Of a stretch of 36,481 nucleotides of DNA, positions 1 through 36,481 are shown in pieces. Origin of the DNA: Bacteroidota bacterium (GTDB lineage Bacteria > Bacteroidota > Bacteroidia > Chitinophagales > JADIYW01). The stretch's first letter is position 1, and each line of letters starts with the position of its first letter. The DNA is taken from contig JAQBNI010000115.1 of NCBI GenBank assembly GCA_028288625.1, forward strand, positions 1 through 36,481, in the 5' to 3' direction. The position numbers and the translations under genes are program-made. The notes under the pieces were generated by a model that saw nothing but the letters and a program-made list of their open reading frames with translations, searched no databases and had not been told where the DNA came from.

Positions 1-1
1 C

Positions 2-448
2 TTATTCAATACTTTTCACGTATATACATCTTACAGCCAGTTGTTTAAACCACCTTATGATACAAAGATCCCGGATATAATTGATGGTTATCATTCTGCA
101 GGATATGCGAACACACAATTTCCATACTATATCAGTACAATCCTTCTCGACTCTGTGAAAGAAGCGATCAGGAACGATCCGAATCACCCGATCCGCATTG
201 CGGCAAAAGCATATGATCTTGTTGATGACTGGACGCCTTCCACACCCATGAGATTGTATCATTGCACAGGCGACGATAATGTATTCTATAGCAATGCTGT
301 TTGTGCAGATTCTATTTTCCGTTCGCGTGGTGCGGATTGCACACTGATGAATGTCGGCACTTTTGGTCACGAAGGCTGTGCACCCTTAGCGATATTTGAA
401 GCTAAGACCTGGTTTGTATCACTCATCGCACCCGTAAAAATAAAGTAA
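2..448 (+). CDS. Secreted alpha/beta hydrolase, C-terminal part (cut by window start)
   Basis: The reading frame is open to the left edge (first full codon at base 2), so only about 148 C-terminal residues are visible and the true start lies outside. The fragment has the layout of the end of an alpha/beta hydrolase. A LYHCTGDDNV segment carries the likely catalytic Asp after a strand, and a GTFGHEGCAP segment carries the likely catalytic His. The nucleophile elbow with the Ser is not in view. Such GDDN...GHxGCAP ends occur in Bacteroidota lipase/esterase-like secreted hydrolases; the substrate cannot be read from the sequence. The next gene on the same strand follows after 118 bp with its own promoter-like motif, so the two need not be co-transcribed. 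The family call is fairly good; exact activity is unknown. Confidence 0.7.
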   Translation, partial: LFNTFHVYTSYSQLFKPPYDTKIPDIIDGYHSAGYANTQFPYYISTILLDSVKEAIRNDPNHPIRIAAKAYDLVDDWTPSTPMRLYHCTGDDNVFYSNAVCADSIFRSRGADCTLMNVGTFGHEGCAPLAIFEAKTWFVSLIAPVKIK

Positions 449-494
449 CGTTTTTCGCCGGCGGTTCTTGTTATCGTGTTTCTTTAAAAATTGA

Positions 495-502
495 TAAATT
501 TG
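495..502 (+). promoter_or_regulatory. Bacteroidota -7 promoter motif
   Basis: TAAATTTG matches the Bacteroidota -7 consensus TAnnTTTG exactly and lies 64 bp before the ATG at 567. A clear -33 TTTG is not present at the usual spacing (the nearest is CTTG at 467-470), so this is a candidate promoter for the glycosidase gene only. Confidence 0.4.
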
Positions 503-566
503 CTTTAGAGTTTTTTCATTTTTAATGAACCAAACGATGCATTATTTCCTTTTCTAAAAAACACAA

Positions 567-3020
567 ATGAAAAGAGCTTTACTTTATATTCTCTTACTTG
601 GAAATATTTCACTGGCACAGAACTTTCATCCTGCGCTCATCGATGGCGGTTCTTATGGAATTAAGTGTGTAAGAATTACAGATCTCGATAAAGATAATCT
701 TACCGATGTCATCGTTGCAAATTCCCTTTCTAATGAAATAGATTGGTGTCAGAACAATGGCTTCCAGGGATTTTTTAAAAAATTAATCGTATCCAATTAT
801 GATGGCGCATATAGTGTTTTTCCAATTGATATAGATAAAGATGGAGACATTGATATTGTGGGTTGTGCTAACCGTGCTGACAGGGTGACGTGGTGGGAAA
901 ATAACGGCGTGCAATCTTTTACAAGACATGACATTGACAGTACATTTGACGGAGCATATAGTGTTTATCCAATTGATATCGACCGCGACGGAGATATAGA
1001 TATTATCGGCGCCGCGGAAACCGGGGAACAGGTTGCAGTTTGGTACAATGACAGTCTGCAGAATTTTACGAAGTCGGTTATTGGTTCTGGTATTGCAGGT
1101 GCAACGATCGTTCATCCTGCAGACATTGATGGCGACAGCGACATCGATATTATTGCTACGGCACGGTTAGCAAACAAAGTTTTTTGGTTTAAGAATAATG
1201 CGGGAAGCTTTATCACAACTGTAATTGACAGTATGATTTCCGCTCCGCAATCTGTGTTTGTAAAAGATCTCGATAAAGACGGAGATGCGGATATCGCAGT
1301 TGTGGGTATCAGTGAGATCTCATGGTATGAAAATATAGGCTCAGGAATGTTTTCAAAACATGTGTTAGATGCAGCTTTTGCAAACGGCAGCGATGTTTCC
1401 ATTGATGATTTTGATAATGATGGCAACCAGGATATTCTTGCAACTTCAAGTAATGGAAAATTAATGATATGGGAGAATGATGGCGGCGCCAATTTTTATA
1501 CCTGGCAAATTAGCAGCACCGTTGGCGGCGCGTCGTTTGCGCGGATAGGAGATATTAATTCCGATGGATTAAAAGACCTGGTTACTGCTGCATACCTGGA
1601 TAATACGGTCTCGTGGTGGAGGCAGGAATCATTATCTGAAAAGCTAAGCCGGAGTGCATGGAACAGGCAAACCATTTATCCCGGTGTTGAATGGAGTTCA
1701 TATATTTTTGATACCTTATTCAACAGTCATCAAAGTATAAATGTGCTGGATATTAATTTGGATACTGCGAAGGTTGATGTTGTATTTGACGGTGTTTCCA
1801 CCGGTTTCAAAAAGACAAGTGATTTTGGAAAAGAAAATAAAGCAATTGCTGCCGTCAATGGTAATTTTTTTAATACGGTTACCGGCGGAAGTGTAAATTA
1901 TATCACACGAAATTATACGGTGATCAACAACGGTACGAGTTTTATGAATACGCCGAGAGATGAAGCCGCGCTGACTGTTTCGCAAAATAAAAATGTAGAG
2001 ATCATGTCTGCGCCTGCGGGCGGAAACTGGTCAACTGCGCCGCAGCAAAAATTTATGATCAGCTGCGGACCGAGGTTGCTTTCCGCTCATGAAATAAAAC
2101 CGAATGCAGCGGATAATTTTACTTCAGTGAGGAACCCGCGCACATTTGCAGGGGTATCAAGTGCAAATCATTTGTTGCTTTTTACGGTGGATGGCAGAGC
2201 TGCACAGGCAGATGGAATGTCGATACTCGAAATTGCAAAGATCACGAGGGCTTTTCATTGTGAAGATGCATTTAATTTAGATGGAGGCGGTTCTACGACG
2301 ATGTGGGTTGATGGTCAGCCCGATAATGGTGTCGTTAATTATCCATCTGATAATAATGTTTTTGATCACCTTGGAGAAAGGGCAGTTGCAAATGCAATAT
2401 TGATTCTGCCGGCTAAGATCGATTCGGGTACAAACACATTGTGTGATGGCGACAGTATTTTATTTAATGGAAATTATTTGACTACATCAGGTATTTATTT
2501 TGATACGGTAAACACAAATAATAAGTTCGGACAGGATTCTTTGTTTATTTTGAATTTAGAAGTGACTACAATAGCGACTCCAATGATCTTAAGCAACGGC
2601 AATACACTTTCCAGTTCTGTTTCCGGAACGAGTTATAACTGGTATTTAAATGGAAACTTACTACCAGCACATACTTCTGCGATCAATCCTCCTTCTGCAG
2701 GAAATTACCTTTTAGTGGTAGAAGTGAACGGATGTTTTTCTGATACTTCCGCTATTTATTCATTTGTTCCTTCCGGTATCAATCAAAATAAATCAACGGT
2801 GATCCGCTTGTTGCCAAATCCTGTAAATGAAAAATTATCTGTTGCAGGATTAGATGCCTTGATTGGCGAAAATGTAGTTGTGTATTCTGCAAAAGGCGAA
2901 TTAATTTTTAAGATCAAAATTAAAAGCGACGAATTAGCAATTGATTGTTCACAACTCTCAAATGGAGCCTATATTTTACAGGTTAAGGATCTTGTAAAAA
3001 AGTTTGTTGTTAAACACTAA
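567..3020 (+). CDS. Secreted FG-GAP repeat / phosphodiester glycosidase protein with T9SS sorting domain
   Basis: This 817-residue protein starts with a Sec signal peptide (about residues 1-17, ending SLA/Q). Residues ~35-340 hold seven FG-GAP/VCBS-type repeats, each with a calcium-binding-like DxDxDGxxD core, for example DIDKDGDIDI and DFDNDGNQDI. Residues ~370-635 resemble the NAGPA/DUF2233 phosphodiester glycosidase domain: AVNGNFF, FMISCGPRLL, LLLFTVDGR and a NLDGGGSTTMWV core. That family hydrolyses sugar-1-phosphodiesters. The last ~75 residues (LLPNPVNEKL...NGAYILQV) form a type A T9SS sorting domain, implying export across the outer membrane. An Ig-like linker with one internal Cys pair may sit between them. 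Its stop is 7 bp from the convergent next gene. The domain architecture is clear; the substrate is not known, and the enzyme role is inferred. Confidence 0.88.
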   Translation: MKRALLYILLLGNISLAQNFHPALIDGGSYGIKCVRITDLDKDNLTDVIVANSLSNEIDWCQNNGFQGFFKKLIVSNYDGAYSVFPIDIDKDGDIDIVGCANRADRVTWWENNGVQSFTRHDIDSTFDGAYSVYPIDIDRDGDIDIIGAAETGEQVAVWYNDSLQNFTKSVIGSGIAGATIVHPADIDGDSDIDIIATARLANKVFWFKNNAGSFITTVIDSMISAPQSVFVKDLDKDGDADIAVVGISEISWYENIGSGMFSKHVLDAAFANGSDVSIDDFDNDGNQDILATSSNGKLMIWENDGGANFYTWQISSTVGGASFARIGDINSDGLKDLVTAAYLDNTVSWWRQESLSEKLSRSAWNRQTIYPGVEWSSYIFDTLFNSHQSINVLDINLDTAKVDVVFDGVSTGFKKTSDFGKENKAIAAVNGNFFNTVTGGSVNYITRNYTVINNGTSFMNTPRDEAALTVSQNKNVEIMSAPAGGNWSTAPQQKFMISCGPRLLSAHEIKPNAADNFTSVRNPRTFAGVSSANHLLLFTVDGRAAQADGMSILEIAKITRAFHCEDAFNLDGGGSTTMWVDGQPDNGVVNYPSDNNVFDHLGERAVANAILILPAKIDSGTNTLCDGDSILFNGNYLTTSGIYFDTVNTNNKFGQDSLFILNLEVTTIATPMILSNGNTLSSSVSGTSYNWYLNGNLLPAHTSAINPPSAGNYLLVVEVNGCFSDTSAIYSFVPSGINQNKSTVIRLLPNPVNEKLSVAGLDALIGENVVVYSAKGELIFKIKIKSDELAIDCSQLSNGAYILQVKDLVKKFVVKH

Positions 3021-3027
3021 CGATACT

Positions 3028-3330
3028 TCATTCTGCGATCGTATATATTTCACGCGAAGAGCTTTCTACCAACTGACTGAATTTCTGGTACCATTCACCC
3101 CATTCTTTGTTATTTGTACTATTCATATTGTTCATTTCGCTCTCCCATTGTGATAAACTGTCGCTCGTAAATTCCATAACCAGCGTGTATGCCGGACCGG
3201 TAAGATCAAACATGGCGCGGGAGTTTTTCAAGTCTCTTTCATCCATTAGTTTTTTGGATTCCTGCATCAGGGTTTTTACTTCTTTTGCTTTTCCGAATTT
3301 TAACCGGAAAACCTGTCTAATGAGTATCAT
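3028..3330 (-). CDS. Small NIPSNAP-like dimeric alpha/beta barrel protein
   Basis: A 100-residue protein begins MILIRQVFRLKFGKA and ends in a REIYTIAE strand. The length, the initial hydrophobic strand followed by a GKAKEVKTLM helix, and the central YTLVMEFTS strand with following amphipathic helix fit one ferredoxin-like unit of the dimeric alpha/beta barrel (NIPSNAP/ABM-like) group. No catalytic residues can be assigned. It has no signal peptide and is probably cytoplasmic. It is transcribed toward the secreted glycosidase gene, with only 7 bp between the stops, and away from the glycosyltransferase gene with which it could share a strand. The family call is tentative; that it is a real gene is fairly safe because it has a good start and no better gene overlaps it. 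Confidence 0.65.
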   Translation of the reverse strand: MILIRQVFRLKFGKAKEVKTLMQESKKLMDERDLKNSRAMFDLTGPAYTLVMEFTSDSLSQWESEMNNMNSTNNKEWGEWYQKFSQLVESSSREIYTIAE

Positions 3331-3410
3331 GTTGTTGGTTTTAAAGTGAAGAAATTTCTAACCAGTTTAAAACAGGTAATGAATAAAAAAGTTTTATCTG
3401 CCTACAGTCT

Positions 3411-3468
3411 CACCCTTATCAAGCGGATAAAGGGGATGTGTTGAATTTACAAGAATGTTTAAATTGTG
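3411..3468 (+). repeat. Degenerate copy (D) of the GC-rich palindrome repeat
   Basis: CCCTTATCAAGCGG, then ATAAAGGGGATG, is a decayed version of the palindrome found at 5267, 5383 and 5880. The similarity to the 5383 copy continues about 28 bp further (GTTGAATTTA, then GAATG and a T/A-rich end), so the repeat is longer than the hairpin. It lies in the 151-bp gap between the NIPSNAP-like and glycosyltransferase genes (3331-3481), where I see nothing else. Confidence 0.65.
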
Positions 3469-3481
3469 ATCACAGCTTGAT

Positions 3482-5182
3482 TTAATTAACCTGTAACAAA
3501 TAAGCTTTGCCAAGCGTTTCAGATCTGCTAAAAGGATTTAAAAACTTTAATTTCAAACGCGTAACATAATATTGTGGCGTCATAAAAGTATGAGTAACGT
3601 GCAGGGAAAGATGGTCGACATCCTTTTTAAATACATCTGTAACAAACAGGTAAAATCTTTCCGTGGAATTATTTTTCTGTTGTATTTGATCGAGGCTAAG
3701 ATCAGGTATTGTTTTTTTAGAATAAAAATCAAATGAATAAAATGCTTTTCCGTAAATAAAGGTTTGATCAGTTGGGATATTGTTTTCTGCTGCAATTTTT
3801 GCCATTTCATTTCCAGCCTGGTATTTTAATAATTTAGGATAGAAATTTGTGTTGAGCATAAAGTTCAACAGTAAAATTGCCAGCACGGACGGAACAATTA
3901 TTCTAAAAAGAATCCCATGTTCGCGTCGACGAAAAATAAAAAATAATAGCAAAGACAATAAAATAACACCGCCTGCGATCACCCAAATATTATTTACAGG
4001 GAAGAACCATCCGTTCACGATCAGGAGCAACAATAACAAAATACCTAGTGTAAACAATTGTATGCCTTCTAAAATGCGGAGCATTTTCAGGTCGTTTGTT
4101 TTTGAAAGCTGATCCAAATAAGAAGCTGATAAAACGGCAAATAAAGGAAATAATATATTCAGGTAATGTGGAAGCTTAAACCTTGATGCAGACATGAACA
4201 AAAAAACGATGAGGATTCCTCCCAATGTCAGAAGTTCCATGCCTCCCATGCTTTTAAACCTGGTGTTGCAGAATAATTTTATTCTTACGAAAACCGAAAT
4301 ATAAACTAAAAGACTCCATGGCAATATTGCCCAAAGTAAGGTGTGAAAAAAGAAGAAAGGATCTGAGCTGTGAACAAACGAACGGTTTCCTGCGAAGCGC
4401 TCAAAACTCTGTGTCCAGAAAATAAATTTTATACCGGATTGTCCGTATGCACCGTTCACAAACTTTTCGGGATGCAAATCAAACTGCAAATAATAAGAGT
4501 AAAAAACCGGAGAAAGTACAATGAGGAAAGTAAATAATCCTGCGAGCCATTTCCAGTTGTAAAATGTCCGCCATCGACGCAGGTAAACAACAAAACAGAG
4601 AATTGCACTTCCTGCTGTAATGACTGCGATCAATCCCTTTGTAGCTACGCCCAGCGCAATTCCTGTAGCACCTGCAATAACGTTAATGAGTTTGTTGCTT
4701 TTTATAAATTCAGCTAATTGCCAGATGGCGAAAATTGCAGCCCCGGTTAAAATGGCATCGGTTCTCACATCATGATTTGCAAGCATTATAGCTTGCGAAG
4801 AAATAAATATTAAGGCTGCCATCCTTCCGACTTCTTTGTTGTAAAGTGTACGACCTAAGCCAAAGGTGGAATAGGTTGCAATAAGCGTAAACATTAAAGA
4901 AGGCAGACGGTAAGCCCAATCATGCAAACCGAAAATTTTGTATGAAAAAGCAGCGAGCCAGAATAAAAGATGTGGCTTGTCGAGGTAATCGTATTCTTTT
5001 AGAGTGATGGAAGATCGGCTGATAATATTAATAAAATCGCTGTGCTGGTACATGCGCATGGCAATGCCTGCATATTCATTCGCGTCGGGATCCATTAACG
5101 GAAAGAGCAATCCAAGGAAATATACAAGCCCACAAAGTATAAACAGGAGAATGTAGCTGCGTGTAGTGATGTATTGCTCCAT
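3482..5182 (-). CDS. ArnT-like glycosyltransferase family 39 membrane protein
   Basis: This 566-residue polytopic protein has about 11-13 hydrophobic segments. The first periplasmic loop carries the DPDANEYAGIA motif (acidic residues near D33 and E36) and then YDYLDKPHLLFW, both typical of GT-C/PMT_2 enzymes such as ArnT, which move a sugar from a polyprenyl-phosphate donor to lipid or protein in the periplasm. A second typical element, NHDVRTDAIL, follows near residue 135. The C-terminal ~110 residues are a soluble domain after the last membrane segment. Acceptor and sugar cannot be told from sequence. A -7-like element (5205-5212) precedes the start. It stands alone, without neighbouring sugar-nucleotide genes, so context does not narrow the substrate. 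The family assignment is firm. Confidence 0.85.
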   Translation of the reverse strand: MEQYITTRSYILLFILCGLVYFLGLLFPLMDPDANEYAGIAMRMYQHSDFINIISRSSITLKEYDYLDKPHLLFWLAAFSYKIFGLHDWAYRLPSLMFTLIATYSTFGLGRTLYNKEVGRMAALIFISSQAIMLANHDVRTDAILTGAAIFAIWQLAEFIKSNKLINVIAGATGIALGVATKGLIAVITAGSAILCFVVYLRRWRTFYNWKWLAGLFTFLIVLSPVFYSYYLQFDLHPEKFVNGAYGQSGIKFIFWTQSFERFAGNRSFVHSSDPFFFFHTLLWAILPWSLLVYISVFVRIKLFCNTRFKSMGGMELLTLGGILIVFLFMSASRFKLPHYLNILFPLFAVLSASYLDQLSKTNDLKMLRILEGIQLFTLGILLLLLLIVNGWFFPVNNIWVIAGGVILLSLLLFFIFRRREHGILFRIIVPSVLAILLLNFMLNTNFYPKLLKYQAGNEMAKIAAENNIPTDQTFIYGKAFYSFDFYSKKTIPDLSLDQIQQKNNSTERFYLFVTDVFKKDVDHLSLHVTHTFMTPQYYVTRLKLKFLNPFSRSETLGKAYLLQVN

Positions 5183-5204
5183 GAATCTATGGCAGATTGT
5201 TTTT

Positions 5205-5212
5205 CAAACTTA
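5205..5212 (-). promoter_or_regulatory. Bacteroidota -7 promoter motif for the glycosyltransferase gene
   Basis: Read on the minus strand this is TAAGTTTG, an exact TAnnTTTG match, 22 bp before the ATG at 5182. No convincing -33 TTG is seen at 19-22 bp spacing. Confidence 0.4.
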
Positions 5213-5262
5213 CATATAATATTAAGTTATTTTAGAATGATAATGTTACTACCAGCCCAATA

Positions 5263-5299
5263 CCTTCCCCCTTATCAAGGGGGATAAAAGGGGGATGTG
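5263..5299 (+). repeat. GC-rich palindrome repeat, copy A
   Basis: The core CCCCCTTATCAAGGGGG (5267-5283) has perfect 7-bp arms around ATC. It is followed by ATAAAA and a second G-run, GGGGGATGTG, and preceded by CCTT. It has the same orientation as copy B, 116 bp downstream. The sequence between A and B (5300-5380) is AT-rich, with no gene seen. Confidence 0.85.
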
Positions 5300-5380
5300 C
5301 AGATTCTATAAAAAATAAATTTACCCCTTTTATGGAATACTGTTTCAATTTGTATCTCAATGTAAAAGCTTATCTACCGC

Positions 5381-5440
5381 CTCCCCCTTATCAAGGGGGA
5401 TAAAGGGGGATGAGTTGAATTTAAATGAATGCTAAACAAA
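5381..5440 (+). repeat. GC-rich palindrome repeat, copy B (left flank of DUF559 gene)
   Basis: The same 17-bp palindrome lies at 5383-5399, followed by ATAAAGGGGGATGAG. A tail, GTTGAATTTAAATGAATG, matches the degenerate copy at 3411. It ends just before the DUF559 start codon at 5451. Confidence 0.85.
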
Positions 5441-5450
5441 AGATCTATCA

Positions 5451-5837
5451 ATGAAAGAATACAATTATTATCATTACAATAACCGGCTAAAACAATATGC
5501 AAAAAACTTAAGAAATGATAGTACCAGCGCAGAAATAAAAATATGGAGTGAATTATTACGCGCAAAACAAATGATGGGTTTTCGTTTTTTGAGACAACGG
5601 CCAATTGGAAAATATATAGTTGATTTTTTCTGTAAGGAATTAAAGCTGATTATCGAAATAGATGGAGTCACGCATCACTATGAAGATGTATGCGAAAAGG
5701 ATATTGCAAGAGAAAAATATCTGAAATTACTTGGATATTCAATTTTAAGATTTTCTGATGATGAGATCATCAATGATATTGATCTGGTTTATGAACTTAT
5801 CAAAGAATTTATTTTGAAGATTAAGAAGAAAGAATAA
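5451..5837 (+). CDS. DUF559 (VSR-like) endonuclease domain protein
   Basis: This 128-residue basic protein is a single DUF559 domain, a member of the PD-(D/E)XK/VSR-like nuclease fold. An N-terminal helix carries NDSTSAEIKIWSELLR. Then comes the core MGFRFLRQRPIGKYIVDFFC, whose Asp, with the following IIEIDGVTHH (Glu, Asp and His), makes up the expected active-site set. The C-terminus has an EKYLKLLGYSILRF strand-helix, and the family length (~115-130) is complete. DUF559 proteins are predicted DNA endonucleases; their physiological role is not established. The gene is alone, with its start 38 bp after the copy-B hairpin tail region and its stop ~30 bp before the inverted copy C. Its AT-rich codon use and Lys-rich tail are compatible with an accessory gene. 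Confidence 0.85.
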   Translation: MKEYNYYHYNNRLKQYAKNLRNDSTSAEIKIWSELLRAKQMMGFRFLRQRPIGKYIVDFFCKELKLIIEIDGVTHHYEDVCEKDIAREKYLKLLGYSILRFSDDEIINDIDLVYELIKEFILKIKKKE

Positions 5838-5866
5838 TTAAATAATCATTCACATCTCAGGAATAA

Positions 5867-5900
5867 CACATCCCCCTGCCCCCCTTGATAAGGGGGAAGG
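5867..5900 (-). repeat. GC-rich palindrome repeat, copy C (inverted, right flank of DUF559 gene)
   Basis: On the minus strand the copy reads CCTT, then CCCCCTTATCAAGGGGG (5880-5896 on the plus strand), then a short GCA spacer and GGGGGATGTG. It matches copy A except for the shorter spacer between the G-runs. It is inverted relative to copies A and B. Confidence 0.85.
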
Positions 5901-5973
5901 CTGCAGATTGAATTCGACAGGATTATCTTTTACTAAGTTTTTTAAGAAGGATATCTCCAGCAACTGCATTGAG

Positions 5974-7374
5974 CTATACATGAAGTGCCCTGCCTTCGGC
6001 AGCTAACGCTGCTTCCTTCATCGCTTCCGTGTATGTAGGGTGAGCATGACTGATGCGCCCGATATCTTCTGCGCTTGCCCTGAATTCCATTGCAACAACG
6101 GCTTCCGCGATCATATCTGCCGCGCGCGCGCCGATCATGTGCACGCCAAGGATCTCATCAGTTTCGCTATCGGCGAGTACTTTCACCAATCCATCAATAT
6201 CCATGCTCGCGCGCGATCGTCCTAGCGCGCGCATCGGGAATGAACCCACTTTATATGCGATGCCCTTTTCTTTTAGTTGCGCTTCCGTTTGACCAACTGC
6301 GGCAACTTCCGGCCATGTATACACGACACCCGGAATTAGATTATAATTGATATGCGGTTTTTGTCCTGCAATAAATTCAGCCACCAGCACGCCTTCTTCA
6401 CTTGCCTTATGTGCGAGCATAGCTCCGCGGATCACATCACCAATTGCATAAATATTTTGTTTGGAAGTTTGCAAATGTTCGTTCACTTCTATTTGTCCTC
6501 CCTTAGTAGTTTTAATGCCGACATTTTCCAAACCTAAATTATCCGTGTAAGGTTTTCTGCCGATCGCAACCAAACAATAATCGGCTTCGATTTTTATTTC
6601 CTGCTCTTTTTTATCGATAGCGGTAACCGTCACAGAATCGCCGTTGTTATTTGCACCGGTAACTTTATGAGAGAGATAAAACTTCACACCAAGTTTCTTT
6701 AAGCTGCGTTGCAATTCTTTACTCATATCATCATCCATCGTTGGAATGATCTTGTCCATAAACTCAACAACGGATACTTCTGTACCGAGTCGCTGATAAA
6801 CAGAACCTAATTCCAAGCCAATAACACCGCCCCCGATGATCACCATAGTTTTCGGCAATTCTGTTAAGCTTAGTGCTTCTGTTGAAGTGATAATTCTTTT
6901 TTTATCTATGGTGAGAAAAGGCAATGTAGATGGTTTTGAACCTGTTGCAATAATTGTATTCGTAGATTCAATTTGTTCTTCGGTGCCATCGGCTTTGTTG
7001 ATGTTTATCGTTGTCTCATTAATAAAAAATCCATGACCGTTATACACCGTAATCTTATTTTTTTTCATCAAAAACTCCACGCCCGAATTCATCTGCTGCA
7101 CCACTTTTGTTTTCCGGTCGATCATTTGCGCAAAGTTTACTTTCGCTTCTGAAATATCAATGCCGTGTTCTTTGAAAGTGTGGGTTGCATTATGAAAATG
7201 TTCTGAAGAATCGAGCAATGCTTTGGATGGAATACAACCGACATTCAGACAAGTGCCTCCAAGTGTGTTATATCTTTCAATGATTGCGGTTTTAAAACCG
7301 AGTTGTGCGCAACGTATTGCCGCAACATATCCTCCGGGACCGCTTCCTATAATTGTAATGTCGTATTTTTCCAT
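5974..7374 (-). CDS. lpdA: Dihydrolipoyl dehydrogenase (E3)
   Basis: This FAD enzyme (466 residues, the usual length) re-oxidises the dihydrolipoyl group of 2-oxoacid dehydrogenase complexes and reduces NAD+. The N-terminal FAD site is IIGSGPGGYVAAIRC (residues ~8-22). The redox-active disulfide lies in GGTCLNVGCIPS (Cys42/Cys47). The NAD-binding Rossmann motif is GGGVIGLELG, and the C-terminal interface has the His-Glu catalytic pair in HAHPTYTEAM. It is the third gene of the operon sucA-odhB-lpdA, 136 bp after odhB, so it most likely serves the 2-oxoglutarate complex, though E3 is often shared with pyruvate dehydrogenase. A heptad-repeat array lies only 4 bp before its start codon, in the ribosome-binding region. 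Confidence 0.96.
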   Translation of the reverse strand: MEKYDITIIGSGPGGYVAAIRCAQLGFKTAIIERYNTLGGTCLNVGCIPSKALLDSSEHFHNATHTFKEHGIDISEAKVNFAQMIDRKTKVVQQMNSGVEFLMKKNKITVYNGHGFFINETTININKADGTEEQIESTNTIIATGSKPSTLPFLTIDKKRIITSTEALSLTELPKTMVIIGGGVIGLELGSVYQRLGTEVSVVEFMDKIIPTMDDDMSKELQRSLKKLGVKFYLSHKVTGANNNGDSVTVTAIDKKEQEIKIEADYCLVAIGRKPYTDNLGLENVGIKTTKGGQIEVNEHLQTSKQNIYAIGDVIRGAMLAHKASEEGVLVAEFIAGQKPHINYNLIPGVVYTWPEVAAVGQTEAQLKEKGIAYKVGSFPMRALGRSRASMDIDGLVKVLADSETDEILGVHMIGARAADMIAEAVVAMEFRASAEDIGRISHAHPTYTEAMKEAALAAEGRALHV

Positions 7375-7378
7375 TGTA

Positions 7379-7413
7379 GTATTGAGTAGTTCGTATTACG
7401 TATTGAGTATCTC
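7379..7413 (-). repeat. Heptad quasi-repeat array before lpdA
   Basis: Five consecutive 7-bp units are seen. On the plus strand the first is GTATTGA, the third GTATTAC and the fourth GTATTGA. The array occupies the leader directly upstream of the lpdA start codon. Read on the minus strand the units end in TAC or TAT-like triplets, the same family as the array at 7483 in opposite orientation. Confidence 0.75.
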
Positions 7414-7482
7414 GACAAAAGTTTTAAATAATTTTTGTAATGATTTTATTTAATAGCACTGACTAAATTTTTATCCATATAT

Positions 7483-7517
7483 CGCAATACTAAGTACGCA
7501 ATACGCTATACTATAAT
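7483..7517 (+). repeat. Heptad quasi-repeat array at the odhB stop
   Basis: Units CGCAATA (7483) and CGCAATA (7497) alternate with CTAAGTA and CGCTATA at an exact 7-bp spacing, with a weaker fifth unit running over the odhB stop codon (7511-7513). Between this array and the one at 7379 lies a 69-bp AT-rich spacer with nothing recognisable. Confidence 0.75.
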
Positions 7518-8905
7518 TCCAATAACGCCTTCGCCGGATCAACACCCACTAACATTTTCTCAGGATTTTCTAAATAATCTTTCACCGTTACTAAGAATCC
7601 TACACTTTCTTTTCCGTCTACTATTCGATGGTCATAACTCAATGCTACATACATCATCGGACGTATTTCTACTTTTCCGTCGATTGCCATCGGGCGATCC
7701 TGGATCTTGTGCATGCCGAGAATTGCAGACTGCGGTTGATTGATGATGGGCGTAGACATCAGCGAGCCAAACACACCGCCGTTGGTAATGGTAAACGTAC
7801 CACCTTCCATATCTTCCATCGACAATGCGCCGTCACGACCAGCTAATGCAAGTCGTTTCACTTCTTTTTCAATTTCTGCAAACGACATGCTTTCCGCATT
7901 CCTGATCACAGGAACAACCAATCCTTTCGGCGTAGAAACTGCAATCGATATATCTACAAAATCATGATAGACGATATTTTCTTCATCGATATACGCATTG
8001 ATTGCAGGAAATTGCTGTAATGCCAGTGCGCATGCTTTTGTGAAAAATGACATAAAGCCTAAACCTATTCCGTTTTTTTCTTCAAATGCTTTTTTATACT
8101 GATCGCGAATGTGGTTGATGCGCGTCATATCAATTTCATTGAACGTCGTGAGCATCGCCGTTTGATTCTTCACTTCCACCAATCGTCGTGAAATTGTTTT
8201 GCGAATGCGCGACATTTTTTCAACTCTCTCTTCACGGGAGAAATCTTTCTTGTTCACAGTTAACGGTTCACGGTTCACCGTTTTTTGCTGTGAACTGTTA
8301 TCTGTTATCTGTGAACTTTTTTCTGCCTTCAGCGCATCATCCTTTGTAATTCTTCCATCAACGCCGGTGCCCTTCACATCCTTTGTTTCGATATTCTTTT
8401 CTTCCAGTATTTTTTTCGCAGATGGAGATGGCGTGCCGGTTGCGTAGGTTTTAGTGTCCACGGTCGACTGTCCACTGTCCACGGTTTTATTTTCAGGTAT
8501 TTTAGATTCTTCTTTTTTTATCTGATTTTCTTTCTGTGGACTGTCGTCTGTGGACTGTGGACTTTCTTTCTTCTCTTCTTTTATTGCATCTTGTTTCTGT
8601 GGACTGTCGACTGTGGACTGTGGGCTTTTTACTTCTTCTTTCTTCTCTTCCTCTTTGGGCGCCGCTGCATCCGTCTCAATATACGCAACCACTCCACCGA
8701 TCTTTATATCATTACCTTCCTTTGCAACACGCGTAATTGTTCCTGCAACTTCCGCCGGTAATTCAAATGTTGCTTTATCAGATTCGAACTCTGCTAACGG
8801 CTGATCCATCTTTACATAATCGCCATCCTTTACCAGCCATGATGCCAAAGTAACTTCTGTTACGCTTTCACCGATTGCCGGAACTTTTATTTCTACTTTA
8901 CTCAT
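7511..8905 (-). CDS. odhB: 2-oxoglutarate dehydrogenase E2, dihydrolipoyllysine succinyltransferase
   Basis: This is the E2 core of the 2-oxoglutarate dehydrogenase complex, transferring succinyl groups from lipoyl-lysine to CoA in the TCA cycle. Residues 1-78 form a lipoyl domain with the target Lys44 in ESDKATFE. A peripheral-subunit-binding domain ([10 protein letters not shown]...[10 protein letters not shown]) follows at ~155-195. The catalytic domain ends with DHRIVDG (His426, Asp430). The length is 464 residues, longer than the ~405 of E. coli SucB because the linkers at ~80-150 and ~195-225 are expanded. These linkers contain translated copies of short 7-bp repeat arrays, giving peptides such as [11 protein letters not shown] and [11 protein letters not shown]. 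It is 146 bp after sucA and is followed by lpdA. Complete motifs argue that it is functional despite the inserts. Confidence 0.95.
8252..8279 (+). repeat. In-gene heptad array 1 (odhB second linker)
   Basis: Four consecutive heptads start with GTTCACA (8252) and GTTAACG (8259), and two more GTTCAC-units follow. Read on the odhB strand they give [11 protein letters not shown] between the E3-binding and catalytic domains. Confidence 0.8.
8288..8315 (+). repeat. In-gene heptad array 2 (odhB second linker)
   Basis: The heptads are CTGTGAA, two copies of CTGTTAT, and CTGTGAA again, 8 bp from array 1. Translated on the odhB strand they read [11 protein letters not shown]. The family sequence differs from array 1 but the period is the same 7 bp. 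Confidence 0.8.
8456..8483 (+). repeat. In-gene heptad array 3 (odhB first linker)
   Basis: Four heptads start GTCCACG (8456) and GTCGACT (8463), followed by two more GTCCAC-units. The encoded peptide is [11 protein letters not shown]. It is inverted relative to arrays 4 and 5. Confidence 0.8.
8534..8561 (+). repeat. In-gene heptad array 4 (odhB first linker)
   Basis: Four heptads of the CTGTGGA type, with the second unit CTGTCGT, encode [11 protein letters not shown] on the odhB strand. Array 5 and its following pyrimidine-rich flank (encoding Glu/Lys) are a near duplicate, so part of the linker probably arose by duplication of a ~63-bp segment. Confidence 0.8.
8597..8624 (+). repeat. In-gene heptad array 5 (odhB first linker)
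   Basis: Units CTGTGGA and CTGTCGA are followed by CTGTGGA and CTGTGGG at an exact 7-bp period, encoding [11 protein letters not shown]. As in arrays 3 and 4, the variant unit next to the edge contains GTCGAC or a one-base change from it. Confidence 0.8.
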
Positions 8906-8908
8906 TTC

Positions 8909-8943
8909 AGATTTTTAGATTTTGAGATTCAAGACTTGAGACG
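8909..8943 (-). repeat. Heptad quasi-repeat array directly upstream of odhB
   Basis: Read on the minus strand the array contains TCTCAAG, TCTTGAA and TCTCAAA in direct 7-bp succession and then decays into AT-rich units. It ends 3 bp before the odhB ATG and so fills the translation-initiation region. Confidence 0.6.
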
Positions 8944-9015
8944 TAAAGTTAGTGGTTTATTTAGTTTTTGTTGATCGATTTTAATAATGATGTGATAAGC
9001 GCAACCGGTGTGTTT

Positions 9016-9039
9016 GTGGTGGGTCGAAAGACCCGCCAC
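9016..9039 (-). terminator. GC-rich hairpin in the sucA-odhB gap
   Basis: Two 10-bp arms (9016-9025 and 9030-9039) pair with one G.T wobble around a 4-base loop, 13 bp after the sucA stop. No T-run follows in the direction of sucA transcription, so it is more likely an mRNA 3'-end or processing/stability element, or a dispersed hairpin repeat, than a true intrinsic terminator. Confidence 0.45.
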
Positions 9040-9051
9040 CTCATCCAACTT

Positions 9052-11811
9052 CTACCCAAACGCAAGCTCCACCAATGCTCTCTGATCTTTTTCATGCAGC
9101 TTGCTAAAACCTGTAGCGGGAGAAGCAGCTTGCGGACGTGCAATACATTGCAGGTATTTCGCTTTCTTGTAATTCAGCATGAGGAATGTCCACGCACCCA
9201 TGTTGATCGGTTCTTCCTGCACCCAGTGAAACGTGGCTTTCGTGTATTTTTTTATGATGTTATCCAGTTGTTTTTCAGCTACAGGATATAATTGTTCCAA
9301 ACGCACGATCGCCACATCAGTCCTGTTATCTGCTTCTTTTTTTACAAGGAGATCATAATAGATCTTGCCGGAGCAGAACAATACTTTTTTTACTTTGGAA
9401 GGCTCGAGTGTATTATCATCATCAATTACTTCACGGAATTTTCCTTCGTATAATTCTTTAATATTATCTACGCACTTTGGATGGCGCAACAATGATTTCG
9501 GAGCCATATTGATCAATGGTTTTCGGAACGACCATGCCAATTGTCTTCTTATTGCATGAAAGAAATTTGCAGGCGTGGTAATATTTGTGACCACCATATT
9601 TAATTCGCCGCACATTTGCAGGAAGCGTTCCATACGTGCAGAGCTGTGTTCAGGTCCCGCGCCCTCATATCCGTGGGGCAATAATAAAACAAGACCGGAA
9701 TTTTTATTCCATTTTGTTTCACTCGATGCAATGAACTGGTCGATAATGATCTGTGCGCCATTATCGAAATCTCCGAATTGCGCTTCCCAGATCGTCAATG
9801 GATTCGGGCTTGGAATCGAATAACCGAATTCAAACCCCAAAACGCCATATTCAGATAGAAGCGAATTGTAGATCATAAATCTTCCCTGCTTTCCGTCTTC
9901 AGCAATATGTTCAAGTCGATTATATTCTTCGCCAGTCACTTCATCATACAAGCATGCATGGCGATGAGAGAATGTTCCGCGTTTTACATCTTCCCCGCTT
10001 AACCGCACATCATTTCCATCCAGTAAAATAGAGCCATACGCAATTAATTCCGCTGCAGCCCAATCAACCGTATTGTTTTCGCGCATCAGCACGCGGCGCT
10101 GCTCGAGGTATTGCTGTATTTTTTTCAGCGGCTGAAATCCTTCCGGGATCTTCACCATCGCCTTAATAATTTTTACAAGATCTTCTTTCGAAATTTTTGT
10201 TTCAGGAGAAGATTCAAAATCTTCCTGTGTCGCAGTTTCCAAAGCCTGCCATGCTAACTCGGTAATTTGCGGTTTATATTTTTTGGGTAGCTGCTTGTAA
10301 TCATTTAAGCGTGCCTGCAACTCCTGCCAGAATTCTTCTTCCATCTTTTTTGCAAATTCCCCTTCCGCCATTCCCCAGTCGTATAATTTTTTCTGATAAA
10401 GATCTCTTACGCCGGTATGGTTCTTGATCAGGTTATACATTTGCGGCTGTGTGTACTGTGGATCATCACCTTCATTATGTCCCCACTTGCGGTAACAAAC
10501 CATATCCACAAAAACATCCTTATTAAATTGCTGGCGATATTCCGCGGCTAACTCTGCAACATACGTTACACATTCTACATCATCGCCGTTCACATGAAAG
10601 ACAGGCGCTTGCACGGTTGCCGCAACGGACGTACAATAATTGGAAGAACGCGCATCATCAAAATCAGTGGTAAAACCGATCTGGTTATTGATCACGAAAT
10701 GTATGGTTCCGCCGACCGTATAACCTTCAAGCAATTGCATTTGCAATACTTCATATACAATGCCTTGTCCTGCAACTGCAGCATCTCCATGGATCGTTAA
10801 CGGAAGAATTTTATCATAATCCGCATCGTAGATCGCATCCGCTTTTGCACGGCAAAATCCCTGTACAACGGGATTGATCGCTTCAAGATGTGATGGATTC
10901 GGCAGCAGCTTAATATAAAGCTCTTTCTTATCCATGGTTTCATATTGCGAAGAATAACCTAAGTGATATTTTACATCGCCCGTGCCTGAAGAAAAATCAT
11001 CCGGAGAAATTCCTTCGAACTCAGAAAAAATTTCTTCGTATGTTTTTCCTACAATGTTTACAAGAATATTTAAACGACCTCTGTGCGCCATGCCGATCAC
11101 GACTTCCTGCACGCCATGGTTTGCAGCAACGTTGAACATTGCATCCAATGCAGGAATTGTAGATTCTCCTCCTTCTAAAGAAAAACGCTTTTGACCGATA
11201 TATTTCGTGCCGAGAAATTTTTCATAAACGGCAGACTCATTTAATTTTTCGAGTATTCTTTTTTTCTTTTCGAGGGGATGCTCATATGCGATGTATCCAT
11301 GTTCGATCTGTTCTCGAAGCCATGCACGCTCATCGCGATCGAGGATATAATTATATTCCCAGCCGATGGTGCGGCAATACACTTGTTTCAATCGATCGAT
11401 AATAGCACGCAGTGTTGCTTTGCCGATTCCAATTTCATTCCCTGCGTGAAATTCCACATCGAGATCATTTTCATCCAAACCAAAACAATTCATGTCCAGA
11501 TCTGCATGGCGATCTCTACGCGGGCGAATTGGATTTGTATTGGCGAGTAAATGTCCCTTGTTGCGGTACCCGCTGATCAGTTTTAAAACCCTGAATTCTT
11601 TTGGTGAAACCACCTCTTTAGTTTGCGGAATTTCCGCAACTGCTCCATTCTTATGCTCCCCGTTATGTTCTCCGAATTTATAAGCAAAATCAAAACCGGC
11701 GAAAAACTTTCTCCATTCCGGATCGACTGTTTTTTCGTCTTTTAAATAGTCTTGGTATAAGGAATCGATATAGGCAGGCTCGGCATTAGAAAGTATAGAT
11801 AAATCTTCCAT
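9052..11811 (-). CDS. sucA: 2-oxoglutarate dehydrogenase E1 component
   Basis: This thiamine-diphosphate-dependent E1 decarboxylates 2-oxoglutarate and succinylates the lipoyl group of OdhB. At 919 residues it has the normal SucA length. The N-terminal helix (AYIDSLYQDYLKD) is the E2-binding segment. LEGGES (212-217) and GMAHRGRLN (240-248) are signature blocks of this family. GDAAVAGQGIVYE carries the ThDP/Mg2+ site, and the GHNEGDDP block and the C-terminal transketolase-like half (LPHGYEGAGPEHSSAR) are intact. It is the first gene of the operon sucA-odhB-lpdA and is transcribed divergently from rpsT across a 178-bp gap with a candidate promoter at 11836-11843. The ATG at 11811 gives the expected N-terminus. 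The identification is very secure. Confidence 0.97.
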   Translation of the reverse strand: MEDLSILSNAEPAYIDSLYQDYLKDEKTVDPEWRKFFAGFDFAYKFGEHNGEHKNGAVAEIPQTKEVVSPKEFRVLKLISGYRNKGHLLANTNPIRPRRDRHADLDMNCFGLDENDLDVEFHAGNEIGIGKATLRAIIDRLKQVYCRTIGWEYNYILDRDERAWLREQIEHGYIAYEHPLEKKKRILEKLNESAVYEKFLGTKYIGQKRFSLEGGESTIPALDAMFNVAANHGVQEVVIGMAHRGRLNILVNIVGKTYEEIFSEFEGISPDDFSSGTGDVKYHLGYSSQYETMDKKELYIKLLPNPSHLEAINPVVQGFCRAKADAIYDADYDKILPLTIHGDAAVAGQGIVYEVLQMQLLEGYTVGGTIHFVINNQIGFTTDFDDARSSNYCTSVAATVQAPVFHVNGDDVECVTYVAELAAEYRQQFNKDVFVDMVCYRKWGHNEGDDPQYTQPQMYNLIKNHTGVRDLYQKKLYDWGMAEGEFAKKMEEEFWQELQARLNDYKQLPKKYKPQITELAWQALETATQEDFESSPETKISKEDLVKIIKAMVKIPEGFQPLKKIQQYLEQRRVLMRENNTVDWAAAELIAYGSILLDGNDVRLSGEDVKRGTFSHRHACLYDEVTGEEYNRLEHIAEDGKQGRFMIYNSLLSEYGVLGFEFGYSIPSPNPLTIWEAQFGDFDNGAQIIIDQFIASSETKWNKNSGLVLLLPHGYEGAGPEHSSARMERFLQMCGELNMVVTNITTPANFFHAIRRQLAWSFRKPLINMAPKSLLRHPKCVDNIKELYEGKFREVIDDDNTLEPSKVKKVLFCSGKIYYDLLVKKEADNRTDVAIVRLEQLYPVAEKQLDNIIKKYTKATFHWVQEEPINMGAWTFLMLNYKKAKYLQCIARPQAASPATGFSKLHEKDQRALVELAFG

Positions 11812-11835
11812 ATTAAGTAATCATTAATCAGTGTG

Positions 11836-11868
11836 CAAATATCGGTTTTTTGAATAGAAAACAGGCAA
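11836..11868 (-). promoter_or_regulatory. Candidate promoter of the sucA operon
   Basis: On the minus strand GATATTTG (11836-11843) matches TAnnTTTG except for the first base. A TTG at 11866-11868 lies 22 bp upstream, near the usual -33 spacing. The rest of the 178-bp sucA-rpsT gap is AT-rich, with no other element except the rpsT promoter. Confidence 0.4.
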
Positions 11869-11964
11869 TAATCAGCCTTTGTTTCGAACTATATAACACT
11901 GGGTTTTTCTCTAAAAAGTTTACAATTAACCTAAAATTCACTTTTTTTATTATAAACGTTTGAT

Positions 11965-11972
11965 TATCTTTG
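11965..11972 (+). promoter_or_regulatory. rpsT -7 promoter motif
   Basis: TATCTTTG is an exact TAnnTTTG match 17 bp before the rpsT ATG, implying a leader of roughly 10-15 nt. The same octamer occurs before the helicase gene at 13068. Confidence 0.6.
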
Positions 11973-11989
11973 CAAACTCAAATAAAAAA

Positions 11990-12250
11990 ATGGCACATCA
12001 TAAATCTGCGAAGAAAAGGATCAGACAAACGTCTAAAAAAAGAATGGAAAACCGTTATTATGGTAAAACAACCCGTAATGCGTTGAGAAAATTTTTATTA
12101 TTGTCTGATACAGGTGAGGCTGAAAAATCAGTATCATCCGTAGTAGCTATGGTAGATAAGCTGGCAAAACGCAACCAGATCCATAAAAACAAGGCTGGTC
12201 ATTTGAAATCAGAACTAATGAAACACGTCAATAGCTTGAAAGCAAAATAA
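11990..12250 (+). CDS. rpsT: 30S ribosomal protein S20
   Basis: S20 binds 16S rRNA early in 30S assembly. The 86-residue product MAHHKSAKKRIRQTSKKR... is highly basic and helical, with the characteristic N-terminus (A-x-HKSAKKRIRQ) and the C-terminal KNKAGHLKSELMKHVN helix. An in-frame upstream extension to 11960 exists, but the ATG at 11990 is chosen because it gives the conserved N-terminus and because the promoter motif (11965-11972) lies inside the extension. It is monocistronic: two hairpins follow the stop, the second with a T-rich tail. Confidence 0.96.
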   Translation: MAHHKSAKKRIRQTSKKRMENRYYGKTTRNALRKFLLLSDTGEAEKSVSSVVAMVDKLAKRNQIHKNKAGHLKSELMKHVNSLKAK

Positions 12251-12253
12251 ATA

Positions 12254-12271
12254 TTTCCATTTTTATGGAAA
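12254..12271 (+). terminator. First hairpin after rpsT
   Basis: TTTCCAT and ATGGAAA form a 7-bp stem around TTTT, 3 bp after the rpsT stop. It is weak and AT-rich, and probably assists the stronger hairpin that follows. Confidence 0.4.
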
Positions 12272-12278
12272 GTGATCG

Positions 12279-12310
12279 AATGGTGTATCTCAATGGTACA
12301 CCATTTTTCA
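12279..12310 (+). terminator. rpsT intrinsic terminator
   Basis: AATGGTGTA (12279-12287) pairs perfectly with TACACCATT (12297-12305) around a 9-base loop and is followed by TTTCATTTT. It ends 5 bp before the radC start, so radC may be served by read-through. Confidence 0.7.
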
Positions 12311-12314
12311 TTTT

Positions 12315-13010
12315 ATGCTTTCAGAGAATAAACTAACGATCAAGTGCTGGGCGGAAGAGGATCGCCCGCGGGAGAAATTACAGCTTAAAGGAAAACAAAC
12401 TTTATCTGATGCGGAACTGATAGCCATCATTATAGGTTCCGGCAACTCAGAGCAGTCTGCAGTAGAATTATCGAGACAGATCTTAGCATCTGTGAAAAAT
12501 GATCTTTTCGATCTTGGAAAAAAGACAATTGATGATCTCACAAAGTTTAAAGGGATTGGTGAAGCGAAAGCGATTGCCATCGTCGCCGCTTTGGAGTTGG
12601 GAAGACGGCGTGCGCAATCAGAATCAAAACCATTGGATAAATTTGTTTCCGATAAGATCGCATTCGAAATGATGTCGCCTTTATTATCAGATCTTCCTCA
12701 CGAAGAATTCTGGATCATCTGCTTAAACAGGAACGGTCGCTTTATTTCAAAGCACAAGATCAGCAGTGGTGGTATTTCGGGTACTGTCGCTGATATGAAA
12801 ATGATCTTTAATACTGCGGTAAAAGAATTAGCGTGCGGTGTGATCTTATGTCATAATCATCCTTCAGGAAATTTGAATCCCAGCGAAACGGATAAACTGC
12901 TTACGCGAAAGGCAATTGAAGGCGGAAGATTTTTAGAAATCGAAGTATTCGACCATATTATCATCGGGCATAATAATTATTTCAGTTTCCGGCAAAACAA
13001 CCTGCTTTAA
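12315..13010 (+). CDS. radC: RadC-family JAB/MPN+ domain protein
   Basis: The 231-residue protein has the standard RadC layout. An N-terminal UPF0758 domain carries the helix-hairpin-helix stretch LTKFKGIGEAKA (residues ~75-86). A C-terminal JAMM-type domain carries the zinc ligands in LCHNHPSGNLNPSETD (His180, His182, Asp193). The fold resembles metal-dependent deubiquitinases. The original DNA-repair role of RadC is disputed, so function should be treated as unknown, possibly nucleic-acid related. It follows rpsT by 64 bp with a terminator in between, and is followed by a separate promoter for the helicase gene. The length and motifs are complete. Confidence 0.92.
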   Translation: MLSENKLTIKCWAEEDRPREKLQLKGKQTLSDAELIAIIIGSGNSEQSAVELSRQILASVKNDLFDLGKKTIDDLTKFKGIGEAKAIAIVAALELGRRRAQSESKPLDKFVSDKIAFEMMSPLLSDLPHEEFWIICLNRNGRFISKHKISSGGISGTVADMKMIFNTAVKELACGVILCHNHPSGNLNPSETDKLLTRKAIEGGRFLEIEVFDHIIIGHNNYFSFRQNNLL

Positions 13011-13044
13011 TAACCCAATAGCAATATCATTTGCCATTAATCAA

Positions 13045-13075
13045 TTGTAACATTCACATAATCAGCGTATCTTTG
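13045..13075 (+). promoter_or_regulatory. Promoter of the DEAD-box helicase gene
   Basis: TTG at 13045-13047 and TATCTTTG at 13068-13075 (20 bp apart) match the Bacteroidota -33/-7 consensus, 26 bp before the ATG at 13102. Confidence 0.6.
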
Positions 13076-13101
13076 CATTTCAATATAAATAATTATTTTT
13101 T

Positions 13102-14817
13102 ATGGAAGGCTTCAGAGCATTAGGATTAAGCGAAGATATTTTACTCGCATTGAAAAAAAAGGGATATGAATCTCCCACACCCATCCAGGAACAAACAATA
13201 CCGCTTTTATTAAACGGAGATTTAGATATAGTAGGACAAGCACAAACCGGCACAGGGAAAACAGCGGCTTTTGGTTTGCCGATATTGGAAAAATTTGATC
13301 CGAACCAAAGAAGCATACAGGCTTTGGTGTTAGCGCCAACGCGTGAACTCGCGATACAAACTGCAGAAGAGATCAAAAGTTTTAAAGGATCAAAAAAAAT
13401 ATGGATCACTACTGTTTATGGCGGCGCCCCGATCAGCTCGCAAATGCGCGAACTGGAAAAAGGAACGCATGTTGTTGTAGGAACTCCCGGTCGTATCATC
13501 GATTTGATCGAAAGAAAAAAATTAATTCTTAATGAAGTAAAATATGTTGTGCTGGATGAAGCGGATGAAATGCTCAACATGGGCTTTATCGAAGATATCG
13601 AGCTGATCTTAAAATCATGTAATCCTGAGCGAAGGATGCTGTTGTTTTCCGCAACGATGCCGGATAGAATTTTATCACTGGCGAAACGCTATATGGGAAA
13701 ATTCAACATGGTGCAAATCAAGAAGCAGGAAGTAACGAATATCAACATCGATCAATCTTATTTTGAAGTTCCCGATCGCGATAAATTTGATGCATTGTGC
13801 CGGGTGCTCGATGTGGAGGAAGATTTTTACGGAATTATTTTTTGCAATACAAAGGCGGAAGTTATTGAAATTGCAAATCACTTAAATGATAAAGGATATA
13901 GTACTGATGCATTGCACGGAGACATTCAGCAAAACCTGCGTGAAAAAGTGGTGAAGCAGTTCAAGACCAATAAATATGGGGTGTTAGTGGCAACTGATGT
14001 TGCTGCGCGAGGCTTGGATATTATGGACCTTACGCACGTGATCAACTACGGTTTACCACAGGATTCGGATAGCTATGTGCATAGGATCGGCAGAACAGGT
14101 CGTGCAGGAAAAGAAGGAAAAGCGATCGCGATCATTTCTCCATCTGAAAGAAGAAAGCTACAATTCGTGGAGCGCCTGGTAAAATCGAAAATGAAAAAAG
14201 GAAAGTTGCCAAGTGCTGAAGATATGGTGATGATCAAGAAGAGACGTTTAGCGGAACATGTTGAAACGATCATCGGCACAGAACATTACGGAGAATATGT
14301 TGATCTTGCAGGAGAATTATTAGGTGATGCAGATCCGAAAGTTATTATTGCGGCATTAATAAAACATTTTGCAAAAGATGAATTGAACCCGAAAACATAC
14401 AAGCAGATCAAGGAAGTAGCGAAGGAAGAATTCGGAAGATACGAACGCACAAGAGACAGTAGTCCAAGAGGCGGCGACAGGCGAAGTGCACCAAGAGATA
14501 GCGGCGATAGGAACAGGAGTTTTGGCGCATCGAGAGAAACGAGAGAATCTGCACCACGCAGAAGAAACGCTTCCGAAACGCGTTTGTTTTTTGCCAAAGG
14601 CAGGGCAGACGGGATGACACCGCGGCAATTGCTTGAGATTTTGAAAACGGAAGCGGGTGTTGATCCGCGCAGGATTGACGATATAAAAATTCTCGATAAC
14701 TTTTCATTCTTCGCTACAAATGGCGATGATGCTGAACAAATTCTCGCAGTATATAAACGCAACAGGGGTGACGGAAAACCTATGGTTGAGCGGGCACGCG
14801 AAAGAGAAGACCGGTAA
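13102..14817 (+). CDS. DEAD-box ATP-dependent RNA helicase with DbpA-type RNA-binding domain
   Basis: This cytoplasmic RNA helicase has 571 residues. The helicase core shows all motifs: the Q motif (GYESPTPIQEQ, 21-31), motif I AQTGTGKT (47-54), PTRELAIQ, TPGRIIDL, DEAD (152-155), SAT (183-185), HGDIQQNLRE, VATDVAARGLDI and HRIGRTGRAG. A helical dimerisation-like segment (~350-440) follows, then an Arg/Ser/Gly-rich basic stretch (~445-495), then a ~75-residue DbpA/CsdA-type RNA-binding domain (RLFFAKGRADGMTPRQLLEIL). This order matches CsdA/DeaD-like proteins involved in ribosome assembly and cold adaptation. Its stop is 1 bp from the stop of the convergent DUF3570 gene, leaving no space for a terminator. 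Confidence 0.93.
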   Translation: MEGFRALGLSEDILLALKKKGYESPTPIQEQTIPLLLNGDLDIVGQAQTGTGKTAAFGLPILEKFDPNQRSIQALVLAPTRELAIQTAEEIKSFKGSKKIWITTVYGGAPISSQMRELEKGTHVVVGTPGRIIDLIERKKLILNEVKYVVLDEADEMLNMGFIEDIELILKSCNPERRMLLFSATMPDRILSLAKRYMGKFNMVQIKKQEVTNINIDQSYFEVPDRDKFDALCRVLDVEEDFYGIIFCNTKAEVIEIANHLNDKGYSTDALHGDIQQNLREKVVKQFKTNKYGVLVATDVAARGLDIMDLTHVINYGLPQDSDSYVHRIGRTGRAGKEGKAIAIISPSERRKLQFVERLVKSKMKKGKLPSAEDMVMIKKRRLAEHVETIIGTEHYGEYVDLAGELLGDADPKVIIAALIKHFAKDELNPKTYKQIKEVAKEEFGRYERTRDSSPRGGDRRSAPRDSGDRNRSFGASRETRESAPRRRNASETRLFFAKGRADGMTPRQLLEILKTEAGVDPRRIDDIKILDNFSFFATNGDDAEQILAVYKRNRGDGKPMVERAREREDR

Positions 14818-14818
14818 G

Positions 14819-16039
14819 CTATTTATTTTTTCTCCCCGGATAATCATACGAAATATTCAGATCCATAGAGATCATATGCATCTGCATGTGGTCCGAGCGG
14901 TAAAAGAACGCATAACGGAAAAGTATATGGTCGAACGATAATTTCTTCTGTAGTTTCCCCATAGGAGAGAACTTCAAATCTACTCCGGCTTTATAATTAT
15001 TAAAGCGCGACAAATCATAGTCGCACGTATAAAAAGTTTCTGTTGGAGAATGTTCTTTATAAGGTGCAAAGTATTTAGATGCAGACTGATGATAAAATCT
15101 GAAAAATGAAGAGACGGTGATCAACGGGCTGATCTTCACAGCGCCTTCCGCTTCTATTGCATTTCCAACGACTCCAAAATTATCGATATAAAATGAATAT
15201 TCACTTTTAAGAATAAACCGCTTTCCTAAAAACGAATTTAATTTTATTCCCAACGGAAATTTAAAACGTTGCTTAGGCAAATTTTCTACACGTTCCGAAT
15301 TGTCATTAAAATATACGCGATGAAATGGCGTCGCGAGAATTCCCTTTTGATAAATGAACCCGGGAAAAACTCCCAGGATCATCTTTTTTGAAAGTACTTG
15401 CGTAAAGCCGGCATCGAGTGCATAAGTATTTCTGCGATAGGTATCAAACCAATCTTTATAACGCAATTCAACGGGATAAACCAGTTTTACAGGATGTCCC
15501 ACATCTCTTTTTAAACGTCCCCAGCGCAGATCGTCAAAGCTTCCTGAAAATCCGATTTGATAAGTGCGCATTTTTGAAGGCTCAACATATTGTATGGAAG
15601 CAGAAACAGGCAAAGCAAGATAATCGGATTCCATCGCTACGCCGGTTGCGATACCCAATGTGAGATCTGTTTTTTTCAGCTTACGCTGATAACTGCCGTC
15701 GAATTGAAAATGCGTGTCGACAAGTGAAGCAGAAGAAATTTCATGGTCTATATTATCGGTGGATGCAGAGCTGATCACATCCATGCCGATTTGGAGTGCG
15801 AATGTGTTGAGTTTATTCTGATGCGCAATTTTTAAATGTGGTGCGTATACGTTTAATTTTTCCGTTCCTATGCCGCCTGTTACAGCTGAATGATTTCCAT
15901 TTTGGTGATAATAGGAAAGTGTGAGCTCAATTTCTGTTTTATTGAGTTTTCTTTTTTGAAAGGAACTGCTGTCAGGAATTTGTCCCTTTAAAGGATAATA
16001 AAATGCCATCAGCCCGAATATAAAATATTTCTTCAGCAT
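14819..16039 (-). CDS. DUF3570 family outer-membrane beta-barrel protein
   Basis: The 406-residue protein begins with a signal peptide (about 1-19, ending LKGQ). It consists mainly of alternating beta-strands with aromatic girdles (for example ELTLSYYHQNGNHSAVTGG and the final MHMISMDLNISYDYPG), as expected for an outer-membrane barrel of 14-16 strands. It matches DUF3570 by its TGGxGTE-like start and the DHEISSASxVD block with conserved acidic residues. The molecular function is unknown. It is the last gene of the operon thioredoxin-ApbE-DUF4266-DUF3570, starting 2 bp after the DUF4266 stop. The context suggests a channel or assembly partner for the small DUF4266 lipoprotein. The call on the family is good; the barrel strand count is an estimate. 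Confidence 0.85.
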   Translation of the reverse strand: MLKKYFIFGLMAFYYPLKGQIPDSSSFQKRKLNKTEIELTLSYYHQNGNHSAVTGGIGTEKLNVYAPHLKIAHQNKLNTFALQIGMDVISSASTDNIDHEISSASLVDTHFQFDGSYQRKLKKTDLTLGIATGVAMESDYLALPVSASIQYVEPSKMRTYQIGFSGSFDDLRWGRLKRDVGHPVKLVYPVELRYKDWFDTYRRNTYALDAGFTQVLSKKMILGVFPGFIYQKGILATPFHRVYFNDNSERVENLPKQRFKFPLGIKLNSFLGKRFILKSEYSFYIDNFGVVGNAIEAEGAVKISPLITVSSFFRFYHQSASKYFAPYKEHSPTETFYTCDYDLSRFNNYKAGVDLKFSPMGKLQKKLSFDHILFRYAFFYRSDHMQMHMISMDLNISYDYPGRKNK

Positions 16040-16041
16040 AA

Positions 16042-16260
16042 TTAATTACAGCCGCATCCGCCTGATTTTGTTGCACCTCCGGGCGGTGTAGCGCCTTCGC
16101 GGATATCCTGCACGTGTTCTTCATATCTTTCTGCATTGTTCTTTCCCATTTGCATTTCCGGATCATTCAGGTATACCCGTTGGTATGGTTTTACGGTTTG
16201 GCAACTGCATATAAACAAGAGCGTAAAACATAATAGGAAGTAAAATTTAAAAAGTTGCAT
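16042..16260 (-). CDS. DUF4266 small lipoprotein ending in Cys-Gly-Cys-Asn
   Basis: The 72-residue precursor has a lipoprotein signal (LLFICSC, lipidated Cys20), giving a mature chain of about 53 residues. It has the DUF4266 pattern: KPYQRVYL, an acidic middle (MGKNNAERYEEHVQ), then DIREGATPPGGATKSGG and a terminal GCGCN. The Gly/Thr-rich region and two Cys at the extreme C-terminus are unusual for a structural lipoprotein and suggest a metal- or cofactor-binding or modified tail. The GGAT-K-S stretch loosely resembles the (S/T)GAT-x-(S/T) flavinylation motif used by ApbE, but the first Ser/Thr is missing. The start overlaps the apbE end by 14 bp and the stop is 2 bp before DUF3570, so translation is probably coupled. 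Function unknown. Confidence 0.85.
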   Translation of the reverse strand: MQLFKFYFLLCFTLLFICSCQTVKPYQRVYLNDPEMQMGKNNAERYEEHVQDIREGATPPGGATKSGGCGCN

Positions 16261-17176
16261 TTTCTAAATTTATATGATCAGATAAAAATACTTTATTTTC
16301 TGCATTAATAATGATAGCGTGTGTTTCGGGTAGCTGGTTAATAAAATGCAAGCCTACTTCAATACCCATCACATATACTGCGGTCGCAAGCGCATCGCAA
16401 AGTTCAGCGGAAGGATGAATTATGCTCACACTTTTTATTCCTGTTAACGGCAAGCCTGTTTTAGGATGAATTGTATGAGAATATCTGATTCCACCTTTCA
16501 TAAAATATTGTACATAATCTCCTGAAGTAGCTACTGCGCCATTTAATATGGGAATGGAAAACAGTAATTCTTCTTTATTATCGGGATTTGCGATACCAAT
16601 CTTCCATTGGCTGCCGTCTGCATGTTTTCCAAATACAGCGAGGTCTCCGCTTGCATTTACTGCACCTCCGTAAACATTCTTTTCCTGCCATAATTTCCTG
16701 ACACGATCTGCGGCATATCCTTTCCCGATTGCAGCAAAGCTTATTCGCATTCCTTTCTTCTTAAGAAAAACTTTATTGCCATTCAATAATTCTAATTCAT
16801 TAAATCCAATGATCTTTAGTGTATCGCGTATTTTTTTGTGATCCGGAAAATTAAAATTATTGTTTTTAAAATTGTACAATTTCTTTAAGGGACTTACCGT
16901 AATATCAAATGAACCTTGCGTGATCTTTGAAATGTGCTGCGCTCTTTTTATCAATTGAAAAACTTCGTCAGGAACTTCAACAGGCTGGATGCCGGCATTA
17001 GCATTTATTAAAGAAGTGATGGAAGTATTCGAAAATTCCGTTAATAGAGTTTCAATTCTTTTTATTTCTAAGACTCCTTCATTCAATAAATTTTCTGCTT
17101 GAGATGGATCTTTATGAACTACAATAAGTTCAAATAATGAACCCATTAATTTCAGGCTGATCTTGTGTTCAGTCAT
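16247..17176 (-). CDS. apbE: ApbE-family FAD:protein FMN transferase
   Basis: ApbE enzymes attach FMN from FAD to Ser/Thr of target proteins in a Mg2+-dependent reaction. The 309-residue protein shows the family blocks: FDITVSPLKKLYN, FAAIGKGYAADRV, NASGDLAVFG, ATSGDYVQYF with SHTIHPKTGLPL, and CDALATAVYVMG, whose Asp is the expected metal ligand. Unlike many ApbE proteins it has no visible signal peptide or lipobox at the N-terminus (MTEHKISLKLMGSLFEL), so it may act in the cytoplasm. The start overlaps the thioredoxin gene by 8 bp and the end overlaps the DUF4266 gene by 14 bp. No classical flavinylated protein (RnfG, NqrC, FMN-bind domain) is encoded nearby. The family is certain; the target is unknown. 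Confidence 0.92.
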   Translation of the reverse strand: MTEHKISLKLMGSLFELIVVHKDPSQAENLLNEGVLEIKRIETLLTEFSNTSITSLINANAGIQPVEVPDEVFQLIKRAQHISKITQGSFDITVSPLKKLYNFKNNNFNFPDHKKIRDTLKIIGFNELELLNGNKVFLKKKGMRISFAAIGKGYAADRVRKLWQEKNVYGGAVNASGDLAVFGKHADGSQWKIGIANPDNKEELLFSIPILNGAVATSGDYVQYFMKGGIRYSHTIHPKTGLPLTGIKSVSIIHPSAELCDALATAVYVMGIEVGLHFINQLPETHAIIINAENKVFLSDHINLENATF

Positions 17177-17615
17177 TTGTTTTTAGGGACTGCAGTGCTT
17201 TTTTCATCTTATCAATAAATTGATGTGCAGTTTCCTGCCTGTATGAAAGCGGTATGATCTTATTATTTGGTGCGATCAGCAACAAAGTAGGAAACACTCC
17301 ATTCGGATTGTATCGTTCTGCCAAAGCTTCGTTTTGAGCTACTAAACCTAGCGGCTGTTTTTTCCGTTGCGGAAAATCAGCATTCAGGTAAAAGACATTC
17401 GAATTTATAAAAGATTGAAAGTCCGGATTCATTAAAATTTGTTTATCAAACCGGATACAGTTTGCACACCAGTCCGATCCGGAAAATACCATAAAAATAT
17501 TTTTTTGTTCTGTTGAAGCGCGTTGGAAAATGCTGTCTTTGTCAATAAAATCTTGCGCAACCAAACCATTACAAAAGCATACTCCGGTTATAAATAAGAG
17601 CGTAAATCTGTTCAT
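17169..17615 (-). CDS. Exported thioredoxin-family protein
   Basis: The 148-residue protein has a signal peptide (about 1-20, ending LVAQ) and a thioredoxin fold with the active site WCANC (Trp49-Cys53) in FSGSDWCANCIRFDK. It also has the cis-Pro region in NGVFPTLLLI. The long SGSDWC lead-in and the DKQILMNPDF helix are typical of the Thioredoxin_7/DsbD-gamma-like periplasmic group. It probably keeps the Cys pair of a partner reduced or oxidised in the periplasm. The DUF4266 product, encoded in the same operon and ending in Cys-Gly-Cys, is an obvious candidate partner (inference). It is the first gene of the four-gene operon, with a -7-like motif at 17647-17654. Confidence 0.9.
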   Translation of the reverse strand: MNRFTLLFITGVCFCNGLVAQDFIDKDSIFQRASTEQKNIFMVFSGSDWCANCIRFDKQILMNPDFQSFINSNVFYLNADFPQRKKQPLGLVAQNEALAERYNPNGVFPTLLLIAPNNKIIPLSYRQETAHQFIDKMKKALQSLKTND

Positions 17616-17646
17616 TTTTTAATTCGGGTAATAAAATTCAGTTATT

Positions 17647-17654
17647 CAAATTTA
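17647..17654 (-). promoter_or_regulatory. -7 promoter motif of the thioredoxin-ApbE operon
   Basis: Read on the minus strand this is TAAATTTG, an exact TAnnTTTG match 31 bp before the ATG at 17615. A clear -33 element is not seen at the expected spacing. The 294-bp divergent gap 17616-17909 also holds the mraZ control region. Confidence 0.45.
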
Positions 17655-17786
17655 ATAATTGATTCAATTCTTTTGTGAAAACTCCAAAACAAACAATACT
17701 ATAAACATAGTGTATAACCATATGTGCATTCAAAACCCCAATAAACATTGACATCTCAAACTGCTTTCAACATTTAATAAACATCT

Positions 17787-17858
17787 AAAGTGGAGATATA
17801 CACAACTTTTGAGTTATTAACAAATAAATTAACGGTAAAAAGTGGTAGAAAGTGGGAA
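17787..17858 (+). promoter_or_regulatory. Putative MraZ operator upstream of mraZ
   Basis: Two tandem 10-bp boxes, AAAGTGGTAG and AAAGTGGGAA (17839-17858), lie 51 bp before the mraZ ATG. A third AAAGTGGAGA lies 52 bp further upstream (17787-17796). MraZ is known to bind direct repeats with a 10-bp period and a TGGG or AAAGTG core before its own operon in E. coli and Mollicutes. The match in core, period and position supports autoregulation of the dcw cluster. Confidence 0.65.
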
Positions 17859-17876
17859 TTTGTGTAACTTTTGTGT

Positions 17877-17884
17877 TATTTTTG
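17877..17884 (+). promoter_or_regulatory. Candidate -7 element of the dcw operon
   Basis: TATTTTTG fits TAnnTTTG, 25 bp before the mraZ ATG and just downstream of the MraZ boxes. An alternative, TAACTTTTG (17865-17873), has one extra base. The two cannot be separated from sequence alone. Confidence 0.4.
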
Positions 17885-17909
17885 GACTAATAAATTTTTT
17901 AAGGGGAAC

Positions 17910-18365
17910 ATGACAGCATTAACAGGACAATATGAGGTAAAAGTAGACGGCAAAGGTCGCTTGCGATTACCGTCCGATTTGCTCCGCCAAATCCCCGAAG
18001 ACACGCGTTCAAAATATGTATTAAACAAGGGTTTGGATAACTGTCTCCGGCTGTACCCGATCATACAATGGAATAATATCACGCAGGAATTAAATAAGCT
18101 GAGTTATTTCCAATCCAGGGAAAGAGAATTTCTTCGTTTTTTTTACCAGGCTGCCACCCAGGTGGAACTGGACAATAACGACCGGGTATTAATTCCAAAG
18201 AGATTAACGGAAGCGACGAGCATAAAAGATGAAGTAGTGATTTTGGCTTTTCACGATGTCATAGAAATATGGAGCAGCGAAATATATTATAAGAATGTGA
18301 AGGAGCCGGACAACTTCGCTCAAATGGCTGATGATATCTGGGCGAAATTAAACGGGAACAAATAG
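17910..18365 (+). CDS. mraZ: Transcriptional regulator MraZ
   Basis: MraZ is a dodecameric AbrB/SpoVT-fold DNA-binding repressor of the division/cell-wall operon. The 151-residue product carries two SpoVT-AbrB-like halves: QYEVKVDGKGRLRLPSDL near the N-terminus and VELDNNDRVLIPKRLTE in the second half. The ATG at 17910 is preferred over an in-frame start further upstream because it gives the standard N-terminus (MTALTGQYEV) and is preceded by a purine-rich AAGGGG. It opens the dcw cluster, with rsmH 22 bp later, and AAAGTGG boxes lie upstream. The identification is secure. Confidence 0.95.
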   Translation: MTALTGQYEVKVDGKGRLRLPSDLLRQIPEDTRSKYVLNKGLDNCLRLYPIIQWNNITQELNKLSYFQSREREFLRFFYQAATQVELDNNDRVLIPKRLTEATSIKDEVVILAFHDVIEIWSSEIYYKNVKEPDNFAQMADDIWAKLNGNK

Positions 18366-18387
18366 TTCTATAAAAAGGGAAAAAAAG

Positions 18388-19281
18388 ATGTATCACATCC
18401 CTGTAATGCTGGATGAATGTATAGATGGTTTGCAGATTAAGGCGGATGGTATTTATGTCGATGTGACTTTTGGCGGAGGCGGGCACTCAAAAAAAATTCT
18501 GGAGCGTTTAGGAGAGAAGGGAAAATTGCTGGCATTTGATGTCGATAAGGATGCAGCAAAAAATAAAATTGATGATCCGCGCTTCATTTTAATACAAGCG
18601 AATTACAGACACCTAAAACGATTTTTAAAATTGCACGGAGTAACAAGCGTTAACGGCATACTGGCAGACTTTGGCATATCATCATACCAGATCGATGAGC
18701 CTTCCAGGGGATTCGCTACCCGCTTCGACGCACCACTTGACATGAGGATGGATGTTACGCAGCCGGTCAGTGCAAAAGATGTCGTCAATAATTATTCTTC
18801 AGAACAGCTTCAGAATATTTTAGGCTTTTACGGTGAAGTTTCTAATGCCAAAACATTAGCAAATAAAATCATCGAACAAAGAGCAGTAAGTCCGATTGAA
18901 ACAACAAAGGACCTGGTAGAAGTATGTAAAATGGTGGCTAAGGGAATAGAAGTGAAATATCTCTCCCAGGTTTTCCAGGCAATAAGAATTGATGTGAATG
19001 ATGAACTGAATGCAATCAAAGATTTTCTCAAACAAAGTATGGAAGTATTGGATGAAGGCGGGCGGTTAGTGATCATGAGTTACCATTCACTGGAAGACAG
19101 GCTCACAAAAAATTTCATGAAGTATGGAGTATTCGATGCGGAACCGGAAAAAGATCTCTATGGAAATTTTGAACACCACCTGAAAGTAATCACAAAAAAA
19201 CCAATTGAAGCAAGCAGGGAAGAACTGAAAAAAAATCCGCGGGCGAGAAGTGCAAAGTTGCGCATTGCGGAAAAAGTATAA
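18388..19281 (+). CDS. rsmH: 16S rRNA (cytosine-1402-N4)-methyltransferase
   Basis: RsmH (MraW) uses S-adenosylmethionine to methylate N4 of C1402 in the 16S rRNA P site. At 297 residues it has the family length. It begins HIPVMLDECIDGL, and the SAM site is YVDVTFGGGGHSKKIL. Other signatures are GILADFGISSYQID with RGFATRFDAPLDMRMD, VNDELNAIKDFL and the C-terminal SYHSLEDRLTKNF. It lies between mraZ (22 bp) and the FtsL-like gene (9 bp), in the normal dcw order. Confidence 0.96.
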   Translation: MYHIPVMLDECIDGLQIKADGIYVDVTFGGGGHSKKILERLGEKGKLLAFDVDKDAAKNKIDDPRFILIQANYRHLKRFLKLHGVTSVNGILADFGISSYQIDEPSRGFATRFDAPLDMRMDVTQPVSAKDVVNNYSSEQLQNILGFYGEVSNAKTLANKIIEQRAVSPIETTKDLVEVCKMVAKGIEVKYLSQVFQAIRIDVNDELNAIKDFLKQSMEVLDEGGRLVIMSYHSLEDRLTKNFMKYGVFDAEPEKDLYGNFEHHLKVITKKPIEASREELKKNPRARSAKLRIAEKV

Positions 19282-19290
19282 GAATAGAAA

Positions 19291-19689
19291 ATGATAACGG
19301 AAGAAGAAATAATCATCGAAGCGCCCGAAGCAAAACAGCAAAACCGCGTACAGCGGATCATCGAAAGCATGCTGCACCTGTTCGGTATCGACGATTTTAT
19401 TTCGTATGCACAGGTCATACACAATTTTTTATTCGTTGTCGCAATAGTGTTTGTCGGTGTACTGGAAATATTCAACACGCATTTAGCAGTTCGCTTAAAC
19501 CGCAGCATTACAAAGAAACAGGAGACGATAAAAGAATTGCGGTGGGAGTACATGACAGTTAAAACAGACATGAACCAGAAAAGCAAGCAGTCGGTATTGC
19601 AGCAGGTACTGGAGCCGTATGGACTGAAATCATTGCAGGAGCCGCCGAAAAAAATAGAAGTAAAAAAAGGAGTGCTGAGTAACGAATGA
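19291..19689 (+). CDS. ftsL: FtsL-like divisome protein (FtsL_2 type)
   Basis: This 132-residue bitopic protein has a cytoplasmic N-terminus of ~42 residues rich in Glu/Gln. A single membrane helix (about 43-63, IHNFLFVVAIVFVGVLEIF) follows, then a periplasmic helical segment (NRSITKKQETIKELRWEYMTVKTD) of the coiled-coil type that pairs with FtsB/DivIC in the FtsQLB complex. The C-terminal QQVLEPYGLKSLQEPPKKIEV is typical of Bacteroidota FtsL_2 proteins. Sequence identity to E. coli FtsL is expected to be very low, so the call rests on size, topology and position between rsmH (9 bp) and ftsI (38 bp). Confidence 0.85.
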   Translation: MITEEEIIIEAPEAKQQNRVQRIIESMLHLFGIDDFISYAQVIHNFLFVVAIVFVGVLEIFNTHLAVRLNRSITKKQETIKELRWEYMTVKTDMNQKSKQSVLQQVLEPYGLKSLQEPPKKIEVKKGVLSNE

Positions 19690-19727
19690 AAAAAATATAA
19701 ACCATAAAACTTTTTATTACCCAACAA

Positions 19728-21830
19728 ATGAATATTAAATCCAACATCCTTTTTCGCATTTACTTTATCGGCGCTTTGTGCTGCATATTCGGTATCGCGG
19801 TGTTGAGTAAGGCATATACCATTCAAACATATAAGCACGGATACTGGAGATCTCTCGCGGATAGTTTAACCACTTCTATATTTGAAATTCCTGCAGAGCG
19901 CGGAAATATTTATTCAGCCGATGATAAATTATTAGCTACATCTGTTCCATTCTTTGAGTTGCATATTGACTTTGCGTCGAAAGCGATGACGAATGAAGTT
20001 TTTAAGCGCAATGCTGATTCGTTAGCATATTATATGTGGAAATATTTTCACCAGGGTTCTATAGAAGGATATAAGCATCAGCTGATCATTGCACGTAGTC
20101 AGCGGAAGCGTTATTTCCCGTTATGCAGCAATGCGGATTATTCTTTATTAAAACAAATTAAAGACTGGCCTTTATTCCGGGAAGGAAAATTCAAAGGCGG
20201 CCTCATCATAGAAACACACCAGGAAAGAAGAAATCCTTACGGCAACCTTGCGCAGCGTACGATCGGCTTGATCCGCGAGAATGCGCAGGATATCGGTTTG
20301 GAAGAAGCATCCGATTCTTTGTTGAGCGGCATACAGGGAAAAATGCTGAAGCAAAAAATTGCAGGAGGTGAATGGATCCCGATAAAAACAACAGGAGAGA
20401 TCGAGCCGAAAAACGGTTATGATATTATTACAACTATAGATCTTGGCTTGCAGGATATCGCAGAGTCCACATTATTGCAGCAGGTGACGGAGTCACAGGC
20501 AGAATTTGGCTGCGCTGTTTTAATGGAGGTGAAAACCGGGGCTATTAAAGCAATTGCGAACCTGGGAAAAAATACGGACGGAACTTACTCGGAGAAATAC
20601 AATTATGCATTGAGTTTGCGCAACGAGCCGGGATCCGTTTTTAAAGTGGCAAGTTATCTTGCATTGTTTGATGACGGATTTATTACGCCGTTGGATTCTA
20701 TAAATTCAAATCATGCAAGTGCAAACTTCGGGGGCGTTAACCTGACTGATGACGGTCACAATACTCAATGGACTTTTCTTACCCCGGGAAAAGCATTAGC
20801 CATTTCATCCAATGTAGCAGTTGCAAAATGGATCACGCAGTATTATAACAATGACCGTGAAAAATTTTATGCAAAATTGCAGCAGTTTGGATTAACATCT
20901 ACAACGCACATCGATCTGAAAGGAGAAGTGGCTCCAAAGATCAGCAAACCGGAAAAATGGAGTTTCTTATCGCTTCCATGGATGGCGCACGGTTATGAAT
21001 TGACAATTACACCACTTCAGATCCTCGCATTTTATAATGCCATTGCAAATAATGGTGTGAGAGTGAAGCCATACCTGGTACAAAAAGTTTTGGATAATGG
21101 TAAAGTAATTCGTGAATATAAACCTGAAGGAAGTACGCAGCCCATCTGCAAACTGCAGGCTGCGCAATGGGCTAAAGAAATTATGCTTCGGGTTGTAGAA
21201 GATCCTAATGGCACAGCGCGAAAGATCTTTACACCGAATTATCGCATTGCAGGAAAGACAGGTACTGCAAAAATGGCATTGCCAACGGGAGGATATTCTA
21301 ATAAAAATCTTTCTTCGTTCGTAGGATTTTTTCCTGCGGATGATCCGCTCTATTCATGCATTGTAGTTGTTGGCGGACCACAAGGCATATTTACTACAGG
21401 CGGCGCTATCTCTGCACCGATATTTAAAATCATGGCGGATAAGATCATTACCTCCAATATTTCGAGAAATAAATCTATAGATAAAGATTCAACGCTGGTG
21501 AATAAACCGGTTCCTTTTATTGTTGGTGCAACATCTGCCATTAACGAGATCAATAAAAAATTCAACATAAAATTTGATTTCAAAGAAGACTGGAATTATG
21601 CATTTGTAAGAAGCGACAGTACAAGAAAAATTGGAATAGGAAGAATAGATATTGCGGAAGACAGGGTGCCAAATGTAAACGGCATGCTGTTGGACGATGC
21701 GATTTATTTATTGGAGAATCGTGGTTTAAAAGTAATGTTTACTGGAAAAGGAAAAGTTGCAGGTCAATCGGTCGGACCGGGAAGCCCTGTAGTAAAAGGG
21801 AGTTCCATACTATTAATATTAAGATCATAA
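19728..21830 (+). CDS. ftsI: Septal peptidoglycan transpeptidase FtsI (PBP3) with C-terminal PASTA domain
   Basis: This class B penicillin-binding protein (700 residues) cross-links septal peptidoglycan. An N-terminal membrane helix (~10-28) is followed by the pedestal/dimerisation domain (NIYSADDKLLATSVP). The transpeptidase domain carries SVFK (catalytic Ser303, Lys306), SSN (360-362) and KTGT (510-513). Residues ~635-700 form one PASTA domain (VPNVNGMLLDDAIYLLENRG...). A PASTA tail is common in Bacteroidota and Gram-positive FtsI/PBP2x but is absent from E. coli FtsI. It lies between ftsL and murE and should act with FtsW. Confidence 0.95.
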   Translation: MNIKSNILFRIYFIGALCCIFGIAVLSKAYTIQTYKHGYWRSLADSLTTSIFEIPAERGNIYSADDKLLATSVPFFELHIDFASKAMTNEVFKRNADSLAYYMWKYFHQGSIEGYKHQLIIARSQRKRYFPLCSNADYSLLKQIKDWPLFREGKFKGGLIIETHQERRNPYGNLAQRTIGLIRENAQDIGLEEASDSLLSGIQGKMLKQKIAGGEWIPIKTTGEIEPKNGYDIITTIDLGLQDIAESTLLQQVTESQAEFGCAVLMEVKTGAIKAIANLGKNTDGTYSEKYNYALSLRNEPGSVFKVASYLALFDDGFITPLDSINSNHASANFGGVNLTDDGHNTQWTFLTPGKALAISSNVAVAKWITQYYNNDREKFYAKLQQFGLTSTTHIDLKGEVAPKISKPEKWSFLSLPWMAHGYELTITPLQILAFYNAIANNGVRVKPYLVQKVLDNGKVIREYKPEGSTQPICKLQAAQWAKEIMLRVVEDPNGTARKIFTPNYRIAGKTGTAKMALPTGGYSNKNLSSFVGFFPADDPLYSCIVVVGGPQGIFTTGGAISAPIFKIMADKIITSNISRNKSIDKDSTLVNKPVPFIVGATSAINEINKKFNIKFDFKEDWNYAFVRSDSTRKIGIGRIDIAEDRVPNVNGMLLDDAIYLLENRGLKVMFTGKGKVAGQSVGPGSPVVKGSSILLILRS

Positions 21831-21859
21831 ATAAAAAAGACGTTAGATGCGTCTGAAAA

Positions 21860-23326
21860 ATGAAAAAATTAAATCAAATATTAGAAAATGTTCAACCGGT
21901 AAAGATCGTTGGCAATGTGGAAATTGAGATCAACACATTGCAATTAGATTCGAGAAAGGTGAATAAGCAGGATATATTTTTTGCAATTAAAGGAACAGTG
22001 ACGGATGGACATACTTTTATACCAAAAGTTATTGAGCAAGGAGCAAGTGTAATTGTATGTGAAGAAATTCCGGCTGAAATAAATTTCCAGATCACCTATA
22101 TACAAGTGAAAGATGCAAGAAGAGCATCCGCGATAATCGCAAATAATTATTTTGATCATCCTTCGGAAAAATTACAACTGATCGGTGTTACCGGTACGAA
22201 CGGAAAAACATCGATTGCTACTTTATTGCATGAGATCTATACCAAGAAAAATTATAAAGCGGGTTTATTATCTACGATCGTCAATAAAATAAACCAGGAT
22301 GCAATTCCTGCAACTCATACAACACCTGATCCGATCGCGATCAACCAGCTCTTACAGCAAATGGTGGAAGAAGGCTGTGAATATGCATTTATGGAAGTGA
22401 GTTCACATGCAGCAGACCAGGACCGGATCTTTGGCTTACAATTCAAAGGTGCAATTTTTACAAACATCACTCATGATCATCTGGATTATCATAAAACTTT
22501 CCAGGATTATATCTATGCCAAGAAAAAATTATTTGATCAGTTGCCGGAAACAGCTTTTGCTCTGACGAATATTGATGATAAGCGCGGAGAAGTGATGCTG
22601 CAAAATACAAAGGCTAAAAAATATACTTATGCATTGAAAAGCCTGGGAGATTTCAGGTTTAAGATTTTAGAAAATTCATTTACAGGATTGATCGTACAAT
22701 GCGATAACCTCGATGTTCACCTGCAGATGATCGGTAGATTTAACGCTTATAATTTACTCGCTATCTACGCAACATGTGTATTGCTTGGAATGCCGAAGGA
22801 AGAAGCGCTTGCAGCGATCTCTGTTTTAAAAGGAGCGGAAGGAAGATTTGATTACATCGTTTCTGCAAATGAAAAAATAATCGGCATTGTAGATTATGCA
22901 CATACACCCGATGCATTGAAAAATGTACTGGATACGATCAACGAGATCCGTTCACACAATGAACAGGTCATTACTGTAGTAGGCTGTGGCGGTAACCGCG
23001 ATAAAGCTAAACGCCCTGATATGGCGCATATCGCCAGCGAATTATCTACGAAGGTTATTCTTACTTCTGATAATCCGCGCAATGAAATTCCCGAAGAAAT
23101 TATTAATGACATGAAAGCCGGTGTTCCGCCGCATAATTATAATAAGATGATGTCGATCACTGATAGGAAGGAAGCGATTCGCGTGGCGTGTAACCTGGCA
23201 CGAAAGAATGATATCATTTTATTAGCGGGAAAAGGTCATGAAAAATACCAGGAAATAAACAATGTAAAATATCCTTTTGATGATAAAGCAATATTGCAGG
23301 AAACATTTAAGGAATTAAATAAATAA
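21860..23326 (+). CDS. murE: UDP-MurNAc-L-Ala-D-Glu:meso-diaminopimelate ligase
   Basis: MurE adds the third residue of the peptidoglycan stem peptide, using ATP in the cytoplasm. The 488-residue protein has the N-terminal UDP-binding domain ([17 protein letters not shown]), the ATP P-loop [10 protein letters not shown] (109-118), the central [12 protein letters not shown] and [12 protein letters not shown] blocks, and the C-terminal domain with [14 protein letters not shown] at 404-407 is the motif that selects meso-diaminopimelate rather than lysine, so the wall should be of the A1gamma/DAP type. Its stop TAA overlaps the mraY ATG by one base. murF, often next in Proteobacteria, is absent here. 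Confidence 0.96.
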
Positions 23327-24627
23327 TGCTGTACTACCTCTTCAAATATCTGCAGGAAAATTTTAACGTGTCGGGTTCGAGGTTATTTCAATACATCTCC
23401 TTCCGTGCTTCCATGGCAATTATTTTGTCCCTTGTCATCTCCATGCTGATAGGGAGAAGAGTAATTAAGTGGTTACAGAAGATGCAGATCGGAGAATCGG
23501 TTCGTGATCTTGGATTACATGGACAAATAGAAAAGAAAGGAACACCGACAATGGGTGGTATTATTATTATTGCAGCGATCGTAATTCCCACATTGTTATT
23601 TGCAAGGCTGGATAATATTTATGTGATCTTGCTTTTAGTGTCTACGGTTTGGATGGGAGGTATCGGTTTCCTTGATGATTATATTAAAGTCTTTAAGAAA
23701 GATAAAGAAGGATTGCGCAGTATGTTTAAAATTCTGGCGCAGGTCGTATTGGGATTAGTGGTGGGATGTGTATTGTATTTTCACCCTTCTGTGAAAGTTC
23801 GCGATTTCGATAATGTATTTATTTATAAGATCGATGCGAAGGGTAAAATCGATTGGGATAAACCGGAGCAGGTAGTTTCCTCAGCGCATGTGATGTATGA
23901 GTCAAAAGGAATAAGAGTTGGAAATGAATTTTTATCACATGAAACAAAAGCGCTTAAAACCAATGTACCTTTCTTTAAAGATAACCTTCTCGATTATTCT
24001 TATTTCTTAAAGCCATTCACAAAAAATTATCAGAAGTGGGGATGGATATTTTTTATTCCTTTCGTGATCTTTATTATATCGGCAGTTTCAAATGCTGCAA
24101 ATCTAACCGATGGAATTGATGGACTCGCAGCAGGCGTTTCAGTCATTGTATTAATTACACTTGCCATCTTCGCTTATATTTCAGGTAACGTCAAGATCGC
24201 CGATTACCTCAACGTATTATATATTCCGAACTCGGAAGAAGTCGTAATTGTGTGTGCTGCATTGATCGGGGCAACTATTGGGTTTCTCTGGTATAACGCG
24301 TTTCCCGCAACAGTATTTATGGGCGATACGGGAAGCCTTATGCTCGGTGGAGTTATTGCTACAGTCTCCTTAATAGTACGCAAAGAATTATTAATACCGA
24401 TCCTTTGCGGAATATTTTTCGTAGAAAATTTATCAGTCATTGTACAAGTAAGTTACTTCAAATACACCCGAAGAAAATATGGCGAGGGCAGAAGAATTTT
24501 AAAAATGTCGCCGCTGCATCATCATTTTCAAAAAGACGGTTATCATGAAGCAAAAATTGTAATACGGTTTTGGATCATCAGCATATTGCTGGCAGTGATC
24601 TCCTTTGTAACCTTAAAAATCAGGTAG
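23326..24627 (+). CDS. mraY: Phospho-N-acetylmuramoyl-pentapeptide transferase
   Basis: MraY makes lipid I by moving phospho-MurNAc-pentapeptide from UDP onto undecaprenyl phosphate. This polytopic membrane enzyme is 433 residues long, against ~360 in E. coli. Family motifs are present: [10 protein letters not shown] (71-80), GFLDDYIK (114-121; catalytic-site Asp pair 117/118), [13 protein letters not shown] (256-268), [12 protein letters not shown] and the C-terminal [10 protein letters not shown]. The extra length lies in one hydrophilic insert at about residues 154-240, between two membrane helices. Such an insert is seen in other Bacteroidota MraY proteins. Translation is coupled to murE (TAATG) and murD follows after 12 bp. 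Confidence 0.96.
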
Positions 24628-24639
24628 TAGCAAAAAAGA

Positions 24640-25977
24640 ATGAAGGACAGGATAGTCATATTAGGAAGTGGTGAAAGCGGTGTAGGCGCTGCCATACTTG
24701 CACAAAAGCAAGGCATGGATGTGTTTGTATCCGACTTCGGAAAGATCAAGCAAGTATATAAAGATGAACTCACTTCTTTAAATATTCCTTTCGAAGAAGG
24801 GCAGCATACTGAAGAAAAGATTTTGTCTGCAACAACGATCATTAAAAGTCCCGGTATTCCCGATAAAGCACCCATCATTAAAAAAATAATTGAAAATAAT
24901 ATTTCGATCATTTCAGAAATAGAATTCGGTTACAGGTTCTCAAAGGCAAAGATCATTGCTATTACGGGCACAAATGGTAAAACAACCACAACTGCATTAA
25001 CACATCATATCTGCGAAAAAGCGGGATTGAATGTTGGGCTCGGCGGAAACATCGGAACATCCTTTGCACGTCAGGTGGCGAATGGAGATAAAGATTTTTT
25101 TGTTTTGGAGATCAGCAGCTTTCAACTCGACAATTGCGTATTCTTTAAGCCGCACATCTCCGTCCTCTGCAATATTACCGAAGACCATTTAGACCGGTAC
25201 AGCTATTCTTTTGAAAATTATATCAATTCAAAATTCAGCATTACAAAAAACCAGGATGAACACGATCACTTCATCTTTTGTGCAGATGATCCGGTAACCA
25301 TGGAATATCTGGATAAAGCAAATCCGGAAGTGAATAAAATTCCAATCTCATATTTTGAAAATGTAAGCTACGGCGCTTACGTTGAAGACCAGCAAATAAT
25401 TATAAAACTCGATAAAACCAACTTCACTATGCCAATCAGCGAACTGTCTTTACACGGAATGCACAATTCCTACAACTCAATGGCTGCTGCCATCTCAGCA
25501 AAATTAATAGGTGTCCGGAACGATAAGATCCGTGAAAGCCTGGAAGATTTTAAAAACCTCGAACATCGCCTTGAATTTGTTGCAACCATTCGCGGCGTTG
25601 ATTTTATTAATGATTCAAAAGCCACCAATGTAAATTCTACATGGTATGCGCTGGAATCTATGACAAAGCCTACGGTGTTGATTGCAGGCGGCGTAGATAA
25701 AGGAAACGATTATACACTAATAAAAGAATTAGTAAATAAAAGAGTGAAGGCAATTATTTGCCTCGGAAAAGATAATGAAAAACTTCATGAAGCGTTTGCT
25801 TCGGAGGTCGGTTACATTGTTGATACGCAAAGCATGGAACAAGCCGTACAGATGGCTTATAATATTACTGATAAGGGCGATGTAGTGTTGCTGTCGCCGT
25901 GTTGTGCAAGCTTCGATCTTTTTGAAAATTATGAAGATCGTGGCAAACAGTTTAAACGCAATGTATTGAATTTATAA
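24640..25977 (+). CDS. murD: UDP-MurNAc-L-alanine:D-glutamate ligase
   Basis: MurD adds D-glutamate to UDP-MurNAc-L-Ala. The 445-residue protein has the N-terminal UDP site (VILGSGESGVGAAIL), the P-loop ITGTNGKTTTTAL, the EISSFQLD and CNITEDHLDRY blocks and the C-terminal LEHRLEFVATIRGVDFINDSKATNV signature. This NDSKATN motif distinguishes MurD from the other Mur ligases. It lies in the usual dcw order between mraY and ftsW. Confidence 0.96.
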   Translation: MKDRIVILGSGESGVGAAILAQKQGMDVFVSDFGKIKQVYKDELTSLNIPFEEGQHTEEKILSATTIIKSPGIPDKAPIIKKIIENNISIISEIEFGYRFSKAKIIAITGTNGKTTTTALTHHICEKAGLNVGLGGNIGTSFARQVANGDKDFFVLEISSFQLDNCVFFKPHISVLCNITEDHLDRYSYSFENYINSKFSITKNQDEHDHFIFCADDPVTMEYLDKANPEVNKIPISYFENVSYGAYVEDQQIIIKLDKTNFTMPISELSLHGMHNSYNSMAAAISAKLIGVRNDKIRESLEDFKNLEHRLEFVATIRGVDFINDSKATNVNSTWYALESMTKPTVLIAGGVDKGNDYTLIKELVNKRVKAIICLGKDNEKLHEAFASEVGYIVDTQSMEQAVQMAYNITDKGDVVLLSPCCASFDLFENYEDRGKQFKRNVLNL

Positions 25978-25993
25978 TCACCAATTCCAAATT

Positions 25994-27181
25994 ATGTTAG
26001 GTCGCATTATCAATAATATAAAGGGAGATAAATATGTCTGGTACATCGTTGCTGCACTGAGCGCTATTTCTTTATTGCTGGTGTACAGCTCTACGCGTTC
26101 TCTTGCATATAAAAATGAACATGGAAACACTGAATACTATTTAGTGCGCCATGGGTTCATGCTCGGTTTTGGTTTATTCATTACATACATTGTTCACCAG
26201 ATCGATCACCGTTATTTTTCACGTATCGCTCAGATGATGCTGATACTTTCCGTTCCGTTATTATTGTACACAAAGTTTTTTGGAGTTCGAATAAATGATG
26301 CAAGCCGTTGGGTGCGTATTCCTGTGATCGGGTTAACTTTCCAATCTTCGGATTTTGCAAAACTCGCACTCATTATGTATACTTCGCGGATGCTATCAAA
26401 AAAACAAGGAGTCATCAAGGATATTAAAGAAGTCACGCTTCACATCATGTTGCCGATTTTGATGATCTGCGGGCTGATCATGTTTGATAATTTTTCCAGT
26501 GCAGGAATTTTATTTGCAACATGTATTGTAGTATTATTTATTGGAAGAGTAAGTACAAAATTTATTTTAGCGATTGTGGGTTCCGGTTTGGTTATGGTAA
26601 CACTGATCGTAGCATTTTCATGGTTTGTTATAAAAGATCATGGTCGCGCTGATATATGGATACAGCGTATCGAAAACTGGCGTCATCCTGATTTTAACTC
26701 TGACGAATTTTACCAGCAAAAGCAGGCATATATCGCAATTGCAAAGGGCGGGTTGTTTCGCATCGCTCCCGGGAAAAGCACACAGTGTAATTTCTTACCG
26801 GATGCATTTTCGGATTTTATTTATTCCACTTTAATAGAAGAGTACGGCTTATGCGGAGGAGCTTTTGTTTTATTCCTGTATCTCTTCTTCATGTACCGGC
26901 TAATTATTCTCGTGAAAAATAGTCCGCGTGCTTTTGGCGCGTTGATGGCAGTCGGATTGGGCGTCAGCATGGTTTTACAGGCGGTTATACATATGGGAGT
27001 GAATGTGCATTTGCTTCCGAATACAGGGATCACGCTGCCGTTTATAAGTTGGGGCGGAACAAGTATATGGTTCAATGCATTTGCTATTGGAATTATTTTA
27101 AGTGTGAGCCGGCATGTAGACGAACGCAGTGCGCAAAAAGTGAAACCGCGTGCAGCTGCATTGGAAGAAGTTGAAGCGTAG
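25994..27181 (+). CDS. ftsW: SEDS peptidoglycan polymerase FtsW
   Basis: FtsW is the septal peptidoglycan glycosyltransferase that works with FtsI. The 395-residue protein has about ten membrane helices and the SEDS blocks: the SRWVRIPVIGLTFQSSDFAKL segment, FDNFSSAGIL, the large periplasmic loop with FYQQKQAYIAIAKGG, IEEYGLCGG and the C-terminal LLPNTGITLPFISWGGTSI. The loop Asp expected for catalysis lies near PDAFSDFI. The C-terminal tail (HVDERSAQKVKPRAAALEE) is cytoplasmic. It is followed by a 100-bp gap and an unrelated small lipoprotein gene before murG. Confidence 0.95.
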   Translation: MLGRIINNIKGDKYVWYIVAALSAISLLLVYSSTRSLAYKNEHGNTEYYLVRHGFMLGFGLFITYIVHQIDHRYFSRIAQMMLILSVPLLLYTKFFGVRINDASRWVRIPVIGLTFQSSDFAKLALIMYTSRMLSKKQGVIKDIKEVTLHIMLPILMICGLIMFDNFSSAGILFATCIVVLFIGRVSTKFILAIVGSGLVMVTLIVAFSWFVIKDHGRADIWIQRIENWRHPDFNSDEFYQQKQAYIAIAKGGLFRIAPGKSTQCNFLPDAFSDFIYSTLIEEYGLCGGAFVLFLYLFFMYRLIILVKNSPRAFGALMAVGLGVSMVLQAVIHMGVNVHLLPNTGITLPFISWGGTSIWFNAFAIGIILSVSRHVDERSAQKVKPRAAALEEVEA

Positions 27182-27225
27182 AAAATAAAACCGAGAAGAT
27201 TTTGGAAAGATCGATGCGTAATAAA

Positions 27226-27253
27226 AATTTTAAATGTTGAATTTTAAATTATA
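27226..27253 (+). repeat. Heptad quasi-repeat array between ftsW and the orphan lipoprotein gene
   Basis: AATTTTA (27226) and AATGTTG (27233) are followed by AATTTTA (27240) and AATTATA (27247): four units at an exact 7-bp period. The A-B-A-A' order resembles that of the odhB arrays, but the sequence is entirely different. Confidence 0.65.
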
Positions 27254-27257
27254 ATGA

Positions 27258-27275
27258 ACGAATCAAACGAATCAG
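27258..27275 (+). repeat. 9-bp tandem repeat before the orphan lipoprotein gene
   Basis: ACGAATCAA is followed directly by ACGAATCAG, two 9-bp units ending 6 bp before the start codon at 27282. It is adjacent to the heptad array at 27226. The rest of the 100-bp gap shows no promoter match. Confidence 0.6.
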
Positions 27276-27281
27276 AATAAA

Positions 27282-27731
27282 ATGAAAAACAAATCATATA
27301 TTCTAATGGTTACAACACTAATTATTATACAGGCATGTTGTTCTAAAGAATTTATCGTAGGTGATATAAGCCGAAATATTTGTTTTTTAGACAAGACTTC
27401 CGGATATAATTTATTGTTTGGTGTTAACAAAGTCTATAATAAAGATTCAATTTTTGTAAGATATGATAATGATACTTTTTATCATATTGTTTCAATTCCA
27501 TATAATTCTACAGATACATTTGTTAACGTCGTTTTTAATAATGCATCCACTTGTTTTATTAAATTTTCAAATAATGATGTAGATACTTTTTCAATACAAT
27601 ATGAAGAAAAAACAGCTAAAACAGCAAAAGGTATTTGCAGGTTATCATTTAATGAAATTGTGAGTTTAAAATATAACAATGTCTCACTAAACATTAATGA
27701 AGATCCTATTAAAGTATACAAAAAGAATTAA
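27282..27731 (+). CDS. Unrecognised small lipoprotein inserted in the dcw cluster
   Basis: I do not recognise this 149-residue protein. It starts with a lipoprotein-type signal (KNKSYILMVTTLIIIQAC, likely lipidated Cys19 within ACCS), followed by a soluble ~130-residue chain rich in Asn, Phe, Tyr and Thr with alternating strand-like segments. This suggests a small beta-fold anchored in a membrane. Its codon use is clearly more AT-rich than the neighbouring mur/fts genes. It interrupts the otherwise standard ftsW-murG junction and is preceded by two short repeat arrays, so it looks like a later insertion. It may be expressed from the dcw operon since it is on the same strand, with 13 bp to murG. 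No function is proposed. Confidence 0.75.
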   Translation: MKNKSYILMVTTLIIIQACCSKEFIVGDISRNICFLDKTSGYNLLFGVNKVYNKDSIFVRYDNDTFYHIVSIPYNSTDTFVNVVFNNASTCFIKFSNNDVDTFSIQYEEKTAKTAKGICRLSFNEIVSLKYNNVSLNINEDPIKVYKKN

Positions 27732-27744
27732 CTCTGATTAATAA

Positions 27745-28860
27745 GTGTCAAAAGATCAACCATATAAATTTATTATTGCGGGCGGGGGCACCGGCGGACA
27801 TATTTTCCCCGCAGTTGCAATAGCTGATGCGTTGAAGCATCAGATGCCTGCTTGCGAAATTTTATTTGTCGGTGCACAAGGAAGAATGGAAATGGAAAAA
27901 GTGCCGCAGGCAGGTTACGAAATTAAAGGACTGGAAGTTGTAGGCTTGCAAAGAAGCTTCACCTTAAAAAATTTTTTGTTCCCATATAAACTATCGAAAA
28001 GCTTGTTGCAGGCTTCCAAAATTGTAAAAGAGTTTAAGCCTTCTGCATGCATCGGCGTCGGCGGTTATGCAAGCGGACCCGTTTTATTGATTGCCGCATT
28101 ATCAGGAATGAAGATCTTTATTCAGGAACAAAATTCATACCCGGGGATCACCAATAAATTTTTATCGAGATATGCGAAAAAGATCTTTGTAGCGTATGAT
28201 AATTTAAACCGGTTTTTCGATCCATCAAAAATGATCCTAACCGGCAATCCTGTTCGCAAAGATATCACTTCAATGCTCCCATCCCGTTCCGAAGCTTTGT
28301 CATTTTTTGGATTGAAAGAAAATAAAAAAACGATCCTTGTTATAGGAGGAAGTTTGGGTGCCCGGACAATAAATGATGCGATGGAAAAAAATGTGGATAT
28401 GCTGGTCGCCAACGGGTATCAGATTTTATGGCAGACCGGAAAAATTTATTACGATAAAATTATTGAGAGAGCGAAAGACAAATCTTTGGATGATGTGAAG
28501 ATCCACCAATTTATCAAAGAAATGAATATGGCGTACAGTGCTGCGAATGTCGTTGTTTCAAGGGCTGGCGCATTATCTGTTTCGGAATTATGCATTGTTG
28601 GTAAACCGATAATTCTTGTTCCTTCACCGAATGTAGCCGAAGATCACCAGACAAAAAATGCAATGGCTTTAGTAAATAAAAATGCCGCGATTTTAGTAAC
28701 GGACAGCGAAGCTCCTGAAAAATTAGGAGATGCGATAGTGGAGTTGATGAAGGATGAGTCAACGTATAAGAATTTAGCAGCGAATATTAAGCTCATGGCG
28801 AAAACAAATGCCGCGAATGAGATTGCAGAAGTGATTATCAAAGAAATTAGTTTGAATTAA
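27745..28860 (+). CDS. murG: UDP-GlcNAc:lipid I N-acetylglucosaminyltransferase
   Basis: MurG is the peripheral membrane GT-B enzyme that converts lipid I to lipid II. The 371-residue protein shows the N-terminal G-loop IIAGGGTGGHIFPAVAIAD, GVGGYASGP, EQNSYPGITNK, the second G-loop GGSLGARTIND and the UDP-GlcNAc site VVSRAGALSVSELC with PSPNVAEDHQTKNA. It starts with GTG at 27745, which places the G-loop at the normal distance from the N-terminus; no better ATG is available in frame. The stop TAA directly abuts the murC GTG. Confidence 0.96.
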   Translation: MSKDQPYKFIIAGGGTGGHIFPAVAIADALKHQMPACEILFVGAQGRMEMEKVPQAGYEIKGLEVVGLQRSFTLKNFLFPYKLSKSLLQASKIVKEFKPSACIGVGGYASGPVLLIAALSGMKIFIQEQNSYPGITNKFLSRYAKKIFVAYDNLNRFFDPSKMILTGNPVRKDITSMLPSRSEALSFFGLKENKKTILVIGGSLGARTINDAMEKNVDMLVANGYQILWQTGKIYYDKIIERAKDKSLDDVKIHQFIKEMNMAYSAANVVVSRAGALSVSELCIVGKPIILVPSPNVAEDHQTKNAMALVNKNAAILVTDSEAPEKLGDAIVELMKDESTYKNLAANIKLMAKTNAANEIAEVIIKEISLN

Positions 28861-30252
28861 GTGATCAATTTAAAAAACATACAGCGTATTTATTTTCTCG
28901 GCATCGGGGGAATTGGCATGAGTGCGCTCGCTCGTTATTTTAATCTTCACGGTAAAACGATTACAGGTTATGATAAAACGCCGACGGCATTAACCGAAGC
29001 TTTGCAGAAAGAAGGGATCAACATCACGTTCACAGATAGTATCGATACGCTTGATAAAAATGCAGACCTGGTTATTTATACGCCTGCAATTCCGAGAGAC
29101 CACCTCCAGCTGAACTGGTACATGGAAAACGATTATGCTTTGCTGAAACGTTCCCAGGTGCTTGGACTTGTATCCAACCAGATGTTTAACATCAGTATTG
29201 CCGGGTCACATGGTAAAACATCGGTCTCGTCCATCACTGCACATCTTTTAAAATCAGGACATAAAGATGTCGCCGCATTTTTGGGAGGGATATCTATCAA
29301 CTTCAATTCAAATTTTATCAATGGGAACGAATATGCCGTGGCTGAAGCAGATGAGTTCGATCGTTCGTTTTTATATCTCGAACCGAATATTGCGCTGATC
29401 ACTTCCGTTGATACGGACCATCTCGATATTTACGGGAATTTAGAAGCGATCGAAAAATCATTTAAGGAATTCTGCAAGAAGGTCCGCGATAAAGGAACGC
29501 TGATCACAAATATTTCTGTGCCTGACAAGATACTGAACACTTCAGTGAAAAATTATCGCTATAGCTTATCGGATTCCACGGCGGATTTCTATACGAAGGA
29601 TATTCAAATAAATAATGGAGAATATACTTTCGATCTGGTTCACCCAAGGGGAACTATAAAAGAGATGAAGTCGTATTACGGGGGAAAGCACAATATAGAA
29701 AATGCGGTAGGTGCGGCTGCAATAGCTTTAGAAACAGGTGTTTCTGTGCAAGATATCAAAAATGGCATTGCAACTTTTAAGGGAGTGAAGCGCAGGTTTG
29801 AAACGCATGTCCGCAATGAAAAAATGGTGTATATAGATGATTATGCGCACCATCCAAGGGAATTAGACGCTGCTATTTCAGCTGCCAAAGAATTATATCC
29901 GGGCAGAAAACTGACAGTGATCTTCCAGCCGCATTTATTTTCACGCACAAGAGACCTTGCAGAAGAGTTTGCTGCTTCCTTATCTAAAGCAGATGAGTTG
30001 ATCTTGCTGGATATTTATCCCGCGCGTGAAAAACCTATTGAAGGGATCACGTCAAAAATTATTTTAGATAGGGTAACGATTGCGGAAAAAACTCTGGCAA
30101 CAAAGGAAGAAGTTATATCAATTCTGGAAAAGAAAAACGACATAAATATTGTGCTCACTGTGGGCGCCGGGGACATCGATAATATTGTCAACACAATAAA
30201 AGAACTATTAATAAAAAGATCAGATACTATACAACAAATCAGTTATAATTGA
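28861..30252 (+). CDS. murC: UDP-N-acetylmuramate:L-alanine ligase
   Basis: MurC adds L-alanine to UDP-MurNAc, the first stem-peptide step. The 463-residue protein carries YFLGIGGIGMSALARYF at the N-terminus, the P-loop AGSHGKTSVSS, EADEFDRSFLYLEP, TSVDTDHLDIYG and the C-terminal YIDDYAHHPRELDA. It uses a GTG start with zero bases between it and the murG stop, so the two are probably translationally coupled. ddl, found after murC in Proteobacteria, is absent and ftsQ follows directly. Confidence 0.96.
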   Translation: MINLKNIQRIYFLGIGGIGMSALARYFNLHGKTITGYDKTPTALTEALQKEGINITFTDSIDTLDKNADLVIYTPAIPRDHLQLNWYMENDYALLKRSQVLGLVSNQMFNISIAGSHGKTSVSSITAHLLKSGHKDVAAFLGGISINFNSNFINGNEYAVAEADEFDRSFLYLEPNIALITSVDTDHLDIYGNLEAIEKSFKEFCKKVRDKGTLITNISVPDKILNTSVKNYRYSLSDSTADFYTKDIQINNGEYTFDLVHPRGTIKEMKSYYGGKHNIENAVGAAAIALETGVSVQDIKNGIATFKGVKRRFETHVRNEKMVYIDDYAHHPRELDAAISAAKELYPGRKLTVIFQPHLFSRTRDLAEEFAASLSKADELILLDIYPAREKPIEGITSKIILDRVTIAEKTLATKEEVISILEKKNDINIVLTVGAGDIDNIVNTIKELLIKRSDTIQQISYN

Positions 30253-30265
30253 CAGAAGATTTTTC

Positions 30266-31030
30266 ATGAATAAAACAGCAAAAAATATTATCATTCGCTT
30301 ATCCATGCTAACGGGTTTAGCTGCATTTATTTTTTTAATTGTGATCGCGAAAATGAACCGTGATGAAACAAGAATAAAAAAAATAAATGTTGGTATCGAC
30401 GAATGTGATGGCAATAATTTTATTACAAAAAACCAGGTGTTGAATTTTATTGAAGAGAATTTCGATGTGAAAAATAAAATACTTTCTGGAAATCAACTGG
30501 GTCAGATTGAAAAAGCAGTAAGTGTAATTCCGCAGGTGAAGAGTTCCAATGCATTTACTGACGACCACGGTAACCTCAACATCAAGATCGAACAGCGTCA
30601 GCCACTCTGCCGTGTCTATAATTTACAGGCAGAATCGTATTATGTAGATCTCGATGGCACAAAATTTCCTGTCAGTGAATATTATACCGCGAAAGTACCT
30701 GTTATCACGGGTAACATCACGGAGAGATGCGATTCAAATCAGAAAATTCAAAGCATAGAACTTAAAAAAGTATTCAATATCATCAGGTCGTTTAATAAAA
30801 ATGATTTATGGAAAGCGATGGTCGGGCAATACAATATCAATGATAAAAGTCAGGTAGAATTGATCCCGCGTTTTGGAAATTCTACAATTCTTTTTGGAGA
30901 TGATAAAAATTGCGAACAGAAAATAAAAAAGTTGGACGTGTTTTATTTCCGTGTGCTTAAAAAAATAGGCTGGGACTACTACAAGGTTATCAACATAATG
31001 TACAAAGATCAAATTGTTTGTTTGAAATAA
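30266..31030 (+). CDS. ftsQ: Cell division protein FtsQ
   Basis: FtsQ is a bitopic scaffold linking early and late divisome proteins. The 254-residue protein has a short cytoplasmic N-terminus, a single membrane helix (about 10-30, LSMLTGLAAFIFLIVIA), then a POTRA-like domain (KKINVGIDECDGNNFITKNQVLNFI) and a beta-rich domain (NLNIKIEQRQPLCRVYNLQAESYYVDLDG) ending in VINIMYKDQIVCLK. Identity to E. coli FtsQ is expected to be low; size, topology, the IEQRQPLCRV/YYVDLDGTKFP blocks and the position between murC and ftsA support the call. Confidence 0.9.
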   Translation: MNKTAKNIIIRLSMLTGLAAFIFLIVIAKMNRDETRIKKINVGIDECDGNNFITKNQVLNFIEENFDVKNKILSGNQLGQIEKAVSVIPQVKSSNAFTDDHGNLNIKIEQRQPLCRVYNLQAESYYVDLDGTKFPVSEYYTAKVPVITGNITERCDSNQKIQSIELKKVFNIIRSFNKNDLWKAMVGQYNINDKSQVELIPRFGNSTILFGDDKNCEQKIKKLDVFYFRVLKKIGWDYYKVINIMYKDQIVCLK

Positions 31031-31041
31031 AAATAAGAAAT

Positions 31042-32520
31042 ATGCAAGTTAATAATCTAATGAATTCCGGTATGGAAAAAAAGCTAGTAGATCCCAGTGA
31101 AAATATTGTTTGCGCCATTGACATTGGCACATCCAAAGTAGCTGCATTGGTTGGCAAAAGAAACCAGTACGGCAAAATTGAAATTCTCGGAATTGGTAAT
31201 TGTCCTTCATTCGGCGTTCAGCGCGGCGTTGTGATAAATATTGCCAAGACGGTTGAATCTATCCGCAAAGCGGTGGTAGATGCGGAGCGGCAGTCGGGAA
31301 TTAAATTTACGAAGGTGCATGTGGGCATTGCGGGACAGCACATCAAAAGTCTGCAGCACCGCGGTATTCTTACGCGTAACAACAATGATACGTGGATCAG
31401 CTACGAGGACATTCAGAAGCTGAAAAATGAAATGTACAAATTGGCATTGCCTCCCGGCGATAGAATTTTACACGTGCTGCCGCAGGAATATATTGTAGAT
31501 AATGAGCCGGGCATTTACCAGGAGCCGATCGGCATGATGGGAATCCGCCTCGAAGGAAATTTTCATATCATCACCGGTGCGGAAACTGCGATACAAAACA
31601 TCGAGCGCTGCATAACGATCGCGGGATTGGAAGTTGCAAGCATTGAACTGGAACCTTTGGCTTCAGCGGATGCTGTGTTGAGCAAGGAAGAGTTGGAAGG
31701 CGGTGTTTGTTTAGTAGATATTGGCGGCGGTACCACGGATATTGCGATCTTCGAAAATTTTGTGATCCGGCATACTGCGGTAATTCCGTTCGGTGGAAAT
31801 ATCATTACGGAAGATCTTCGCGATTTTAAAATCTTACGCGATCAGGCGGAAACATTAAAAGTGAAATACGGAAGTGCGGTGGTGTTCGATGAATTGAGAA
31901 ATCAGCACGTTTCCATTCAGGGTATTAAAGATACCGGCAAAAAAGAATTGAATTTATTAAGTGTATCAAAAGTGATCTCTGCACGTGTAAAAGAAATTTT
32001 AGCGCACGTTGCCTACCAGATAAAATTATCTAATTTTGAAAGAAAATTGATCGGGGGAATCGTGTTGACAGGCGGAGGTTCACAGCTAAAACATTTGCCG
32101 CAATTAACGGAATCTGAAACAGGACAAAGTGCAAGGATTGGATTGCCGAGAGAACATTTATCTTCTACAAAATTAACTGAAGCAGACAGTCCTATTTATG
32201 CAACAGGAATTGGTTTGTTGATCCGTGCGTTCAAACAGTTTGACGAAGAATGTTCACAGGATAAAAATAAAGTGTTGCTGGAGAAACCTATAAAGGAAGA
32301 GATAAAGGTGGAAGAAGAAACAACGATTGCACAGGTTATAGAAAATACAAAGGTAAATATAAATGAACCGGTCGCAAAACAGGAAGAAGTACAATTAGAA
32401 GAAGAAGAGGAAGATATTTATCCTGAGAAAAAAAGAAAGGTATCGATCGTGTCTTCGTGGAAAGATAAGATGACGAAGTGGATGACAGAAGACATCGAAG
32501 ACTTTAACGACAAAAAATAA
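31042..32520 (+). CDS. ftsA: Cell division protein FtsA
   Basis: FtsA is the actin-like protein that tethers FtsZ to the membrane. It has the ATPase phosphate-1 motif CAIDIGTSKVAALVG, the 1C domain (GIAGQHIKSLQHRG), the phosphate-2 block VCLVDIGGGTTDIAIFE and the adenosine motif GGIVLTGGGSQLKHL. The C-terminus is longer than in E. coli: a Glu/Lys-rich linker of ~60 residues, then a Trp-containing amphipathic segment (SWKDKMTKWM), the membrane-targeting helix. The ATG at 31042 gives 492 residues. A TTG at 31018 would overlap ftsQ by 13 bp, and ATGs at 31060 and 31072 are also possible; ribosome-binding signals do not decide. Confidence 0.94.
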   Translation: MQVNNLMNSGMEKKLVDPSENIVCAIDIGTSKVAALVGKRNQYGKIEILGIGNCPSFGVQRGVVINIAKTVESIRKAVVDAERQSGIKFTKVHVGIAGQHIKSLQHRGILTRNNNDTWISYEDIQKLKNEMYKLALPPGDRILHVLPQEYIVDNEPGIYQEPIGMMGIRLEGNFHIITGAETAIQNIERCITIAGLEVASIELEPLASADAVLSKEELEGGVCLVDIGGGTTDIAIFENFVIRHTAVIPFGGNIITEDLRDFKILRDQAETLKVKYGSAVVFDELRNQHVSIQGIKDTGKKELNLLSVSKVISARVKEILAHVAYQIKLSNFERKLIGGIVLTGGGSQLKHLPQLTESETGQSARIGLPREHLSSTKLTEADSPIYATGIGLLIRAFKQFDEECSQDKNKVLLEKPIKEEIKVEEETTIAQVIENTKVNINEPVAKQEEVQLEEEEEDIYPEKKRKVSIVSSWKDKMTKWMTEDIEDFNDKK

Positions 32521-32540
32521 TCACTATAAAAATATATCTC

Positions 32541-34184
32541 ATGGAATTTGAAATGTTCAGCGAAAATAACTCTATCATCAAAGTACTCGGTGTAGGTGGT
32601 GGAGGCTGTAATGCCGTTAATTATATGTACGAGCAAGGCATCCCGGGTGTAAACTTTGGCGTTTGCAACACAGACAAACAGGATCTTTTGAAAAGTCCTG
32701 TACCAACAAAAATTCAACTCGGCACTAACCTGTTAGAAGGCTTAGGAGCAGGCGCGGATCCTGAAGAAGGACGACGCGCAGCGCTGGAATCGGAAGAAGA
32801 GATACGCATGTACTTGTCGAACAATACCAAAATGGTATTCGTTACTGCAGGAATGGGCGGTGGTACCGGAACCGGCGGGGCACCTATCGTGTCAAAGATC
32901 GCGAAAGAACTGGGCATACTTACTGTAGGTATTGTTACGATCCCTTTCTCAAACGAAGGAAAACCGAAACGCGATAAAGCGGAAAAAGGAATTCAGCACA
33001 TGAAAGAAAATGTTGACGCGCTGATCGTTGTGTCGAATAATAAATTGTACGATATTTTTCCTGATCTCGATATTGATGAAGCTTTCTCTAAAGCAGATGA
33101 TATTTTAACCACTGCTGCAAAAGGGATCACCGAGATCATCACCAAGCCCGGAAAAATAAATGTGGATTTTAATGACGTGCGACGTGTGATGTCAAACAGT
33201 GGAGTAGCGATCATAGGCATTGGAAAAGGTAGCGGCGAAAATCGGGCAACAGTTGCTATCCAGGAAGCAATGACATCGCCACTACTGGAAGATGCAGATA
33301 TCTTCGGTGCAAAGGGAATTGTACTATATATTACTTACGGCAACGGCATCAAAATGCGCGAGCTCGACCTGATCACGGATTGCATTCAATCACAAACACA
33401 AACGGATTGCGAAATTATCTGGGGTGTTTGCAAGGATGATTCTTTAGGTGATGATATCGCGATCACACTGGTGGCTACAGGTTTTCAAAGCGGTGAAACC
33501 AGCAAGGAAAGAAAGACGGTACAAAAGCAACAGCAGGAAAAAATTGTTTATTCTCTGCAAACAAAAGTTGAAAAGATCGAACAGGAGATTGAACAAATAA
33601 AAGAAGAAGTGATCATTGACAAGCAGGAACCGGTGATCAATGCAGTGAATGAAGTGGTTGCAGAAAAAGAAGAAGAGTATGTAATAGAAGAACCGGTTTC
33701 GGAAGATGATCTTTTTAGCCCCATGATGGATGAAGAAACAAAAGATAACGAAGTAGAATTTGAGATCAATTTATCTATGACACCGCAGCCGGAAAGCAGG
33801 TCGGATATTAAAATAGTAGACAAGCCAAGGATCAACCTCGAGGAAATTGAGCAACAGGAAATTGCGGAGACAACAAAACCAACCGGGGAAGCACAATTTT
33901 CTTTATTTGAAACACATCCGGAAAAAATGATGGAAGAGGTGGATGACCAGCAGCTGGAAAGAGACCTGATAAAAAAACGAATCACACTTGACATGCAAAA
34001 ACATAATATCAGTTTATATGAGCTGGAAAAGGAACCCGCATATAAACGCTATGGTATGGAGCTGGATAACAGTATGCCATCCGAGCAATCTAATTTTTCA
34101 GATTACATGATTTACAATAACTCGGAAGATCCTGGAAAAATAGAAATTCGACCTAATGCCATGAAGGATATTACCTTAGATTAA
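32541..34184 (+). CDS. ftsZ: Cell division protein FtsZ
   Basis: FtsZ is the tubulin-like GTPase that forms the Z-ring. The 547-residue protein has the nucleotide motif VLGVGGGGCNAVNYM (15-29), the tubulin signature GMGGGTGTGGAP (104-114) and the T7 loop NVDFNDVR (207-214) completing the GTPase site. Residues beyond ~325 form an unusually long (~220-residue) acidic linker rich in Glu, Ile and Val. The end (NAMKDITLD) does not look like the DxPxFLR-type conserved C-terminal peptide, so FtsA binding may use another motif, for example the helical segment near residues ~470-510. It is the last dcw gene and a strong terminator follows. Confidence 0.96.
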   Translation: MEFEMFSENNSIIKVLGVGGGGCNAVNYMYEQGIPGVNFGVCNTDKQDLLKSPVPTKIQLGTNLLEGLGAGADPEEGRRAALESEEEIRMYLSNNTKMVFVTAGMGGGTGTGGAPIVSKIAKELGILTVGIVTIPFSNEGKPKRDKAEKGIQHMKENVDALIVVSNNKLYDIFPDLDIDEAFSKADDILTTAAKGITEIITKPGKINVDFNDVRRVMSNSGVAIIGIGKGSGENRATVAIQEAMTSPLLEDADIFGAKGIVLYITYGNGIKMRELDLITDCIQSQTQTDCEIIWGVCKDDSLGDDIAITLVATGFQSGETSKERKTVQKQQQEKIVYSLQTKVEKIEQEIEQIKEEVIIDKQEPVINAVNEVVAEKEEEYVIEEPVSEDDLFSPMMDEETKDNEVEFEINLSMTPQPESRSDIKIVDKPRINLEEIEQQEIAETTKPTGEAQFSLFETHPEKMMEEVDDQQLERDLIKKRITLDMQKHNISLYELEKEPAYKRYGMELDNSMPSEQSNFSDYMIYNNSEDPGKIEIRPNAMKDITLD

Positions 34185-34200
34185 ACCATCTTCGGTTTAA
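34181..34200 (+). terminator. Small hairpin overlapping the ftsZ stop
   Basis: TTAAACC and GGTTTAA pair perfectly around ATCTTC and include the ftsZ stop codon. It is AT-rich and short, so it is probably only an accessory to the stronger terminator 14 bp downstream. Confidence 0.4.
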
Positions 34201-34213
34201 TTGTTCCCCAACG

Positions 34214-34250
34214 GGCTACACTGAAAAGTGTAGCCTATTTTTATTTTATT
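34214..34250 (+). terminator. Intrinsic terminator of the dcw operon
   Basis: GGCTACACT (34214-34222) and AGTGTAGCC (34227-34235) form a perfect 9-bp stem with a GAAA loop, followed by TATTTTTATTTTATT. This is a classic rho-independent terminator 30 bp after ftsZ. Confidence 0.92.
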
Positions 34251-34389
34251 CTACGGTTAACAATTCTTACACATGTAAATCTTGTAAATCTTTCTACAGG
34301 TTATATAACACGATATTTTAATAAGGGACGGAAATTTGAAATACATTGCTGCTTTCTCTTTTGAAGTAGCATTATAAATTTTTAGCCAA

Positions 34390-36481
34390 ATGAGAAAGAA
34401 GATCAAAGCAAAACTCAAATCGATGCATTGGGTAAAGAGAACCCTCATCATCACCAGTTTTGTCATAGTTACGTTTGTCGCAGTGGTGATCATATTTTTT
34501 TCCCCCATCGCAAAATATCTGATCGAGAAATACGATATAAAATACCTTGGACGTGAAGTAAAAACGGGAATTATGTATGCCAATCCGTTTACAGGGACTG
34601 TGCGTATGGGTAATTTAAGATTGTACGAATTAAAAAGTAACAAGGTTTTTATTTCCGGTCGTGCAACTGTCAACTTCAACATGACAAAATTATTCTCCGG
34701 TGAGTACATTATCGAAGATCTGACCTTCAGCAACGCAAAGATGTATGTTGTGCAAACAAGGAAAAATTTTAATTTCAACGACATCATCGATAAGTTTACT
34801 CCAAAGGAAAAAAAACTGGTGAAGAAGGCGAGGACAAAGTTGAGTATACTCAATATCAATATTGAAAATGCAGAGATACACTATCAGGAAAAAGTTATTC
34901 CGGTTGATTATTATATCAAAGAGGTAAACCTCTTTAGCGAGGGAATGCATTGGGACCGGGATACAATGAATATTAAATTTTCCTTTTCCAATGGTCCGGC
35001 AAGTGGTAAGATCAAAGGAAATTTCAAAATTAATTTAAACACCAAGGATTACGCACTGTATGTGAATATAAAGAAATTTGATCTTCGCTTACTCGAGCAA
35101 TATCTGCATGATATGGCTAATTACGGTCATTTAGCTGCGAATCTTGATGCAGACGTGCATGCTTCCGGTAATGTTAAAGCCCTGCTATCTGTTAAGGCGA
35201 AAGGCTTGCTCGCCATAAATGATTTTCATTTCGGAAAAACACCGGACCAGGACTTTCTTTCATTCGACAAGTTATTATTGCAGTTCAGGGAAGTAAACCC
35301 TCAGCAGTACAAGTATTACCTGGATTCAGTAATTATCGACCACCCCATGTTTGTATATGAAACGTATGACTATCTCGATAATCTTCAGCGCATGTTCGGA
35401 GAAGGTGGATCGAAGATAAAAGAGGCACATGCGGATTCAACCAAGTATAACCTTATTATTGAAATTGCAAAATCCGTTCAACAGTTTGCAAAAAACTTCC
35501 TGGAAAGTTATTATAAGATTGACAGGGTTGCATTATACCGTGGAGATCTTAAGTTTAATGACTACTCGCCTCGTGAAAAATTTGCAATAAGCTTAAATCC
35601 TCTTTATCTGCATGCAGATTCTATTAATAAGAATCATGAAAGAATATATTTCCAATTGAGATCAGATGTGAAGCCATACGGAACATTGAAAGTAAATATG
35701 AATGTCGACCCTAACGATTACCAGTATTTTGATGCGGATTATAATTTGCAGAAGATTCCCATCCCGTTAGTTAATCCTTACCTGATCACGTATACATCTT
35801 TTCCGTTAGACAGAGGCTCATTAGAATTTAATGGTAACATGAGTGTTCAGAATGGAAATATAAATAGCTTCAATCACCTGGTTATACTCGATCCGAGAGT
35901 GGGAAAACGCATCAGGAAAAAAGATACGAAATGGATCCCGGTGCCTTTAATTATGGCATTTGTAAGGGAACGGGGAAATGTGATCGATTACCACATTCCG
36001 GTTACCGGAGATCTAAAAAATCCGAAGATCCACTTTAAGGATATTATTTTCGATCTTCTTAAAAATATCTTTGTAAAGCCTCCTACAACACCTTATTCAT
36101 TTACAGTAAAAAATGTAGAAAATGAAATTGAAAAATCGCTTACGCTGAAATGGGAAATGCGTCAAACTGTTTTGAGACGTGAACAAGAGAAATTTGTAGA
36201 TAAGATCGCTGATTTTTTAAAGTCTAATCGGGATGCATCTATAACTGTACAGCCGGTACAATACGCCGAGAAGGAAAAAGAGTATACACTTTTCTATGAA
36301 GCAAAGAAAAAATATTTCCTCATCCAAAATCATAAGTCTGCCAACCAGTATTCAGAAGATGATTCTGTATTTGTAGAAAAAATGTCGGTAAAAGATTCGG
36401 GGTTTGTACATTACCTCAAGAAGCAATTTAATGATAACGATTATTATACCATACAGCAAAAATGTTTAAAGTTGATCGGGG
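34390..36481 (+). CDS. DUF748/AsmA-like envelope protein, N-terminal part (cut by window end)
   Basis: The frame runs from ATG 34390 to the window edge; 697 residues are visible and the C-terminus is missing. It starts with a basic cytoplasmic segment and one membrane helix (about 18-40, LIITSFVIVTFVAVVIIFF). A long periplasmic region of repeating beta-strands and amphipathic helices follows, with DUF748 features such as LYELKSNKVFISGRATVNFN and VTGDLKNPKIHF. It belongs with the AsmA-like (YhdP/TamB-related) family thought to bridge the inner and outer membranes and move phospholipids; that role here is inferred. It is monocistronic so far as visible, starting 140 bp after the ftsZ terminator. 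No clear TAnnTTTG promoter is seen in that gap. Confidence 0.8.
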   Translation, partial: MRKKIKAKLKSMHWVKRTLIITSFVIVTFVAVVIIFFSPIAKYLIEKYDIKYLGREVKTGIMYANPFTGTVRMGNLRLYELKSNKVFISGRATVNFNMTKLFSGEYIIEDLTFSNAKMYVVQTRKNFNFNDIIDKFTPKEKKLVKKARTKLSILNINIENAEIHYQEKVIPVDYYIKEVNLFSEGMHWDRDTMNIKFSFSNGPASGKIKGNFKINLNTKDYALYVNIKKFDLRLLEQYLHDMANYGHLAANLDADVHASGNVKALLSVKAKGLLAINDFHFGKTPDQDFLSFDKLLLQFREVNPQQYKYYLDSVIIDHPMFVYETYDYLDNLQRMFGEGGSKIKEAHADSTKYNLIIEIAKSVQQFAKNFLESYYKIDRVALYRGDLKFNDYSPREKFAISLNPLYLHADSINKNHERIYFQLRSDVKPYGTLKVNMNVDPNDYQYFDADYNLQKIPIPLVNPYLITYTSFPLDRGSLEFNGNMSVQNGNINSFNHLVILDPRVGKRIRKKDTKWIPVPLIMAFVRERGNVIDYHIPVTGDLKNPKIHFKDIIFDLLKNIFVKPPTTPYSFTVKNVENEIEKSLTLKWEMRQTVLRREQEKFVDKIADFLKSNRDASITVQPVQYAEKEKEYTLFYEAKKKYFLIQNHKSANQYSEDDSVFVEKMSVKDSGFVHYLKKQFNDNDYYTIQQKCLKLIG

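Follow-up and report, generated by a model that had tools for sequence, protein, structure and literature searches.

Heptad arrays around odhB of a Bacteroidota bacterium belong to a dispersed set of mostly four-unit elements and are putative sites of a DNA-binding factor with a 7-bp register

Heptad arrays in the odhB region

What could place several short arrays of 7-bp quasi-repeats, differing in unit sequence but alike in period, within 1.6 kb around the odhB gene? The question was raised by an earlier note on contig JAQBNI010000115.1 of a Bacteroidota bacterium (GCA_028288625.1), which listed eight such arrays and ascribed them to a shared generating process or to binding by a factor with a 7-bp register. 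We analysed the whole 36,481-nt stretch of this contig (referred to as the window), together with other parts of the same genome and related genomes. The features of the region are:

7379 to 7413, plus strand: left arm, GTATTGN type, in the lpd-odhB gap; units GTATTGA, GTAGTTC, GTATTAC, GTATTGA, GTATCTC; 15/21 at lag 7; TRF 7373-7410, period 7
7483 to 7511, minus strand: right arm, reaching the odhB stop codon; units CGCAATA, CTAAGTA, CGCAATA, CGCTATA; 15/21 at lag 7; TRF 7483-7511
7511 to 8905, minus strand: odhB (2-oxo acid dehydrogenase E2), from ORF, translation and Pfam
8252 to 8282, plus strand: left arm, odhB linker between E3-binding and catalytic domains (limits by Pfam); units GTTCACA, GTTAACG, GTTCACG, GTTCACC; 17/21 at lag 7; TRF
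8288 to 8317, minus strand: right arm, same linker; units CTGTGAA, CTGTTAT, CTGTTAT, CTGTGAA, in reverse complement and up to rotation GTTCACA, GATAACA, GATAACA, GTTCACA; 17/21 at lag 7; 30-bp lag-7 segment
8456 to 8485, plus strand: left arm, odhB linker between lipoyl and E3-binding domains; exactly four GTCNAC units (GTCCACG, GTCGACT, GTCCACT, GTCCACG), then G; 17/21
8534 to 8563, minus strand: right arm, same linker; four units, in reverse complement GTCCACA, GTCCACA, GACGACA, GTCCACA; 17/21
8597 to 8624, minus strand: second right arm; four units, in reverse complement GCCCACA, GTCCACA, GTCGACA, GTCCACA; 18/21
8905 to 8929, no strand assigned: weak AT-rich repeat directly upstream of the odhB start codon; TRF period 8

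The window was scanned by lag autocorrelation over 21 comparisons and compared with 60 order-2 Markov simulations. At a threshold of at least 17/21, five lag-7 arrays (8251, 8287, 8455, 8534 and 8596) were found vs. 0.03 expected, and none at any of the other lags from 4 to 15. At least 15/21 was reached by seven lag-7 rows vs. 0.45 expected (7377, 7488, 8251, 8455, 8534, 8596 and 27225, the last outside the region and 8287 being merged into 8251). TRF rows coincide with the lag-7 positions. The arrays at 7377 and 7488, with 15/21 each, are singly borderline, yet together they form an inverted pair at 18/24. Seven of the eight reported arrays were confirmed but not that at 8909, which stays below 14/21 at lag 7 and was called by TRF as a period-8 repeat (8905-8929, consensus TTTCAGAT).

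The odhB linkers are host to five arrays, the Pfam domains being lipoyl (aa 5-76), E3-binding (aa 160-191) and catalytic (aa 225-452). The 8456 array is antisense to odhB, 8534 and 8597 are sense, and the latter two lie within an imperfect tandem duplication of 63 bp (TRF 8507-8641, period 63). Five unit families had been proposed, which proved to be an overcount: the 8252, 8288, 8456, 8534 and 8597 arrays are of one type, with units that read GTCCAC, GTCGAC, GTTCAC, GTTAAC or GATAAC plus one base on either strand, and 7379 and 7483 are of a second (GTATTGN). A divergent GTCGAC or GTTAAC unit is indeed present in three arrays (8252, 8456 and 8597). The reported A-B-A-A order can be read on the plus strand in 8252, 8456, 8534 and 8597; as the units of 8534 and 8597 point the opposite way, the order in these two becomes A-A-B-A in unit orientation. 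Nor is the divergent unit always the second one. Among 39 four-unit arrays genome-wide, units other than GTCCAC occupy positions 1, 2, 3 and 4 in 12, 19, 14 and 8 cases; the preference for position 2 falls short of significance (chi-square about 4.7, 3 df), and variant units of one array tend to avoid adjacency.

Period and unit number across the genome

To obtain genome-wide counts we used 526,445 bp of stretches chosen without regard to arrays. These hold 39 lag-7 arrays vs. 2 in one Markov-3 control, while seven other lags gave 0-11 arrays (lag 6, 11; lag 9, 7; lag 8, 6) and 0-2 in the control. The predicted excess of lag 7 over other lags is therefore a genome-wide pattern in which period 7 is by far the strongest, and extrapolation gives about 275 lag-7 arrays in the genome. 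The arrays of the window belong to a dispersed set of short elements, mostly of four heptads.

The number of units was compared with the mean of 15 order-4 Markov simulations of the same stretches. Two units were observed 2909 times vs. 3098 simulated and three units 122 vs. 108, so that there is no excess at either number. The excess starts at four (20 vs. 2.9) and continues at five (16 vs. 0), six (2 vs. 0) and seven (1 vs. 0), with four as the modal number; removal of GTCNAC arrays still leaves 18 four-unit and 16 five-unit arrays. Columns vary unevenly outside the GTCNAC family as well (z 2.9, 39 arrays). A common core was sought across families and moderate enrichment was found for GTC/GAC (12 vs. 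4.8 in this genome, 8 vs. 3.5 in relatives) and AGT/ACT (17 vs. 11.5 and 11 vs. 6.4); the viral set in this test had been chosen by GTCCAC and is hence biased. With this core, and with most window arrays being variants of one unit type, the claim that the families are wholly unrelated is not supported.

These counts bear on slippage in a favoured 7-nt register followed by mutational decay, which would make the arrays functionless heptanucleotide microsatellites. According to the account in PMC4679880, an early survey found long simple repeats in most genomes to be heptanucleotides more often than anything else, and polymerase slippage was put forward as their cause. Enrichment outside ORFs also agrees with tolerated neutral DNA, and long heptad arrays do occur elsewhere: units number about 9 in G263 and 12 in G150 (at the beginning of a contig), they range from 4 to 11 in arrays of viral contigs and reach about 31 in G173, and the congener G002 has an array of 25 units, which shows slippage-like growth to be present in the genus. 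(Of two genomes chosen for GTCCAC arrays, G263 gave one lag-7 array and G062 none in the stretches sampled.) In the genome studied here, however, a distribution falling from two units upwards was not observed, and a generating process of the slippage kind, one form that the first of the two explanations offered could take, is not supported for arrays whose two- and three-unit forms are not in excess. Random seeds would likewise not be expected to yield the same family at over 20 unlinked loci. We regard slippage as an unlikely explanation.

The GTCNACN family

The pattern GTCNACNGTCNAC gave 90 matches in the whole genome vs. 7 for a reversed-pattern control. From the DNA around all these matches, with at most one mismatch per unit, 45 GTCNACN arrays were defined. 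Thirty-nine have exactly four units, which again argues against slippage; two have two, two have three, one has five and one has six. Among the 43 arrays with at least three units, G follows the final unit in 42. As the arrays were found by GTCNAC, counts at columns 1, 2, 3, 5 and 6 are biased, and columns 4, 7 and the 3′ G are free. Period 7, the four-unit limit, the G at the 3′ edge and the weakly specified columns were all computed directly.

The free columns were used to ask how alike neighbouring units are. At base 4, adjacent units agree in 63 of 130 cases vs. 75.2 after shuffling (P ≤ 0.0012), i.e., they are less alike than chance. At base 7, adjacent units agree in 55 cases vs. 48.1 (P 0.11), and over all pairs within one array in 116 vs. 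98.0 (P 0.012), somewhat more alike, as slippage would have it. Neighbouring units do not behave as copies of each other at base 4 or in the adjacent pairs at base 7, and this weak or negative likeness, computed directly, speaks against slippage. Adjacent GTCCAC pairs share base 7 in 56/61 cases in viral contigs (three of which carry one identical array) vs. 12/18 at loci of this genome (Fisher P 0.014), a further difference from slippage-like arrays. By the unit-number and neighbour tests slippage is untenable as the sole cause; the mild base 7 likeness stays.

Alternatively, an arm or a facing pair could be a mini mobile element, copied by a transposase or gene conversion and then drifting. 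The recurrence of a single family at over 20 unlinked loci, with other families dominant in congeners, would suit this, as would paired arms that look like inverted termini. Identical free-base patterns between arrays lean to excess at base 7 (22 vs. 15.2, P 0.07) and, taken with the likeness within arrays, leave room for some copying. Since this excess is not significant, copying of the whole element was rejected; inspection by eye of flanks and spacers of arrays in this genome showed nothing shared outside the array itself and the G at its 3′ edge. We also considered a REP/RAYT generator. The four strongest PF01797 (IS200/REP-type) transposase matches fall in this genome, G004, G006 and G007, which are the genomes with GTCNAC arrays, a coincidence (1 in 70 by chance, and one of several comparisons) that we hold unproven. 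Flanks were examined for one of the four, the L260 transposase, the strongest match in this genome: they carry GCTCC...GGAGC palindromes of the GCTCCGTAGGAGCGACC type and no GTCNAC array. Mobility of this kind seems rather unlikely.

The information in four conserved units greatly exceeds what a single binding site requires, a point against binding sites. Point mutation would be a poor route to such arrays, as intermediates of two or three units are not visible, and a generating or copying step seems needed.

Facing pairs and placement

We determined that 22 of the 59 arrays have an inverted partner (at least 16/24, within 150 bp) vs. 9 with a direct, 4 with a reversed and 3 with a complemented one. 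Among 11 inverted pairs GTC points inward in 8 and GAC in 1, with 2 ties. GTCNAC arrays on opposite strands and no more than 200 bp apart form seven pairs (C28, C39, C95, C131, C149, C158 and C159), in all of which plus is followed by minus. By a crude ORF caller, ORFs make up 90% of the sequence, yet 37 of the 59 arrays lie for more than half of their length outside them; arrays, convergent pairs included, are found between genes and in protein linkers. Both this placement and the convergent polarity were obtained by direct computation.

Some arrays lie about 15 nt or less from a start codon, as for a ribosomal-protein gene in G003 and G004 and for lpd in the window, where the start codon is about 4 nt downstream of the 7379-7413 array. 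RNA-level elements could explain this, either as translation or mRNA-stability sites or as intergenic stem-loops of facing arms, which are able to pair; TAACTGA repeats of Beggiatoaceae are described in PMC4679880 as lying directly upstream of start codons. Yet GTCNAC arrays inside coding regions occur in both sense and antisense, and pair polarity is constant, while RNA pairing should be equally stable when reversed. A role in RNA is, in our judgement, very unlikely.

Congeners and orthologous sites

The preferred unit differs between congeners in the manner of a dialect. Three-unit GTCNAC matches number 22 in this genome, 10 in G006, 3 in G007, 1 in G004 and 0 in nine other genomes; three-unit AATCTNN matches number 7 in G002, 6 in G005, 5 in G007, 2 each in G003 and G009, 1 in G004, and 0 in this genome and six others, with 1 for the reversed control (G005). 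In these counts matches overlap and palindromic units are counted on both strands. Many unit families within a single genome would require several factors or very relaxed specificity, which is an observation against binding sites.

Seven lag-7 arrays were found in 315 kb of congeners, far fewer than in this genome, so that no bearing genome can rely on a conserved set. Four of the seven are at or adjoining odhB, in stretches that contain it. The odhB linkers carry arrays of at least 16/21 in four of the five congeners with a full linker (G003, G005, G006 and G007, not G001), and there are none at this threshold in the remaining rows compared. G003 and G007 have one common family; no congener has the family of the linkers studied here.

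Results for length differ between sites. The odhB span with its linkers measures 165 aa vs. 111-153 in 30 other rows, and ValRS site 1 measures 129 nt; of the 11 other rows there, G006 has 171 nt and the remaining ten have 81-96. Net insertions thus happen, as mobile elements would require. Length is unchanged, however, in the array-bearing loops of ValRS site 2 and of the ABC-F site, which are as long as those of array-free relatives (for the ValRS and ABC-F sites, among rows whose flanks matched the search patterns). In some cases congeners have a different unit dialect at identical codons, with length preserved. G005 was discarded as a bearer at ValRS site 2, its 13/21 being equal to that of array-free G004 (13, and 14 at lag 8). 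Arrays within conserved genes, here those for ValRS and odhB, resemble tolerated insertions more than chosen sites, which goes against binding.

The four-unit array before the ribosomal-protein gene differs between G003 and G004 at 1 of 28 bp, and the 27-bp spacer preceding it at 7 positions. In the two orthologous pairs on which conservation was judged, one intergenic and one coding, unit number is kept and divergence is by substitution alone, contrary to slippage. Slow divergence of this kind had been named as a result that would count against the original proposal; seen in these two arrays, it argues against an active generator and not against binding sites.

Comparison with known heptad repeats

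Polymerase slippage has so far been invoked for the excess of heptanucleotides in bacterial genomes, and G-quadruplexes for the preference of Xanthomonas repeats for four units. To our knowledge, STRRs and prokaryotic long simple sequence repeats (LSSR) are defined as simple repeats, a definition with no four-unit limit or missing likeness between neighbours. Cyanobacterial STRRs are heptanucleotide arrays of several families, three of them in Calothrix PCC7601 according to PMC4692102.

The GGGAATC repeats of Xanthomonas, as presented by Rehm et al. 2015 (PMC4692102), share with our arrays a modal number of four units and convergent pairs. Their intergenic bias is also common to both but weaker here (37/59 vs. 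89-93%). In X. campestris and X. axonopodis, and for GGGGA(T/C)T in Nostoc PCC7120, the same source describes one G-rich family of 2-26 units; here we see several families almost without G-tracts and, in the largest, a tighter four-unit limit. The four-unit mode and convergent pairs would favour G-quadruplex elements as in these organisms, but GGG or CCC occurs in just 2 of 39 arrays of at least four units, and GTCNACN units have no G-tract. The sequence itself refutes this explanation for our arrays, leaving it next to no chance, and the G-quadruplex account of four-unit heptads is not general. Nor is the slippage account, as our arrays show the four-unit limit and pair convergently while lacking the chief signs of slippage.

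For Geobacter metallireducens, PMC2700814 reports elements predicted to be either regulatory RNAs or sites for regulators. Among them are H4, present in 49 copies with the consensus GGACCGG, and 'global regulator binding sites' of classes 1-3, which are paired. H4 has four heptads in tandem, like our arrays, and is likewise found both inside genes and between them; classes 1-3 are 7-8-nt tandem sites mostly in opposite-strand pairs at variable distance. Unlike ours, each class, as given there, has one consensus, and the four-heptad one is GC-rich. TAACTGA direct repeats are reported from Beggiatoaceae, Cyanobacteria and five Bacteroidetes (MacGregor 2015, PMC4679880). They differ by one dominant unit, a position mostly just upstream of start codons and arrays that reach 43 copies in some Bacteroidetes and Cyanobacteria. 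That account has them alongside other heptamer repeats in Gramella, Aequorivita and Elizabethkingia, and the statement that no multi-family version had been described in Bacteroidota was too strong.

A putative binding factor with a 7-bp register

It is the second of the original explanations, a factor with a 7-bp register, that best accounts for a limit of four units, a constant 3′ edge, the convergence of pairs and the weak or negative likeness of neighbours. By analogy with pSM19035 parS, we tentatively favour the arrays as putative sites of a cooperative DNA-binding factor, which we see as a serious possibility rather than a likelihood. The elements, of about 27-33 bp, stand singly or as convergent pairs some 6-160 bp apart. 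A sequence-specific protein would be the cause, assembling cooperatively along the DNA with one protomer or dimer per pseudo-symmetric unit (GTC-S-AC and a seventh base of weak specificity) and requiring about four contiguous units. Two facing arrays may be bridged or looped, and selection would keep the arrays up. The change of preferred unit by species and array could stem from coevolution of site and factor or from several related factors.

The ribbon-helix-helix protein ParB/omega of pSM19035 offers the closest likeness, binding non-palindromic 7-bp repeats (WATCACW) with one dimer per heptad and at least four contiguous heptads needed, as summarised in PMC9499535. Its parS differs by 7-10 native units, six sites on one plasmid and mixed unit orientation per site, by the same source. 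Our genome has the four contiguous repeats, but a search with the PF01402 (RHH_1) model alone gave no match above the cut-off in this genome and seven congeneric ones. Sub-threshold matches were seen in six of the eight (best E 0.005, in G002).

A broader and unlikely version would define a cross-phylum class by architecture: four heptads of one unit, frequent convergent pairs, hundreds of sites per genome and unit turnover by species, with a fast-evolving 7-bp-register binder that organises the chromosome as its reader and the Xanthomonas repeats and Geobacter H4 as G-rich dialects. If true, such a class would be a multi-site analogue of heptad parS, bridging or organising the chromosome. The arrays define a 29-bp probe, four GTCCACN units plus G, that could serve to capture the hypothetical reader directly.

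Heptad arrays in the lpd–odhB region

The arrays are short tandem runs of 7-bp units (heptads), scored by matches at lag 7 out of, for example, 21. In the window, ORF and Pfam analysis gave the following genes:

5974-7374, minus strand, lpd
7511-8905, minus strand, odhB
9052-11811, minus strand, sucA/odhA

By autocorrelation against the other lags from 4 to 15, strong lag-7 arrays lie at 8252, 8288, 8456, 8534 and 8597, and weaker ones at 7379 and 7483; a further array claimed in the earlier note, at 8909, failed both the TRF and the lag-7 autocorrelation tests. Translation and Pfam placed the odhB lipoyl, E3-binding and catalytic domains at aa 5-76, 160-191 and 225-452, respectively, and the linkers hold five arrays: 8597, 8534 and 8456 between the lipoyl and E3-binding domains, and 8288 and 8252 between the E3-binding and catalytic domains. 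Arrays 7379 and 7483 occupy opposite ends of the lpd-odhB spacer. Facing (convergent) pairs are formed by 7379/7483, 8252/8288, and 8456 with 8534 or 8597. Both 8534 and 8597 fall within an imperfect 63-bp tandem duplication (8507-8641), and one of them is therefore probably a segmental copy.

Period-7 excess in the source genome

The source genome (3.71 Mb, 161 contigs) was sampled in 36 stretches (526,445 bp) chosen irrespective of arrays. At a threshold of at least 16/21, we found 39 arrays at lag 7, where one Markov-3 control had 2. Counts at the seven other lags ranged from 0 to 11; lags 6, 8 and 9 also exceeded this control (11, 6 and 7 vs. 1 each). By extrapolation, the whole genome would hold about 275 lag-7 arrays. 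Smaller samples of seven congener genomes gave 7 arrays in 315 kb, four of them (three in G003, one in G006) at or adjoining odhB in stretches containing this gene, and 20 stretches of other genera gave 10 in 381 kb, five of these within one 20-kb stretch of G032. The source genome is therefore unusually rich in lag-7 arrays.

Unit number and the 3′ edge

When adjacent units at least 5/7 alike were counted in the source-genome stretches, no excess of two- or three-unit arrays over simulation was found. The excess starts at four units (20 vs. 2.9 simulated) and continues at five (16 vs. 0), with two arrays of six units and one of seven; after removal of the GTCNAC family, the largest unit type of this genome, the four- and five-unit counts were still 18 and 16. 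Perfect two-unit repeats (8-9 matches) showed no excess at lag 7 over other lags. Lag-7 segments (n = 51) measured 27-33 bp in 29 cases; 18 exceeded this range, reaching 61 bp, and 4 fell below it.

For the GTCNAC family across the whole source genome, GTCNACNGTCNAC gave 90 matches vs. 7 for the reversed control. Delimited with at most one mismatch per unit, these formed 45 arrays, 39 with exactly four units (two had 2, two had 3, one had 5 and one had 6), and the base 3′ of the last unit was G in 42 of the 43 arrays of at least three units. This genome-wide count strengthens the four-unit limit. Long arrays do not seem to be hidden by assembly breakage, because a 25-unit array was assembled in congener G002 and the sampled arrays had a stretch end nearby (within 100 bp) in 1 of 39 cases. 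The G002 array (AATCTNA/CATCTCA units; L331 247-421, contig C85) indicates that the genus does have long heptad arrays.

Likeness of units within arrays

Neighbour likeness was compared with shuffling at the free bases, 4 and 7, of 43 source-genome GTCNAC arrays (130 adjacent unit pairs). Base 4 (C 127, G 35, A 7, T 4) was common to adjacent units in 63 pairs, fewer than the 75.2 expected (P = 0.0012). Base 7 (A 80, G 66, T 20, C 7) agreed in 55 adjacent pairs vs. 48.1 (P = 0.11) and in 116 vs. 98.0 of all within-array pairs (P = 0.012). Four-letter patterns of different arrays matched 22 times at base 7 vs. 15.2 expected (P = 0.07), and 102 times at base 4 vs. 89.7 (P = 0.22). Units do not, then, behave as plain copies of the adjacent ones: some copying could explain the mild base-7 likeness, but it does not account for the way adjacent units avoid agreeing at base 4. 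Of the A-B-A-A order proposed earlier, the non-adjacency of variant units held, and the fixed second position came down to a non-significant lean (12, 19, 14 and 8 variant units at positions 1-4).

In IMG/VR contigs, by contrast, GTCCAC and GTCGAC arrays are 4-11 units long, and base 7 was common to 56 of 61 adjacent GTCCAC pairs there vs. 12 of 18 in the source-genome loci compared.

Orientation and genomic place

An inverted partner within 150 bp was found for 22 of 59 arrays, a set including the window and four chosen stretches; direct partners were found for 9, reversed for 4 and complemented for 3. The GTC side faced inward in 8 of 11 inverted pairs and outward in 1, and 2 were ties. GTCNAC pairs on opposite strands and within 200 bp of each other numbered seven in the whole source genome, all in plus-then-minus order; one same-strand neighbour pair, 8550/8599, also exists. 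A crude ORF caller placed less than half of the array length in an ORF for 37 of the 59 arrays, though ORFs cover 90%.

Arrays at the same sites in relatives

The odhB span including linkers is 165 aa in the source genome; in the 30 rows compared with it (two genomes have two rows each, and the incomplete row L074 was left out) it is 111-153 aa. Linker arrays occur in 4 of 5 congeners with a full linker, in families differing from those of the source genome; G003 and G007 have one family in common. Valyl-tRNA synthetase site 1 has an additional facing pair in the source genome and is 129 nt long there; among the 11 rows compared, it is 171 nt in G006 and 81-96 nt in the other 10. Site 2 holds antisense GTCCAC units in the source genome (18/21, 69 nt), GTCGAC units in G007 (18/21, 72 nt) and AAATCT/AATGCT units in G002 (15/21, 69 nt); no array above the other-lag level was found there in G001, G005, G004, G003 and G006 (69, 69, 63, 63 and 114 nt). 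At a site in an ABC-F ATPase gene, AGTCCAC AGTCGAC GGTCAAC AGTCCAC of the source genome aligns gap-free with AGTCCGC AAGCGAC AACTAAC AATCCGC of G006. At one place in a UbiD-family gene, the source genome has GTGGAC units (18/21), G004 GTGGAC/GTGAAC (14/21), G002 and G005 AAATCTC (21/21), and four further rows score 9-10/21. Arrays can therefore appear or vanish without length change, and units at one place differ between species.

The dominant family is GTCNAC in the source genome and G006 (GTCGAC there), and AATCTNN in G002, G005 and G007. Unit number was kept in both orthologous arrays compared: TGACTAT in odhB of G003/G007, and a G003/G004 array with one difference in 28 bp before a ribosomal-protein gene (rplP by eye, without a family call). 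GTCNAC arrays in G004, G006 and G007 (n = 8) have four units in three cases and five in five; AATCT arrays (n = 12) have 4-7 units in 11 and 25 in one.

A possible recognition element

We tentatively interpret the arrays as a DNA element that is recognised in a 7-bp register. This fits better than slippage or copying alone, because of the four-unit limit, the fixed edge and the weakly specified columns, as well as the little or negative neighbour likeness, the facing pairs and the species dialects. Mobile or conversion-like spread of the arrays and, slightly less likely, a modified mutational origin are serious rivals, though each appears rather unlikely; a mixture is possible, in which arrays spread by some mechanism and were then retained by selection. 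No RHH_1 (PF01402) protein above cut-off was found in the eight genomes (source and congeners).

Related heptad systems are described in several papers. In two Xanthomonas genomes, GGGAATC sites number 186 and 183 and convergent pairs 70 and 75; four units are commonest, a preference tied there to G-quadruplexes, and unit positions 1-4 and 6 are conserved (PMC4692102). An inventory for Geobacter includes 49 elements of four heptads as well as paired tandem sites (PMC2700814), TAACTGA repeats are treated in PMC4679880, and a heptad-binding RHH protein requires at least four contiguous heptads (PMC9499535). Literature searches that took in few subscription papers found no description of four-unit arrays with multiple families in Bacteroidota.

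Minor observations

In the source genome, L260 1285-2310 (contig C39) has an IS200-like Y1 transposase gene at 1489-1950, flanked on each side by GCTCCGTAGGAGCGACC-type palindromes, several in all; this is a typical REP/RAYT layout and is unrelated to the heptads. The four strongest hits to PF01797 (IS200/REP-type transposase) come from the source genome, G004, G006 and G007, precisely those genomes, among the eight of the genus, that have GTCNAC arrays.

The unrelated IMG/VR contig 3300031520_000176 (L297, 69% GC) has fourteen heptad arrays of at least 16/21 in 14 kb, some facing, with ACTGGCA, AGTGGGC, ACTGTCC, TAGTGGC and AGTTGCC families; AGT or ACT occurs in 23 of 23 array consensuses from five IMG/VR loci of this type. 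In another unrelated contig, 3300036786_000120 (L302 and L309, about 70% GC), several GTCCAC arrays resemble the source-genome kind: they have about four units, include facing pairs and are mixed at the seventh base.
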